This document shows positions 1 through 61,166 of a stretch of DNA of 61,166 bases, one piece after another. The notes under the pieces are model-generated. The model was not told the origin of the DNA. It saw only the letters and a program-made list of their open reading frames with translations, and searched no databases. Origin of the DNA: Candidatus Krumholzibacteriota bacterium (lineage in GTDB: Bacteria > Krumholzibacteriota > Krumholzibacteriia > LZORAL124-64-63). The stretch is taken from the NCBI GenBank assembly GCA_024275485.1, contig JAJRZA010000033.1:90487-151652 (forward strand). The letters are read 5' to 3'. Numbering within the stretch: the stretch's first letter is position 1; each line of letters opens with the position of its first letter. The position numbers were made by a program, and so were the translations under genes.

Positions 1-19
1 TACCAAGAGCTTCCACAGA

Positions 20-1999
20 TCAGGAGGCGTTGGATTCTGCAGTTTGATCTGGAGGGATGCGTGCCTCACCGTTGGTTCGCCCCTGGAAGGTTGGGACCAG
101 GACCAAAAGGCTGGTCCAGTAGGCGTTGCGGTCATTGCGGGAGGCGGCCTGCAGGAGACGGGGGATTTCTTCACTAAGGATACCACTGAGAGCGTCTTCT
201 CCCGGTGCGATCAGAATCCCGGGGTGAGTGGTTGGCAATGGTTTTTCCTGGTCAGTCCACAATTCCTCATAAAGCTTTTCTCCAGGCCTTAAGCCGGTAA
301 ACTCAATTGGAACATCGACTTCGGGAGTCAGTCCCGACAATCTAATCATCTGCCGGGCCAATTGGGCAATTTTCACCGGTTTGCCCATATCCAGAATAAA
401 AGTATCGCCGCCTTGTCCCATGGTGGCCGAATACAACACAAGATTCACCGCTTCGGGGATGGTCATAAAGAAGCGCTCAATATCAGGATGGGTCACTGTC
501 ACCGGTTGTCCCTGGCGAATTTGCTTGAGAAAGAGTTCTACAACACTCCCGGCACTGCCGAGCACGTTTCCAAAACGAATGATGTTGAATTTCGTTGCAC
601 TACGCTGGTTGCATGAACGGACAACCCGTTCAGCAATCCGCTTGGTGGCACCCATGACACTTGTTGGATTGACAGCCTTATCCGTACTGATCAATACAAA
701 ATGGCTCACACCGTGCTGATCTGCCAATTCTGCGATATTGAGGGTTCCCCCCACATTGTTGAGAATGGCTTCCGTTGGATGATGCTGAAGCACCGGAACG
801 TGCTTGTAGGCAGCAGCATGAAAAACCACTTCCGGACGGTGGGTCACAAAGACCTCTTCCATGCGGACGGGGTTTTTGATATCTCCCAGAAAAAATGTCA
901 GGCGGGTGTTGCCGCAAATGTGTTTCAGTTCATGCTCCAAACGGAACAAACCGTTCTCATCCTTGTCCACACAGACCAGATGTTCGGTGCCTTGTTCAGC
1001 GATTTGACGGCACAACTCTGATCCAATGCTGCCGGCAGCACCGGTGACCAGAATTCGGCGACCAAAGAGGAATTCCTGAATCTCAGGAACATCAGATCGT
1101 ATGGGACGACGGTGCAGGAGATCTTCCAACTTGAAATCGCTGACGCGGGTAACCACATTGCTGCTGCGCAGGATCTGGTTCAAATCAGGGGTGGTTTTCA
1201 GGGGCAAGCCTGTTTGTTTACAGAGGCGGATCACTCTGTAAAAATCGCTGGAATTTGCTGTGGGAATAGCCAGGACGATGGCCTGTGCCTGGGTCTTTTT
1301 TGCCACTTCAACGATATTCTTTATGGGCCCGTAAACGGGAATACCCTGGATGGTGATGCCCACCTTGTGGGGATCATCATCCAGGAAAGCCACTGGCCAA
1401 TATTCCACAAGCCCCCTGGTCAGCATGGCACGCACTGTCAGGTTTCCGGCAGCCCCTGCTCCCACCACCAGAACTTTCTCCTGGCGACTGGCCCCATACC
1501 CCGCCATCAAATCATCCACCACCCTGAAACTGAACCTGGCAACACCCAACATCAGAAAACAGATGATGGCATCAATGGCCAAAACACTGCGAGGGAAAAA
1601 CCCGTCCCAGACAAAGAGCACCAGCGGGATAAGTACAGCACTGCTAACCAGCACGGATGCAAAAACCGGCAGGACATCAGGTGCTCCTGCATACCGCCAT
1701 GTCACTTTGTGAAGATTAAAGATCTGGAAAAAAGCCAAACGCACTACCACCACCAAGCCGACGGTCTTAAAAAACCATGTGGTCCAGGAAATGGTTGCCG
1801 TATCAAGATTGGACAGCTCGTAGCGAACAACAAACGCCAATAAAAAAGAAGTCAGACTGATCCCGCCACACAAAAGGATGCAAAAAAATCGGCGATGTCG
1901 TCGCACAATTTCCGAAAAATTGCTTTGCTCCCCATAAACACGGCTCAAAACAGAGCGGAGGCGCTGAAAAATATGACTTATGGTGCTGATTTTATTCAA
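20..1999 (-). CDS. membrane-anchored nucleotide-sugar 4,6-dehydratase (CapD/WbpM/PglF family)
   Basis: This 659-residue protein has the full-length architecture of polysaccharide-biosynthesis dehydratases that convert UDP-HexNAc to the 4-keto-6-deoxy sugar for capsule, O-antigen or glycan synthesis. About four membrane helices lie in residues 40-160. A first Rossmann-like domain starts near residue 173 (VLVVGAGAAGN), and the catalytic NAD-binding domain starts near 316 (VTGAAGSIGSE). The active-site stretch TDKAVNPTSVMGATKR carries Met where short-chain dehydrogenases normally have the catalytic Tyr, as in WbpM/PglF. The only start I find is a TTG at 1999 with a weak AGG upstream, so the exact start is uncertain. 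It is separated from the next gene by about 180 bases and is probably its own unit or the tail of one. The substrate sugar cannot be read from sequence. Confidence 0.9.
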   Translation of the reverse strand: MNKISTISHIFQRLRSVLSRVYGEQSNFSEIVRRHRRFFCILLCGGISLTSFLLAFVVRYELSNLDTATISWTTWFFKTVGLVVVVRLAFFQIFNLHKVTWRYAGAPDVLPVFASVLVSSAVLIPLVLFVWDGFFPRSVLAIDAIICFLMLGVARFSFRVVDDLMAGYGASRQEKVLVVGAGAAGNLTVRAMLTRGLVEYWPVAFLDDDPHKVGITIQGIPVYGPIKNIVEVAKKTQAQAIVLAIPTANSSDFYRVIRLCKQTGLPLKTTPDLNQILRSSNVVTRVSDFKLEDLLHRRPIRSDVPEIQEFLFGRRILVTGAAGSIGSELCRQIAEQGTEHLVCVDKDENGLFRLEHELKHICGNTRLTFFLGDIKNPVRMEEVFVTHRPEVVFHAAAYKHVPVLQHHPTEAILNNVGGTLNIAELADQHGVSHFVLISTDKAVNPTSVMGATKRIAERVVRSCNQRSATKFNIIRFGNVLGSAGSVVELFLKQIRQGQPVTVTHPDIERFFMTIPEAVNLVLYSATMGQGGDTFILDMGKPVKIAQLARQMIRLSGLTPEVDVPIEFTGLRPGEKLYEELWTDQEKPLPTTHPGILIAPGEDALSGILSEEIPRLLQAASRNDRNAYWTSLLVLVPTFQGRTNGEARIPPDQTAESNAS

Positions 2000-2178
2000 T
2001 TAATTGCCTGCCAACCCTTTTTGGGGAAAAGGCCCCCTGGGCAAGAAGATGTCGTGACTTCCCAGAGTCCCCCTTGGGAAAACACCACTGGATCAGAAGA
2101 AAGACTACACACCACTTGGCATGAATGCAAGGATTCTTTATCATTGCACTGAAATGCCAAAGGCGCTGAACATTGGAC

Positions 2179-3918
2179 TCAACCCAATACTTCCAGGTAT
2201 TTTTCAATTTCCCTGGCAACTTCCTTGCGTATTCCTGAACGGTCGGCAGCCATGCGCCGAAGATCAACTTTGGAAACATATTTTACGTGAATGAATTTTC
2301 GCAAAATCTTGGGCGAAACGTTGCATGGACTGCGCAGGCAGATCAGGGGCACGTCCCGGTTGGCGAATCCCGTGTGCAAGGCACGGACTGAAGCAATGGT
2401 TTCTATGACCTGCGGATTACGGGTTCGGCTCGCCACCGCCGCCACCAGACCTGGAACCGCCACCACCTTGGGGTTGCGCAGGAAACCCAAAAGCACGCTG
2501 GTCGAAGTAATATTCGAAAAAACAAGATTCTTGATGGCTGTCCCATCCATCACCTGAGACTTTTGGGAATTCTCGTCCTCGGCGTCATCTTCCAGGGAGG
2601 TTTCGACAACATCGAATAGAGGCCTGGAATGATCAGTGTCTTCGGCGCAGGGCAGGCCATGGGGCCAGGGGGTCAGCTCGTTGAAATGCGGCAATGTCAA
2701 AACAAGCTGACCAACTTCCACCCTCAAGCCATCGGTGATCCAGGTACCCCTGCCGAACTTGTCATCATGATTGTTCTCCGGTGCAGCCAGTATTCTTTGG
2801 ATAATGGTTTCCTGTTCCAGATCCAAGGGAATGGCCAGCACTGAGCCCCGGGCATATTTTTGTACCAGGACCACTGCGGACATCAAGTCCAATTCACTGG
2901 ATTCGTACCCGCCCTCCACTATTTGAAAATCCAAAGCCAGCAAACGCGCCACCGCATTGCCGAGCCAGGCCAGAGGCGAATGGTTGTCGTTTACTCCCCT
3001 GTGCAACTCAGCCAGCTGACTTAACTCAGGGTTACTTTTCAGGGTTTTGTAAATGTTTTCAAATTCCGACAGCTTCAGAACCTCCAGAGCGCGTGAACCA
3101 TGCCTGATGAACGCATGGTGATCCTGCCCCTCCTGCACCCAACCAATCAATTGGCCCAATTCGCTGATGTTGGCATCGGCGCGAGCCAGCATCGGCAGCA
3201 GTCTCTGCACAGCTGAAATCCGGAAGGGGTCCACGGCCCCGGCAAGACGGCTGATTCGCATCTGCCAGGCATCGGTTTCCATTCGCAACAATCCCACCAG
3301 AAGGGTTCGGTTCTCCTGGGATATTCCATCTTTCTGAACCACTTCGTTCAGGAGTTTTTCGAGAACGGCTTGCAAACAGGGAGAAGGATTGTCCATGCTT
3401 CGGGAAATTTTTTCGTCCAGACCGGGGAAGGCAATGCAGGCTGCGGCCAGACGTCGCGCCCCGTAGCACCATTCTCTATCGGCATCATCCAGATCACCAT
3501 CAAGTTTATTGAGGACCAGTAATTGACGACGTGTATGTGTGAACCTGCGCAAGTGGGGAATCAACCGCGCCCCTGCCGTGGTAACATCAAGGTAAGCAGC
3601 CAACAGCCTTACTCCGGCAACATCCCCTTTACAGGCTAGATATTGTATCGCCAGCAAATTGGATTTCAGTTCACTGGAACCAATGCAATTTCTCAATCGT
3701 AGAAACAACTTTCGAGACAGCTCGCTGACAGGTTCATCCAGGTCCGACAAATTGACAAGGTCGGCAAGCACACGACCGGGAGGGGTCGGGCAGGTACCAG
3801 GTGTGACCAGGCTGGGCAATATACGGTTATGGTACTCTTTGATCGCCACGAATGACCTTTCGTTGCTGGCGGAGCGGTGCTTGTTCATTTTCGTCCGGAA
3901 AATGGAAAAGTTGAACAT
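2179..3918 (-). CDS. helical-repeat protein of unknown function
   Basis: I do not recognise a named family. The product (about 579 residues) is predicted mostly alpha-helical, has no signal peptide and no clear membrane segment, so it is probably cytoplasmic. The last 110 residues form short helix pairs with a repeated L-R-N-P / R-N-x-x-V pattern (LLGFLRNPKV, SRTRNPQVIE), resembling uncharacterised HEAT-like repeat tails found in many delta-proteobacterial and FCB proteins; that resemblance is from memory. An acidic stretch (DVVETSLEDDAEDEN) precedes it. The open frame begins at 4005, inside the upstream gene, but ATG 3918 lies just after that gene's TAA at 3932 and is preferred; ATG 3888 is another option. 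Neither has a strong Shine-Dalgarno. It is the last gene of the ppdK-linked cluster. Confidence 0.6.
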   Translation of the reverse strand: MFNFSIFRTKMNKHRSASNERSFVAIKEYHNRILPSLVTPGTCPTPPGRVLADLVNLSDLDEPVSELSRKLFLRLRNCIGSSELKSNLLAIQYLACKGDVAGVRLLAAYLDVTTAGARLIPHLRRFTHTRRQLLVLNKLDGDLDDADREWCYGARRLAAACIAFPGLDEKISRSMDNPSPCLQAVLEKLLNEVVQKDGISQENRTLLVGLLRMETDAWQMRISRLAGAVDPFRISAVQRLLPMLARADANISELGQLIGWVQEGQDHHAFIRHGSRALEVLKLSEFENIYKTLKSNPELSQLAELHRGVNDNHSPLAWLGNAVARLLALDFQIVEGGYESSELDLMSAVVLVQKYARGSVLAIPLDLEQETIIQRILAAPENNHDDKFGRGTWITDGLRVEVGQLVLTLPHFNELTPWPHGLPCAEDTDHSRPLFDVVETSLEDDAEDENSQKSQVMDGTAIKNLVFSNITSTSVLLGFLRNPKVVAVPGLVAAVASRTRNPQVIETIASVRALHTGFANRDVPLICLRSPCNVSPKILRKFIHVKYVSKVDLRRMAADRSGIRKEVAREIEKYLEVLG

Positions 3919-3931
3919 CAAACTGCGAGAT

Positions 3932-5497
3932 TTATTCCCACCGCGCCTGAAAGCCCACCCATAATCGGTCTTCTGCCTGGTCAACGCTCCCCACAGCGGG
4001 TTCACGGCGGGAGAAGGTAGCCATTATTCGCCCCAGCCTCGTGGCAAGTTCAGCTCCTACCATGAATTCTGATGACCAGTACCCCCAATGCCGGGGAAGA
4101 ACCAACCCCCTGAGGGGATTGACTGCGCTGACGAGATCCACAGGCGCTCCCCATGCCCACTGGTAAGAGAACAGCAAGGACACCACTGTTGATACCCTTC
4201 CACGGCAACGAATTCCCGCTAGAGTGCGGCGGCCATTGGTGACGGCTCCCTGGCGGCCTAGACTGCGTACTGTGGCAAACCAGGTGCCTTGAGCCTGTTC
4301 CCTCTTCAGGCTCAAGGCCAATCCAGCTCTTTCGTCTTCACCAATGACAAAGGGCGGCATCCAGGGATAGACTTCAGACCATCCTTCTGAAATCCGGATT
4401 CGCTCATGCCAGCGAACCTTGCATTCCCATCCCAAAGGAAATCGGCCCAGGAGCAGGAAGTCAGCAAATCGCTTTCGGCGACGACGATGAAGACCAGCCC
4501 AATCCGGCCCACCACTTTCGCACCAAAGCATCTGCAACCGCCAATGGTCCGTGAGTTGTCCCCTCAACCGAACGGCCCAACCCGACCCTCCCCAGGTGTT
4601 CAGAACTGCCGGCCTCCCCCCGGTAAAGGGGCCATCAGTGCTGCTGGAAGCGGCCCACCGGGCCTGCAATCCAATTCCCAAGGGGAGTCTTCGATTGAGA
4701 GAAACCAGCCAAGCAACATGGATTCCTCCGGCTCCCGAATTTTCCCAGGCGACCCACTCAAAACCCAAATTGGTTGGTCCCTTTTGCCAGACCCCTGAAA
4801 TAGTGGCACCTCTTTGCCGAGGCAAATGCATCACTCCCACGCCCAGTAACAGGGGGCCCATCTCCCGGGTAAGGTGCAGCGCGCTCATGGGAGTTTTCGA
4901 TTTCCCATCACCCGACCGACCGTGCATCGCAGCGAGACTCCAACCTCTTCCTTTCAACTTGGCTGCAAGGCCCCAGACGGATTTTCTTTCCGGCAAGGTG
5001 GCCCAGCCGACGACCTGATTGCTGAATCCACGAAAAGACTGACCTGCCGCCAACCCTGAAGACCGACCGGGTCGTTGGATCAACAAACCAAAACCGGCAT
5101 TCATTCCAATGCCTCCAGCCTGAAGTTCCAGGGGTCCCAGATTCAGCATGGCGGTGCCTACCACCAAACGGGCCCCGTCAAACGTCCTGCGCACTCGCCC
5201 ACGGGCGCTGAAGCCCCTGGATTGGATTTTCAATCGGGATAGTTTGTCCATTTCGCCATCACTGGTTAGGGCCATCCTGCCATCCAACCACCCCTGCAGC
5301 GACCTGGCATCACGGTGGGGTTTTTTACTATCCAAAAGAGGAGGAACCTCTGCTGGCAGGTCTGATTCCTGCATTGCCGCAAGAATTTCCTGAAGGTCCT
5401 CTACTTGTAAATCCCCCTGAGCAATCAATGGTCCGGTCTGCAAACCAAAAACCAAAGCAGCCAGGGCCAAAACGGGAGTTGGTGGTTTTGCCGTCAC
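3932..5497 (-). CDS. predicted outer-membrane beta-barrel protein
   Basis: The product has 521 residues with a signal peptide (residues 1-26, cleavage after PLIAQ). A short linker with acidic helices follows, then a long stretch of alternating hydrophobic/polar Gly-rich strands that looks like a beta-barrel, ending close to the terminus in the aromatic WVGFQARWE. The block LNLGPLELQAGGIGMNAGFGLLIQ resembles the barrels that follow ComEA-like helix-hairpin-helix domains in FCB proteins, but no hairpin motif is visible here, so the N-terminal part may be lost or degenerate. The start is GTG at 5497, overlapping the TGA of the preceding gene (GTGA), which implies translational coupling. The role is unknown; an envelope location is the safest inference. 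Confidence 0.6.
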   Translation of the reverse strand: MTAKPPTPVLALAALVFGLQTGPLIAQGDLQVEDLQEILAAMQESDLPAEVPPLLDSKKPHRDARSLQGWLDGRMALTSDGEMDKLSRLKIQSRGFSARGRVRRTFDGARLVVGTAMLNLGPLELQAGGIGMNAGFGLLIQRPGRSSGLAAGQSFRGFSNQVVGWATLPERKSVWGLAAKLKGRGWSLAAMHGRSGDGKSKTPMSALHLTREMGPLLLGVGVMHLPRQRGATISGVWQKGPTNLGFEWVAWENSGAGGIHVAWLVSLNRRLPLGIGLQARWAASSSTDGPFTGGRPAVLNTWGGSGWAVRLRGQLTDHWRLQMLWCESGGPDWAGLHRRRRKRFADFLLLGRFPLGWECKVRWHERIRISEGWSEVYPWMPPFVIGEDERAGLALSLKREQAQGTWFATVRSLGRQGAVTNGRRTLAGIRCRGRVSTVVSLLFSYQWAWGAPVDLVSAVNPLRGLVLPRHWGYWSSEFMVGAELATRLGRIMATFSRREPAVGSVDQAEDRLWVGFQARWE

Positions 5498-6372
5498 GGG
5501 CGTTCACCGCCAAAACGCCCAAATACCAGGGCAAATCGGTGAGTAACACCCAATTTAGGGTGCACAACATGGCTGGTTCGCAGCATCAACCCGCCTCGAG
5601 TAATGGACAATCCGGGCCCCAGGCTTCCCGTTGGTGAATCAACCCTGAACTCAAGTCCAACCCCGGTTGCCAAGGCCATGATCATTTGAAAACCAAAATT
5701 TGGCCTGCCATTGGCAAGCCGATCAATAACCAGGGCAATGGCGTGATCCGAGTGGACTATGGTTGCTTTCAGTGCTTCAGTGCGGCGGCCATGGGCAGGG
5801 TTGCCTGAATGGTGGGGTGATGAATATCCGGGCCACTGCACTTGCACAACCCCGTGCACGGTCCGCCATTTCAAAGGGACCTGCAAAACTAGAAATACTT
5901 CCTGGGTAGCATCTTCTGCCCTCTGGGCAAGAATTTGCTTTATCCGGCGGCCCGCAACGCCCAAGGCAGGACGCTGCCCCAACAGGATCCTTGCGCTCGA
6001 CCGGTCCTCCAAAAACAAATCCTTGCCGGTCCTTTGCCAACTTCCGGCCCAACTAAACTTTTTACCCCACCGATAAACAACTCCTTCAAGGGCAACACTC
6101 CGCTGATCCAATTCGGACATGGCGAACAGACGACCCTGTCCCACTGTGCCCAGGATTTCTCCACTGCGTCCGAAAGATGGGTCCGTCCCCGCCAACAACC
6201 GATGGGTCAGGGATGATGAGACGAGCCAGCTGTCTTCAATATTCAACAATCCACCAGCGGTGGCCGGTTCCACCGACCAGCCAAGCTCCATGCCAGCAGC
6301 CACGACCAGGCAACCAAGAACCAGCCAACACCAGGAGCGAATCTGCTTTTCAAGCAACCGCACCCAGTTCAC
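5494..6372 (-). CDS. PorV/PorQ-like exported barrel protein, tentative
   Basis: This is a 292-residue exported protein. The N-terminal hydrophobic segment (residues 13-32, SWCWLVLGCLVVAAGMELGW) acts as signal or anchor. The rest is a series of amphipathic strands with Gly turns, such as GVGLEFRVDS and LGVTHRFALVFGRF, similar in feel to the C-terminal half of PorV/UPF0164 proteins. The usual PorV signature near the N-terminus (NPA motif) is absent, so assignment to that family is weak. The GTG start at 6372 overlaps the stop of the upstream lamin-tail gene by four bases, and its own stop overlaps the next start, so it sits in the middle of a coupled set of envelope genes. No function is proposed beyond an outer-membrane location. 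Confidence 0.55.
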   Translation of the reverse strand: MNWVRLLEKQIRSWCWLVLGCLVVAAGMELGWSVEPATAGGLLNIEDSWLVSSSLTHRLLAGTDPSFGRSGEILGTVGQGRLFAMSELDQRSVALEGVVYRWGKKFSWAGSWQRTGKDLFLEDRSSARILLGQRPALGVAGRRIKQILAQRAEDATQEVFLVLQVPLKWRTVHGVVQVQWPGYSSPHHSGNPAHGRRTEALKATIVHSDHAIALVIDRLANGRPNFGFQMIMALATGVGLEFRVDSPTGSLGPGLSITRGGLMLRTSHVVHPKLGVTHRFALVFGRFGGERP

Positions 6373-8111
6373 CGCACCACCACCAAAGTCTTGGCTACAG
6401 GGCGATAAGATTGGTTGTTTCGACTTTTGTGCAACAGCACCACATACCCGCCCACAGGAACCCGGTACCCCTGGTCATCCTTGCCATCCCAAATCAAATC
6501 CCGGGTTCCCGGCCCACTGGCTGTTCCGCCAAGATCTCTTACCATTGCTCCCCAGAGATCGAAAACCTCCACATGCCAGTTGCTCTCATCATCAGTCAAA
6601 ACGAAACGAATATGGGTTACCCAGATTCCCAGACTAGAATCCAGCAACGGTGGCTCAGCTGACAGATCCACCCCGAAATTCAAAATATCCCCAACGCTGT
6701 TGGTGCATCCCGGTGTTCCTCCCTGGGGTGCAGTGCACGAACGCCAGTCGCCCCAACCTGGAGATTCCGGAAAGTGTGACATTCTCTCCCAAGACAGACC
6801 TGGGCCATCAGGCAACCTATTTGAAGCGGGCAATGTGACATGGTCCAGCACAGTGCCAAAGGCATCTCCGAGATATACCCGATCGGCGAAGGAGCGGTCT
6901 TCAGGGGGATTGTTGTTCAGGGAGGGCCACGTCCCTGGCATTTGCCTCAGTGATTCCGTCAATTGTCCCGGTGGACAATCCAGGACCATGCCCTGGACCA
7001 GATTTTCCAGGTGCCATTGGGCCAGGGCTGCCGAATCCTGGGCCACCACCAGAAACTCGCCAGGCGCCAGATCCACTGGCGGCAGGTCTTTCCAGGCGCC
7101 CTCCTCATCCCGCAATTTAAATTGGCCCAGATTTACACTTTCAGCACCAGCCTGGACTTCCACCCATTCACCTTGGTGGTTTGGTGGAGCAGACAAGACC
7201 TCACTCAGATAAATTTCCCCTGCACCCACTTGCAATTTGCCCACTTGAATATTCAGCAGAGCATTTTCAGCCGGGAGGTTAAACTCCAAAGAAACGCTGA
7301 AACGTCCGATCCGACCGGGAGCGAACCCCAGAAACACTTGGCACTGTTCCTGGGAACGGCATCCCGCAAACAGGGTTTCGAGGACTGTTTGACTTTCGCC
7401 CTCGGCAGACCTGAGTTGCACCTGCAACTCCGTGGTGGGAATATCCAGCAACCCCACATTTTTCAAAACCACCGTTAACCAGAGATTTTCACCAACCTGA
7501 GCCAGGGACGGCGGTTCTGTTCCGAAAGATTCAACTCGCAGTTCATAGTCATTGAAATTGGCTTCCCCCGGTGTGGAAGAGGCTGAGACAAAATCGATGA
7601 GGTTGTTGTTAGTGTCCCATCCATCGGGCCTTCGGGCCAGAGACAAGCCTGATACCAGGGGAACGGCTTCACCTTCGAACATTTCCGGATCCGTCAGAGA
7701 GCCATAACCAACCAAGTCCAGAACCGCACCTTGCCAAAACAGACGGATGGCGTCGGGGCCATTTTGCAACCCCAGCCAAACCTGGCCCTGGGGCACGGCC
7801 TCCCCTTGCCAATTGCGATCCACCAGCAGAAAGATTTCACCCGGGGCAAGGGGCCAATCCGTTTCCATTCGCCAGCGGGTGTCCCAATCAGCGTCCACCG
7901 ATCCGTTGGCAAACTGGAATTCAACACCCAGGAGGTTAATGGCCTCGGGTCCGGTGTTCAGCAGTTCGACAAATTCCCGACCTGCATCAGCTCCAGCCGG
8001 ATCGGCAAGGAATTCATTGATCACCAGCTGGGCAAGGCATGGTTTACAGGCGGCAAGAAAACACAGGATCAGATAGCAGGTGGGATTCCCCAGTTGATGT
8101 TTGATTGGCAA
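6369..8111 (-). CDS. exported lamin-tail-domain protein with FlgD-like C-terminal domain
   Basis: The product has 580 residues. A signal peptide (about residues 10-27, ending CLAQ) is followed by a lamin-tail domain at residues 28-150 (LVINEFLADPAGADAGREFVEL). A second, more diverged lamin-tail-like domain lies near 300-400 (IYLSEVLSAPPNHQGEWVEV). The C-terminus (about 500-580) is a FlgD-like Ig domain (VEVFDLWGAMVRDL, LIWDGKDDQGYRVPVGGYVV), which in FCB bacteria often serves as the sorting/attachment domain of secreted proteins. The frame opens with TTG at 8111; no in-frame ATG is close. It is 31 bases downstream of the VWA-like gene and overlaps the next gene by four bases. The likely location is the cell surface or secreted; ligand unknown. 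Confidence 0.75.
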   Translation of the reverse strand: MPIKHQLGNPTCYLILCFLAACKPCLAQLVINEFLADPAGADAGREFVELLNTGPEAINLLGVEFQFANGSVDADWDTRWRMETDWPLAPGEIFLLVDRNWQGEAVPQGQVWLGLQNGPDAIRLFWQGAVLDLVGYGSLTDPEMFEGEAVPLVSGLSLARRPDGWDTNNNLIDFVSASSTPGEANFNDYELRVESFGTEPPSLAQVGENLWLTVVLKNVGLLDIPTTELQVQLRSAEGESQTVLETLFAGCRSQEQCQVFLGFAPGRIGRFSVSLEFNLPAENALLNIQVGKLQVGAGEIYLSEVLSAPPNHQGEWVEVQAGAESVNLGQFKLRDEEGAWKDLPPVDLAPGEFLVVAQDSAALAQWHLENLVQGMVLDCPPGQLTESLRQMPGTWPSLNNNPPEDRSFADRVYLGDAFGTVLDHVTLPASNRLPDGPGLSWERMSHFPESPGWGDWRSCTAPQGGTPGCTNSVGDILNFGVDLSAEPPLLDSSLGIWVTHIRFVLTDDESNWHVEVFDLWGAMVRDLGGTASGPGTRDLIWDGKDDQGYRVPVGGYVVLLHKSRNNQSYRPVAKTLVVVR

Positions 8112-8142
8112 GGCATATCGCTATCCCGGGAGGGAATGAAGA

Positions 8143-10422
8143 TCAGAGCAATCCGTGGCGCCGGCGAAGAAACCATTCGCAAGCCAACAGCAGGACCACC
8201 ACAAACAGAAAAGGCCAACCGGAAGATGGGTTCCATTTGTGGCGGTTGGCGACCTCACTGCTATTCCAATCCAACCCTGCAAGGGCGGTCACCAGGGCGT
8301 TGACTCCAGAGTCGTCATGAAGGTTGAAATAGCTTCCGCTCAGTCGTTCAGCCAATTGTTGGAGCCGTCGTGCGTCCTGCCGCACCTGGGTCTGCTCCAC
8401 AGAGTGGGAAGTGATGACCAGTTCTTCCACTGGGCCCTCTACCACCGAATCGCCGTGCCCCAACAATTGAATCGTATACCTGCCGGGAGGCATGGCCGGC
8501 AGATTGAAGTTGTATTGTCCCCGCAATGAATCAAATCCACTGACAGGAAAAGACCTGGAATCACCGGGAGGACGGCCATCTTCCGGCTTTTGAACCTCCA
8601 GGCTCACTTTCCCGTCGACAATGGCATGGCCGCGCATATCTCGCCACTGACCGGCCAACCGAATGCTCTGGCCTTCCTGATAAAATGCCTGCCTGCCAAT
8701 AAAAGTCAGGCCCGATTCCCGCGTACCATCGGCCAACCAAACCAGAAGATTGCGCAGAATTTGGCGAACTGCGTGGATTTCCTCATTTTCATTTCCCGCA
8801 GAACCGCTGTTCCAGAAAGCCATCTCCCAAAGCCGACTGCCGCTCCAGAAAGCCACACGCCCCGCTGAACGCCGACCCACGACCAGCAAGGGAACTTCGG
8901 TGCCTTGACCTGTTTCAGTGTGCATGGCAACCAACAGTGATTGGAAGCCTTCCCGGGGACGGCACCGTACCACCGCTGGCAAAGGAGGTGCTTGGGCCAA
9001 AAGGTTGGCCCCCGAGACCATGGCCAAACCGGAGAAAACCGGATGGTCATAGGCCAGGGAGTCAGGTCTTGCAAACAGTGGTCCAGGTTCCCAGGCCGCC
9101 TGCTCCAGCGAAACCGGCAACAGAGCCAATAGCTGAGGCCCTGGTTGGGGCAAACGGCGAGCCAGGTTCACCATGGTACCTGGCAGGACCATCAACCCCA
9201 AACCGGCATCCACGGCCTGGCCAAGCAAGGAATGGTCCAGTCGTCCGTTGGTTCCACTCCAGCCTGCCAAAACAACCCCTTCATATTTCAGCCATTGTTG
9301 CAGGGTCGACGGAGCCACAAACGCGGTGAGGCTATCGGCAAAAACAAGCCCCTTCTCGGTTGCGTAAACCACATCCAGAGACAGTCGAGTCTCTCGCTGG
9401 GCGGCCTGGGCCAGGAAGCGAACATTCCACCCAGGCTTTTCAGCCAGCAGCAGAAGCCGAGTCCGGGCTTTGTGGATGTCCACTCCCAGTGACACCCGGT
9501 TATTGGCCAGGAAACGCTCGTTGTCCAGGGGCGAAACCTCCAACTCCAACATTTGCAAGCCGGTTTCCGAAGGCACATAGGAAAGCTCAAAATTGGTTGC
9601 CCCAGGTCCGGCCTGAATGGTTTTTTCTGCCAGAACCCGGTCACCCTGTTTGAGCCTCACCGTCACCGCAGCATCGACGGCCGCAGCCAGAGAACGATGC
9701 ATCACGGTGGCTTCCACCAAAACCTGATCGCCCTGGAAAGCTGTCTCCGGATATCTGACATCCTTGATCAACCGATCAGAACTGCCCACGGGGTCCCCCA
9801 CTCCCCCGGTGAATAAAGCTGATGAAGACAAAACCCCGCCCGAGCCAATGCGGTCACCGGAAGCATCACTCAAGCGAACAGTTTCCTGCCCGTCACTGAC
9901 CAGGACCAACGCCCGTACCGGATCGGCCGCCAAACGATTGCTGGCCTTCCTCAACAAGGCCGTCAAATTTGTGCCATGATTCAAGGGGTCGACAATGACC
10001 GGGTCCTGCAACCCAAATTCCTGCAAATCCGCAAGGCCATTTCCCCGAAAAACCCTGGTCTCCACCTCCAAATCCAAATGGGCCAATGCGGAGTCCACCT
10101 GGGCAATGGTTGCCAGGGCCTGGTCCCAGCGGACCTGATGCTGACTGCGTCCCTGCAATGCCATGCTGGCCGAATCCTCCACCAGGAAGACCAACTGCCC
10201 CGACACATCATGCCGAATCAGCCGGGACAAGATGGGACCGGCCAAAGCCAGGACCAACATCAGCAAGGCGCAAGAACGCAAACCGACCAGAGTCCGCCGC
10301 AACCCCGCAGAAGGTCCAGGCCGACTCTGGCCGTAAAAACGAACCGTCAGGATCATAGCCCCCGCCGCCACTACCAGCAGCAGGGGCCAACTCCAGGCGG
10401 GTGATGTCCAAAGAATGGACAC
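8143..10422 (-). CDS. BatA-like membrane protein with von Willebrand A-type domain
   Basis: The product has 759 residues. Two N-terminal membrane helices (about 10-30 and 48-68) precede a VWA-like domain, and a final membrane helix (WPFLFVVVLLLACEWFL) sits just before the C-terminus. This is the layout of BatA-type and VWA/glutamine-amidotransferase-like proteins with a large periplasmic part. The metal-site loop reads EDSAS at residues 82-86, so the usual first Asp of DxSxS is Glu; the later Thr (GTNLTALL) and Asp (LVLVSDGQE) are kept. The middle contains Ig-like strands and a class I amidotransferase-like segment around residues 390-450. The GTG start at 10422 lies three bases after the ppdK stop, so it should be co-transcribed. 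Function is unknown; related proteins have been linked to stress tolerance or envelope assembly. Confidence 0.7.
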   Translation of the reverse strand: MSILWTSPAWSWPLLLVVAAGAMILTVRFYGQSRPGPSAGLRRTLVGLRSCALLMLVLALAGPILSRLIRHDVSGQLVFLVEDSASMALQGRSQHQVRWDQALATIAQVDSALAHLDLEVETRVFRGNGLADLQEFGLQDPVIVDPLNHGTNLTALLRKASNRLAADPVRALVLVSDGQETVRLSDASGDRIGSGGVLSSSALFTGGVGDPVGSSDRLIKDVRYPETAFQGDQVLVEATVMHRSLAAAVDAAVTVRLKQGDRVLAEKTIQAGPGATNFELSYVPSETGLQMLELEVSPLDNERFLANNRVSLGVDIHKARTRLLLLAEKPGWNVRFLAQAAQRETRLSLDVVYATEKGLVFADSLTAFVAPSTLQQWLKYEGVVLAGWSGTNGRLDHSLLGQAVDAGLGLMVLPGTMVNLARRLPQPGPQLLALLPVSLEQAAWEPGPLFARPDSLAYDHPVFSGLAMVSGANLLAQAPPLPAVVRCRPREGFQSLLVAMHTETGQGTEVPLLVVGRRSAGRVAFWSGSRLWEMAFWNSGSAGNENEEIHAVRQILRNLLVWLADGTRESGLTFIGRQAFYQEGQSIRLAGQWRDMRGHAIVDGKVSLEVQKPEDGRPPGDSRSFPVSGFDSLRGQYNFNLPAMPPGRYTIQLLGHGDSVVEGPVEELVITSHSVEQTQVRQDARRLQQLAERLSGSYFNLHDDSGVNALVTALAGLDWNSSEVANRHKWNPSSGWPFLFVVVLLLACEWFLRRRHGLL

Positions 10423-10425
10423 TGC

Positions 10426-13119
10426 TTACTTGCCAGCTTCGAATTTTTCCCGGATGACAACCTGGGCGGCAGCCAACCGGGCGATGGGCACCCGGAAGGG
10501 TGAGCAACTCACATAGTCCAGTCCAACCTTGTGGAAGAAAGCCACACTGCTGGGATCGCCGCCGTGCTCGCCACAAACACCGAGGTGGATGTCCGGATTG
10601 CTCTTGCGACCCTTCAGGCAGGCCATTTCCACCAACTGTCCGACACCAGACTGGTCCAACTGCTGGAAGGGATCACTGGGCAATATGCCACGAGCCACAT
10701 ATTCACCCAGGAAAACGGCCGCATCGTCGCGACTGTAGCCAAAGGTCATCTGGGTTAGGTCGTTGGTGCCGAAGCTGAAGAAATCGGCAACTTCAGCCAT
10801 CCTGTCGGCCATCAGGGCTGCCCGGGGAATTTCGATCATGGTACCCACCAAGTATTTCACATCCGAGTTATTTTCGGCGATGATGGAGTCGCCAACTCGC
10901 AGGGCCATCTCGCGCAGGTCGCCCAGCTCCCGCTTGGTGCCAGTGAGGGGAATCATGATCTCCGGGATCACATCCACGCCATTTTTCTTCACGGCCACGG
11001 CCGCATTGATGATGGCTTCGACCTGCATCTCGTAAATCTCGGGATAAATCAGGCCCAGGCGGCATCCACGATGTCCCAGCATGGGATTCTCTTCATGAAG
11101 GGCGTCGACCTTGGCGGTGATTTCCTCCATCGTGACTCCCGAGGCGTCGGCAACACCCTGTTGGCCCGCCGCATCATGGGGCAGGAACTCGTGCAGGGGG
11201 GGGTCCAACAGGCGGATGGTCACCGGCAAACCGTCCATCTCCTCAAAAATGCCTTCAAAATCGGCTTGTTGCATGGGTTTTATTTTCACCAGGGCAATAC
11301 GACGTTCTTCCACGTTCTCGGCCAGAATCATTTGACGCATTTTGAGGATGCGATCTTCGCCGAAGAACATGTGCTCAGTGCGGCACAGACCAATACCCTC
11401 TGCTCCGAATTCGCGGGCCTGTCGACTGTCGGCAGGACTGTCGGCATTGGTGCGAACCTTCAGGCGACGGGTTGAATCGGCCCAGCCCATGATTTTTTCC
11501 AGGTTGGCATCATCCATGTGAGGCGGAACCAGGTTCGGAGCTCCATCAATGACAGAACCATTGGTTCCGTTGATGGTGACCATCTCACCGGCTTTGAAAG
11601 TTTTGCCACCGATGGTCATGGTGCCCGCAGCGACATCAACCAACAAGTCACCACACCCTGCAACACAGGGTATGCCCATGCCCCGAGCAACCACGGCCGC
11701 GTGACTGGTCATACCACCACGACTGGTCAAAATCCCCTGAGCCACATTCATGCCTGCGATGTCTTCGGGACTTGTTTCACGCCGAACCAGCACCACCCGT
11801 TTCCCGGCTTCAGCCTGAATCACGGCATCTTTGGCACTGAAAACGACCTCACCCTGGGCCGCACCCGGGCTGGCAGGAAGGCCGGTACCCAATACGCTCA
11901 ATTCAGCGTCGGGGTCAATTTGATCGTGAAGCAATTGGTCCAGATGATCGGGTTCAACCAGGAGCAGGGCCTGGTCCCGGGTTACCAATCCTTCAGTTTC
12001 CATTTCCACGGCCACGCGGATGGCGGCCACACCGGTGCGCTTGCCGCCGCGAGTCTGCAACATCCACAACCTGCCATCCTGAATGGTAAATTCAATATCC
12101 TGCATGTCCTTGTAGTGTTCTTCCAGGCGATTTCGGATACCATCCAAGGCTTGGTAGGATTCAGGCATGAGTTCTTCAAGGGTTGGTAATCCGTTGGCCT
12201 CGTTACCCTCAGGCAACAATTCTCGGCCATGATTGTTCAACTGTTGTGGTGTCCGGGTTCCGGCCACCACATCTTCACCCTGGGCATTGACCAGAAATTC
12301 ACCGTAGAAGTAGTTTTCACCGCTGGCAGGATCACGCGTAAAGGCGACACCGGTTGCACTGGTTTCACCCATGTTTCCAAAGACCATGGCCTGCACATTG
12401 ACCGCAGTTCCCCAATCGCCGGGAATGTGATTGATGCGACGATATTCAATGGCTCGCTCAACATTCCAACTCCTGAAAACGGCTTCAACGCCGCCCCAAA
12501 GCTGCTCAAAGGGATCTTTTGGAAAATCTTTATTGGTATCTTCCTTGATAATGCCCTTGAATGTGGCAATCAGGGACTTCAAGTCATCAACGGAAAATTC
12601 CGTATCCAGTTTCAAACCTCGTTCATCTTTGAGGGTATCAATGGCGTGTTCGAATTTATGACCTTCGACGCCCATGACCACGTCACCATACATCTGTACC
12701 AGGCGGCGATAGCTGTCGAAACTGAAACGTTCGTTTCCACTGACGTTGGTTAGGCCCTGAACAGTATCATCGTTCAAGCCAAGGTTGAGCACTGTATCCA
12801 TCATGCCGGGCATGGAAACTCGGGCCCCGGAGCGCACCGAAAAGAGCAGCGGGTCTGCGGCATCGGCAAACTTCTTGCCCATGATGGCTTCCACTTTACC
12901 CAGGGCTTCTTTCACTTCGGTTTTGAGCTCCTCGGATAAAACATTGGTTTGCTGGTATTCGATACACTGTTCCGTGGTGATGGTGAATCCCGGCGGTACG
13001 GGAATATTCAGCCCCGTCATTTCGGCCAGGTTGGCACCCTTGCCACCAAGCAGATTTCTCATTCCGGCATCGCCATCAGCGGTGCCGTCTCCAAAGAAAA
13101 ACACCCTTTTGCTGTTCAT
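10426..13119 (-). CDS. ppdK: pyruvate, phosphate dikinase
   Basis: This enzyme interconverts pyruvate + ATP + phosphate with phosphoenolpyruvate + AMP + pyrophosphate in the cytoplasm, linking glycolysis and gluconeogenesis. At about 897 residues it has the usual family length. The N-terminal nucleotide-binding domain shows LLGGKGANLAEM and VPPGFTIT. The swivelling phosphohistidine domain carries the catalytic His in GGMTSHAAVVARGMG. The PEP/pyruvate barrel has the C-terminal active-site motif GVCGEHGGDP. The open frame extends to 13143, but ATG 13119 is preferred because GGAG sits five bases upstream and the protein then begins MNSKRVFFFGDG. It is the first gene of a cluster whose other members are envelope proteins, an unusual partnership. 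The stop is TAA. Confidence 0.97.
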   Translation of the reverse strand: MNSKRVFFFGDGTADGDAGMRNLLGGKGANLAEMTGLNIPVPPGFTITTEQCIEYQQTNVLSEELKTEVKEALGKVEAIMGKKFADAADPLLFSVRSGARVSMPGMMDTVLNLGLNDDTVQGLTNVSGNERFSFDSYRRLVQMYGDVVMGVEGHKFEHAIDTLKDERGLKLDTEFSVDDLKSLIATFKGIIKEDTNKDFPKDPFEQLWGGVEAVFRSWNVERAIEYRRINHIPGDWGTAVNVQAMVFGNMGETSATGVAFTRDPASGENYFYGEFLVNAQGEDVVAGTRTPQQLNNHGRELLPEGNEANGLPTLEELMPESYQALDGIRNRLEEHYKDMQDIEFTIQDGRLWMLQTRGGKRTGVAAIRVAVEMETEGLVTRDQALLLVEPDHLDQLLHDQIDPDAELSVLGTGLPASPGAAQGEVVFSAKDAVIQAEAGKRVVLVRRETSPEDIAGMNVAQGILTSRGGMTSHAAVVARGMGIPCVAGCGDLLVDVAAGTMTIGGKTFKAGEMVTINGTNGSVIDGAPNLVPPHMDDANLEKIMGWADSTRRLKVRTNADSPADSRQAREFGAEGIGLCRTEHMFFGEDRILKMRQMILAENVEERRIALVKIKPMQQADFEGIFEEMDGLPVTIRLLDPPLHEFLPHDAAGQQGVADASGVTMEEITAKVDALHEENPMLGHRGCRLGLIYPEIYEMQVEAIINAAVAVKKNGVDVIPEIMIPLTGTKRELGDLREMALRVGDSIIAENNSDVKYLVGTMIEIPRAALMADRMAEVADFFSFGTNDLTQMTFGYSRDDAAVFLGEYVARGILPSDPFQQLDQSGVGQLVEMACLKGRKSNPDIHLGVCGEHGGDPSSVAFFHKVGLDYVSCSPFRVPIARLAAAQVVIREKFEAGK

Positions 13120-13224
13120 GATCGCTCCATTGGAAAGAGTCATGGCCGGACACCAGCTTACCCGACGCCCATACCCAGATTAAGCTACACATGGTGCAAG
13201 TAGCACCCTTTTGCCACCAGCGTC

Positions 13225-13263
13225 AAATAAAAACACGGCCCCGAATTGTTGCCGGAACCGTGC
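13225..13263 (-). terminator. rho-independent terminator of the lipoprotein/propeller unit
   Basis: On the minus strand a 9-bp stem (13254-13262 with 13234-13242, two G-T pairs) and an 11-base loop are followed by a T-rich run at 13227-13233. It lies about 40 bases after the stop of the propeller gene and before ppdK. Confidence 0.75.
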
Positions 13264-13300
13264 TTAAGCTGACCGGAAGCCAGTATCATTATTGTTCCGT

Positions 13301-15637
13301 CTAGCGAATGATCACCAACCTGCCCCAATAGTCCTCCTGTTGGGGCATTTCCACTTTGTACAGGTAGACCCCAGGACTAACCTGTTCGTCATGCCGGTTG
13401 CGAGTTCTCCAGAACATATTGCCGCCATGCAGGTTGTCCGGTCCCAGATTGATGACATCGTCTCCTGCAGTGGTAAAGATCCTTACCCGAGAACCTTCCG
13501 GCAGGTTGGTGAATGTGACAGTCTCACCCTCCTGACCCGGAAGTCCACTGTCTATTCGCAAAGGGTTGGGGAAAACATAAATTTCCTCGCCACCTGATGC
13601 GGGTGCCGAAGGTTCGTTCAGCAGGAAAGAAGTTCGATTCCCATTCCCGGAAAACGGAGAGAGCGAATCGCCATTCCACCGGGGTGAATACACCGGAATC
13701 TGGGAGTTGTTCTGAGGCGAACTGAGTGCTGTATTGCCGTAGTCATAGGATGAAATGGCGTAGTGGTAGGAAAAGCCATTAAAAACCTCTTCATCAAAAA
13801 AGCGTATGGTATCCGGAGTATCAAAATTGAAACAGGCGGCTCTTTTGGAGTTGTAGCACTGGGGTACAATTTCAAAATTGACATTGCCACAGTAGCCTTC
13901 AATACAGGCTTCGGGATTCACACGATCGAAATTACCAATCAAAATCATATCATCCGGAGTGTGGGAAGGAGCACGCCAAACGCTCCATCCCTGAAAAGTT
14001 TGGCATTTAAGTCTGAATTGGAACCCTGGTACTATATTTCCTATATCAAAAGAAATGTCCAATCCCAGTTCCAAGGACCGCAGACCCGAAGTGGTCGAGC
14101 TGTTGTAAGTATCGGACAAGACTATTGGTGAGCGCTCCAGGTATATCCCACCGCCATAGGAGCCCATGAAGAAATCACCACTGGAATCGCCCACCAAGAC
14201 CAGGCGAGTTCCCTTTTTCAGCAGGGGTTGTTCAGCCAGGTGCGCCCAGGTGATACCTTGATCCGCACTCACCAGCACGGACCAATCATCCTGGAGGCAA
14301 TAGTAATTACCGGAAGGGCCATCGGAGGCAATCAAGTTCATGGCCCTGAGGCTCCCCAGACTCTCGTTGCTCACATCGGCACCAACCAAAACCCAGGTGC
14401 TGCCACCATCTGTTGTGCGGTACATGCCTTTGTTCTTCATGCCGACAACCATCAGATCAGGATTGGCGCGATCAACCATAATGCTGGCAGCACTAAAGAT
14501 CCAGGCTCCGGCATTGTCAGGATCCACAACCATCAGATCACCGTAGGTGTCGCTCCAGGTTTGTCCCCCATCAAAACTTTGGAAAACGCCGTTGTCATCC
14601 ATGGCAACCAGGACATGATCAGGATCGGACGGGTCTGTAACGATTTCGTTGACCCTCAGGGGCAACGTTGTTTCGGTATCGGGATCGTCTAGATCGACTT
14701 CCACCAACAGGTTCGAGCGCTGGAATGACCCACCGTTGTCAGACGAAGAAAACAATCCGAAAGTAGGAACAAAAACCCAGAGCTTCCCGGGTGACCATTC
14801 GAGTCCCTTGATATTAACAGTGGAGGGAGCCGGTTCAAAATCGGGATCCAGATTGGCACCCCACTGGGCAAAACTTTCGCCACCATCATTGGTGACGTAC
14901 AAACCATCACCGGCAGTCCCAACGGCAAAATGATCGTTGTTGAGGGGAGAGATACTCACCCAATTGATAGTCAGAGAATCAGTGAACAAATCTTCAGCGA
15001 ATCTGCTCCACCTGCCTCCATCATATTTGAATAGACCCTTCGGGCTGGATTCAACAACCTGCCCACCAGAAAAACCAGCAATGGCAAAACCATTGGTTCC
15101 CAGGTCTAGAGCAGAAGTATTGGTCTGTCGCCAGGCCATGGGAAGATCAAGATTTTTTTGTTCCCATAATCCGGTAGTTTCACTGAACTGAAAAATACCA
15201 CCGTTGTTGGCCAAGTTGATTGTACCTGCCAGAACCCCGTATGTCGTGGGACCTTCCGTCACCCAGGTCAACAGCATGGTGGAAGGTCCAGTTGACCCAA
15301 CCTCCCCGGAATAAATGGTATCAAAAACCATCTGGCGATCCACCTGGTCACCAAATCCGCCTTCAACAGAGACCCCGTAGTCCAACCCATCAACATCGGT
15401 CAATGCATAACAAGTTGCTTGTTCCAGGCCCAGATCTCCCCAACTGATGGTCACCCCGGGCCGACCTGAGATTTGTTGTTTCAACACCAGTGCATCTGGC
15501 GAAATAAGAAGAAGCGAATCATTGGCACAGGATATATCCGGTGTTAGGGCCAGGCTCTGAAGTCCTGGCAAAACCAGTAGGAAAATGGCCAGCAGCCTGA
15601 CAATAGACCGGTGGGTTTCCAAGTTCCCTGTTTTCAT
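13301..15637 (-). CDS. exported Asp-box beta-propeller protein with C-terminal FlgD-like sorting domain
   Basis: The product is about 778 residues. A signal peptide (around residues 10-35, ending QSLA) is followed by a sortilin/BNR-type beta-propeller. At least five Asp-box turns are visible: TNDGGESFAQW, SSDNGGSF, SFDGGQTW, TTDGGSTW and SADQGITW. The C-terminal 90 residues (EEIYVFPNPLRI..., SPGVYLYKVEM...RLVIIR) form a FlgD-like domain used for secretion or surface attachment in FCB bacteria. ATG 15637 is chosen over the open-frame start at 15661 because AGGGA lies seven bases before it. It is the last gene of a three-gene unit and is followed by a clear terminator. Asp-box propellers often bind glycans or act as scaffolds; the ligand here is unknown. 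Confidence 0.8.
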   Translation of the reverse strand: MKTGNLETHRSIVRLLAIFLLVLPGLQSLALTPDISCANDSLLLISPDALVLKQQISGRPGVTISWGDLGLEQATCYALTDVDGLDYGVSVEGGFGDQVDRQMVFDTIYSGEVGSTGPSTMLLTWVTEGPTTYGVLAGTINLANNGGIFQFSETTGLWEQKNLDLPMAWRQTNTSALDLGTNGFAIAGFSGGQVVESSPKGLFKYDGGRWSRFAEDLFTDSLTINWVSISPLNNDHFAVGTAGDGLYVTNDGGESFAQWGANLDPDFEPAPSTVNIKGLEWSPGKLWVFVPTFGLFSSSDNGGSFQRSNLLVEVDLDDPDTETTLPLRVNEIVTDPSDPDHVLVAMDDNGVFQSFDGGQTWSDTYGDLMVVDPDNAGAWIFSAASIMVDRANPDLMVVGMKNKGMYRTTDGGSTWVLVGADVSNESLGSLRAMNLIASDGPSGNYYCLQDDWSVLVSADQGITWAHLAEQPLLKKGTRLVLVGDSSGDFFMGSYGGGIYLERSPIVLSDTYNSSTTSGLRSLELGLDISFDIGNIVPGFQFRLKCQTFQGWSVWRAPSHTPDDMILIGNFDRVNPEACIEGYCGNVNFEIVPQCYNSKRAACFNFDTPDTIRFFDEEVFNGFSYHYAISSYDYGNTALSSPQNNSQIPVYSPRWNGDSLSPFSGNGNRTSFLLNEPSAPASGGEEIYVFPNPLRIDSGLPGQEGETVTFTNLPEGSRVRIFTTAGDDVINLGPDNLHGGNMFWRTRNRHDEQVSPGVYLYKVEMPQQEDYWGRLVIIR

Positions 15638-15720
15638 CAATTCCCTGCCTTTCAAGCCCAATACGGACTGTCAAATGTGATATTTCCGGAGGACCTCGGT
15701 TAGGGCCCGAATTTTCAAAA

Positions 15721-18228
15721 TCAAGGGGTGGTGGGCCCACCCTGTTCAAGCGGGAGACCAAAATGCTCACCCAGTACCCACAAGATGGCCTTCTGGCTCT
15801 CAGCATGATCAAAGCGGTAGGGGTCAAAGCCCCAGTAGACATCGGCTTTTTGAACTGGCTTGTCTTCAATGGTTTTGTATGAGAAATAACCATACACTCT
15901 GCCGGTTACCCTGGCAGCAGCCAACGGAACTGGCTCTCCACCATCTTCAGGGACGTAGGTGGTCAACGCCATTTCTCCACAAATGGATTTAAGCTGGTTG
16001 CTGGAATAAACACTTCCGGGCCAAGCGTCATCACCGGCCTCCCAAATGGATTCTCGCATCCAATCCAACCGGCCAACACCGGTGAACATGGGTTCGATGC
16101 ATTGACCCTGATAGCCCAAATCACATTCCTGAATAATTACGGCGGTGGGTCGGTCGGAAATTTTATCGTTCATAAACTCATCACCGGTGAAGGGATATTC
16201 CAGTATCAGCGCGGTGTCCAATCCGGCTCCAACCATGGGATCCCGCCAATCCATACCCGCATGGGTATTGATCACATCGGAAATCGCACCAAGCCCAATA
16301 GCCCAATGGGAGCGGAAATCTTCTGCAAGCTTGAGCTGTTTCAAACCCGAACAGGGGCTCTTTCGCTCCTGATCAGCAGACAAAATTCGGCCATAAATGT
16401 TCTTGTTCAGGGGAATAGTCCAATCCAGGGCAGTGATCCCCGCCGTAGCATAAGGGTACAACAGAGGCCCACGCGGAACTTCAGTACCATCATTCAGCTC
16501 ATTGGTACCAAAACCAACCACAAAGATCTCACCACCCAAAGAAAAATTCTCCACGGTCGAATCAAAAATAATCGGAACCATATAGTTATCCACTTCCAGG
16601 AACGATTCCATGGAACGATCCCCCGCGAGGAATATATTCCCCCCCTGGGCTTGATAGGGATGCAACCAGACAAATTTGTCGCCGGAGGCATCAGGACGGA
16701 AGTTGACAAACATGGGTTGAACAGTGTGAGATCGAGCCATGATAAGCGCTGCTTTATAATTTACCAAGACCTCGTAATCAAAATCTCCACTGGTGTGATC
16801 ATAACGGTCGCGTTCAAAACTAAAATTCTCAACCCCACCGATGTTGTCTAGGAATTCCCAATACGCATTGCGGAATTCCTCTTTGTCATAGGCAAAACTT
16901 CCAGTTTCGTTGGGCCAACGATTGGTTTGATCGTCAACTACCTGATCCACTAAGACCAGATTGAGCTGGTTCTCCCTGCTTACGAAAGGAATAACCGTAA
17001 GATTCCAGCGAAGAACATTCACCGCACCGGAATCGTCCACGGCCCGAATCCAAAATGAATGATCCCCCTGGGAATAGGACCGCTCTTCAGCAAAGCGGTT
17101 TTGCTCACCCAAGCCTGGTGGTACAGACCAGCCGTCATCATTTGGATCTTCCACGTCGGCAAGGTCCCATCCATGACGTATTGAGACCACCCTTCCTGCA
17201 TAACTGCTGGAATCGACGGTCCATTGGAAGTTCAAAGGCTGATTGGAAGCAATATTGTTGGAGCTGAAACTGCTACCCAGCCCCAAAAAAGGCTCACTGG
17301 CAGATATGGTGGGTTCGAACTGACCCTCTGAAATTCTGAGATTCAAGACTTGCCTGTTGTAAACCCTACCAATACTCACAGCACCAGCGGTATCGCGTGC
17401 CTGCACCGCAAAAAGAAAATATCGGCCATCGCTGTCGTTGGTTGGGAAACTAACTTTGCGTTCCTCTTCATCGTCACCGTAACGGGCCCAGGAGGTCCAA
17501 AGGGGATCCTCGAAATCAATCAAGTCAGGATACTGATTGTACAAGTAAGCATTTGAGATGTCAAACGTCCCGCCACTGCCATCATCAACTTCTGCCGGAA
17601 TCCAGAGGAACCTGACGTGGGTGGGAACACCCAACTCAAAATCCGTATCAAAACCTTCATAGGTAAGATTAACCGTTGCTGGTACGGAATAGGAACTCGA
17701 ACTGGAGTTCGTTCCGGCAAATTCCGCCAGACAAGTGGGCACCAGGGTTGTGGAGGTAAAAGTAATCAAGGCAGGAGAAGGATCCACGCCTCCTTTGTCA
17801 TCCACTGTTCGAACAAAGAGACTGTGGGTCCGGAAACTTCGTTCGGAGCCAGCCGGATCTCCGGGAAACCCTTCCTGATCGGCCAAGACAAAAAAGGAGG
17901 TATCAGTGGCAGTGGTGAAGTGCCAGGGATGGATTTCAGCGCCTGTGAGAGGATCACGTGTCAACGTATCCCTGGGACTGATGCCATCAATTCCATTGTC
18001 GCTTATTTTCCACTGGAATCCGGCCACCCGTCCGTCAGGGTCGCTCCCGGTCCAAAAGAATTCCACTTTGAACCCGGCTTCCAATAAGGTGGGCGGCTCC
18101 CCGGTCAACCGTGTATCGGGCCGACTGTTGGGAACCAGGCTTCCACTCAACTCGGTGTTGGTAGAGCATCCAATCAGAACCAGAAAAATCATCCCGGCCA
18201 AACTGATCGCGATTTTACGCCTTGTCAT
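15721..18228 (-). CDS. large lipoprotein with Ig-like (SDPDG) domains
   Basis: The product is about 835 residues. The N-terminus MTRRKIAISLAGMIFLVLIGC is a lipoprotein signal with lipobox LIGC. Early domains carry the FFWTGSDPDGRVAGFQWKISD motif and RTVDDKGGVDPSPA, features of Ig-like/cadherin-like domains in FCB lipoproteins, and a second copy (LNFQWTVDSSSYAGRVVSIRHGW) follows near residue 350. The last 400 residues look like a separate alpha/beta domain, possibly glutamine-amidotransferase-like or hydrolase-like; I cannot name it. ATG 18228 has a perfect AGGAG nine bases upstream; the open frame begins 33 bases earlier. The gene just upstream encodes a related lipoprotein, suggesting duplication and divergence. 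The product should be anchored in the periplasm or outer membrane. Confidence 0.7.
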   Translation of the reverse strand: MTRRKIAISLAGMIFLVLIGCSTNTELSGSLVPNSRPDTRLTGEPPTLLEAGFKVEFFWTGSDPDGRVAGFQWKISDNGIDGISPRDTLTRDPLTGAEIHPWHFTTATDTSFFVLADQEGFPGDPAGSERSFRTHSLFVRTVDDKGGVDPSPALITFTSTTLVPTCLAEFAGTNSSSSSYSVPATVNLTYEGFDTDFELGVPTHVRFLWIPAEVDDGSGGTFDISNAYLYNQYPDLIDFEDPLWTSWARYGDDEEERKVSFPTNDSDGRYFLFAVQARDTAGAVSIGRVYNRQVLNLRISEGQFEPTISASEPFLGLGSSFSSNNIASNQPLNFQWTVDSSSYAGRVVSIRHGWDLADVEDPNDDGWSVPPGLGEQNRFAEERSYSQGDHSFWIRAVDDSGAVNVLRWNLTVIPFVSRENQLNLVLVDQVVDDQTNRWPNETGSFAYDKEEFRNAYWEFLDNIGGVENFSFERDRYDHTSGDFDYEVLVNYKAALIMARSHTVQPMFVNFRPDASGDKFVWLHPYQAQGGNIFLAGDRSMESFLEVDNYMVPIIFDSTVENFSLGGEIFVVGFGTNELNDGTEVPRGPLLYPYATAGITALDWTIPLNKNIYGRILSADQERKSPCSGLKQLKLAEDFRSHWAIGLGAISDVINTHAGMDWRDPMVGAGLDTALILEYPFTGDEFMNDKISDRPTAVIIQECDLGYQGQCIEPMFTGVGRLDWMRESIWEAGDDAWPGSVYSSNQLKSICGEMALTTYVPEDGGEPVPLAAARVTGRVYGYFSYKTIEDKPVQKADVYWGFDPYRFDHAESQKAILWVLGEHFGLPLEQGGPTTP

Positions 18229-18277
18229 TGAGTTTCTCCTAGAAACATTTGGTCGTCTCAAGCTACTTTCGAAGCAC

Positions 18278-20626
18278 TTATTGAGAGTCGGAGCACTGAA
18301 TCAATCCAAGAGCTGCATCCTGGAAGAAGAGTTTAAAGTCCTTGGTCACTGGGTCAAGGAAACCCTGGTCATCATAGTGGGCGCTATCCATGGCCCCAAG
18401 CTTGATATTCCAGCTGGAAACTGTTTGGTAAGATGGAGCGCAATCCCGCCAGGTTTCACCAGAAGCAAGAGTTCCCGGAGGGCGAATATCGTCAAACAGG
18501 TGATACAATGATGGACGCATTGGTTCAAAGCCACACGCAGATTGATCCAGGGCCACTACCTTCACACTACCGCTGCTCATCTGGCGCATGGTAATGTCCA
18601 CAATCTCCCGGGCCAGTTCAATATCATTCAGGCCTTCCAGGGAATTCAGGGCAAAAGCAAAATTGTCCTTGCCCAATGCCCAGAGGGATTCCGGAATATA
18701 GAAATCAACCTCGATGGACCACAGCCCGTCGGCTGGATTGATAAAAAGGCCTGTGTCGCCGGAAACGAGCCCCCAAGTGACCGAGTTGATATCATCAATT
18801 CCACCACCATCCAAAATTCCATTGCCGGGATCGCAATCATAATCAACCTGATAGCGCCAGGCACGTGCCCTGTTCAGGGGATCGAGCCACGCCTCTCTCA
18901 TGTCGTCCATACCATGCAGCAAAATTGTCATGGAGTAGATACGGCTGCGGAACGTATAGAAGTTGCTGGCATCCCCTTCTTCATCGCTCAACCGTAAAGC
19001 GTGGGTAATTTTATTTACGTTCATCCAACCCAGGCCCTGGAATGTAAGTTCAGTTTTGTCCGGAACCGGAGTATTGGCAGTAACCTGGGGAATATAAAAC
19101 TCGGTGAGGTCACCAAAGCACTCATGGCCAACGTCTCCCGGCACATAACAGGGTTGATCAGGAGATACGTTGGAATTGCTGTCCCGGTCCGGGAGCAACT
19201 CAACGCATTGCACACAAGGAGGAAACCCAACATCAAAGGTGATTTCGGCGGGGGTACCGTCACGTCGTAAATGCTCATCCACCGACCGCATCTGGAATGT
19301 AAATTCCGTACTCGGTCCAACCAGAAAGCCCAGTGTGTCGGCATACCAACCGGTCAACCCTGGCCCCCAGGTGGGCTCATAATTAATGGCCCCGGCACCA
19401 GAGGAAAAAGAGAAGAATCCACCGGTATAGTTAAGCCGGTTTCCATTGACAATTCCGGTAAAACCGATACCGAAATCAGGATCAAGAATATTATCGTCAG
19501 GATGGTCCTTGGCCAAGGACTTGAAAACGGCATAGGATCTGTCCGGAATACGATCACCAGCAACAAAAGGATGATGCTCCCCAGGATTGTTCAGCAATAC
19601 ATAGTAGGGGTAAACTTCAGGGTCTTCAGGGTGATCCCAGTCGGTTTCACCATTGAGAATGATGGTTTCGGGGTCATGGTTGACCACAAACTGGAAATTT
19701 CGCAAAAAATCTGAAACCTCAACTCCAGCAACATCAAGAGAGTTGACGCGAACATTGACCGCACCGCTCTGCAACTCGAGTCCGAATGGATCAGTGCTTG
19801 AATTGTCGTTTCTGAAAACCAAACTGTTGATAGGGGCAAAAGTGGAGAAACTATCACCCGTGGATTCATTGAAACTGCGCGGATGCCAGCAATCCTCGAA
19901 TGTCGGCACGCAGTTTCCCCCCAGATCACCCATCAAAGACCATTTGTATCCAAACAGGCCATCGTCACGGGGAGGGACGGTATCCACCTGGGCCAGGGCA
20001 TCAAGGTCGTACCCCAGAACATTGGGTGTGGAGCCACTCCAGTAAAGGTGATAACGCTTGCCGAAACCCACGGTATCGGGTTCGCCACTTGCCATGGGTA
20101 TGGTATCGGTACCATTGATGCGGAAGAAGTTAATGAAGGGAGAACCAAGGGTATTGCTGAAAAAGTGCAACCGGGCCGGGGTCCGATCAAAATCGCCAAA
20201 ATCATCCACGGCAACCATATGAAAAGTCATATCCGCCGAGGGGTTGGTGCCTTGATTGATTTGAAAATCAAAAATTGAATCGTTCTTTGTTGTCCAATGG
20301 GCAATTTCCAGATGCGTAATATCCAGAGCAGGATTGAACCGGGCATCTTCTTCATCGTCGGAAGTTTCGTCGTTCTGAACACTGGTATCGGTCAAAGCCC
20401 AGGCAAATTTTTCCACAATGCCATCCTCATCACTGCCATACCAAAACATATGGTAATGGTAGTAGCCACCCCCACCTTCAAGTGGAGCGCCAATAAGGAA
20501 GGTTTCCGGTGGTCTGTTGACAATGACGGCTTCAGGTTGGAAAGCCCGACATCCGGCAAAAAGAGTCAATGCCACCAGGGCAATTGTAAGCAAAAGCCAC
20601 CAGAAGAATTTGGGTCTGGTATTCAT
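18278..20626 (-). CDS. large lipoprotein, paralogue of the following gene
   Basis: The product is 782 residues. The signal MNTRPKFFWWLLLTIALVAL is followed by lipobox LFAGC. After RPPETFLIGAP comes the motif MFWYGSDEDGIVEKFAWALTD, matching the F-W-x-GSD-x-DG pattern of the next gene, and then HMVAVDDFGDFDRTPARLHF, again the same domain type. A second repeat begins near residue 195 (YHLYWSGSTPNVLGYD). Several Cys residues (CVQCVELLPD, GNCVPTFEDC) could form disulphides or bind metal. It is the first gene of the three-gene unit; a good sigma-70-type promoter lies about 140 bases upstream, and AGGGG precedes the ATG. A lipid-anchored envelope protein is well supported; the biochemical role is not. 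Confidence 0.7.
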   Translation of the reverse strand: MNTRPKFFWWLLLTIALVALTLFAGCRAFQPEAVIVNRPPETFLIGAPLEGGGGYYHYHMFWYGSDEDGIVEKFAWALTDTSVQNDETSDDEEDARFNPALDITHLEIAHWTTKNDSIFDFQINQGTNPSADMTFHMVAVDDFGDFDRTPARLHFFSNTLGSPFINFFRINGTDTIPMASGEPDTVGFGKRYHLYWSGSTPNVLGYDLDALAQVDTVPPRDDGLFGYKWSLMGDLGGNCVPTFEDCWHPRSFNESTGDSFSTFAPINSLVFRNDNSSTDPFGLELQSGAVNVRVNSLDVAGVEVSDFLRNFQFVVNHDPETIILNGETDWDHPEDPEVYPYYVLLNNPGEHHPFVAGDRIPDRSYAVFKSLAKDHPDDNILDPDFGIGFTGIVNGNRLNYTGGFFSFSSGAGAINYEPTWGPGLTGWYADTLGFLVGPSTEFTFQMRSVDEHLRRDGTPAEITFDVGFPPCVQCVELLPDRDSNSNVSPDQPCYVPGDVGHECFGDLTEFYIPQVTANTPVPDKTELTFQGLGWMNVNKITHALRLSDEEGDASNFYTFRSRIYSMTILLHGMDDMREAWLDPLNRARAWRYQVDYDCDPGNGILDGGGIDDINSVTWGLVSGDTGLFINPADGLWSIEVDFYIPESLWALGKDNFAFALNSLEGLNDIELAREIVDITMRQMSSGSVKVVALDQSACGFEPMRPSLYHLFDDIRPPGTLASGETWRDCAPSYQTVSSWNIKLGAMDSAHYDDQGFLDPVTKDFKLFFQDAALGLIQCSDSQ

Positions 20627-20865
20627 ACTTGTATGCGTCCCCTTGCAAGCGTCGTGACGACTTCAGGTTGATATCCGCCGTGGGGGTGGGTCCTGGCGGC
20701 GGCAACCGCAACAACCGAGTAGAATTCCTCAGCTTTGCGATCAAATGGGTTGGTCTCTACCTGCCTCCTGAAATATAGGGATTTGGGCCTTGATGTGTCA
20801 ACCTCAAGGTTTCAAAAAATAGAAAGAAACAGACAGTTGAAGGGCAGGAATCAATTCTTCGCCTC
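20627..20865. other. intergenic leader of the lipoprotein unit
   Basis: No gene is seen here. It holds the promoter at 20771-20800 and, on the minus strand, a roughly 138-base untranslated leader without an obvious riboswitch fold. Confidence 0.5.
20771..20800 (-). promoter_or_regulatory. sigma-70-type promoter for the lipoprotein/propeller unit
   Basis: On the minus strand a perfect TTGACA (20795-20800) is separated by 18 bases from TATATT (20771-20776). Transcription would begin near 20764 and run into the first lipoprotein gene. Confidence 0.6.
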
Positions 20866-20896
20866 AAAAAGGAGCGACCCCCGAAGGGGCCGCTCC
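20866..20896 (-). terminator. strong rho-independent terminator with UUCG loop
   Basis: On the minus strand an 11-bp stem (20886-20896 with 20871-20881, one G-T pair) closes a TTCG tetraloop and is followed by five T. It lies 35 bases after the ancestral TAA (20932) of the frameshifted gene, which supports that position as the original gene end. Confidence 0.9.
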
Positions 20897-20931
20897 CGAA
20901 CAGCTTCCGCTGAAGACTTCTCCGAAGAGAG

Positions 20932-21108
20932 TTACTTCACCAGGGCCATTTTGTTGACCTTAACTTCACCAGCGGTGCGAGCTTCGTAGAAGTAAACACC
21001 GGAGGAGACGTTGGAACCCTGGTCGTTGGTTCCGTCCCACATGATGTGGCCGGGACCTCTGACACGGGATTCGTCGATCAGGGTCCTAACCAGTTCGCCA
21101 CGAACGTT
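20932..21108 (-). pseudogene. out-of-frame remnant: FlgD-like C-terminal domain of the upstream exported protein
   Basis: Read from 21108 in a different frame, the DNA encodes 58 residues starting NVRGELVRTL and including GHIMWDGTNDQGSNVSSGVY and FYEARTAGEVKVNKMALVK, then TAA at 20932. This is a textbook FlgD/type A sorting-domain ending and joins smoothly to ...GHLSLKI(Y) of the gene above if two bases are restored at 21108/21109. A terminator follows at the expected distance. Whether the shift is biological or a consensus error cannot be decided from one sequence. Confidence 0.8.
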
Positions 21109-23974
21109 AGATCTTGAGGCTCAAGTGGCCCTCTTTGGGCATGTTGAACTCGATCTTGGTGCTCGGGTTGAACGGGTTGGGATAGTTGGTCGCGAAGAAC
21201 TTATCCGCAGCAGGAACCGGGGTGGGGTTCCAGCCGGGGTTGGTCAAGCCAAAGTATCCTAGCACTTCACCCAGGACATTCACACGCATGGCCACACCGT
21301 CAGGGGCAGGATCGCCCGGGGCGGTGTAGATGTACATGAAGTCGTAGGGCATGGTGATGATTCTATCATTGGCCGTCAGGTTCAGGGTCGCAGCCGAGTA
21401 GCTGTAGGAAGCTACGCCTTGAGGGTTGGTGAAGGTCGCCAGGCGTGTCGCACCAGGACCTGCGTCAACAGCATCAAAGGTATTGATACCGTTGCAACCA
21501 CCATAAGCTATCCAGCTGGTCGACGTGGTGAACACTGGGTTGCCCGAAATGGGCAGCACCAAGGGAGTGGCCTGGTTATTGATCAAAGGACGAATGTCGT
21601 TCGAAGTACGAACAACATTGATGTAGTCCTGCAGGAAGGTGTTGGTTAGTCCACCGGACTGCATCAGATCACTTACCAGTTCATCACCGGTCATGAACAC
21701 ATTGACACTGTTCTGGGCAATGTAGTTGGTCAGCAGCTGAACATCAGCGCTGGGATCGAAGGTAGGATCACCATTGGCAATGGTGCTGATACCAAGATCA
21801 CCAACAGTGTACAGCAAGGTGCCGTACCGTGCCATCAGGTCATCGGTGCTACGGCCACCAAGACCATTACCAACACCAGAGGAAGGACCATTGGTGTAGT
21901 AGGCATCGTAGTCGACGCCCATGGTCAGACCCAGGTTGTTCAGGGCACTGAACCATTCGTTTTCTCCACCACGGTTGGCGAAATCATTCCAGAAAAGGAT
22001 CCCGGGGTTGCTATCATCGGCAGCCACGGTGGGCAGACAGTGCACTTCAAAGCCGGTATTGTAGGCCAGAGGGTCACTGAAATCGCCAAATCCGGTAATG
22101 TCAGCCGGCAAAGTGGCAGGCTGAGGATTGGCATTGTCTACTTCATCGATAGCCTCGAAGTAGTAATGCAAAACATCGCCGGGGAACAGGAAACCACTAT
22201 CAGGCAGGTCGTAGGCAAATTTGCCAGGAACGACGTTGCCGGCACTGTTCACCGCTGGCTGCGCATCCACAGAACCGTTCATGGGATAGGAACGCGCAGG
22301 GTCGAACAGGGGGTTGGCATTAACCGTGTAGACCAGACGGTTCGTAACCAGTTGACCACCAACACGCACGGAGGCCACATCACAGACGATGGAGTCACCA
22401 GGCATGTTCAGATCATCATCGCCCTTGTTCATGGCAAGGTCAAACCGAACGTTGTTGTCAGCAAGAATGTTCAGGTTGATCGTACCGATTTCAGGGAAGT
22501 TATCCTGAGCCAGATCGATCTCGCGTGTGGCCATACCAGGTCCTTCGGTAGTGTAGGCAGTGTAGCGTACATTGTCGAAGTAGGGAGCGGGATAACCATC
22601 GTCGCCGAACCAGCCAAAGGCCCAGCCCAGCTCGTAGCAGGTCAGCTGAACTTGGGCGTGGGTCAAACCAGGCTCAAGCAGATCGCTAACAGTGTCGCCG
22701 GCGCGAACGTAGTCCGGACCACCGTAGTATACAAAGTTGCGATCCATCCAACCGGCATTCAGAATATCGGTATCGTTCAGAGCGGAACGAACACTCCAGG
22801 TATAGAACATACCAGGAGCGTCAGCCGACAGATCTTCGTGACGATAAACGCCAAAAGTCAGCTGTGAACCGATGTAATCGGGGCCGGGCCACAAGAGAAC
22901 AGGGCTCTCAATGGCGTTGTACATATAGGCATCGGGGTTGGTCAGAATGGCAGCACCACCAGTGGTGTTGACAATGTAACCGCCGGGGCCGTAGCACCAG
23001 TCCTGGCAATTGCTAGGACCTACGCCCGGAACCTTGGTGCCATCATCAATGAAGGCAACCTGGGGCGTGTAGTTGGTGAAACAGGGATCGACATCTTCCA
23101 GACCTTGCCACAAGTCGGTAAAGTCACCGGTGCCGATGGGGAAGGCCAGGATCCAGTTGCCGTCACCCTCTACCCAAGTTTCGTCGAAATTTTCAGTGTC
23201 GTTGTAGCCACCATTGGAGCAGGTAATAGTGACATCGTCAATCTGGGCTGCACCATTGCCACTGTACAGACAATCTTCATCAGACCAGGCGCCATCACTG
23301 GTGATGGTGATCTCGAAGCGGACCACATCACTGTCAAGACCCATGTACTCGGCAGGAGAATAGCTATAGCTAAAGCCCGCACCGCTGTTAAAAGGCCTGT
23401 TGACACCTACACCGTCAAGACTCTGTTGGATCATAGGGCCATTAGAAGTCTGGAAGGTGAAGTTGGTGTAATCATAGCCGGGTTCAGTGTTGTGACTCAC
23501 CAAACCATTGACAGTGACGACACAACCGGCACCGGGGTCAGCCACGGTGTAGTTGAACTGGAGAATATCATTCCAGCTATTGCCATAACCACCATCAACG
23601 TCGGTCTCGGAGCAAGCGGGAATGGTCTCAATACCACAATACATGGCAAAGTTTCCGATACCGCTTGGAAAGACATCCGCATAGTAATCACTGACGTGCC
23701 AGTGGTTGCTTACAGGCTGAGTAATATCCCAGTGAGTCCAGCCATTCCAGGCAGGGTTACCGGCTGGGTCCTCGAACTGACCATTGACCTGGGCGCCACT
23801 GCCCCAGGGTCCGATCAGGAAGACAGTATCACGGCTGGATTTGGAGAATTCAGTGCTGCCACCGTGGAACACACTGTCGTGGCCAATCACCCGCTGCGGA
23901 AGATCCGTAGCGAAGGCATTCATGGCAAAAACAAGCGTGAGCGCGAGGCAAGCGAACATTGTGAATCTTTTCAT
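21107..23974 (-). CDS. large exported protein truncated just before its sorting domain
   Basis: As it reads, the product has 955 residues with a clean signal peptide (MKRFTMFACLALTLVFAMNAFA). The body is rich in Asp, Gly, Asn and aromatic residues and contains paired-Cys segments (CSETDVDGGYGNSW, CVVTVNGL, DCLYSGNGAAQ, ITCSNGGYND), typical of secreted beta-sandwich proteins of FCB bacteria. Near the C-terminus the hallmark FFATNYPNPFNPSTKIEF appears, which normally begins the type A/FlgD sorting domain, but the frame stops seven codons later at TAA 21107. The missing half is present out of frame (20932-21108). The ATG at 23974 has GGGGGGA upstream. No enzymatic motif was recognised. A long leader with an inverted repeat precedes it. 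Confidence 0.75.
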   Translation of the reverse strand: MKRFTMFACLALTLVFAMNAFATDLPQRVIGHDSVFHGGSTEFSKSSRDTVFLIGPWGSGAQVNGQFEDPAGNPAWNGWTHWDITQPVSNHWHVSDYYADVFPSGIGNFAMYCGIETIPACSETDVDGGYGNSWNDILQFNYTVADPGAGCVVTVNGLVSHNTEPGYDYTNFTFQTSNGPMIQQSLDGVGVNRPFNSGAGFSYSYSPAEYMGLDSDVVRFEITITSDGAWSDEDCLYSGNGAAQIDDVTITCSNGGYNDTENFDETWVEGDGNWILAFPIGTGDFTDLWQGLEDVDPCFTNYTPQVAFIDDGTKVPGVGPSNCQDWCYGPGGYIVNTTGGAAILTNPDAYMYNAIESPVLLWPGPDYIGSQLTFGVYRHEDLSADAPGMFYTWSVRSALNDTDILNAGWMDRNFVYYGGPDYVRAGDTVSDLLEPGLTHAQVQLTCYELGWAFGWFGDDGYPAPYFDNVRYTAYTTEGPGMATREIDLAQDNFPEIGTINLNILADNNVRFDLAMNKGDDDLNMPGDSIVCDVASVRVGGQLVTNRLVYTVNANPLFDPARSYPMNGSVDAQPAVNSAGNVVPGKFAYDLPDSGFLFPGDVLHYYFEAIDEVDNANPQPATLPADITGFGDFSDPLAYNTGFEVHCLPTVAADDSNPGILFWNDFANRGGENEWFSALNNLGLTMGVDYDAYYTNGPSSGVGNGLGGRSTDDLMARYGTLLYTVGDLGISTIANGDPTFDPSADVQLLTNYIAQNSVNVFMTGDELVSDLMQSGGLTNTFLQDYINVVRTSNDIRPLINNQATPLVLPISGNPVFTTSTSWIAYGGCNGINTFDAVDAGPGATRLATFTNPQGVASYSYSAATLNLTANDRIITMPYDFMYIYTAPGDPAPDGVAMRVNVLGEVLGYFGLTNPGWNPTPVPAADKFFATNYPNPFNPSTKIEFNMPKEGHLSLKI

Positions 23975-24316
23975 GCTTTTCCCCCCATCGTTGACAGAGT
24001 CAACACATGGTTAGGCGAACGATTGCTGTGTCGCGTAGCGTGATTCATTTTGCGAGCGAACACAGATAGTGGGCGACAATAGGTTCCCGGGTGCATTTCC
24101 TGCGCAGCAAGCTGCGCCTTGAGCGAAACCTCCTAAAAGGAGCAGTCCAATTAATAACGAGCGAACAGTGTCAAGTGATCAAACGGATTAATGGAGTGGA
24201 AAACTCGGATCAACGCACCTCAAGGGATGGGAACAGATTGTCTGTGAGTCGCTGCATCACCTTACCTTAAAAGCCTCGTCCAGTCAATAGCCTTTATGCA
24301 TAAAGTAATCTATCCA
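23975..24316. other. intergenic leader with inverted repeat
   Basis: There is no clear gene. On the minus strand a TTGACA (24169-24174) without a convincing -10 box may mark a promoter. GCGCAGC at 24102-24108 is repeated inverted at 24111-24117 with a two-base gap, making a tight hairpin or dyad operator in the leader. An AGGAGG at 24129-24134 has no well-placed start codon after it. A 41-codon frame from ATG 24096 ends in a TGA overlapping the ATG at 23974. Confidence 0.4.
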
Positions 24317-24353
24317 ATAAAATCCGGCCCATTTCAATGAAATGGGCCGGATT
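24317..24353 (-). terminator. terminator of the 14-gene operon
   Basis: A perfect 14-bp inverted repeat (24321-24334 with 24340-24353) with a five-base loop is followed on the minus strand by TTAT. It lies 25 bases after the glyS stop. Confidence 0.85.
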
Positions 24354-24377
24354 CCTTCATCTCAACAAGAAACTGTT

Positions 24378-26573
24378 CTATTTTTCCTGTGGTGCCACCG
24401 CTGCAAAATCCGCATATCTGGCAAAAAGACCGTGTATTTCCCGCAAAAAGCCATGCCTCAGCAGGCGCAGGCTATCTTCCTCTGCATTGACCCGCACCTC
24501 ATCGAAATAGGTATCGATGGCCGGCCCCAGGCTCGAAAGCAAGGCAAAAACTTCATCATAATTGCGGACAGATTCTGCTTTGGCCATGGTCGAGGCAGCT
24601 ACCGAAACCTGCCGTCGGAGTTCCTGCTCCACTTTTTCAGGCATCTCAGCAAAGGATTCGCCAGCCGATCCCGAACCGCCATTGCCCCAGCGATCAAGGC
24701 AGGCATCCAAATCGTCCACCGGTAGAATTCCGCCCTTTAGAATATTACGACACCTTTTGAAGCCCGTGGCCAGCAACTTGAAATCATCCCGATCCCGATA
24801 CTTACTCAGGGCATCAACCCACTGCAAGGCATCGGAAGGGTCACGCCAGCGAACGGGTATGACGGCGCGTACCACCTCAGGATCACGGTCCAGGTTTTCG
24901 GTGAAGAAACCGGACAACCGGGTCTTGACGAACCCATTGATTTTCTCAGCAGCATCATCCAAATTCCTATCGACGGAAAAAGCCGCAAACTGTTCCAATG
25001 CCTGTCCCATGGCTTGTCCCAGATTAATATGCACTTTGCCTTCGAGAAGAATACGCAATATGGCCAAAACATGACGTCTCAGAGCGTAAGGGTCCTTGGC
25101 TCCGGTGGGTATGAATCCGGCCAACCAGCATCCGGCGACATTATCCAGGCGATCCGCCACGGACAACACCGCACTGACCTTGTCCGAAGGAAGATTCCCG
25201 GTAGCAGAACGAGGCAAAAAGTGCTGTTCAATGGCCTGGCAAACGGCCGCCGATTCACCGGCCAACTCTGCGTAACGCGCACCAATAAAGCCTTCTAGCT
25301 TGGTGAATTCCTTGCCATCCTTGATCATTTCACTGACCAAATCACTTTTGCAAATACGAGCAGCCCGGTCCAGGGCTTCTTTTTCTTCATCACTTCCGGC
25401 CCAGCCATGATCCCAAAGCCATTGGCTCAAACCGGCCAGACGCCCCGTTTTATCCAGGACTGAACCGTAACCTTCCATCCAGGTCACAGCACCGAGCATC
25501 TCAGTTCGTTCATCTGGTGATTTTTTTTGATCAAAGTCCCAATAAAAGAGCGCATCGGCCAATCGGGCGTGAAGAACCCGCTCATTTCCCTCGATGACAG
25601 TACCCAAATGATTTACCCCGCCACAGCGGACGGCGGCAAACCTGGGTTTAAGACCTTTGCCATCCATCTTCTCAACCGAAAAATACTTTTGGTGGATCTT
25701 CATGGCAGTGGTCACTACCTGATCCGGCAGATCCAGGTATTCTTCGCCAAAGGATCCCAGAAATGGTGTTGGATGTTCACAGAGAAAGACCACTTCAGTC
25801 AACAGTTCGTCGTCCTGGAGCAATTGGGCTTCGGGATCATATTCCTTCAGGATTTGAACCAAGCCTTCGTCAATGAGTTTTCGGCGCTCCAAATGGTCGG
25901 CCACCACTCCCACTTCCAGGAGTTTGTCGAAATACTCCCCAGGATTGGCCACCTCAACTCGTCTGTCGGACGAAAGAGTTCGGTGCCCCCGGGTTTGCCG
26001 TCCGGCCCGGAGATATCCCACCTCAAATGGAACAACATCCTCACCCAGGATAGCCACCAACCACTGCAAAGGGCGGGCATATTCCAATTCGTGATCCCCC
26101 CACTTCATGGTTTTCCGGAAGGGAATTCCCAAAATAATAGCTGGCAGAATTTCCTTCAGAACTTCGCCGGCAGGTAGCCCGTATTCGGTACGACGAGCCA
26201 AAAGGAACTCACCACGTTTGTCTTCACCGCGATCGCACTCATCCAGGGAAAGGCCCACTTTCTTGGCGAAACCCTCGGCAGCGCGAGTGGGGTTGCCATC
26301 AGCATCGAAAGCCGCGGAAACCGGAGGGCCCTTGATTTCCACCTTTCGGTCGGGCTGGCAGGTGGACAGACCATCCACGAGCAACGCCATCCTACGGGGT
26401 GTCGCAACCACCCGCAAGGATTGCCAGGTCAAAAAGTTGGCTGCCAACTCGCCGGCCATGACCTTTTCCAGGTGCTCCATGGCACTGGGCACAAAGCGGG
26501 CCGGAATCTCCTCGCTTCCAATCTCCAACAGGAAAGGTAGCGTCGTATTCAGATTGGTTTTTTCCTGAGTCAT
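24378..26573 (-). CDS. glyS: glycyl-tRNA synthetase beta subunit
   Basis: This is the beta subunit of the alpha2-beta2 glycyl-tRNA synthetase; it is needed for tRNA recognition and pairs with GlyQ from the gene immediately upstream. The 731-residue length is normal. The N-terminus [16 protein letters not shown] is the family signature, followed by [15 protein letters not shown] and the HD-like core; the C-terminal anticodon-binding region contains [22 protein letters not shown]. The open frame runs back to 26738, inside glyQ, but ATG 26573 is the real start: it overlaps the glyQ TGA by four bases (ATGA) and AAGGAG lies upstream. It is the last gene of the operon, followed by a strong terminator. 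The stop is TAG. Confidence 0.97.
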
Positions 26574-27454
26574 TCGCCTTGCTTCTCCTTCAGAAGGGGG
26601 AACCCAAGGTCCTCCCTGCTTTTCACATAAGACCCGGCAGCCAGACGAGACAGATTCCGCACTCTGGCTATGTACCCGGTGCGTTCGGTCACCGAGATGG
26701 CGCCCCGTGCCTCCAGCAGGTTGAAAATATGACTGCATTTGATCACCGCATCGTACCCCGGATAAACCAAACCGGCTTCCAGGAGGGTGCGGGCTTCGTT
26801 TTCCTTGTCTTCAAAATGACGACGATACATGGGCACGTCGGCGTGATCAAAATTGAAACCGGAATATTCGATTTCATATTGCCCCATCACTTCCGCCCAG
26901 GTCAGGCCACCGCCCCAGATGATGTCCTTCACATGATCAACACCTTGGATGAACATGCACAAACGCAAAAGTCCGTAGGTAAGCTCGACGGACACCGGCT
27001 TGCACCGCACTCCGCCCACTTGCTGAAAATAGGTGAACTGTGAGACTTCCATCCCATCAAGCCACACCTCCCAACCCAGTCCGGCTGCACCGAGAGTTGG
27101 GCTCTCCCAATCGTCCTCCACGAAACGGATGTCGTGTTCTTCGGCTTTGATGCCGATACTGCCCAGGGATTCCAGGTACAATTCCTGGCTATTGGCGGGG
27201 TTGGGTTTGAGAAGGACCTGGTATTGAAAGAACTGGTGAACCCGGTTGGGGTTTTCCAGATAGCGGCCGTCCTTGGGACGTTTGCTGGGTTCCAGATAGG
27301 CAACCTGCCAGGGTTCGGGTCCCAGGGAGCGCAAAAAAGTATTGGGATTGAAGGTCCCCGCCCCCACTTCGCTGTTGTAGGGTTGGGTGATGACGCAACC
27401 GAAATCACTCCAAAACGTCTGCAGGTTGGCAATCATCTGCTGGTATTCCATCAT
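26570..27454 (-). CDS. glyQ: glycyl-tRNA synthetase alpha subunit
   Basis: This is the catalytic class II alpha subunit that charges tRNA-Gly together with GlyS. Its 294 residues match the family. Signature stretches include [22 protein letters not shown] (split over residues 14-36), [40 protein letters not shown] and the conserved [21 protein letters not shown] block. The ATG at 27454 follows the recO stop by one base, so the genes are co-transcribed and probably coupled. The first two codons are both ATG; the exact start differs by at most one residue. Tandem glyQ-glyS indicates the tetrameric bacterial enzyme rather than the dimeric GlyRS. Confidence 0.98.
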
Positions 27455-27455
27455 A

Positions 27456-28277
27456 TCAATTTTTCTCCTCGGCCCTGGATATCGGCCTGAGCAGATCCAG
27501 GGCGGTGGGCAATCGGTAGCCGGGTAAATGAAAGCCCAGAAACCGGTGCAGGTGGGCCCCTACCTCACGACGCAGGGCCCTGGTCATTTCTAGGTGATCT
27601 TCCTCAAGAAAAGTGCTGGCATCATAAGCCTGGAACTCCTCCAGGGCCTGCGGACTGAGTGGTCGGCCAATGTGGCTTTCACTCCCGCAGACGCTGCAAA
27701 CCAGACCCCCTTCAGAAGCGCTGAACCACTGAACTTTAGCATCCTTCCCATTGCCGGGAGCAGAGCCGCAAGAGGCACAACAACTCACCTCGGGACCCAA
27801 CCCATGACGTTCCAGCAGTTGCCATTCGAAGGCAAAGAAAATCCGGGCGGGATCGATATCCGAAAGCGACGATAACATCCGGATGAAGCCATCGCAAACG
27901 TCAAAAAGGTCAGCGGCAACCAATCCCCAATGGGCAACCTGCATGGGGCGACAGCGATCCACAAGTTCCAAGGCCGCCAAAAGAAAAGCGGACTGCTCCA
28001 GAGTCAGCCCACAGGTCAGCGGATCCAGATCAACTGAACCGGAACGCAGGTATTGCAATTCACGCGACAGATCCAGGGAAAAATCCACATTCAAAAGCCG
28101 ACCGGGCTCCACCAGGGGACGCAAACGGGAAAGAGGCCTTCGGGCGGCCTTGGCCAACACTCGAACAAACCCCTGTTCCCGGGTCAACAGCGAAGCAATG
28201 ACACTGGTTTCGCCGCAGGGCCAGGTCCTCAGGACCACCGCATCGGTGCTGATCGAAGGTTGGGGCAGAATTCCCAT
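27456..28277 (-). CDS. recO: DNA repair protein RecO
   Basis: RecO works with RecF/RecR to load RecA on SSB-coated single-stranded DNA during recombinational repair. The 273-residue product begins with the OB-fold signature [24 protein letters not shown] (over two strands). The helical C-terminal part carries a four-Cys zinc site: CCASCG near residue 166 and CSVCG near 195. The typical [12 protein letters not shown] stretch follows. The ATG at 28277 lies three bases after the mgtE stop. The order recO-glyQ-glyS is common in bacteria, which supports the call. RecO is a poorly conserved family, and here the zinc motif and OB-fold are both readable. Confidence 0.92.
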
Positions 28278-28280
28278 GGG

Positions 28281-29735
28281 TTATCCATTCCCCAAACCAA
28301 GCAGGCTTGCCGCCAATCCAAAATAAATCAGGAGGCCAACAATATCGTTGGCTGTGGTGATAAATGGCCCGGTGGCCACTGCCGGATCAACGCCAATCCG
28401 GTGCATCAACAAGGGGATTCCAGATCCGGCCATGGCTGCAAATAAAATCACGGCCATCATGGACATGGCCAGAACAAGAGACACCTGAAGGTCGCCATTA
28501 AGGGAATAGGACACAACGAAACTCAGCAAGGCAATGCAGACACCGGTCAACAAGGCGGTACCCAGCTCCCGCAATAGATGTCGACCCAGGTGGTAGAAAT
28601 CCACCTCGCCGGTGGCCAAACCCCGCACAACCACACTGGAAGTCTGGATACCGATGTTCCCGGCCATTGCCATGATCATGGGAATATAAAAAGCCAGGGC
28701 AACTTTCGATTCCAGGCTGCTTTCAAAATGGTCCAGAACGGCCACAGCCCCAATTTGCCCCAGGAGCGCTCCAACTAGCCAAGGCAAACGAGAACGGGCA
28801 ACCCGGAAAGATGAATGCTCACCGAACTCATGAACACTGACACCGGCAAGGCGGGAAATGTCTTCGGTGGCTTCATCTTCCATCACGTCCATAACATCAT
28901 CAACATTGATTCGGCCGACCATTTTCAGCTGGTGGTCGACCACCGGCAGATTGATGAGGTCGTGCATCCGAAAAAAGCTGGCCACTTCTTCCTGGTCCAG
29001 ATCCACCTTCACGTAAAGAGGATCCGGTTCCATCACCGTCTCGACCAGAGCCGAGGGAGAAGACAACAACAAATGCATCAAGGAGAGGCGGCCAGTGAGA
29101 CGTCCTTGTTGGTCCACCACAAATATAAACTGGGTCTCCTCCAGATCGTCTTCATCCATGCCTCTCAACTGGTCCACCGATTCGCCGCAGGAAGTGCTTC
29201 CCTCCACGGCCAGGTATTCCTTGCCCATGAGCCCACCGGCCGTCTCGGGCTCGTATTGCAAAAGCTCGGTGACTTCGCCCCGTTCTTCATCCTCCATGGC
29301 CGCCAGAATTTCCTGGGCTTGATCGTCGGCCAATTCGCCCAGAACATCGGTAGCCTCATCCGAAGGCATCTCTTCGATGATGTCGGCGATGGCATCAATA
29401 TCCAGCAGTTGGAACAGGGTGCCGAGACTACGATTGTCGATTTCGCTGAGTACCTCCGCCAAAGGATCCGCAGGCAGGCTGCGCAGAATTCTGGCCGTAT
29501 CGGCAACACTCAAGGGACGGAGGATTTCCGACAAATCACCGGGAGAAAGGCCAAGTGCCAACTTTGTAATTTCTTCATCTGCATCCTGGTCCAGCAGACG
29601 CACAAATTCCTTTTCGATGGCATGATGCTCGGCTTCCAGGTTGGCTGGATTCAACATCCGCTCTTCGGTGACCGCTGGCTTATCCGGTTTGTCCTGACCA
29701 CCCCTGCTGGGATTGCCATGTTTATGCTGGGTCAC
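28281..29735 (-). CDS. mgtE: magnesium transporter MgtE
   Basis: This is a Mg2+ channel/transporter of the inner membrane. The 484 residues follow the standard layout: an acidic helical N-domain with repeated DLSEILRPL / EMPSDEATDVLGEL motifs (about 40-170), a CBS pair (about 180-300, including FRMHDLINLPVVDHQLKMVGRI) and five C-terminal membrane helices (about 325-484). The helix region contains the conserved MIMAMAGNIGIQTSSVVVRGLATGEV, where the Mg2+ path lies. The start is GTG at 29735, overlapping the TGA of the DUF502 gene by four bases. In known MgtE proteins the N-domain and CBS bind Mg2+ and close the channel; the acidic residues needed are present in kind. Confidence 0.95.
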   Translation of the reverse strand: MTQHKHGNPSRGGQDKPDKPAVTEERMLNPANLEAEHHAIEKEFVRLLDQDADEEITKLALGLSPGDLSEILRPLSVADTARILRSLPADPLAEVLSEIDNRSLGTLFQLLDIDAIADIIEEMPSDEATDVLGELADDQAQEILAAMEDEERGEVTELLQYEPETAGGLMGKEYLAVEGSTSCGESVDQLRGMDEDDLEETQFIFVVDQQGRLTGRLSLMHLLLSSPSALVETVMEPDPLYVKVDLDQEEVASFFRMHDLINLPVVDHQLKMVGRINVDDVMDVMEDEATEDISRLAGVSVHEFGEHSSFRVARSRLPWLVGALLGQIGAVAVLDHFESSLESKVALAFYIPMIMAMAGNIGIQTSSVVVRGLATGEVDFYHLGRHLLRELGTALLTGVCIALLSFVVSYSLNGDLQVSLVLAMSMMAVILFAAMAGSGIPLLMHRIGVDPAVATGPFITTANDIVGLLIYFGLAASLLGLGNG

Positions 29736-30400
29736 TTTGCAACATCCTCTCCGGCATTTTCGGCAGAATCTACAACAAGTTCGTGACCCACCATTTTGCC
29801 CAGTCCCGCAGCCTGCTCCCTGGTCATGATGGCCCCGCCCGAAACAATCAACTTGATTGCATCCTCAACCAGGATATCCATCACCTGTACATCCTTTCGG
29901 GGTACAAAAAGGAGGTACCCGCTGGTGGGATTTGGTGTTGTAGGCAGAAAAACACTCACCAGCAATTCATCATCCTCATCCCGGGTGACAAAGCCCAGGC
30001 TGAACAACCCCATCCGAGGGTATTGAAAAAGAACCACCTTCTGGAAGGCCGTCCGGCGATCCTGAAGGAAAACTTCAGACAGTTGCTTGGTGGCTGAAAA
30101 AACACTTTTAACCACCGGAATGCGGTTAATGAAACGTTCCACCAAGCGAAAAAAGGCCATGCCGATAAGATTGCGGGTGAACATCCCCACCAGCGTGATG
30201 GCAATTAGAAAAACGACCAGGCCGATGATGGTCAAAACGAACTCGGGGTAGTTGTTGCCCAGGCCGGGCACTTTTTCCATCAAAGGTCGAACCCTGACAC
30301 TGAGCAAGCTGTAAATGTGCCAAAGAATCCAACAAGTGATGGCCAAAGGGGTGATGGCCAGCAACCCGGTCAGGAAATGCCTACGCAAGAAACTCAACAC
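29732..30400 (-). CDS. DUF502 family membrane protein
   Basis: DUF502 proteins are short membrane proteins of unknown function. Two helices are visible (FLTGLLAITPLAITCWILWHI and LTIIGLVVFLIAITLVGMF), followed by the family stretch RIPVVKSVFSATKQLSEVF and a soluble domain with VVLFQYPRMGLFSLGFVTRD and PTTPNPTSGYLLFVP. The open frame goes back to 30523, inside the CorC-like gene, but an in-frame GTG at 30400 has AAGGGG eight bases upstream, giving a 222-residue protein beginning VLSFLRRHFLTG, which fits the family length. It overlaps mgtE by four bases. The pairing with CBS/CorC and MgtE hints at a role in ion or envelope homeostasis, but that is inference. Confidence 0.85.
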   Translation of the reverse strand: MLSFLRRHFLTGLLAITPLAITCWILWHIYSLLSVRVRPLMEKVPGLGNNYPEFVLTIIGLVVFLIAITLVGMFTRNLIGMAFFRLVERFINRIPVVKSVFSATKQLSEVFLQDRRTAFQKVVLFQYPRMGLFSLGFVTRDEDDELLVSVFLPTTPNPTSGYLLFVPRKDVQVMDILVEDAIKLIVSGGAIMTREQAAGLGKMVGHELVVDSAENAGEDVAK

Positions 30401-30437
30401 TGGATTTCCCCTTGGGCGCAACAGATTTTGCTGATCA

Positions 30438-31742
30438 TTATTCTTTCCTCCTCTGGAAACCAGGTAAAGGGTCCGAAGATTCGAAAAGAACCCGAGTAAT
30501 CCGCTGGCCCTGCACCCCTTCAACCGTTACCACAAATTGGGAGATCTGCACCTTATCTCCCCGACTGGGTACCTTGCCGGCCGCTTCGTAAATCAACCCG
30601 CCCAGGGTTTCGCTGGTGTCGGCACCTTCGGCCTCGTTCAAATCGACTCCCACCAGCTCTTCCAGATCATCGAGAGAAAGTTTGGGGTCCAGCCGAACTC
30701 TGGCCTCGTCAACCCAAGCGACCAGTTCTTCTTCCTCGTCGAATTCATCTTCAATTTCGCCGACGATTTCCTCGATCACATCTTCCAAGGTAACCAGACC
30801 GGCGCATCCTCCATACTCGTCGATGACCACGGCCATATGGATGCGTTGGCTGCGGAATTCATCCAGCACTTCATCAATTTTTTTGCTTTCCGGAATGAAG
30901 TAGGCCGGCCTGACCAGATCGGCCAGTTTCTGCCCTTGGGCATCGAAGGAACCACCCTTGACGAGTTTCAGCAAATCCTTGCTGTACAGAATTCCAATGA
31001 TCTGATCAATACTTCCTTTGTAGATAGGGATGCGGGAGTTGCCGTTTTCATTGACCGCATCGACCATTCTTTCCACAACAGTATCCCCATCGAGTGCAAT
31101 CATATCGATCCGGGGAACCATGATCTCACGCACGGCCGTATCGTGGAATTCAAAAATGCTCTGGATCATTTCCCGTTCATCGCCATCTAGGGAAGATTGT
31201 TCAGTTTCTGCACTGATCAATTCGCGAATTTCGCCGGCGGAAAGATGCTGCTGCATATCCCCGGACCAGATGGTATCGCCCATCCTGTCCATGGCGGCCA
31301 ACAAAAGGGAAGCCCAGGGTGCAAGCAGCCAGGCAACAGGGGAAAGCAGGGTGCCAACCATGCGGGAATAGGAAAGGGCCGCGGCCGAAGCCATCATGCG
31401 AAACAGGGCGCCACCCAACGACCAGGCCAACATGATGCTCAGCAGGAAAAACCCCAAAAATCCGGCATCCATGGCATTGTTCCGCAACCGCAGAATCACT
31501 TGTCCCCAGGAAAATCCACCCATCATGGACAACACCAAAAAGAGCGTTCCCATGGTGATCTGGAAACGACGGGGATTTTCCAGGTAGCGATTCACCGCTG
31601 GCCCCAGATTCTCACCTTCCAACAGGCCATTGCGATGCAGACCGGAGACCCGGTAATAAGCCGAGATCAGCCCCACCACGATCATGGCACCCAGCCAAAA
31701 TCCAATGGCCATCAGAAATGGGGTTAGCGGTACGTTGTTCAT
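30438..31742 (-). CDS. CorC/HlyC-type CBS-domain membrane protein
   Basis: This is a 434-residue protein of the CNNM/CorC class. An N-terminal DUF21-like membrane domain (four hydrophobic segments in the first 165 residues) is followed by a CBS pair (VREIMVPRIDMIALDGD; HMAVVIDEYGGCAGLVTLEDVIEEIVGEIEDEFD read over two strands) and a C-terminal CorC/HlyC transporter-associated domain (LGGLIYEAAGKVPSRGDKV). Such proteins are linked to Mg2+/Co2+ efflux or resistance. ATG 31742 has AGGAGGGG upstream and starts two bases after the ybeY stop; the longer frame (31787) lies inside ybeY. Neighbouring ybeY-corC order is widely conserved. The DUF21 part is less typical than the CBS part. Confidence 0.9.
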   Translation of the reverse strand: MNNVPLTPFLMAIGFWLGAMIVVGLISAYYRVSGLHRNGLLEGENLGPAVNRYLENPRRFQITMGTLFLVLSMMGGFSWGQVILRLRNNAMDAGFLGFFLLSIMLAWSLGGALFRMMASAAALSYSRMVGTLLSPVAWLLAPWASLLLAAMDRMGDTIWSGDMQQHLSAGEIRELISAETEQSSLDGDEREMIQSIFEFHDTAVREIMVPRIDMIALDGDTVVERMVDAVNENGNSRIPIYKGSIDQIIGILYSKDLLKLVKGGSFDAQGQKLADLVRPAYFIPESKKIDEVLDEFRSQRIHMAVVIDEYGGCAGLVTLEDVIEEIVGEIEDEFDEEEELVAWVDEARVRLDPKLSLDDLEELVGVDLNEAEGADTSETLGGLIYEAAGKVPSRGDKVQISQFVVTVEGVQGQRITRVLFESSDPLPGFQRRKE

Positions 31743-31744
31743 GC

Positions 31745-32293
31745 TCAGTGCCCCTCCTGGGATCTCAGGGGATGCGAGAGCCCACATTTCAACAACAGTT
31801 CTTCTTCCAGATCCCGCATGGCGGCAGCTTCATCCATGTCACGATGATCCCACCCCAGAAGGTGCAAGGCACCGTGCACAACGAGCATAGGAAATTCATC
31901 CTCCAACAACCAGTTTCGCATTTGGCAGCGGGTGGTGATGAACCCGGGAGCCAGGATCACTTCCCCAACCTGGGCCGGGTGATCCTGGCAACCGGCTTCT
32001 TCCAAATGGTCGAGCCACAAATCCGCACCCGCTCCATGGCATCCCCTTGACAAATCACTGTTCCCAGGCCCCTCTTCCATCAGGTATGAGAAAGAGAGCA
32101 CATCAGTAACCGATGCACGAGACCGGAACCGTGAATTCAGGGTGGCCATGGCTTCGTCTTCTAAAAGGACCAAGTCAAAAGCCCAGTCAGGTTTGCCCAA
32201 GCCGCCGACCAGCCGTTCAAAGATATTCTCCTGAGTGAGCACCAGGTCCTTCGCCGCAGGCCTGAGACGACGATCCACCATTCTCGGAATCAT
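31745..32293 (-). CDS. ybeY: endoribonuclease YbeY
   Basis: YbeY is a zinc-dependent endoribonuclease for 16S rRNA 3'-end maturation and ribosome quality control. The 182-residue protein carries the family metal motif HGALHLLGWDH (three His) near residue 140 and the preceding core TDVLSFSY. An insertion of about 25 residues (EEGPGNSDLSRGCHGAGADLWLDHLEEAG) between TDVLSFSY and GEVILAP makes it longer than typical 150-residue homologues. The ATG at 32293 overlaps the TGA of the HD-domain gene by four bases. The phoH-pgpH-ybeY-corC order is a common bacterial arrangement. Confidence 0.95.
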   Translation of the reverse strand: MIPRMVDRRLRPAAKDLVLTQENIFERLVGGLGKPDWAFDLVLLEDEAMATLNSRFRSRASVTDVLSFSYLMEEGPGNSDLSRGCHGAGADLWLDHLEEAGCQDHPAQVGEVILAPGFITTRCQMRNWLLEDEFPMLVVHGALHLLGWDHRDMDEAAAMRDLEEELLLKCGLSHPLRSQEGH

Positions 32294-32934
32294 TTCCGAG
32301 CCTTCCGCTCACCACGTTTCTCGGGTACATTTTCCGATTCGCGAGTCTTTTGCCCAGGGTAGACAATCCGGGAATGGTGGATCCCCGTCAGCAGGGGAAT
32401 AAATGATTCCCTGATCCGGGACAGGTCGCTGAGTGTCAGTCCGGATTCATCCATTTCCCCACTCAGCATTCGTTTGTCGATAATCTGTTTGGTGATCTCC
32501 CGAATGCGACTGGGTGTTGGTTTGGCCAGGGAGCGGGTGGCAGCCTCGGCGGCATCCGCCAGCATCAGGATGGCCGTTTCCCGGGAACGGGGTTTGGGAC
32601 CGGGATAGCGGAAATCGTCCACCTTCACCGATGTATTGGTCTCGCTGTTGAGGGCCTTGTGATAGAAATACTCCATCACCATTGTTCCATGATGCTCCGG
32701 AATAAAATCAATCACCGCCTGGGGCAACCGCCATTTTCTACCCAGCTCGATACCATTCTTGACATGGGCGGCAATGACCAGGGCGCTCATGCTGGGACTC
32801 AGCTCATCGTGCTTGTTGTGATCAACATGCTGGTTTTCCACGTAGTACTCGGGTTTTTCCATCTTGCCGATATCGTGAAAAAGAGCCCCCACCCGAGTCA
32901 ACAGGGAGTTCGCTTCAATGGAGCGGGCAGCGTT
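32290..32934 (-). pseudogene. pgpH: HD phosphodiesterase domain of PgpH-like protein, separated by an in-frame TAA
   Basis: This is the C-terminal catalytic half of a 7TM-HD (PgpH-type) c-di-AMP phosphodiesterase. It is in the same frame as the upstream N-terminal part. Directly after TAA (32935-32937) the frame reads NAARSIEANSLLTRVGALFHDIGK, which in intact homologues follows HSxVVxNLxE without a break. The HD pair (FHDIGK), the later NKHDELSPSMSALVIAAHVKNG and the final IIDKRMLSGEMDESGLTLSDL are all present. The first His of the HD site (HHSQVV) lies before the stop. A TTG at 32901 could start a fragment, but it would lack part of the metal site. One base change (GAA to TAA) explains the lesion. 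Confidence 0.8.
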
Positions 32935-34575
32935 TTATGAAAGTTGTCCCACCACCTGGCTGTGGTGATAAGTGCCCTGGGCATTGAGGGCCATGCGCTG
33001 CAGAAGGGGATGATTCAAATCCGACAATTCCAACAAGGTCAGGTCACTGCATACTCCAACCAGGGGTTCAATGACCGGCAAAAGGAACTGGCCGAAAGTC
33101 ACCAGCAATGCCGGTGTAAACAATCCAACCAGGTACCCCCCCTGGTTGGGCGCGGCACCGGTTTTGTCCAAAAGAAAGATCAATGCCAGCGACAGGGCCG
33201 TCAGCAACATGATGGTCTGGTAGAATTGGGCCCGCTTGCGAATCCGGCGCACGGAAACCACCGTCACCATGCCCAAAAGATACCAGGCAAACACCTGCCC
33301 GGCGGTGAAGCCGGGCAGGAGGGCCACCAGGGTGACTGCCAACAAAGTAACATTGTAGCCAACCTTGTCCCCGAACAAAACAGTACTCAAAAGTGAAAGT
33401 AATATTACCGGCACAGCAAATGGCCCAAGGTTTGGGTTTTCCAGGGCAACGCTGGTCCCGACCATGAACAGTGCCAGGATGATCGCCAGGGCACTCAAGG
33501 TTCGAACCTGCTGAAAAGATGAAGCAAAATGAATCAGACCAAACCAGCCAAAAAGCCCCAGGGCCAGAGCCAGCAAAAGCACCCGTCCCAGAAAACGAGT
33601 CAACTGACCAGACTTGGGATCGCCGGCTCCGGAAGCCACCATCTGGTTTTCCAATTCCGCCAAGAAGATTGCCTGTTGCGGAGTTACTCGAACGCCTTGA
33701 TCGACTATGCGCTCGCCCTTGATGAATTCCCGGCTGGCCACCACCGAGGACCGCGCGATGGCCTGACGTTGTCGAGTCTCTTCAGGCGAATAAACCAAAT
33801 TGGGACTCACCAGATGGCGCATCAAAGAAGCTGCTTCCACGGCCATTATCGGGCGCATGCCGGCCTGTAGCAACTCGGGGGTCAGGCGATCCTGGAGGTC
33901 AGTCTGGGTCACTATCTGGTCGCGTGGATGCAGGCTTTCGCTCCCGCTGGTAGCCACGACCACACGGTCATAACGGCCAGGGGGCAACATATCCACCACT
34001 CCGTCGGCCAGAACATTTTTCCAGGCCTGGTCCATGCGCGAAACCACCGAATCGGCAGGATCGGACATCAGCAATCGACGCAAAGCAACCCGACTCAAGG
34101 TGGGAAACTGCAGGGCCAGCAACCCGACGCGATCATCCAGGGTGAAGTTGGTGTCGGATAGGGAACTCTTCAGGGAAACAAGCAACAACCCAAGCCTGCC
34201 CCCAACTTCAGCACCGACAGACGGTGCTACAGCATGCAGAATCGGGGGTTCAACAACGACCTGTTGAAGACGCAGCATCTCAACATCCTGCTCTGGCAAG
34301 GGAGCTTCAAAAGTGAAGGGGGCCCGGATTTCCCTGGTGGCAATTTCACCCACGGCGGGAAAATCCATGCTCATTTGCTGGATGGGAGGAAACAAAATCA
34401 GATGCAATACCAGAACAGCGAGCCCGCACAGCAGGGGAAACCCCAAAGAACTGCCGGTGCTGCTGCTGTCCAAAGCAGCAGTTGGTTTTCCGCCCCCCCG
34501 GGACCTCGCACCCGCACCACGGCCTGCATGTGTCCGGGGCAAGAGACTCCGAAGGCGCAACCACAGCATGGACAT
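32935..34575 (-). CDS. pgpH: 7TM receptor part of PgpH-like c-di-AMP phosphodiesterase, prematurely stopped
   Basis: The 546 residues contain the periplasmic 7TMR-HDED domain (about 65-300) after a first membrane helix (LLCGLAVLVLHLILF), then a 7TM block (about 325-490) and the start of the HD domain (ALNAQGTYHHSQVVGQLS). The frame then meets TAA at 32935, so the metal-binding HD core is missing from this product; the rest continues in frame downstream. In other bacteria PgpH degrades c-di-AMP, and a YbbR (CdaR-like) gene is present in the same operon, which fits c-di-AMP control. The start has AAAGGA upstream. The preceding PhoH gene ends 44 bases away. The operon continues past the lesion with intact genes. 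Confidence 0.88.
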   Translation of the reverse strand: MSMLWLRLRSLLPRTHAGRGAGARSRGGGKPTAALDSSSTGSSLGFPLLCGLAVLVLHLILFPPIQQMSMDFPAVGEIATREIRAPFTFEAPLPEQDVEMLRLQQVVVEPPILHAVAPSVGAEVGGRLGLLLVSLKSSLSDTNFTLDDRVGLLALQFPTLSRVALRRLLMSDPADSVVSRMDQAWKNVLADGVVDMLPPGRYDRVVVATSGSESLHPRDQIVTQTDLQDRLTPELLQAGMRPIMAVEAASLMRHLVSPNLVYSPEETRQRQAIARSSVVASREFIKGERIVDQGVRVTPQQAIFLAELENQMVASGAGDPKSGQLTRFLGRVLLLALALGLFGWFGLIHFASSFQQVRTLSALAIILALFMVGTSVALENPNLGPFAVPVILLSLLSTVLFGDKVGYNVTLLAVTLVALLPGFTAGQVFAWYLLGMVTVVSVRRIRKRAQFYQTIMLLTALSLALIFLLDKTGAAPNQGGYLVGLFTPALLVTFGQFLLPVIEPLVGVCSDLTLLELSDLNHPLLQRMALNAQGTYHHSQVVGQLS

Positions 34576-34619
34576 GGATCCGATTCCTTTCCCGATCCCT
34601 GGACTTGTTGAGCCAGGGG

Positions 34620-35624
34620 TCAGATATTCTCCGAGTCTATTCCAGCCGCTTCGAAAGCATCCACAATTCTGCGCACCAAAGGATGCCTGACAATATCGGC
34701 TCCATCCAGTTCAACAAATGAAACACCTTCTGTTTCCCCGAGGATTTCCCGTACATGGACCAGCCCGGATTTGGCCCGGGAATCCAGATCGATCTGGGTA
34801 ATATCGCCGGTAATTACAGCCTTGGATTGAAACCCAAGGCGAGTCAGAAACATTTTCATCTGCCCAACAGTGGTATTCTGGGCTTCATCCAAAATCACGA
34901 AGGCGTTGTTCAGTGTCCGTCCACGCATGTAGGCCAACGGGGACGCTTCAATCACACCGCTTGCCAGATAGCGGGAAATCTTCGCCGCCCCGGTGATATC
35001 CGACAACGCGTCAAACAGGGGCCGCAAATAGGGATTGATTTTATCTTGCAAATCCCCGGGCAAAAAGCCCAGTTGCTCTCCCGCCTCCACCGCCGGTCGC
35101 ACAAGAATAATCCGGTCCACAAGCTGACGTTTCAAGTAGTCCATGGCCATAACCACCGCCAGGAAGGTCTTCCCTGTACCAGCCGGGCCAATGGCGAAAA
35201 CCACATCATCCCTACGCATGGTATCAACGAATTTTTGCTGGCCGGGTGTTTTCGTTCTTATGGCCAAACGACTGCCGCTGGCGAAAAGAAGCGGTTGGTC
35301 GTTGCCCTCGGAACCGGCCGACAGGTTTTCCTGGACGGTCATTTGTTCCCAAAGATGGGACACTGCCACTTCATCAATCAATTGTCCGTGCCGGACACGT
35401 TGCACCAGTTCAAGCAGAACCTTGCGTACATCGGCAGTCCGCTTGTCGTCACCGGTGATCACCAGATGATCGCCCCGCACCACCAGCGAACCATCAAACT
35501 GCTTTTCCAAGAAATGCAAATTGCTGTCGCGCGGCCCGGTCAGATGCAGCAGGTCTATTCCTTCCACATCAACCAGAATTGTCTGCCCTTGGCGAGGCTG
35601 TTTGTTTTTTCCTGTGGACTTCAT
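34620..35624 (-). CDS. phoH: PhoH-like ATPase
   Basis: This is a cytoplasmic P-loop ATPase of the PhoH family, associated with RNA metabolism; it often neighbours YbeY. The 334 residues include the N-terminal KH-like region ([22 protein letters not shown]), Walker [12 protein letters not shown] near residue 145 and Walker [12 protein letters not shown] with the sensor [10 protein letters not shown]. The family motif [21 protein letters not shown] (over two strands) is present. The ATG overlaps the aspS stop by four bases. The operon location (aspS-phoH-pgpH-ybeY) fits a role in rRNA processing together with YbeY, as proposed in other bacteria. Confidence 0.95.
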
Positions 35625-37405
35625 GCCTTGTTGTCTTCCGATCCTATATCCTGAGCAACAATCTTCAGGCTCAGTTCCTGCAACTGGGCATCACTGATGG
35701 GACCAGGACTATGATCCAGGGGCGATGCCGCAAGGTTGGTTTTAGGGAAGGCAATCACTTCACGCAAAGACGGACTTCCGGTCAACAACATCACCAAACG
35801 GTCCAATCCAAGGGCAATGCCGCCATGGGGAGGTGCGCCGAATCCCAGGGCATCCAGGAAGAACCCGAATTTGCCGAGATACTCTTCCTTGGACATACCC
35901 ACGATGCGGAAAACGCGCTCCTGCAATTCCCGCTGATGAATCCTGATGCTACCGGAACCCAACTCAACCCCATTGCAGACCAGATCGTAAAGTTGAGCTC
36001 TGCACGCTCCAGGATCGTCTTCGAGCCCGTCCATATTCTCAGGCCGCGGCTGGGTGAACATGTGGTGACAAGCGGTCCAGGCACCGGTTTTGTCATCCTG
36101 TTCAAAGAGTGGAAAGTTGCGCACCCAGGCCAGGGCCCAGCTATCGGCCGGGATCCAGTCCGCTTTGGCCGCAATTTCCAGGCGCAGGGCCCCCATGGCT
36201 TCCACCGCCATTTTCCAGTCGCCGGCAATAAAGAGCAAGAGATCCCCGTCGGAACAGCCGGTTCGCTCCCGCAAGGCCGACTGGAAATCTTCAGCCAGGA
36301 ATTTGGCAATACCAGTTTCAAAACCATCCTGGGTAACCTTCAGCCGGGCCAATCCGAACGCACCGCGGGTTTTGACAAATTCTTCCAGCTCATCAACCTG
36401 TTTGCGGCTCCAACTGGCCAATCGAGTTGCGTTAAAACAGCGAACAGTACCGCCGCCCTCGATGGTTTTTTCAAACACCGAAAAACCACACCCGGGAATG
36501 ATATCGTCCAGGGTGTGCATGGGTTTGCCGAAACGGAGATCCGGTTTGTCAGAGCCGTACATGTTCATGGCTTCATCATAGCTGATGCGCAGGAACGGCG
36601 TGGGCAAATCAACTCCCAGGGTTTCAACAAAAATGGCAGCCATCATGTCTTCAACGATGGAATAAATCTCGTTCTCGGTGACGAAGCTCATTTCCAAATC
36701 GATCTGGGTATGCTCGGGTTGGCGATCCTTGCGCAGATCTTCGTCCCGCAGGCAACGCGCCAGCTGGAAATACCGGTCCAGGCCACCGGCCATCAGCATC
36801 TGCTTGTAAAGTTGGGGTGACTGGGGCAAGGCATAAAACTGTCCATGGTGGACACGGCTGGGCACCACATAATCTCGGGCACCCTCGGGAGTAGTCTTGA
36901 TCAGAAGCGGTGTTTCCACCTCCAGAAAATCCTGGTCTGAAAGAAAGCGCCGGGCAGCCATGGCCGTCAGGTGTCGGATGCGAAGATTGTAGGCCATCAC
37001 CGGATGTCGCAAATGCAGATACCGATGCTTGAGCCGCAATTCTTCACTGGCATTTTCCGCCTGGCTAATCTGAAAGGGCAACGGCAAACAGGTATTCAGG
37101 ATTTCCACCTTCGTGGCAACAACTTCAATGGCCCCGGTTTCCATTTCCGGGTTGACCATGTCATCAGGTCGTGGTCGCACGGTACCAGTGATACCCAAAA
37201 CCGATTCCAGTTTAAAATTCTTGGCTGTATGCAGTGGATCCCCGTCTTCAAAAACAACCTGCACATTCCCGTATCGATCACGTAGATCCACAAAAACGAC
37301 CCCACCCAAATCACGGATCCGACTGGCCCAGCCCGCCAACCTTATTTCCTTCCCCAAAAGGGATTCGCCCACAACGCCGCAACGATGGGTTCGAACTTTG
37401 TTCAT
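35621..37405 (-). CDS. aspS: aspartyl-tRNA synthetase
   Basis: This class II synthetase charges tRNA-Asp. The 594-residue length is that of the bacterial type with the extra GAD insertion domain. An N-terminal OB-fold ([23 protein letters not shown]) binds the anticodon. Motif 2 is seen in [22 protein letters not shown] and motif 3 in [24 protein letters not shown] is also typical. The open frame begins with GTG at 37417 inside hisS, but ATG 37405, one base after the hisS stop, is preferred because GGGTG is then at a usable distance. Whether it also charges tRNA-Asn cannot be told from sequence alone. Confidence 0.97.
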
Positions 37406-37406
37406 A

Positions 37407-38687
37407 TCAACATTCACCCTTCAATACCTCCTGCACGGTGGCCAACAAGTTCTTGCCGACAACCTGCTTCTGTTCTCCAGTTTCCAGATTTTTCAATTGC
37501 AGAGTGCCGGATTGCACTTCCTGTTCCCCCACAACCAACATGATTTTTGCTCGACGAAGATGGGCTGATTTGGCCTGTGCCTTCAGGGAACGATTGGTTG
37601 TATCGACTTCAACACGCCACAACCCACGCAAATCTTCCGCGTATCCCATGGCATATTCCTGGGCCGCCGTACCCATATTCGACACATACACTTCCACAAG
37701 CGTTTGACGACTGAGCTGCGGATCGAAGGTCTCATCACTCAAATGCAGCAGAGTGCGCTCCACTCCAATGGAAAAACCAATCGCAGCCGTGGCCGGCCCC
37801 CCACACTGTTCCACCAGATAATCGTATCGACCGCCACCGCACAAACTGCTTTGCTTGCGGCCGCTGCGGGCGGTGATTTCAAAGGTGGTACGGCAGTAGT
37901 AATCAAGGCCCCGAACCAAAGCCGGATTATTCACAAAAGGAACATTCAAATTATTCAGGGTACGACAAACCACCTCGTGATGCTGCCGGCAGTCCGGGCA
38001 AAGAGCCTCGGTGATGGGTTTGAAACCCGAGAGCAACTGGATCACACCATCGTCTTTTGCATCGTACAACCGAAGAGGATTGATATCGATCCGTCCACGC
38101 ATGGACTCGGGAACAACTTCCAGGTTTTCCTTGAGGAATACTTTGAGCTCCTCAAGGAAGGCCGGCCGACACTGTGGACAACCAATGCTGTTGACCTGCA
38201 CCGTCAAACCCTTGGCACCCACCGCATCAAAGAGAGCCACGGCGGTTTGGATAACCTCGGCATCCAAAACCGGACTATCACTGCCCAGGGCCTCTACACC
38301 AACCTGGTGAAATTGCCGGTAACGCCCTGCCTGGGGTCGATCGTGCCGGAACATGGGTGCCATATAAAAAAACTTCACGGTGCCCGGCTGACGGGTCAAA
38401 CCGTTTTCCAGATAGGCCCGGACCACCGAAGCGGTCATTTCCGGGCGCAGGGTCAAACTCTCTCCGCCCTTGGTTTCAAAAGTATACATTTCCTTGTCGA
38501 CGATATCGGTTCCCTGACCCACGGAGCGCAGGAAAAGATCCGTAGGCTCAATGATCGGGGTACGGATTTCCCCATAACCATACCGACCCAGAACCTCACA
38601 CCAGCGCTCTTCGCACCGACGCCAAAGCTCCACTTCTTCCAGGAGAATGTCCCGGGTCCCTTTCAAACGACGATATCTCAGCTTCAT
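37407..38687 (-). CDS. hisS: histidyl-tRNA synthetase
   Basis: This class II enzyme charges tRNA-His. It has 426 residues, the standard length. It opens with [11 protein letters not shown], carries motif 2 as [20 protein letters not shown] and the His-specific [13 protein letters not shown] and [17 protein letters not shown] blocks, and ends with the anticodon-binding alpha/beta domain ([10 protein letters not shown]...[14 protein letters not shown]). Four Cys ([20 protein letters not shown]) in the middle could bind zinc, as in some bacterial HisRS. The ATG has AAAGG upstream. hisS-aspS tandem order is common. Confidence 0.97.
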
Positions 38688-38747
38688 CTCTGCCTTTCAA
38701 AGGGTCCAAAGCCCGGTTGTCCCCGCCACAAGACCCGACAATATGCA

Positions 38748-39683
38748 TCAATCAGCCTCAGGTAGCCAATTCCCCTGAAAATTCCGCCGAACCAATTCAA
38801 AATCAGGTTCCAGCAGGAGATTGAAACCAACCAGGCCGATTTCTTCCAGGTTCCGCAGCATTCGACCCGGATTCTCAGTCTTCATCTGGCCCGATCGACC
38901 AATCAAAGCCAGTGAGTCAGCCCATTTCAAACGCTCGACCAGGGGAATTCGCCTGGAGGCAAGCAGGACAATGTCCGGCACAGGGACTGTTCTTTCTTCA
39001 ACACCCCACACCACCGAATCCAGCAAGCCGTGGGCGAAAAACTTGTTGGCATCCCATTGCCTGACCAGGGCAAAATCGAATGCCCCCAGGCGCAGGGCAT
39101 GCAACACCGGCCCATGATCATAGGGATCAGGCCCAAAAGCGCAGAATCGATGCTCGCTCATGGGCCCGGTTCCACCAATGGCCACCAGGCTCAGGGAATC
39201 CCCAAAAACAGTCCGTTCGGGGTGGCTTTGCCAAGGCTCGGGTTCAAATCCCCCCTCGCGGCGAAAAACCATCACCCCACGCGGACGCAGGTTCGCAGGA
39301 AGTTTCCTTCGTCCGGCAACCAATAACCCAAAATCCGCCTGGTCCAGTTCCAACGCCAAGCCATCGGGACACAGGACAAAGTCAACACCCTGCTTGGCCT
39401 GCAACAAAAATTCCTCCCGGGTATCGACAACCACCAACGCCATGGTGTGGCCACTGAGTTCTTCAAGAACATCGGCCATGGTAGAAAAAAGTTCCACCCT
39501 TGCATCATTGCTGCCTGGGGCGTCGAAAACCAGAAAAACACCTTGCATGTCATAACTGCCGGCTCGAGGGAAAAAGACCGCACCCAAGGCCAGAACCAGG
39601 ATCAGGATAGCCGCCACAATGGTCACCCGTGGTAGGGGACGGTTTTCACCACGGCAACCGGATGCAGAGGTCGCCTCACTCAT
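38748..39683 (-). CDS. membrane-anchored PhnD-like periplasmic binding protein, tentative
   Basis: The product has 311 residues. After a short cytoplasmic N-terminus, one membrane helix (TIVAAILILVLALGAVFF) anchors a periplasmic domain whose pattern (FSTMADVLEELSGHTMALVVVDTREEFLLQAKQGVDFVLCPDGLAL; HALRLGAFDFALVRQWDANKF, read over the domain) resembles the type 2 substrate-binding fold of PhnD/phosphonate-binding proteins. No permease or ATPase gene is nearby, so it may sense rather than transport. ATG 39683 is chosen: it overlaps the end of the YbbR gene by eight bases (ATGAGTGA) and has GGAG upstream; the open frame begins 78 bases earlier. The fold assignment is by eye only. Confidence 0.6.
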   Translation of the reverse strand: MSEATSASGCRGENRPLPRVTIVAAILILVLALGAVFFPRAGSYDMQGVFLVFDAPGSNDARVELFSTMADVLEELSGHTMALVVVDTREEFLLQAKQGVDFVLCPDGLALELDQADFGLLVAGRRKLPANLRPRGVMVFRREGGFEPEPWQSHPERTVFGDSLSLVAIGGTGPMSEHRFCAFGPDPYDHGPVLHALRLGAFDFALVRQWDANKFFAHGLLDSVVWGVEERTVPVPDIVLLASRRIPLVERLKWADSLALIGRSGQMKTENPGRMLRNLEEIGLVGFNLLLEPDFELVRRNFQGNWLPEAD

Positions 39684-40656
39684 CTCCACTCTCCACTCCC
39701 TGCATATCCAGACCACGGGATTCATACAGGGAATCAAGCGAGACCGAAGGACGCCCAACAATCACCTGGAATTCGGGAGGATCCAAACCGATGACCTCCA
39801 ACCAATCTGGACAATCAATTTGCCCGGGCAATTCATAAATCCCTTCTTCCAGGGAACCCACCGAAACAGTTACCAGGAAACGATTGGCCGTGAGGGCTTC
39901 TACCGAATCGATGACCCCCCGCACCATCACATCCACCAGAGGCGGTGATACCCCCACCTGGGGCATTCCTGAATCAACCAGGGGAACGACCGAAATGTTG
40001 GCAAGGGTACGATCGGTTTTTCTGGCCACCTTGCAATCCAACGAAACCTGCCGGGTCACCAGATGCATAAATTCTCCCGGCGGGGTCAATGATACCGTCA
40101 ACCGTTCACTACCCTTCAGCCGTGAAAAATCCACAGGCTCGGCAACTACTTCGGTATTCTCCAGAAAATACCGACTTGGCCCAGAGACAAGAACCGAATC
40201 CGGCTTCAGTTTGGGAGGCTCAAGAAATGCCAGGTCGTCCCTAAGTTTTCCAATATTCTCCTGAACAATCGGCAACAAACGATATTCCTGACGGTCCACC
40301 CTGATATCCAGCAGCTCAATTCGATTAATGCCTACGACTTTCAAATCCGAAAAGACATGCTCGGGCAAAATTTCAATGGAAAATTCGGGACCGGGCTGCC
40401 AATCCCAGGGATTGACCTTCACCTCGCCAATATCGCTTTGAAAAAAATGATGCATATAGAACCGCAGCTTGCTTCCTTCCAGCCGGACCGTAATTTCAGA
40501 TTTAAGATTACTGCCCTCCAAGGTAAGATTGTCTCCCAGGTCCGGAATCACCAAAGGGAGGTTGACGTCCTGCTCCACCGTGGTGTTGGAAGCAATAAAA
40601 CACCAGATAATCACCGAAGCCACCAGGCAGACTATTTTCAGGCCCAGTCGATTCAT
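39676..40656 (-). CDS. YbbR (CdaR-like) domain protein
   Basis: The product has 326 residues with an N-terminal membrane helix (IVCLVASVIIWCFIAS) and tandem YbbR-like beta domains outside the membrane. The strand pattern is LPLVIPDLGDNLTLEGSNLKSEITVRLEG, VKVVGINRIELLDIRVDR and VLVSGPSRYFLENTEVVAEPVDFS (approximate over repeats). In many bacteria a YbbR protein regulates the membrane diadenylate cyclase CdaA; no cyclase gene is present in this window. In this operon its c-di-AMP link is strengthened by the PgpH-type gene downstream. The ATG overlaps the amidase stop by four bases. Confidence 0.85.
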   Translation of the reverse strand: MNRLGLKIVCLVASVIIWCFIASNTTVEQDVNLPLVIPDLGDNLTLEGSNLKSEITVRLEGSKLRFYMHHFFQSDIGEVKVNPWDWQPGPEFSIEILPEHVFSDLKVVGINRIELLDIRVDRQEYRLLPIVQENIGKLRDDLAFLEPPKLKPDSVLVSGPSRYFLENTEVVAEPVDFSRLKGSERLTVSLTPPGEFMHLVTRQVSLDCKVARKTDRTLANISVVPLVDSGMPQVGVSPPLVDVMVRGVIDSVEALTANRFLVTVSVGSLEEGIYELPGQIDCPDWLEVIGLDPPEFQVIVGRPSVSLDSLYESRGLDMQGVESGDE

Positions 40657-42086
40657 GGTTGATTGACTCCTTGGGGTAACCGCAAGACCTGCCCCACCAT
40701 CAGGGACCTGGACTGCAGTTTGTTTCTAGCGGTTATTTCCTGAATGGTTGTGCCGTGCCTGCTTGCCAGTCGCCAGAGATTATCCCCCCGGCGGACGGCA
40801 TACTCCTGCCCCCAGATCGCTCTAGTACCTGATTTCAGCTGAGCCAGACCAGCATGATCATGGCGCCAATTCAACACCCCTTCAGCCAGAAGCATGGCCA
40901 ATTGGCCACGGCCTTCCCTGCTGCGCAGGGTTTTCAAGTCATGATCGTTTGACAGATAGGCAAGCTCCACCAAAGCCGACGGCATGGCCAAGGATCGTAA
41001 AACCTGGAACCCGGCTTGTTTCACTTTTCTTTTTTCCACCACAGAACCGGCCTCGGCAGCTTTCAACATCTGGTTGGCCAGACGTGACGATTCATGCAAA
41101 ACCCTGGTCATACGCATATCCATAAGAATCTTCATCACCAAATCGTCGGAATTCTTGTGGGAATCCAATCCCACAAGATCGGCAGCGTTTTCCTTGTGAG
41201 CCAACTCCCTGGCTTCACGATCCGTCGCTCCCTGCAGGGAAAGGAAATACACTTCCATCCCCTTTATCTTTTTCTGACCATGAGTATTGCAATGCACACT
41301 CAGAAACAAGTCACCGTCTTTTTCAGCGGCAATGGCCACGCGTCGAGCAAGATTTGGATAATAATCCCCATCCCGGGTCAACACTGCGCGATAACCCGGC
41401 ACCTCATTCAACAACCGGGCCAGTTGGAGGCTGACATCCAGCACCACCTCCTTCTCCTGGGTTCCTTTCCGGACCGCACCAGGGTCCAATCCGCCGTGTC
41501 CAGGATCAATAATCACGGTGAAGATACTAATTGCCTTGGCTTTGTTGCCCAGGTCCAGAACTACTGCAGTGGCTGGGGCCCGTCCATGATCAACCGATTT
41601 CTGAGCCCCCCCCGAATGAGGGTCTTCAGACACCCGGGAAGAAGTCTCGGACAACCGAAAAATATCCAACACCACCCGATAGGGCCTACCATCGCCAGCC
41701 GGCAGGGAAAATGTCTTGAATTCGAAGGCCCCATCCAAGTCCAGAACAACTTGAGCCCGCGACCTGCCCGGGTTGCACCGGATACGATCAATCAGATCAT
41801 CCCCCACCCTGATGCTGGCAGTGTTGACAAAGGTACAGCGGGGAAGATTGATGGCCAGGCGATGAGGGTTGTTTATTTCCCTGATTTCGTAGGATGTGGA
41901 ACGGCTCATGTCCAGCACCACCCTGGTTTTGTTGGGCCCTGAAAAATGCCGGATCCGCATGATTTCGGGGGACTGTTCAGCACTCACCAACGCAGCGGCA
42001 CCCAATAGACTCCACAACACCATGATCCAAGCCACCGTAAGCGGTAGTTGGGGAACATGAATGAAGACTGGTTTGAGCCGAGGCAT
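40653..42086 (-). CDS. N-acetylmuramoyl-L-alanine amidase (AMIN, Amidase_3, LysM)
   Basis: This periplasmic enzyme cleaves the amide bond between MurNAc and the stem peptide for cell separation. It has 477 residues: signal (residues 15-36), AMIN domain (about 42-150, IRHFSGPNKTRVVLDMS), zinc amidase_3 domain (about 190-390) and a C-terminal LysM domain (about 425-472, YAVRRGDNLWRLASRHG). The catalytic motifs are readable: IDPGHGGLDPGA (zinc His), KEVVLDVSLQLA, FLSVHCNTHG (second zinc His) and ALVELAYLSN with the catalytic Glu. The ATG has GAAGGAG upstream. It is the first gene of the long operon, 190 bases downstream of the LytM gene and separated from it by a terminator. Confidence 0.93.
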   Translation of the reverse strand: MPRLKPVFIHVPQLPLTVAWIMVLWSLLGAAALVSAEQSPEIMRIRHFSGPNKTRVVLDMSRSTSYEIREINNPHRLAINLPRCTFVNTASIRVGDDLIDRIRCNPGRSRAQVVLDLDGAFEFKTFSLPAGDGRPYRVVLDIFRLSETSSRVSEDPHSGGAQKSVDHGRAPATAVVLDLGNKAKAISIFTVIIDPGHGGLDPGAVRKGTQEKEVVLDVSLQLARLLNEVPGYRAVLTRDGDYYPNLARRVAIAAEKDGDLFLSVHCNTHGQKKIKGMEVYFLSLQGATDREARELAHKENAADLVGLDSHKNSDDLVMKILMDMRMTRVLHESSRLANQMLKAAEAGSVVEKRKVKQAGFQVLRSLAMPSALVELAYLSNDHDLKTLRSREGRGQLAMLLAEGVLNWRHDHAGLAQLKSGTRAIWGQEYAVRRGDNLWRLASRHGTTIQEITARNKLQSRSLMVGQVLRLPQGVNQP

Positions 42087-42221
42087 TGCTTTCGCTCCTT
42101 CGATCTGTCCGGTAGAGGCTAAAGAAGGTTGGCGGGTCCGTCCGAAACCCGAAATGCTGATGTTCCAAATCTAACACAGGCCAACCTTTGTTCCCACAGA
42201 AAGTTGACCCGGTCCGGGCGC

Positions 42222-42251
42222 AAAAAAAACCCGGATGCTGGTCCCGGGTTT
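42222..42251 (-). terminator. terminator after the LytM peptidase gene
   Basis: On the minus strand an 8-bp stem (42244-42251 with 42227-42234) with a nine-base loop runs straight into a T run (42222-42229). It isolates the LytM gene from the amidase operon. Confidence 0.8.
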
Positions 42252-42279
42252 CGGAATAAATCTGAGAGAATTCCGCCGA

Positions 42280-43230
42280 TCAATTCCGACTGGCATAAGA
42301 ATCCAGAATGTACGGAACCGGATTCACCGATCGTCCCTGAATCCTGATCTCGTAGTGCAGGTGCGGAGCGGTGCTGCGCCCGGTGTTTCCGGAAGTGCCG
42401 ATGACCTGACCTCGAACCACTTTGTCACCTTTTTTAACATCCTGCCGATTCAGATGAGCATAAACAGTCGCCACGGAGTTGCCGTGATCGATTTTGATCA
42501 CCTTTCCCAGACCGCGTTGATGCTGAACATGAGTGACAACACCATCTCCGGTGACCCGCACATCAGTGCCTGTCGGGGCGGCAAAATCCAGACCATGATG
42601 AAAACGCCCATTGCCGGTAAACGGATCATTCCGGACACCAAACCGCGAACTGATCCACCCTATATCAATAGGACGAATGGACGGAATTCGCGCCCTGATG
42701 CCTTCACGGCAAGAAAGGGTATCGAGCATGGCTTGATATCCCTGACGTTGAATCCTGGCCTGCCGGATCATCAATTCAACTTCCTGTCCCAGACCGGCAA
42801 ATTCACTTTTAAGTTCTTTGGACAAATCTTGCCCAGGTATCTCTACATCCGAAAAAGACAGAGGCCCTCGGCCGCCAATCCCTGCGGCAAAGGTTTCTTT
42901 GTCCAGAGGTTGCAAATCCACCGCAGTAGCCACCAGGTTTTGCATCGCCAAAGTTTGATCCATCTCCAGCCGCAGTCCCTGCACCTGGCCCTGAAGACTA
43001 TCAATGTGGGTGACCAGACTTTGATTTTCCAGACGCAGCTTGGACCCGCCCGGCAACCAACCGGACCCGGTAAAAACTCCAAGGCCGTACATCACCGAAA
43101 GCCCCAGCAAAACCACAACCGTCCCCAGGCCCAACGCGAGACTCCAGCGAGGAACCCTCAGCTGTCGGGTTGGCCCGTGGTCATCGGGCAAGTACAAAAA
43201 TGTGTAGGCGCTCTTAAGCTTCATGGCCAT
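42280..43230 (-). CDS. M23 (LytM) family peptidase
   Basis: The product has 316 residues: a short cytoplasmic start, one membrane helix (about 29-52), a periplasmic coiled coil (about 65-105 and 140-170) and a C-terminal LytM domain (about 210-305). The zinc ligands are intact: HHGLDFAAPTG (H-x3-D) and the final HLHYEIRIQG, with the intermediate VYAHLNRQDVKKGDKV. So it could be an active endopeptidase rather than an EnvC/NlpD-type activator. Two ATG codons (43230, 43224) are possible; neither has a strong ribosome site. The neighbouring amidase suggests joint work in peptidoglycan remodelling. Confidence 0.92.
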   Translation of the reverse strand: MAMKLKSAYTFLYLPDDHGPTRQLRVPRWSLALGLGTVVVLLGLSVMYGLGVFTGSGWLPGGSKLRLENQSLVTHIDSLQGQVQGLRLEMDQTLAMQNLVATAVDLQPLDKETFAAGIGGRGPLSFSDVEIPGQDLSKELKSEFAGLGQEVELMIRQARIQRQGYQAMLDTLSCREGIRARIPSIRPIDIGWISSRFGVRNDPFTGNGRFHHGLDFAAPTGTDVRVTGDGVVTHVQHQRGLGKVIKIDHGNSVATVYAHLNRQDVKKGDKVVRGQVIGTSGNTGRSTAPHLHYEIRIQGRSVNPVPYILDSYASRN

Positions 43231-43483
43231 CCGGTTTTAAGAGGGATCAGAGGAAGAAAGCAGGCATCCCTGGGGCTAATTCAACCACCACCAAGCGAAT
43301 CCTTCAGACTAAATTTCCTCCATAAACTCACTCAGGAAGACGGAAATGTCAACTTGGAACCCAGTTCAGAACAATCATGCCCCTTATTGGGTGGTTTTCG
43401 GAAGATACCGGACCAATCTGCATGGACCGAACTTGTCCGGTAATTATAAGCAATTCCCGGACCAAACCATCAAATTCTACAGA
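43231..43483. other. intergenic region between sigma factor and LytM genes
   Basis: No gene is seen. On the minus strand a TATAAT (43443-43448) is present, but the best -35 candidate (TTGATG) is 19 bases away, so a promoter for the LytM gene is possible but weak. Confidence 0.3.
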
Positions 43484-43515
43484 AAGGGCTGGTGCCACAC
43501 TGGACACCAGCCCTT
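43484..43515 (-). terminator. hairpin terminator after the sigma-factor gene
   Basis: A perfect 11-bp inverted repeat (43484-43494 with 43505-43515) with a ten-base loop lies 30 bases after the sigma-factor stop. The T run after it is poor (TTCT), so termination may be partial. Confidence 0.55.
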
Positions 43516-43544
43516 ATATCACCAAAAAAAGAGCCCTCAACTGC

Positions 43545-44399
43545 TTAATAATAGTCATACAAGAGTGTGCGACCTTTGGAATTACGGATTTTGGCCAAGG
43601 CCTTCTCCTTGATTTGCCGGATCCGCTCCCGAGTCAGGCCCATTCGTTCACCGATCACCTGCAGGGTTTGAGCTTCTTCAAAGCTCAAACCAAAGTATTG
43701 CACGATGATCTGGGCTTCCCGATCGGTCAGTACGGCCAAACATTTGCGCACGTCTTCCCGCAAACCTCGCTGCAGAACCTCAAAATCGGGAGATTTCTGT
43801 CCGGTGTCCTCAAGAACTTCAGTTAAAGGACGATCGCTGCCACTTTCTCCCGAGTCTTCGAGAGCAAGCTCCTGGCGATCGGAGCGCAAGGCGTGCACTA
43901 CATCTTCCACGGCAAGATCCAGCCGTTCTGCGATCTGGTGCGGTGTAGGGGCAGGGCTGCCCTCATTCTGCAGGGCAGAACGTGTCCGACCAATTTTGAT
44001 CAGCAGGGCAGTCTGGTTTTGCGGCAATCTGATGGTGCGCGATTTGTCCAGCAGGGATTGCATGATGGATTGCCTGATCCACCAAACAGCATAGGAGATG
44101 AACCGAAAGCCCCGTTCCTCATCGAAGCGATGAGCAGCTTTCAACAGTCCCAGGTTGCCTTCGTTGATCAAATCCGAAAGCATCAGTCCCTGATGGATAT
44201 AGCGTTTGGCCACCGAGACGACGAAGCGCAGGTTGGCTCTCACCAGGATCTGCAGGGCAACGTCATCACCGTCATGGATCCTTTTGGCCAGATCCACTTC
44301 TTCTTCCCGACTCAACAGGTCGTAACGATTGATGTCACGAAAGTAGACCTCCAGGCCCTTTTCGTGCATCGCAGGTAATACATTCCTTCTGCCAGCCAT
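43545..44399 (-). CDS. RNA polymerase sigma factor, RpoD/RpoS-like (sigma-70 group 2 type)
   Basis: This is a 284-residue sigma-70 factor that directs RNA polymerase to promoters. Region 1.2 is YFRDINRYDLLSREEEVDLAKRI, region 2 includes LRFVVSVAKRYIHQGLMLSDLINEGNLGL and GFRFISYAVWWIRQSI, region 3 is PTPHQIAERLDL, and the region 4.2 helix is LTRERIRQIKEKALAKIR. No long region 1.1 is present, so it resembles compact primary/alternative sigma factors of FCB and related bacteria. The open frame starts at 44516, but ATG 44399 has GGAGGA at ideal spacing and gives MAGRRNVL. It lies 138 bases downstream of the HtrA-type gene. Confidence 0.93.
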   Translation of the reverse strand: MAGRRNVLPAMHEKGLEVYFRDINRYDLLSREEEVDLAKRIHDGDDVALQILVRANLRFVVSVAKRYIHQGLMLSDLINEGNLGLLKAAHRFDEERGFRFISYAVWWIRQSIMQSLLDKSRTIRLPQNQTALLIKIGRTRSALQNEGSPAPTPHQIAERLDLAVEDVVHALRSDRQELALEDSGESGSDRPLTEVLEDTGQKSPDFEVLQRGLREDVRKCLAVLTDREAQIIVQYFGLSFEEAQTLQVIGERMGLTRERIRQIKEKALAKIRNSKGRTLLYDYY

Positions 44400-44537
44400 C
44401 TGGATTCCTCCATGCCAGCGTGGGGGTTGCCATTCCGTGGTCGAAACAGCGTGGCCGAAGCCATGGGCCCGGAATATTTCAGGCCCGGTCCGGATCAGAT
44501 CCGAACCAACCACCAAGCCCCTTACAGGTGAGCTCGG

Positions 44538-46037
44538 TCAGTTATCAATCCCGCCTCGGCGGGGAACAATCGTCAGATAGTTTTCGGTCCCACCGGTCCT
44601 GACCAAAAAGGTCATTGGATCGGTGCGGGCGACCATCAAATTCCTAGCCTCTTCGTAATCCGAGAGGTTGGTAATTTCATGGCCGTCGATGGACACGATC
44701 ACGTCCCCCGGGCTGATACCGGCATCAGCTGCGGAGCTGTTATCCTGGACCACAATGACCATCACTCCGGTCGTTGCAGTAACACCCAGCATATCTTTCA
44801 GGCGGGCCACCTTGGGGTCGCCCCCACTCAAATCTGCCATCATCATGCCGAGCCAGTGTTTTGCCGCGGAGGCATTTCCACCGCCCGGCTTGTCTATCCA
44901 TTCAACAGGACGGACCCGAATGCTTCGATGGACCCCATCCCTGTAAAATTCACAATCAACATCCTGGCCTGGAGTGGCACCGGCAATCAGGAATTGAAGA
45001 CTATTGCGCGATTCAACTTCTGAGCCGGCAAAGGCCGTAACCACGTCACCGGATAATAATCCGGCTGCCGCGGCAGGACTACCAGCCAAAACCGAAATGA
45101 CTCGCGCACCAACGGCGGGCTCATCCTCATTTCCATGACCGACCACCGAGATGACATCCTCGGTGCGAATCCCCAGATAACCCCGGATCACCCGGCCGTG
45201 CTGCTTCAGTTGTTGGTAAATGTGGGACACCATATTGCTGGGGACAGCAAAGCCAATACCCTGGCCCTGTTGATTCACCGCCGTGTTCACGCCAATGATC
45301 TGGCCCTGAACATTGACCAACGGACCGCCACTATTGCCAAAATTAATGGACGCATCGGTTTGGATAAAGTCCTGGTAACGTGGAGTGAGCCCGCCTATGA
45401 CCATATCACTGCGTCCTTTCGCACTGACGACACCCACCGTCAGACTGCTTTCCAAATTGCCAAAAGGATTCCCCACGGCCACGGCCCAGGCTCCGACTTC
45501 AAGTTGGTCGCTGTCCGCAAACTCCAGCACGGCCAGATGGCGCCCGGCAGGATCAATGTGAATAAGCGCCAAGTCGGTGCTGGGATCATCCCCCACCAGG
45601 GTCGCAAGATATTCTTGATGCTCGCCGCTGAAACGAACATAGATGGCGTCAGCATCGGCAATGACGTGGTGATTGGTCAGGATATCTCCTGAGTCGGAGA
45701 TAATAAAACCGGATCCGGTGGAAGGCATTTCGAAACGCCCACCTTTGCCGGTCTCGTCGGGAAAGAACTGCCTGAACATATCCTGCAGGGGGCTGGTGCC
45801 CACACCCTCGTCGGTAATGGACCGGATGGTCCGGATATTCACCACTGCAGGACGAACAATTCGCCCTACGGAGATGAAGGGGGATTCCAAAGAATCAGCC
45901 TGGGCAGGGACAGCCTCGCCCACAAGAATGAGCAGCAGAGAAAACAAAAATGCACACACATAACTAGCGACCGGGTTTCTATAAACCACGTTGCCGGCAA
46001 TGGTGTGCCTTGGTTGTTTTCTCAAAATTCGCAGCAT
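44538..46037 (-). CDS. HtrA/DegP-type periplasmic serine protease
   Basis: This is a Do-like protease for envelope protein quality control. It has about 499 residues: signal/anchor (about 25-48), trypsin-like domain with His in ILTNHHVIADAD, Asp in STDLALIHID and Ser in SINFGNSGGPL, then two PDZ domains (about 280-370 and 395-485). All three catalytic residues are present. The open frame starts at 46178, but that codon lies within the -35 box of a good promoter (46150-46178), so ATG 46037 with GGTGGGAA upstream is preferred. It lies upstream of the sigma-factor gene. The stop is TGA. Confidence 0.94.
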   Translation of the reverse strand: MLRILRKQPRHTIAGNVVYRNPVASYVCAFLFSLLLILVGEAVPAQADSLESPFISVGRIVRPAVVNIRTIRSITDEGVGTSPLQDMFRQFFPDETGKGGRFEMPSTGSGFIISDSGDILTNHHVIADADAIYVRFSGEHQEYLATLVGDDPSTDLALIHIDPAGRHLAVLEFADSDQLEVGAWAVAVGNPFGNLESSLTVGVVSAKGRSDMVIGGLTPRYQDFIQTDASINFGNSGGPLVNVQGQIIGVNTAVNQQGQGIGFAVPSNMVSHIYQQLKQHGRVIRGYLGIRTEDVISVVGHGNEDEPAVGARVISVLAGSPAAAAGLLSGDVVTAFAGSEVESRNSLQFLIAGATPGQDVDCEFYRDGVHRSIRVRPVEWIDKPGGGNASAAKHWLGMMMADLSGGDPKVARLKDMLGVTATTGVMVIVVQDNSSAADAGISPGDVIVSIDGHEITNLSDYEEARNLMVARTDPMTFLVRTGGTENYLTIVPRRGGIDN

Positions 46038-46149
46038 CACATTCCCACCGTAAAAAGACCTCAATTGCAGGACAAGTCCGGTGAAAGGGTGAACCACTTC
46101 CCGGGTACCCACTGAAGCAGGAAACCGAGCATTACAGGGAACTTTACAG

Positions 46150-46178
46150 ACCATATCCTCATCTGCAAATATTGTCAA
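46150..46178 (-). promoter_or_regulatory. sigma-70-type promoter for the HtrA-type gene
   Basis: On the minus strand TTGACA (46173-46178) and TATGGT (46150-46155) are spaced by 17 bases. Transcription would begin near 46143, about 105 bases before the ATG at 46037. It decides the start choice for the protease gene. Confidence 0.6.
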
Positions 46179-46226
46179 TAGTGTATTTTACCTTTGTCTT
46201 AATAAATATTGTCACAAGCATGTCAC

Positions 46227-46248
46227 GGAGCAGGGCTTTCCCTGCTCC
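46227..46248 (-). terminator. hairpin after the coiled-coil gene
   Basis: A perfect 9-bp stem (46227-46235 with 46240-46248) with a four-base loop lies 25 bases after the stop of the coiled-coil gene. There is no T run, so it may be a weak terminator or an mRNA end-protecting hairpin. Confidence 0.45.
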
Positions 46249-46272
46249 ACCAAATGACAATGAATAGAGTGA

Positions 46273-46815
46273 TTATTCCTTGGTCTCCTTCAATTCTTCT
46301 TTACCAGGACCCGAAGGAGAAGGATTATTTTCAACACTGCCACCTGCGACCACTTCATCCTGGAAAACTTCTTCTCCAGGGGAAGGCTCAACCAATATGG
46401 CCGAATCTCCGGATCCGACATCCAGCACCGGATCTTTCAGGACCGTTTCAGTGACAATATCGGTATCATCACTGCCGGGGCCGGTTGTGGTGTCGGCTCC
46501 CCCAGCAGAGGCGGCTTTTGCATATTCCGCCTTGATGTCATCAATTTCCTGCCCCTTGGCTGAAAGCTCCTCTTCGAGATTTTCAATACGCCGAACCAAT
46601 TCAACCACTGGCTCCCCGACCAGAATATCCTCTTTCCCCTCTTTCAGGCCGACATAGATCAAACTGCCCAGTTCACTGAACTGGCGCTCAATGTCCCGGC
46701 TAATGCCAAATTTGTCCCACCGTCGAGACCCAATGCGGGCAGCTTCAGTCGTCTTGTCAGATGTGATGGTGTACCACTCGACCAGATTTTTTTTAACATC
46801 CTCCCACAAGGCCAT
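46273..46815 (-). CDS. small coiled-coil protein with acidic tail, unknown function
   Basis: The product has 180 residues. The N-terminal helical part (ALWEDVKKNLVEWYTITSDKT; WDKFGISRDIERQFSELGSLIYVGL) is followed by a coiled coil (about 85-112, VVELVRRIENLEEELSAKGQEI) and a long acidic, low-complexity tail rich in Glu, Asp, Gly, Ser and Pro. I do not recognise a named family, but similar N-termini occur in uncharacterised small proteins of FCB-type bacteria (from memory). No signal peptide is visible. ATG 46815 is chosen because AAGGAG sits ideally upstream; the open frame to 47163 overlaps the opposite-strand LpxH-type gene and is not real there. It is divergent from the LpxH-type gene with only 60 bases between. 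Confidence 0.7.
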   Translation of the reverse strand: MALWEDVKKNLVEWYTITSDKTTEAARIGSRRWDKFGISRDIERQFSELGSLIYVGLKEGKEDILVGEPVVELVRRIENLEEELSAKGQEIDDIKAEYAKAASAGGADTTTGPGSDDTDIVTETVLKDPVLDVGSGDSAILVEPSPGEEVFQDEVVAGGSVENNPSPSGPGKEELKETKE

Positions 46816-46875
46816 GATGCTCTCCTTCTTTTCTTTAAGGTTGCGATCAGCAATGGCATAAGGCAAATTAACCCA

Positions 46876-47631
46876 ATGCAACACAATAGACAACCCACTG
46901 CCATCTTTGTGGCCGATTCGCATTTTCATCTTTTCCCGGATGCTGCAGAGCAGCAACGAATTCGACGTTTTTGTGAATTGCTGGAACTCTCCCAAAAAGC
47001 CGACCATCTTTTCCTTCTCGGGGATATCTTCGACTTCTGGTTCGACTATCCGCACTTTCGACTGCGAGGATATGACGAGATCCTGCAGGCGATTGACCAG
47101 GTTCGCGATGCCGGAACGAGAATCCATTTCGTTGGCGGCAACCACGACATATGGGCAGCCCAATTCCTAAACCTAAGGTACGGAACCAGCCCCAATGGTG
47201 AACCCTTCGTCATTTCCCTGGGAAGCCGGCAAATCAAGGTCTGCCATGGCGACGGCCTGCTGGGCTTCGACTGGGCCTACAACACCTTCCGGGCCATGGT
47301 ACGCACCCGCCTGGGAATTGTTCTGGCAAAAAGTCTGCATCCGGAAATTCTCTACACCCTCAGCCATTGGCTCAGTGGCCAAAGCCGGGAAGCCAGCAGG
47401 GACGAAGCCAGTCGCATTGAGGAAAAAGCCCAAGTTTGGATTGACCGTTGCAGGGAAACCGACTGGGAGCTCATGATCATGGGCCACGTGCACCACCCCT
47501 TCCAGGCCGTATCCGGAGGCCAAACCCTCACGGCCCTGGCTGGTTGGTTCGATATTCTGGGATATGGAGTGCTCCAGGAAGGAGTATTCAGCCTTTTGGA
47601 TTTCGAGAAGGATCCCCGACCCAGCTTATAG
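46876..47631 (+). CDS. LpxH-type metallophosphoesterase (UDP-2,3-diacylglucosamine diphosphatase)
   Basis: This 251-residue cytoplasmic enzyme of the calcineurin-like family probably removes UMP from UDP-2,3-diacylglucosamine in lipid A synthesis. Metal-site motifs are in order: FVADSHFHLF (D-x-H), LLGDIFDFWFD (GD), FVGGNHDIW (GNHD), CHGDGLLG and IMGHVHHPF (GHxH). LpxH itself usually has GNRD where this one has GNHD, so a different sugar-phosphate substrate remains possible. It is the only convincing plus-strand gene in the window, divergent from the coiled-coil gene and convergent with the PorV gene. The ribosome site (AAGG, 13 bases upstream) is weak. Confidence 0.88.
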   Translation: MQHNRQPTAIFVADSHFHLFPDAAEQQRIRRFCELLELSQKADHLFLLGDIFDFWFDYPHFRLRGYDEILQAIDQVRDAGTRIHFVGGNHDIWAAQFLNLRYGTSPNGEPFVISLGSRQIKVCHGDGLLGFDWAYNTFRAMVRTRLGIVLAKSLHPEILYTLSHWLSGQSREASRDEASRIEEKAQVWIDRCRETDWELMIMGHVHHPFQAVSGGQTLTALAGWFDILGYGVLQEGVFSLLDFEKDPRPSL

Positions 47632-47674
47632 CGGGCCGGGGGTAACTGGATACTGCCTCCAGTGAAAACAACGG

Positions 47675-48610
47675 TTACCAACGCAGGTTCAGGGAAAACT
47701 TGTGCCCAGATTCGAACCCCTCGATTTTTGTATCCTCGTAGGCATAATCAATGCCCAGAACGCCGGCGCGAAAACCAGCCCCTGCTGTCCAGCCCTGCAA
47801 ATCATAATTCACTTTGGTACCACCGCGCAATGAAAGCTCGGAAATGATGCGCAATTCGGCACCCAAATGGGCTTTTTCACTGGTATCGTTGGGAAACACC
47901 ACGTCACCGGTGAAAGTCAGGCGGTCGCCCAACAGGTTTTCCGGACTCCAGGACATACCGATTCGGTAGGCAGAAGGCAAGTCAAAAGGCTCATTCCGCA
48001 AATTCATTTGACCACCGATGTTGGTGGCGGAAGCTGCAAAAACCAAGCCCTCAATCATGCTTTTATGAGTGACAAAGAAGTCAAAGGCAAATCCAGTATC
48101 GGAATAGAGATCAATTTTTTCATAAATCATCTTGGCAGTGACCGCGGCCCCAAAACTGTCTCCTAGTTTTCTGGCATAAGAAATACCAAAACTCACATCA
48201 TAAGGATTGAAAGTACCTTCTGGAACGGCAACCGGCTCGTCTCCGTAGCGGGGAATATCATCGGAATACAGGCCGGTGAACATGAATCCAAAAACACCGG
48301 CGCCGGCCTTGTGGGCCACCGCAGCTGATTCATGATTGAACGACCCAAGATAACGATAGTGTTGCAAAACAAACTCGGTTTCGAAATCGGCAAAGACATT
48401 GTTGGCCGGATTCCAGAAAACAGCCGAAGCACCATGACTGGAAGCTACCCCGGCTCCCCCCATACCGGCCTCCCGGGCCCCAACTCCCATGCGCAGCGAC
48501 AACAGCCCTACTTCTCCAGGATTAGCTGCCAGAGCAATAACCCCATGGAGGGACAATGCCGTTACAAATGCGAAGACCTTCAGTAAGGTGGATTTGGATA
48601 TGCGAACCAT
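47675..48610 (-). CDS. PorV/PorQ family outer-membrane protein
   Basis: The product has 311 residues with a signal peptide (residues 7-29, ending ALAA). The family N-terminus is clear: LRMGVGAREAGMGGAGVASSHGASAVFWNPANN, read over two strands, with the NPA motif, followed by amphipathic barrel strands to the terminal KFSLNLRW (final aromatic). PorV takes part in the type IX secretion system in Bacteroidetes; in related phyla, PorV paralogues accompany exported proteins with FlgD-type C-termini, several of which are encoded in this window. Whether this is a secretion component or a transporter is inference. The ATG is preceded by AAAGGGA. Confidence 0.85.
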   Translation of the reverse strand: MVRISKSTLLKVFAFVTALSLHGVIALAANPGEVGLLSLRMGVGAREAGMGGAGVASSHGASAVFWNPANNVFADFETEFVLQHYRYLGSFNHESAAVAHKAGAGVFGFMFTGLYSDDIPRYGDEPVAVPEGTFNPYDVSFGISYARKLGDSFGAAVTAKMIYEKIDLYSDTGFAFDFFVTHKSMIEGLVFAASATNIGGQMNLRNEPFDLPSAYRIGMSWSPENLLGDRLTFTGDVVFPNDTSEKAHLGAELRIISELSLRGGTKVNYDLQGWTAGAGFRAGVLGIDYAYEDTKIEGFESGHKFSLNLRW

Positions 48611-48726
48611 GGGTTCCCTTTCCTTTTTTTAGCGGGCCTAGGAGGATTTGGCACCCAAGCCTGTTGGCGAATCATTCTATCGGCAGATTGCCGGTACGTC
48701 TAACTACAAATCCCGGTTTGGACCCC

Positions 48727-51700
48727 TTATCGCACAATGGCAAAAGGGACCACGCTGTTGTCCACCTGGCCCAGATCGGATTCAGCCACCAGACGACAAA
48801 GATACATTCCCGAGACGGTATTCTCCAAATTGAGAGTAACAGTGAACGGGTCAACCGCCACCACGGACTGCCACTCGCTGAAGGCCACGACTTCGCCTTC
48901 AAGGTTGTGGATCGAAACTTTCACCTTTGAGGCAGATCGGACCCGAGCGCGAACCTGCAGGGGTTCATCCCCCAGGGGGCTGGGATAACAAATATGACTG
49001 CCCGGAACAAGACCTGAGCCATCACTGGCGACCGGAGGCCCGGTCCAGGCACTCATGTCCCAGGAACCATTGCGCCAGGGAGAACCACCCCACATAGGCC
49101 AAAGAGGATCGCTCTGCGCCACGGCAGACCAGATAACAAGAGTGGAAACATCAGTTGTCTCCAACTCACCATCACTATCGTTCAGGCCGGTGATTCGGCC
49201 AAATGTGCCCAGCGCCACCAGATCCAGGGTGGATTCACCCTGCACGGCACCAAGGGCAGGTGTGCCCACGCTGCGAGCCGGCCCGGCAGCGGGCCACCCG
49301 TCAAGACTTTCCCCCTTCATGCCAAACCCAAATATTCGACCATCATAAACGGGAAACACGAATTGTCGAAGTGGCGTCTGGGCACCCACGAGGCGGGCCA
49401 CCAGTGGTCCACCCGCCAGGGAATCCGACGCAATGGCTATGGCTTCAGCAGGCCTGCGGGGCCAACCATCACTCCAGGAACCATTATGTCCCACCCTGCC
49501 CAGCACACCATTGGAAATAAAAGATCCGCCCGGGGCCACCGGAGAAGTCATACGGATATCATCGTTCCAGACCATGGGCAGAGCTTCCTGTACAAGGTCT
49601 TCGGTGAAGAACAAGGTTACCGCCTGGCCATCAACACCGGGAACTATGGCATATCGAACGGAAGTGTCTGTTGCTTCATGGTCCACATATCCTAATTGAA
49701 CGGGAAAATTGCCGGGCCGGAAAGGAAGATCCATACTCACGGTCTGGGGAGAACCAGGAACCTGCGATTCATCCACCGCACAGAATACAAGCTGACTCTC
49801 GTTGCTGAGAGTATCATACACGGCCACAACAACCTGTTGCCAGGCATAAACCGGAGGTGACTCAACACGCACCGCCCCCAGATTGAAATGCAGCCCCATA
49901 GTTGCAGGCAACCCTCTGTAAAGGCGCAGGTGTGACTCACCCATTTCTTGAAAAATGACGGCTGCATCCACCGCTTCGTCAAGAGCATAATCAGCCACCC
50001 GGTCGCGAGGAATCAACACCGGTGGCAGAGAGCAGGATTCCGTCTCAACAACCAGGCCAACATTGCCTGGATTGGCGACCAGGGGATTCCCGTCACTGCC
50101 GAACACGTAAAGTCCACGGGGCCCTGTCAGGATAATCTCCGATTGGATCCCATCGCCGTCCCAGTCGCCCGACGCAGACGGCTGGTTCCAAAGAACCGGA
50201 TTGTTGGCATAGGTACCAACGGCAAATGGCTCCACGGTATCCGGGTCCAGGTCATGATCCAGGAATTCATTCAGATCTCCATCAAAGACAAAGATCTCCC
50301 CTTGCCTACCGGTGACAATAACCTCCGCAGCATCCCCCGCTCCTCCCAGGTCAGTCAACAGGACGTGGCTACCTGCCAGGCTGATTCCAGGAGACAGTTC
50401 CAGCCGGGCATGAATTTCCGGTCCTGCCCCGACACCACCTTGGGTATCGAGCTGGAAGGACATGATATCGGCGTATTCAAAGCCCCAGAGTGTATCGGGA
50501 GGACTGATTGTATCGTTGATGTCGGCCACAAAGGACATTGAATCCAGAACCACCAAGCTGATGTCCTGAAACCGGACGTTGGTCCTGGCTCCGGTGGCAG
50601 ACCGGGTATCAGGCAGGGTTTCAGGCCCAAAAAAGTAATTGTCCTCACCCCGGAAACTGTCGTCATCGCCACCCAGGATAAAAGGGCTGGGCTCACGGGA
50701 ATCCAGATCCTGAATTCCATCAGCCTCTTCCAAATCCACCGATTTGTGTTTGGGGTCGGCGTTGAACCTGTTGGAAGCCATGCCAAAGACATCCTGGATG
50801 ACACCTTCATCGATGTGCCAAATGTAAATTCCGCTGCCCGCACCTTTGACCCCAGGAGCCCGGGCGCTGTTTTCGCTCATGAAAAAATCCCACTCCCCAC
50901 CACCAAGGCGTTCACGGATGTCGGTGGCAGGATCGAATTTGCCAACTCCAAACACTGGAACGCCATCGTCCGTTGGCGAATCATCATCCCAAAAATCGGG
51001 AATGTTGTTGCCATTGAGATCGCCCGGAAAAGAATAAATACGGTTCCCATCAGGGTCCTGGAGTCGGTAGGCAAGTAGCCAATATTCCTGTCCCGTGATT
51101 TCCACACGCAAGGCCGCGTCGGGGCTGCCCGTTTGTTCACTGGGAGTCAGGATTTGCTGACCAGCCACCAGGGGATCAACCACCCGGGGCTCCAGCCATC
51201 CCATCAGCATTTTGTTGAAGGCACAGGGATGAGGCGGGATCCAGCCCATGCCCACAAAGAGGCCATAACCCATCAGGCCGAATTCACCGATGCCCTGACT
51301 GTCGGGAAAGCCGGATGGCGTAAAATCGCTCAGGGAGAGCATTCCCAGTCGCAACCCTACCTCGAAACAATACACACCCAAGCTGCCAAAGTAGCCGCCA
51401 AAACCGCCTATTGGATCCTGATATTCACATTCCGGAAGAATGAGGACCTGGTCAATCCCCGCATCCGGTCCAAAGTCGACACTGGGCAACCAGGGGTTTT
51501 CCAAATCACCATCCTCGAAAGCCTGTTGAAAGTCGCTGGGATCCAGGAAGTTGCTGAAGATCTGTTCAGGAGAATTACCGAGAATATCAGTTTCCTGACC
51601 GGCCCCGGCATGAATAACGATAAAGGTGTCGAAGAGTGAAAAATCAATTTCCCCATCCAGGCTGTCCACCACATCGCTTGCCAGAAGGACGGTCTGCTCA

Positions 51701-52200
51701 CCCTTCTCCGGGTGATTCCCATAGTAACTCATGGGATGAGGCAAATTCACCACCCGGGGATGAATGGTGTAATTAAAAGTGAAATCGCCACCACTGACAT
51801 CATGGAAGTAGTCGGCGACATCCCCAAACAAATGGCTGAAGAAAACCGAATCATGGGCGGAATAATAAATTTCGGACTGCATGGGATCAGGAAACTCGCC
51901 AGGGACCTGGCCAAACCGTCCAAACAAAAGACTATCACTGAAATCACACATCAAAACGATAGCCTGCAGCGCAGCCGGAGCTTTCTCCCCGGACATTCGC
52001 ATTTGTTGCAATCGGACCGCCCCATCGTCTCGAAGGGGGCCACTGTGATGCCCAAGAAGGTTTTGCATTCGCACAGGAAGACACTGTTCGATAATCCCGG
52101 CCAGACTACCGGAATCGGGTTGTGCAGCTACAGTGGCCTGCGGGAACCAGGCAAACCACCCGGATAATAGCAGAGCAAACAAAACGAGGGGACTTCGCAT
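48727..52200 (-). CDS. M6-type protease homologue, exported, zinc site lost
   Basis: The product has 1157 residues: signal peptide (residues 1-26), M6-like domain (about 75-420), a long region of FG-GAP/propeller-like strands, and a FlgD-like C-terminus (KVSIHNLEGEVVAFSEW...MYLCRLVAES). In M6 proteases the zinc motif HExxHxLG lies in this position; here residues 278-287 read CFEVGLRLGM, so both His ligands are replaced while Glu, the G-x-x-L-G frame and the following Asp remain. The product is therefore probably not a zinc protease, though the fold may serve binding. It may be sorted through a PorV/T9SS-like route. The gene starts with ATG at 52200. It is 230 bases from the next unit's terminator. 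Confidence 0.75.
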   Translation of the reverse strand: MRSPLVLFALLLSGWFAWFPQATVAAQPDSGSLAGIIEQCLPVRMQNLLGHHSGPLRDDGAVRLQQMRMSGEKAPAALQAIVLMCDFSDSLLFGRFGQVPGEFPDPMQSEIYYSAHDSVFFSHLFGDVADYFHDVSGGDFTFNYTIHPRVVNLPHPMSYYGNHPEKGEQTVLLASDVVDSLDGEIDFSLFDTFIVIHAGAGQETDILGNSPEQIFSNFLDPSDFQQAFEDGDLENPWLPSVDFGPDAGIDQVLILPECEYQDPIGGFGGYFGSLGVYCFEVGLRLGMLSLSDFTPSGFPDSQGIGEFGLMGYGLFVGMGWIPPHPCAFNKMLMGWLEPRVVDPLVAGQQILTPSEQTGSPDAALRVEITGQEYWLLAYRLQDPDGNRIYSFPGDLNGNNIPDFWDDDSPTDDGVPVFGVGKFDPATDIRERLGGGEWDFFMSENSARAPGVKGAGSGIYIWHIDEGVIQDVFGMASNRFNADPKHKSVDLEEADGIQDLDSREPSPFILGGDDDSFRGEDNYFFGPETLPDTRSATGARTNVRFQDISLVVLDSMSFVADINDTISPPDTLWGFEYADIMSFQLDTQGGVGAGPEIHARLELSPGISLAGSHVLLTDLGGAGDAAEVIVTGRQGEIFVFDGDLNEFLDHDLDPDTVEPFAVGTYANNPVLWNQPSASGDWDGDGIQSEIILTGPRGLYVFGSDGNPLVANPGNVGLVVETESCSLPPVLIPRDRVADYALDEAVDAAVIFQEMGESHLRLYRGLPATMGLHFNLGAVRVESPPVYAWQQVVVAVYDTLSNESQLVFCAVDESQVPGSPQTVSMDLPFRPGNFPVQLGYVDHEATDTSVRYAIVPGVDGQAVTLFFTEDLVQEALPMVWNDDIRMTSPVAPGGSFISNGVLGRVGHNGSWSDGWPRRPAEAIAIASDSLAGGPLVARLVGAQTPLRQFVFPVYDGRIFGFGMKGESLDGWPAAGPARSVGTPALGAVQGESTLDLVALGTFGRITGLNDSDGELETTDVSTLVIWSAVAQSDPLWPMWGGSPWRNGSWDMSAWTGPPVASDGSGLVPGSHICYPSPLGDEPLQVRARVRSASKVKVSIHNLEGEVVAFSEWQSVVAVDPFTVTLNLENTVSGMYLCRLVAESDLGQVDNSVVPFAIVR

Positions 52201-52331
52201 TTAAAACTGACCTTTCGGAACAACTCTGGTACCGAGGCCGGAATGGCCATACATACCGAATTGCCGGGCATTATAGGAAGGTCGCCTGCCCGGGTCAATC
52301 ACCCTTTCGAGTGGCCCGAACCAGGCGTCCT
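52201..52331. other. intergenic region upstream of the M6-type gene
   Basis: No gene is seen. No good sigma-70 or sigma-54 promoter was found by eye for the M6-type gene. Confidence 0.3.
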
Positions 52332-52398
52332 AAAAAATCCGGAGAGCCCAAGCGTGGTGTCTGTCACCCCTGATCGACATTCCCTCGCCGGGCTCTCC
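52332..52398 (-). terminator. terminator-like hairpin with 40-base loop
   Basis: On the minus strand a perfect 9-bp stem (52390-52398 with 52341-52349) closes a 40-base loop and is followed by a T run at 52332-52337. It lies 130 bases after the stop of the basic-tail gene. The stem core AGAGCCC/GGGCTCT recurs in the element at 55737-55799. Confidence 0.6.
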
Positions 52399-52529
52399 TT
52401 CATGTGCTGATGTCCCCAACCGGTCGAACCGCCATCCTTCTCGTTTGGTGCCAACCTCTTCGAGAATCTGGTCTCTTTTCGGCCATTGGGTGATGGGGGG
52501 AAAACACCAACACACAACTCAAATTTCTA

Positions 52530-53445
52530 TTATCTTCTTCCGGAAGTGCCACCACCCCGACCTGATTTGGAGCTGCCACCCCCTGATCTGCTTCTTCCTG
52601 AATTGCTACTTTTGCGGGAGGAACTACCGGAAGAATTGGTTCCTGAGCTTTTGACGGCACTGCTCTTTGATCTGCTGCCACCGCGGTTGTTGGATTTGGG
52701 TTTCACCTTGGACGAGCTGCCACTTCGGGTCCCGCTCTGCCGAGTATTGCTCCTGGGTTTGACAGCAGCACCTGTAGAACTCCCGCCGCGGGAATTTCTT
52801 CGCGTTTCGACACTCCGGCCGGAATTGCGACTGTTGTTTTGAGATCCAGAACCGCTGTTCCAAATCCTGGTGCCCTTTTTCCGTGGCTCCACCGGCTTGA
52901 TCCGACGGTTCCCATCGGCTCCGGAGGAAGGTTTGACGCTGCCACCACGGGTTGAGCCGGGAAGGCTGCTACCATACACAGTGGTATTTCCTGAATTGGG
53001 CAGCCCTCCGGACCGGCTGACTGGTTGGATGCTTTCCCGATTTGATGTTGGCCGGGTGCGAATTCCATCTCGATCCTGACGAGTCCCAGCACGAGTCCCA
53101 CCCTGGGATCCAGACCCTGACCTGGAACCACGACCCTTGACATTTCTTATTTGCAACCCGCCGCGAGAGGTGCTGCGCTGCGGCTTGTCAATACTGGGCC
53201 GAGGCCGAACCATGGGCTTCTCGCCTCGCACGACCGTTGTGCGGTCCTCCTGTCGAACCGATTGACCGCCGCGCATGCTGCCGGTTCCACCCCTGGTAGC
53301 AGGCTGCTTCTGCCGCATCATTTCCTGTTCCCTGGCAGTTGGGCCGCGTTGGGCAATTTGGCCGGTCACCCGGGCGTAATCGCCTGTCTTGCGTCGGGGG
53401 GGGCGTTGACCATCCCCCAAATTTGGTGGCTGATGTAGCCCCCCG
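52530..53445 (-). pseudogene. out-of-frame basic, Ser/Arg/Gly-rich tail of the CxxCH protein
   Basis: This frame encodes about 285 residues of low-complexity, strongly basic sequence (many SRG, SGS, RGG groups, ending SGRGGGTSGRR). It is in a different frame from the well-formed N-terminal part at 54384. The two frames join if the C8 run (53396-53403 on the plus strand) had one base fewer, or alternatively at the C6 run at 53439-53444. The segment GDYARVTGQIAQRGPTAREQ reads as ordinary protein just after the junction, which supports it as the genuine continuation. As an intact gene, the product would have about 617 residues. The tail is expected to be disordered. Confidence 0.7.
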
Positions 53446-54384
53446 CCCGGTTTTGTAACGAACTCCATAATTCTGGTAATAAGGCGAATCGCACCAAGCA
53501 TAGACCGGGTTTCCCCACACGTAACCAGACCCATAATTGCAGGTGTAGTAGGGCTCGTACCAGAAGTTGATCCATGGCCGCCAGGTCCAGGGATCGATGT
53601 AGACATAGACCGGGTTGTAATAGACGGGATAATACCCATTGTCCCTATACCAGGAGTTCCCCCAGCCGTAGTCGTAGGTGATATCAATGGTGCACTGGTC
53701 ACGGTACGGATGAACGGCCAAGTCATCGTCCATGTGGCACTGGTTGCAAAGGAAGCGAGGGTGTTCCACCACTTCGTTTACATAATAACTCAGGTAATTG
53801 GTTATCACGAAATCGCCCGAATCTTCCATTCCGGTGATGGCAAAATTAACCTCGTTCATGGCTAAAAATGGATCACCGATGATGGCAAATTCAATCTTCT
53901 CGGCCTGGAACTCATGGTGGAAATCCACTGCCAGATCACGCAGATCGAAGGGATAACGCGAAACAATAGCTTCTACGAAGCCCTCACCTGCACTGCTGGA
54001 GGCTGCCAGGCGACGGGCCCCAGTCACTGGCATCAAGTATTCATGGCCACCAAAAACGAACCCATCATCCAGGCGACTGCGGGGCCAAAGAACCGTAACC
54101 AGGCCTTCGGTGTTGATGCGGTAAACCACGGCGTAGGCGTCTTCATTGGTTTGGAAGCCCACAGCCATGTCTTGGCCACGATCAAGAACAACGCCTTCTT
54201 CAAGGCCATCAATCCAGACCCCAACACGCAAGGTTTGCGATGAGTAATCAAATTCGGTTTCAGCAACTGTGGTCTGGCCAGTGGCAAAAGCCAACGAACA
54301 CAACATGAAGGTCAGGGTGAAGATGCCGGTCAGAACCATTTTCTGCTGGCGACCTTGGAGTTTGTTTGCATTCCGTATTTTCAT
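53188..54384 (-). CDS. exported DUF4384-like protein with CxxCH motif, frameshifted
   Basis: The first about 325 residues are well formed: a signal peptide (about residues 16-36, ending LAFATG), then a beta domain resembling DUF4384 (RVGVWIDGLEEGVVLDRGQDMAVGF; AYAVVYRINTEGLVTVLWP), then a CNQCH motif at residues 213-217, and a Tyr/Trp/Gly-rich stretch (about 238-310, GYYPVYYNPVYVYIDPWTW). CxxCH could attach a c-type haem or, with nearby Cys, bind zinc. Beyond residue about 325 the frame reads atypically (RPNCPTRPNCQGTGNDAAEAAC) and stops at 53188; the better frame is the basic tail at 52530-53445. ATG 54384 has AAAGGAG upstream and lies 30 bases after the lipoprotein stop. Confidence 0.75.
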   Translation of the reverse strand: MKIRNANKLQGRQQKMVLTGIFTLTFMLCSLAFATGQTTVAETEFDYSSQTLRVGVWIDGLEEGVVLDRGQDMAVGFQTNEDAYAVVYRINTEGLVTVLWPRSRLDDGFVFGGHEYLMPVTGARRLAASSSAGEGFVEAIVSRYPFDLRDLAVDFHHEFQAEKIEFAIIGDPFLAMNEVNFAITGMEDSGDFVITNYLSYYVNEVVEHPRFLCNQCHMDDDLAVHPYRDQCTIDITYDYGWGNSWYRDNGYYPVYYNPVYVYIDPWTWRPWINFWYEPYYTCNYGSGYVWGNPVYAWCDSPYYQNYGVRYKTGRGATSATKFGGWSTPPPTQDRRLRPGDRPNCPTRPNCQGTGNDAAEAACYQGWNRQHARRSIGSTGGPHNGRARREAHGSASAQY

Positions 54385-54414
54385 ATCTTCACGCTCCTTT
54401 CCTGGTTGACCGTC

Positions 54415-55056
54415 CTAAAGACTGATGATTTCGGGGGTGCTGTCGGGGCGGCCATCATTTTCGGGTACTGACAATTCGGGCAAGCCTGAAATTGTTTGAT
54501 AGGCCCAGATGATCTCGACAAAATCGGATCCCATTGTGACCACTCCGAATTTGGCGTAGTGGGTACCGTAGGGATAATCATCGAGCTCCACTACGTAGAT
54601 ATGGCCTGCAATCAACTCAAGCACTCCGGTGATGGAATAGCCATCGGCAGGAGCCCAGGAAACACCTTCAAATATAAGATAGCCATCATTGTCGGTGAAT
54701 ACGCCGAAATCCTGAAGGAAAACCCCACCCCGTGCAGTATGGACATAAGGAACGCCACCCTGGAAATGGATTTCAATGTCGGCGTTGAAATTGGGCTGTC
54801 CCTGATCGCGGCCAAAATCCATTTCGCTGAAGTCAAATGCAGACCAAAGAGGCTGGGTGCTGATATTGTAAAGTCGCACAGGTGCCAGACTGTGGGGCAA
54901 GGGTGCGTCGATGACAAATTCATAACTGAGAGCACTTTCACGACCGGCGGAATTCACTGCCGCCACAGCGTACTCGTATCGTTCACCATTGACCGCTTCG
55001 ATATCTGCAAACCAGTGCAGGCCACTGATGGGGTCGAAATTGCCATTCCAGGCAAC
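54415..55056 (-). pseudogene. second part of FN3 lipoprotein, after in-frame TAA
   Basis: Immediately after TAA 55057-55059 the same frame continues VAWNGNFDPISGLHWFADIE and then VNGERYEYAVAAVNSAGRES, the second half of an FN3 domain begun upstream. It then runs through ALSYEFVIDAPLP, YNISTQPLWSAFDF and FGVVTMGSDFVEIIWAYQT to TAG at 54415. As read, no natural start lies before it (the ATG/GTG near 54966 is internal to the FN3 fold). The rest is a beta domain of unknown function. One base change to TAA (for example from GAA, AAA or CAA) explains the break. Confidence 0.75.
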
Positions 55057-55398
55057 TTAACCAATGAAGGAAAATTGACGGTTGTTGTTGTACTCATCGC
55101 CTTCTTCATAAAATCGGCTGTAGATCAAATAGCTGGCGACGTTATCGTTGAAGTTGCCGTCGTAGGGGTGGTAGGAGATGTCATACCATTGCACGATGAT
55201 TTCGTTGTCGCCACTTATGCTGTGAACGCCGGTGGGAACAACCGGCGGGGGAAGTTCAATGCAATTGACACAATCTTCTGTTTCGCAGCCACCAATCAGC
55301 ATCAACGATACAAAAACAAGCCCAAGCAATCCCATTCGCCCAATGATGCGGTGGGTTTTTGGAGTTTCAAAAAACTGCTGTGCATTGAACTTGTTCAT
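55057..55398 (-). CDS. FN3-domain lipoprotein, prematurely stopped
   Basis: As it reads, the product has 113 residues. A signal (GLLGLVFVSLMLIGG) with lipobox LIGGC is followed by a Cys pair (CETEDCVNC) and the first strands of an FN3 domain (PTGVHSISGDNEIIVQWYDI...YLIYSRFYEEGDEYNNN). It stops at TAA inside that domain; the remainder is in frame directly downstream (54415-55056), giving about 327 residues when intact. ATG 55398 has GGAGGTGGAG upstream. A near-consensus sigma-54 promoter lies 50 bases upstream, so the unit (this gene plus the CxxCH gene) is probably controlled by sigma-54 activators. Confidence 0.8.
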   Translation of the reverse strand: MNKFNAQQFFETPKTHRIIGRMGLLGLVFVSLMLIGGCETEDCVNCIELPPPVVPTGVHSISGDNEIIVQWYDISYHPYDGNFNDNVASYLIYSRFYEEGDEYNNNRQFSFIG

Positions 55399-55447
55399 AT
55401 CTCCACCTCCGGGATCGTCGGGGACCTGGTCCTACAACCTGGTACAG

Positions 55448-55462
55448 GCAGGAGACGTGCCA
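55448..55462 (-). promoter_or_regulatory. sigma-54 (-24/-12) promoter
   Basis: On the minus strand TGGCACG (55456-55462) is followed by TGC (55448-55450), with the GG and GC dinucleotides exactly 12 bases apart, as required for sigma-54. The -24 box is a perfect consensus; the -12 box is CTGC instead of TTGC. Transcription would begin near 55436, 38 bases before the lipoprotein ATG. Confidence 0.7.
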
Positions 55463-55736
55463 ACCCGGGATTTGTGAAATTCGAAAGGACAATCCATGAA
55501 GAATGATTTGAGAAGTATTTAGCAAATAAGAAATATACGACCATAAACTGTTTAAAACTTTTTACTTAACTCCTGGCGTCAAGAAATACAGAGACTGAAA
55601 AACAAAAGCATTGATGTCCTGCAATTGGGATGCCCGAGTTTCTGCAACAGGATTAATGATGTGCGCAATGTGGGACATGTTCCCCGAAAGGGGACAAAAA
55701 TTTGCTGGTGGTTAGGGAAGTTGTCAGAAAAACAAG
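55463..55736. other. intergenic region, upstream of the sigma-54 promoter
   Basis: No gene is seen. On the plus strand a GTTCCCC-GAAA-GGGGAC dyad (around 55679-55694) is followed by AAAAATTTGC. This could be a poor sigma-54 site on the plus strand or an activator-binding dyad for the promoter at 55448. Confidence 0.35.
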
Positions 55737-55799
55737 AAGAGCCCCGCCTTTCGGCAATCTGATTAAAAATCTCGCCTTTTTATAATCAGAAGGGCTCTT
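55737..55799. ncRNA. structured element with three helices, strand uncertain
   Basis: An 8-bp outer stem (55737-55744 with 55792-55799) encloses a short GCC-TTTC-GGC hairpin and a 7-bp stem (55759-55765 with 55783-55789), giving a three-way junction. T-rich runs follow on either strand (TTTTGTT on plus, TTCTTGTTTTT on minus), so it could be a bidirectional terminator or the 3' part of a small RNA. Confidence 0.4.
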
Positions 55800-56230
55800 T
55801 TGTTAGGATCCGGTGATCAGATCCTGAAGTTTTCTCGAAGATTTCTGTAAGAAACCTGGATTTCCTGGAGAAGAATCGTGAACCGGAAGGGTGAACTCCA
55901 GTTCTCTCTCGCCAGCCAGGAATGATTGTTAAGACCCCACCTCTTGACAATCATCCTGCCAGCACAACTTGTTGAGAACTTCCTCTTGGCCGGTAAGCTT
56001 TGAGGAAAGAACCTCAACACCTCCCGAGTTCACGATATTCATTCTTCTTTCAAAGAGGTTCCCTGTAATGTCACCCCTTCATCAGATGATACAGCATGGA
56101 CCATACCAAAAAACCGAGCCTGAGAAGTCACGACATCTCCATATAATACAACAAGTTAAGTTGGTGCCGCATCAAAGGTGAGTAAATGGAAAACACAAAA
56201 CTATCAAATTGTTTTATAGCTATGGTAAAT
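55800..56230. other. intergenic region without recognised gene
   Basis: About 430 bases with lower coding character and many stops in all frames. Only short, non-credible frames occur. Nothing else was recognised. Confidence 0.4.
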
Positions 56231-56263
56231 AAAAAAGTAACCCATTGATATTCAATGGGTTAC
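56231..56263 (-). terminator. terminator of the TPR-sigma-54 regulator gene
   Basis: On the minus strand a perfect 12-bp stem (56252-56263 with 56237-56248) with a three-base loop runs into TTTTTT (56231-56236). It lies 63 bases after the TAG. Confidence 0.85.
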
Positions 56264-56325
56264 GGTATAAACTAAATTAACACTGTCGCCTGGAAAAAAT
56301 CAGGAATTTTACAAACCTCAGCTGC

Positions 56326-59300
56326 CTAATTCTGAACAATTCCGTAATGGCGGATCTTTTTCAGAAGGTTAGGATAGCTGATCTTCAGGGAGCGGGCTGC
56401 CTGGCTTTTGTTCCCGCCCGAAGCTTGCATCGCCCTGCTGATTTCCCTGCACTCGATGATGGCCAAGGTATCGCGCAGTGGAACAACCTGGTCGGACTTC
56501 GCACAGACATCAACCGATTCCCGCATGGTTTGGGGCAAATATTCAGGCCTCAATACTCCGTCATCATGGGCCAGAACAATGGCTCTTTTCAGGGTTTTTT
56601 CCAACTCTCGAACATTTCCTGGCCAAGGATAACGAGTCAAGATATCCATGAACTGGTGGTCAATGGCCAACAATCCAGTTCCGATTTCCAGGGAAAACCG
56701 TTGCACAAAATGACGAGTCAGCAACTGGACATCATCCACCCTTTCCCGCAACGGGGGAATTACCAGAGGGAAATCGAGCAAGCGATAAAAAAGATCTTCC
56801 AGGAAACGTCCTTCCTGGGCCGCCAAATGAAGATCGGTTTTGGATGCGGCGACCAAACGAACGTCCACCAAAATCTCCCTGGTCCCACCCACTGGGCGGA
56901 TCACCCTGGAGTCAAGGAACTGGAGAATTTTACCCTGCATGTTCAAAGGCATCTTGCCGATTTCATCCAAAAAAACTGTCCCGCCTTCGGCGGACTGGAG
57001 CAAACCTTTTTTATCGGTATCAGCCCCGGTGAAAGCACCTTTGACGTGACCAAAAAGTTCGCTTTCCATAAGAGCATCAGGAATGGCTGCACAATTGATG
57101 GGCAGGAATCGTTGATCAGAGCGGCGGCTGAGCGCATGAATTGAATAGGCCAAAAGACCTTTCCCGGTTCCGGTTTCACCATTGAGAAGAACAGTTAAAT
57201 CACTGGGAGCAACTTTTTGTGCCACTCTCAGGACTTCCAGCATGCGGTCACTCTGGGTGATAATATTCTCAAAGCTCTCCACCCTTTGGATGGGTGTGGC
57301 CAGCTCCAGACTTCCGGAACCCCTGCTTTTTTCGGACATGAAAAGGGCCAGGAACCCCATATAGGTAGTGAGAAAATCGATAGCGTTGCGGGCAAACCCC
57401 ACACTCTTATCACCCTGTGGATTTTTACCCAGAAAGAGCATTCCGAAATGCTGGCTGTCCAGGGCAATGGGCATAAAAACACAGGTGGAGGCCACCGAAG
57501 CCAAGGCCGGTACATCCTGAATCAGGCGGTCATTGCTGCCGAGACGAGAGAAAAAGCTGGTTCCTGAGTTGGGTTCTTCAGACAACCGGCGGTTAAACCA
57601 CTGCATAAGTTGTTGGGCCAGATTTTCCGTCAAACCAGATCGCGAAATAATCCGAAGAAAGTCGGTGGCCACCGAGGAATCAACCATGGCAATAAAGCCG
57701 CTGTCCGCCTCCACTCTCTCCATGGCCGCTGCAAGAACTGATTCCAGATTTCTGGGAACAGAAGAATCATTTGAGACAAAAAGGCCAGGAATACTGGAAA
57801 TAGCCAGGAGATGACTGTCGGCCGAATCCACGCCTCCAACCAGACCCACTTCAATTCGGTCGCGCAGTGCAACCACGGAGTGATCCAATTCGGGATTTTC
57901 CAGCCCGGCAGCGTGTCGTTCCAACTCAAATACCGAAAGCAGGGCATCGTCAAATTGAGTCAACTGGATTTGCACCCTGGCAAGAGATTCCAGAATGCGA
58001 CAAAGCATGATGTCGCTAACACTGCTGGCACCCCGTTCCTGGGCATCCATCAGATATCGACGAAGCAACAGAAGATCGGCTTCTGAGGCATCTTCACGGC
58101 GTTTGGAGGTGAATTCCAGAATACTGGAACACCATTGGCGCAAAAGTCTTTGGTCCCGGAAGACGGAAATGGCTTCCTGGAAATGATGGGTCAATTGCTG
58201 CTGGTCATTAAGACCAGCATAAGATTTTCCGAGAACCAAATGGCAGAATCCCAATTCGTAAATTTCACCACATTGCTCACAAACGGAAATGGCGGCCTGG
58301 CAGACAGCAATGGCATCCTGGAATTTACCCGATGCCAGGTGGGCTTCACCGATGCGTCGAAGCAGCTCACCTTCAAGGTCATTGCCCGAGGCAATAGAGC
58401 GGCTCTTCTCCAGCCCAAGCTCATAATTGAACATGGCTTTTTCGAATTGTCCGCGGCCTTGAAGCAAATCACCAAGATATTCATCAGCAATTATTTCTTC
58501 ACGCAGATAATGGTTTTGTTCTGCCAGGATTTTACCATCCAGAAGCAGCTCTTCGGCCCTGGCCAGACGTCCGGACAAAAACTCCAAACGGCCGAGGGCA
58601 AGGTTGAGCCGGCACAGGTTCAGACGATCACCGAGGCTGCTGGCAAACTTGCGACCTCTCTCAAGCAATGGTTTCGCTTCACCCAAGCGGTTGCTTTTGG
58701 ACAGGACAATACCCTGATTCAGGAAAAAACCAGGCAAGAGATGGCTGGCTCCAATTTGATTGGCCAGGTTGGTGGCCTTCCCCATGAGGGACAAAGCCGC
58801 TTCCCATTGGCAATTGTTTTTCTTCAAGAGGGCCAGGTTGTTCAAAATGTTGGCCACCCCTAGATCAAAACCGATCCGGCGGTAGGTAGCCAAACTGTCA
58901 TTGTAGAACTCTTCCGCTTTTTCCAGACGGCCCAAACGATGTTGCGCGATTCCCATGATAGCCTGCAACCGGGCGACTTCTTTGTGTTCATCAGTCAAAG
59001 CCAGCACTGCAAAAGCCATTTTCGCCAAGCGTAGGCATTCATGCAATTGTGATGTTTCACGCAAGAAGAAAGCCTGTCGCACCTGGAAACGGGCACGAAC
59101 AACAGCCAAATCCGGGGCCTCAAGATTACCAAGCCCCAAATTGAGAATATCTTCGGCGCGATTCAACAGGGCTTCAGCGCCATTCAGGTCTCCCTGCAAG
59201 ATCATGCAATCGATTGATTTTCGCAGGACTCCCAAGCCATCCAACAAGGGCATCTCCGAGAATGCCCGTGTGGAATATACCTGATGGTAATAATCCAGGG

Positions 59301-59436
59301 CACTGGTAAAACTGGAGGCATGAAAGTGGAGATCTCCAATTTCCTCCAACCGTACCCAGTTGATGGTTCGGGCACCACCAACATCAGGAAGTAGTTTGGG
59401 ATCATTGTCCCGGGGTTTTTCAAAGTGTTCTCTCAT
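56326..59436 (-). CDS. TPR-GAF sigma-54-dependent transcriptional activator
   Basis: The product has 1036 residues: TPR-like helical repeats (about 30-440; e.g. FTSALDYYHQVYSTRAF, ARLQAIMGIAQHRLGRLEKAEEFYNDS over repeats), a GAF-like domain (about 560-690, LESVLAAAMERVEADSGFIAMVD), a sigma-54-interacting AAA+ domain (about 700-930) with Walker A GETGTGKG near 752 and the GAFTGAD loop, and a Fis-type helix-turn-helix at the C-terminus (NKSQAARSLKISYPNLLKKI). No receiver domain is present, so it is probably controlled by ligand or protein binding to TPR/GAF rather than by phosphorylation. ATG 59436 has AAGGGA upstream; the longer frame starts with TTG. It is the obvious candidate activator of the sigma-54 promoter at 55448. 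Confidence 0.92.
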   Translation of the reverse strand: MREHFEKPRDNDPKLLPDVGGARTINWVRLEEIGDLHFHASSFTSALDYYHQVYSTRAFSEMPLLDGLGVLRKSIDCMILQGDLNGAEALLNRAEDILNLGLGNLEAPDLAVVRARFQVRQAFFLRETSQLHECLRLAKMAFAVLALTDEHKEVARLQAIMGIAQHRLGRLEKAEEFYNDSLATYRRIGFDLGVANILNNLALLKKNNCQWEAALSLMGKATNLANQIGASHLLPGFFLNQGIVLSKSNRLGEAKPLLERGRKFASSLGDRLNLCRLNLALGRLEFLSGRLARAEELLLDGKILAEQNHYLREEIIADEYLGDLLQGRGQFEKAMFNYELGLEKSRSIASGNDLEGELLRRIGEAHLASGKFQDAIAVCQAAISVCEQCGEIYELGFCHLVLGKSYAGLNDQQQLTHHFQEAISVFRDQRLLRQWCSSILEFTSKRREDASEADLLLLRRYLMDAQERGASSVSDIMLCRILESLARVQIQLTQFDDALLSVFELERHAAGLENPELDHSVVALRDRIEVGLVGGVDSADSHLLAISSIPGLFVSNDSSVPRNLESVLAAAMERVEADSGFIAMVDSSVATDFLRIISRSGLTENLAQQLMQWFNRRLSEEPNSGTSFFSRLGSNDRLIQDVPALASVASTCVFMPIALDSQHFGMLFLGKNPQGDKSVGFARNAIDFLTTYMGFLALFMSEKSRGSGSLELATPIQRVESFENIITQSDRMLEVLRVAQKVAPSDLTVLLNGETGTGKGLLAYSIHALSRRSDQRFLPINCAAIPDALMESELFGHVKGAFTGADTDKKGLLQSAEGGTVFLDEIGKMPLNMQGKILQFLDSRVIRPVGGTREILVDVRLVAASKTDLHLAAQEGRFLEDLFYRLLDFPLVIPPLRERVDDVQLLTRHFVQRFSLEIGTGLLAIDHQFMDILTRYPWPGNVRELEKTLKRAIVLAHDDGVLRPEYLPQTMRESVDVCAKSDQVVPLRDTLAIIECREISRAMQASGGNKSQAARSLKISYPNLLKKIRHYGIVQN

Positions 59437-59515
59437 CAACCGTATCCCTTGGCGAGTTGTGGAATCGGTAATCAAATCATGAATTATTGATCAGTGGCAG
59501 TACCACATGTTCTCA

Positions 59516-59836
59516 TCAAGGTGCAGGAATCAACTGTGCCAAAACCCATTCCAGGAGATCTTCGAAGGTGAGATCACCTAATTCAACGTCACCATCAAAA
59601 CCACCGTAGACACCTTGTCCCCAAAAGCCAAATCCATCACCAGCTGAATCAGGATCACCATCATTGAGACCGTCGTTCTGTTCGAAAATGAGGCCATCGC
59701 CACTTTCATCGTTGTCTGGCGGTGTCAATTCCGGTTGCCCATCGCTGGTGGCCCAAGCATGACCGGGAGCAATGCTGCCGAAGGCCAACATCCCCACCAG
59801 TAGAACCAAGGACAGAATCATCGTGGATTTTTTCAT
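59516..59836 (-). CDS. small acidic secreted protein, unknown function
   Basis: The product has 106 residues with a signal peptide (MKKSTMILSLVLLVGMLAFG, cleavage after GHAWA). The mature part is short (about 77 residues) and rich in Asp and Gly (DNDESGDGLIFEQNDGLND; GDPDSAGDGFGFW), ending in a hydrophobic helix-like segment (LTFEDLLEWVLAQLIPAP). I recognise no family. The ATG has GAGGAG upstream. It lies between two sigma-54 activator genes, and a sigma-54-like site lies about 45 bases upstream. Such a compact acidic exported peptide could bind Ca2+, signal, or be a secreted regulator; that is speculation. Confidence 0.75.
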   Translation of the reverse strand: MKKSTMILSLVLLVGMLAFGSIAPGHAWATSDGQPELTPPDNDESGDGLIFEQNDGLNDGDPDSAGDGFGFWGQGVYGGFDGDVELGDLTFEDLLEWVLAQLIPAP

Positions 59837-59877
59837 GACAGTTTCTCCTCAACTGACACCCCGTCGACGGAACTGAA

Positions 59878-59893
59878 TGCGCCAATCATGCCC
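59878..59893 (-). promoter_or_regulatory. possible sigma-54 promoter of the small secreted protein
   Basis: On the minus strand GGGCATGATTGGCGCA has GG and GC exactly 12 bases apart and a good -24 core (GGCA). The -12 box is GGCGC instead of TTGC, so the site is weaker than that at 55448. The start would be near 59867. Confidence 0.4.
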
Positions 59894-59956
59894 GAAGGCG
59901 CATAGTTCCAAGAACTAATCAATAAGTTATAAGGAAATTCTTCATTTCCGTCAACA

Positions 59957-61166
59957 TCAAACGACCTCTGGCTGGGTGCGCAAACCGTATTTGCTAATCT
60001 TCTTATACAAGTTGCTGCGCTGCATACCCAAGGCCTCGGCAGTCTTTGATACATTATACCTGTTTTCCACAAGTTTTTGTTGAAGAAAAGTCCCCTCGCT
60101 CTTGGCCTTGAATTCCTGAAAGTCCCTGCAGTCCAGAAAAAATGCCTCCTGGCCGGTTTCACTGCCAGTACCGGGAAGAACGGGCAAATCGGCTACTTTC
60201 ACAACCGGCCCGGTAGCCAGTATGAGTAATCGTTCAACCAAGTTACGTAATTCCCGAACATTCCCGGGCCAGCTGTATTCATTCAGAATGGCCAGGGTTT
60301 CCTGGGAGAAGCTGAGCGGCGACTTGTTCATACACTTGGCCATGTCTGCCATGAACCAGGAAAGCAGCAATTCAACGTCCCCTTCCCTCTCTCGCAAGGG
60401 AGGCAAGTGGACTGACAGTACATTCAACCTAAAGAACAAGTCCTGGCGAAAACCACTGTCAGAAGAAGAAAGGTCACGATTGGAGGCGGCGATAATGCGC
60501 ACATCTACCTCACGGGTTTCCCTTCCGCCTACCCTCTGGAAACGATTTTCTTCCACCGCCTTGAGAACCTTCGCCTGGGCTTCTTGGCCCATATCGCCAA
60601 TCTCATCCAGAAAAAGGATTCCTCCGTCGGCGTGTTCAAATTTTCCGATCCGCTGCCGATCAGCCCCTGTAAAACTGCCTTTTTCATGCCCAAAAAGTTC
60701 ACTCTCAACCAGGTCCCGGGGAATGGCTGCGCAATTGACTTCCACCAGGGCATTGTTGGAACGTGGGCTGGCCCTGTGAATGGCGTTGACTACAAGTTCC
60801 TTGCCAGTCCCATTTTCTCCGGTTATCAAAACCGTGCTATCGGTGGGGCCGACCTTCTCAATAAACTGCCGCACCTCCTGGATTGCCTGACTGTCACCCA
60901 CCAATGGAGCGCCGACTCCCGCCTTTGACCTTAATATTTCACGGTCGTTCAACACCGTCTGGTGCCGGAGGCAGTTGGCGAGCGTTACCAACAGGCGGGA
61001 TCGATCAAGGGGTTTTTCCAGGTAATCGTAGGCACCACCCTTAACTGCTTCCACCGCCGTTTCGATGGTTCCATGTCCGGATATAACAATGACCGGTGCC
61101 GCGACCTTGAATTTCTTAAGCTGCTCCAGAACTTCGAATCCGTCCATGCCCGGCATTTTGATATCC
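59957..61166 (-). CDS. NtrC-family response regulator, 5' end outside window
   Basis: This is the C-terminal 402 or so residues of a sigma-54 activator controlled by phosphorylation. The receiver domain is cut by the window end; the reading begins at DIKMPGMDGF, where the first Asp (61163-61165) is the expected phosphorylation site, and continues with VISGHGTIETAVEAVKGGAYDYLEKP. The AAA+ domain has Walker A GENGTGKE and the sigma-54 contact loop as GSFTGAD. A Fis-type helix-turn-helix ends the protein (YNVSKTAEALGMQRSNLYKKI). The GAFTGA Ala is Ser, a natural variant. No histidine kinase is visible inside the window. It is followed by the small secreted-protein gene after 120 bases. Confidence 0.95.
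   Translation of the reverse strand, partial: DIKMPGMDGFEVLEQLKKFKVAAPVIVISGHGTIETAVEAVKGGAYDYLEKPLDRSRLLVTLANCLRHQTVLNDREILRSKAGVGAPLVGDSQAIQEVRQFIEKVGPTDSTVLITGENGTGKELVVNAIHRASPRSNNALVEVNCAAIPRDLVESELFGHEKGSFTGADRQRIGKFEHADGGILFLDEIGDMGQEAQAKVLKAVEENRFQRVGGRETREVDVRIIAASNRDLSSSDSGFRQDLFFRLNVLSVHLPPLREREGDVELLLSWFMADMAKCMNKSPLSFSQETLAILNEYSWPGNVRELRNLVERLLILATGPVVKVADLPVLPGTGSETGQEAFFLDCRDFQEFKAKSEGTFLQQKLVENRYNVSKTAEALGMQRSNLYKKISKYGLRTQPEVV

Follow-up and report, generated by a model that had tools for sequence, protein, structure and literature searches.

The window, a stretch of 61,166 nucleotides, comes from a genome of the lineage Candidatus Krumholzibacteriia and carries, one after the other on its minus strand, two genes for sigma-54 activators, a noncoding stretch, and the genes for a lipoprotein, a DUF4384 protein and an M6-like secreted protein. 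The features are given in the direction in which the minus strand is read:

59957..61165, minus strand: NtrC-type response regulator, cut by the contig end (Pfam Response_reg, Sigma54_activat, HTH_8)
56326..59475, minus strand: TPR / GAF-like / AAA+ sigma-54 activator (bEBP) with GAFTGA motif and Fis-type HTH; putative activator of P1 and P2
56238..56262, minus strand: distal dyad, TAACCCATTG-N5-CAATGGGTTA; candidate enhancer site
56134..56158, minus strand: proximal dyad, left arm TAACTTGTTG; candidate enhancer site, its position conserved across the phylum
56093..56109, minus strand: P1, sigma-54 -24/-12 site TTGGTATGGTCCATGCT, conserved in family f1 and other families; predicted start near 56082
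55728..56083, minus strand: structured noncoding RNA of ~355 nt, recognised by fold, covariation and covariance-model matches
55728..55801, minus strand: intrinsic terminator domain of this RNA, AAAAGAGCCC...GGGCTCTT with a T-rich tail, enclosing the GGCGAGA hairpin
55448..55463, minus strand: P2, sigma-54 -24/-12 site TTGGCACGTCTCCTGC; predicted start near 55436
54415..55398, minus strand: lipoprotein gene with lipobox LIGGC and FN3-like N-terminal domain; in-frame TAA at 55059-55057
52530..54384, minus strand: DUF4384 protein with CxxCH motif (Pfam PF14326); frameshifted near 53444
48727..52200, minus strand: M6-like secreted protein, metalloprotease-like and apparently inactivated; a conserved downstream neighbour whose membership of the operon is uncertain

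The order NtrC-type regulator, TPR activator, RNA, lipoprotein, DUF4384/CxxCH protein and M6-like protein is that of family f1, and comparison shows this synteny to be conserved. Both activators had been named in the initial annotation, which was made from the sequence of the window without database searches. The NtrC-type regulator is borne out by its Pfam domains; in the TPR activator the domains Sigma54_activat, HTH_8 and TPR are recognised together with the GAFTGA motif, and the GAF part that had been proposed is indicated indirectly only, through the NifA model. Between the two activator genes lies a gene for a small secreted protein of 106 aa (window 59516-59836); only the closest relatives have kept it.

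The lipoprotein and CxxCH genes were taken as one unit in the initial annotation; as a correction to it, both are read as broken in the source genome, the lipoprotein gene by the in-frame stop codon and the DUF4384 gene by one extra G (+1 frameshift) in a run of G. Outside these lesions the two frames stay open, so that recent decay and an assembly error are both possible. In the closest relative the lipoprotein is intact, with a length of 327 aa as in L046, and has a conserved lipobox cysteine; the structural model of the L046 orthologue has a pLDDT of 79.7, and the Foldseek matches are FN3 domains with low TM-scores. The DUF4384 protein, about 620 aa and likewise intact in the closest relative, carries the sequence RYLCxQCH, which is invariant in relatives; relatives of the gene are present in 54 of the 58 genomes tested, and the structural model of the protein is of low quality from residue ~205 onwards. 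The M6-like protein matches the models NF052323 / TIGR03296 ('T9SS-dependent M6-like inactivated metalloprotease') below cut-off, and its HExxH motif seems to be lost. Its gene is adjoined by one for a PorV-like outer-membrane protein (window 47675-48610), which suggests a type IX-like secretion context.

The sigma-54 site before the lipoprotein gene

The site P2, which the initial annotation had proposed as a sigma-54 promoter of the lipoprotein gene, is read on the minus strand as TTGGCACGTCTCCTGCC at 55463-55447, with TGGCACG beginning at 55462 and the GC ending at 55448. The spacing GG-N10-GC is canonical, the flanks resemble TGGCAC-N5-TTGC as in sigma-54 promoters, and the distance to the gene is appropriate, the ATG at 55398 following after 49 nt and being preceded by the Shine-Dalgarno sequence GGAGGTGGAG. 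P2 is the sole exact match to TGGCACG-N5-TGC within the window. Throughout the genome, 14 exact matches were obtained as compared to 6 with the reversed control; thus, the excess is a modest one, and the motif by itself is weak evidence. Several of the other exact matches are intragenic, and the few that lie directly 5' of a gene are P2 and those before the genes for a FliA/WhiG-type sigma factor, a PleD-like response regulator and a chemotaxis receptor.

That P2 is a chance -24/-12 match, and that a sigma-70-type promoter serves the lipoprotein gene, would agree with an excess of the bare motif of only about twofold over the reversed control and with the intragenic matches elsewhere. This reading, which we regard as scarcely credible, is contradicted by the positional conservation of the site in all informative family f1 genomes and in other families. 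P2 is found 5' of the orthologous lipoprotein gene in 28/28 informative family f1 genomes, a count that leaves out four loci ending before the promoter, and in 6/6 genomes of other families (four of f5, two of f2). A P2-like site just 5' of the lipoprotein gene is similarly present in all 14 of the f3, f6, f7 and f8 loci in which that gene was found. The spacing from P2 to the lipoprotein start, as measured in family f1 and f5 loci, is 45-75 nt, and a Shine-Dalgarno sequence is present in relatives. In the loci around the DUF4384 gene the -24/-12 pattern is nearly always a single strong match, and its position is constant. Across aligned family f1 loci the P2 core holds 1.83 bits per column, as compared to 0.15 in the upstream and 0.22 in the downstream flank, a conservation which is partly by construction, since the alignments of P1 and P2 were anchored on the motif itself; the constant location ahead of the start codon owes nothing to this anchoring. 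It is therefore because of positional conservation, in family f1 and in the phylum, rather than because of the motif count that we accept P2 as real, and on this comparative evidence it can be regarded as confirmed as a genuine sigma-54 -24/-12 site that is conserved phylum-wide. Here and below, phylum-wide refers to the genomes sampled, among which the class appears to make up the whole phylum.

The gene for sigma-54 itself, rpoN, named in the initial annotation as a check on its proposal, is present in the source genome (contig C15:31640-32119), in 46/46 high-quality genomes of the class and in 76 of 78 genomes overall. The source genome makes conventional use of the sigma-54 motif. One canonical sigma-54 site (L002 1501-1515) lies 53 bp before the gene for the FliA/WhiG-type sigma factor, which points to a sigma-54 flagellar cascade.

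A second sigma-54 site and a structured RNA

Between the activator gene and the operon, a second sigma-54 promoter and a structured RNA are located, both of which the initial annotation missed. The promoter site, P1, is positioned ~640 bp upstream of P2 and just past the gene for the TPR activator, and comparison shows it, like P2, to be a conserved -24/-12 site: a P1-like site is found 200-360 bp past the activator stop codon in 21 of the 22 loci from families f2, f3, f4, f6, f7 and f8. One f3 locus (L137) has neither a P1-like nor a P2-like site.

The stretch that follows P1 is noncoding and strongly conserved, and it is predicted to fold into a 5' hairpin, a multibranch domain with the apical loop GGUGGGG, and a 3' three-way-junction terminator with the GGCGAGA hairpin. 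Its fold has a z-score of -4.25 in the window and of -6.5 and -5.5 in relatives. In an alignment of 19 family f1 RNAs made from sequence only, compensatory changes occur in 40 of the 46 base pairs, and the covariation score of 0.476 stands against 0.248 +/- 0.013 for shuffled alignments, none of 500 reaching the observed value, and against 0.10-0.18 when the helices were slid. Open frames of 60-150 codons are present in this stretch in some relatives, as would be expected if it coded for a small protein instead of an RNA; as the indels do not come in threes, no frame is common to the relatives and the base-pair covariation is overwhelming, we consider a coding function extremely improbable.

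When family f1 RNAs alone were used to build a covariance model, it recovered the RNA from 33 of 38 f1 and three of four f5 genomes, with one weak match in f3. By this model the RNA occurs once per genome, save for one weak extra match, and it lies upstream of the DUF4384 gene wherever a contig carries both. The RNAs of families f2, f3, f4, f6, f7 and f8 vary in length and in their stems but keep the loop; a loop containing GUGGGG is present in every family examined, generally as GGTGGGG and in f2 and f4 as GTGGGG at the DNA level.

Searches against Rfam gave only chance matches for the RNA, and none for the seven loci of other families that were scanned. Several known types of RNA were considered and rejected. 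The RNA is without a match to 6S RNA (RF00013), whose gene occupies another site in 12 of 13 genomes (C28:151302-151480 in the source genome). A sponge for CsrA of the CsrB/RsmZ type was dismissed as GGA is not enriched and is mostly below the level of shuffled sequences; csrA was not found in some of the genomes whose locus carries the RNA, for example G036, G043 and G044. Titration of Hfq as by CrcZ, or pairing that depends on Hfq, was discarded because Hfq was found in none of 23 genomes, and an antisense action on the lipoprotein leader because pairing of the conserved loops has a mean z of about 0.

The position of the structure, directly upstream of the operon and on the same strand, also allows it to be read as a long cis-acting leader or attenuator which gates readthrough from P1 into the lipoprotein operon, P2 then being an internal promoter. 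The terminator is located between the structure and the gene, RNA and operon are linked, and in the RNAalifold consensus a 5' AGGG element pairs with an arm of the terminator, all of which speaks for such a leader. However, readthrough is unnecessary with a separate conserved P2 after the terminator, ~270 nt of poorly conserved sequence separate the terminator from P2, and a 5' element able to compete with the terminator is not seen in f5. We therefore regard a cis-acting leader as unlikely and favour a separate RNA that would end at the terminator.

Families f3 and f7 are predicted to have a second structured RNA, ~100 nt long, about 250-345 bp past P1 (loci L139, L145, L146, L140, L152, L142, L138, L141, L134 and L135). 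It has its own sigma-70-like promoter (TTGAC...) and the near-invariant segments GGAATGGCGAGAT and ATGGACATCCCCTCCGGTGCT; its compensatory changes exceed those of shuffled alignments, and no Rfam match was obtained among the loci scanned. A kissing interaction between the loops of the first and the second RNA in f3 scored no better than shuffled sequences.

The activator, its candidate sites and the proposed module

An orthologue or close homologue of the TPR activator is present in 73 of the 78 genomes of the class. Just downstream of its gene and upstream of P1, comparison shows twin dyads with the consensus TAACYYGTTG-N5-CAACRRGTTA, which is perfect in the relative L047. In the window, the proximal dyad, perfect in L047, has an intact left and a degenerate right arm, and the distal dyad forms a perfect hairpin with six T behind it, and may at the same time serve to terminate transcription of the activator gene. 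Relative to the -24 element, the dyads start near -50 and -153 in f1, near -59 and -173 in f3, f6 and f7, and near -48 and -150 in f4. Their positions accordingly move by ~10 and ~20 bp between families, which corresponds to about one and two helical turns, and shifts by whole turns are the pattern expected of protein-binding sites. The best dyad upstream of P1 has a mean p of 0.009 against dinucleotide shuffles. Weaker dyads upstream of P2 cluster near -107 and -94; those of the window are weak, the best score (p 0.67) being not significant.

Two activators are encoded side by side, and the NtrC-type regulator next door could act in place of the TPR protein. If it activated P1 and P2, the module would be an ordinary two-component output. 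The regulator is itself a sigma-54 activator and is conserved beside the module in families f1 and f5, where its orthologue lies 5' of the TPR activator gene. Yet it is the TPR activator gene that is found immediately upstream of P1 also in f3, f4, f6, f7 and f8, the dyads sit in the 3' flank of this gene, and in an f2 genome (L075) the NtrC gene is several kb further away, so that control by the NtrC-type regulator appears quite improbable.

We infer that the locus is probably a self-contained sigma-54 module in which the TPR activator drives both P1, and with it the RNA, and P2, and with it the lipoprotein/CxxCH-DUF4384 operon. The TPR-type enhancer-binding protein would sense a signal via its TPR/GAF-like half and bind to the twin dyads just 3' of its own gene. 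From there, it might loop to RNA polymerase-sigma54 and fire the two promoters, P1 giving rise to a discrete, terminated and highly structured noncoding RNA and P2 to the lipoprotein/CxxCH-DUF4384 mRNA. The RNA would act in trans in an envelope response, the likeliest routes being post-transcriptional control or a protein partner. The reading of the initial annotation is supported in part: a sigma-54 promoter of the operon with a dedicated activator beside it is well supported by strict synteny, candidate dyads and rpoN, but the locus is phylum-wide and not a trait specific to one lineage. A wider regulon of the TPR activator was not found in the source genome among the other TGGCACG-N5-TGC sites and dyad-like matches; none of the dyad-like matches examined there outside the locus is near a good sigma-54 site.

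Relation to known systems and significance

Qrr RNAs are short antisense RNAs that depend on Hfq, whereas the RNA of the Krumholzibacteria is large and strongly structured and comes from genomes in which no Hfq was found. In Vibrio, with LuxO, the Qrr RNAs are regulatory RNAs that require sigma-54 and are under the control of enhancer-binding proteins (PMC10162802). Of similar arrangement is the Pxr sRNA of Myxococcus xanthus, which has several stem-loops, is located directly 3' of the sigma-54 activator gene nla19 and is apparently transcribed by sigma-54 (PMC5568312). As in the locus described here, an sRNA with an apparent sigma-54 promoter lies directly downstream of a sigma-54 activator gene. 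Pxr, however, has 108 nt and three stem-loops and is followed by an NADH dehydrogenase gene, while the RNA of the Krumholzibacteria, with about 300-355 nt, is multibranched and followed by a sigma-54 lipoprotein operon; the two RNAs are compared by description only. Unlike that of the Pxr/nla19 system, the Krumholzibacteria activator has TPR repeats and no receiver. Similarly, CrcZ of Pseudomonas and Azotobacter (CrcZ/CrcY) is an RpoN-dependent sRNA under CbrA/CbrB, and a cbrB-crcZ co-transcript shows that the genes adjoin (PMC6292655). This again places an RpoN-dependent RNA beside an activator gene, but CrcZ sequesters Hfq/Crc via A-rich sites, and no Hfq was found in 23 genomes of the Krumholzibacteria. 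A broad link of sigma-54 promoters and activators to lipoproteins and to the exterior of the cell has been described (PMC3162934); it is a general trend, and the abstract names neither the RNA nor the operon of the Krumholzibacteria. In the literature searched, no paper was found that brings Krumholzibacteria together with either sigma-54 or noncoding RNA.

The placing of a sigma-54 RNA after an activator gene is already known from Pxr/nla19 and CrcZ/cbrB. What is new is the RNA family, together with the second promoter that couples it to an envelope operon and the phylum-wide conservation of the RNA in genomes in which no Hfq was found. More tentatively, and with a chance that we place not quite at even, it might be hypothesized that the RNAs form a phylum-wide class of large, Hfq-independent and sigma-54-gated structured RNAs that use their conserved GUGGGG-containing loop and GGCGAGA hairpins to bind a dedicated partner, protein or RNA, one activator switching on RNA and envelope operon together. 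Experiments can be aimed directly at the conserved loops and dyads, and an uncultured phylum gains a concrete, testable proposal for a circuit in which an activator, two sigma-54 promoters, a single RNA and an envelope operon stand in conserved order. A large structured sigma-54 RNA in genomes without detectable Hfq would widen the known range of sigma-54-dependent RNAs.
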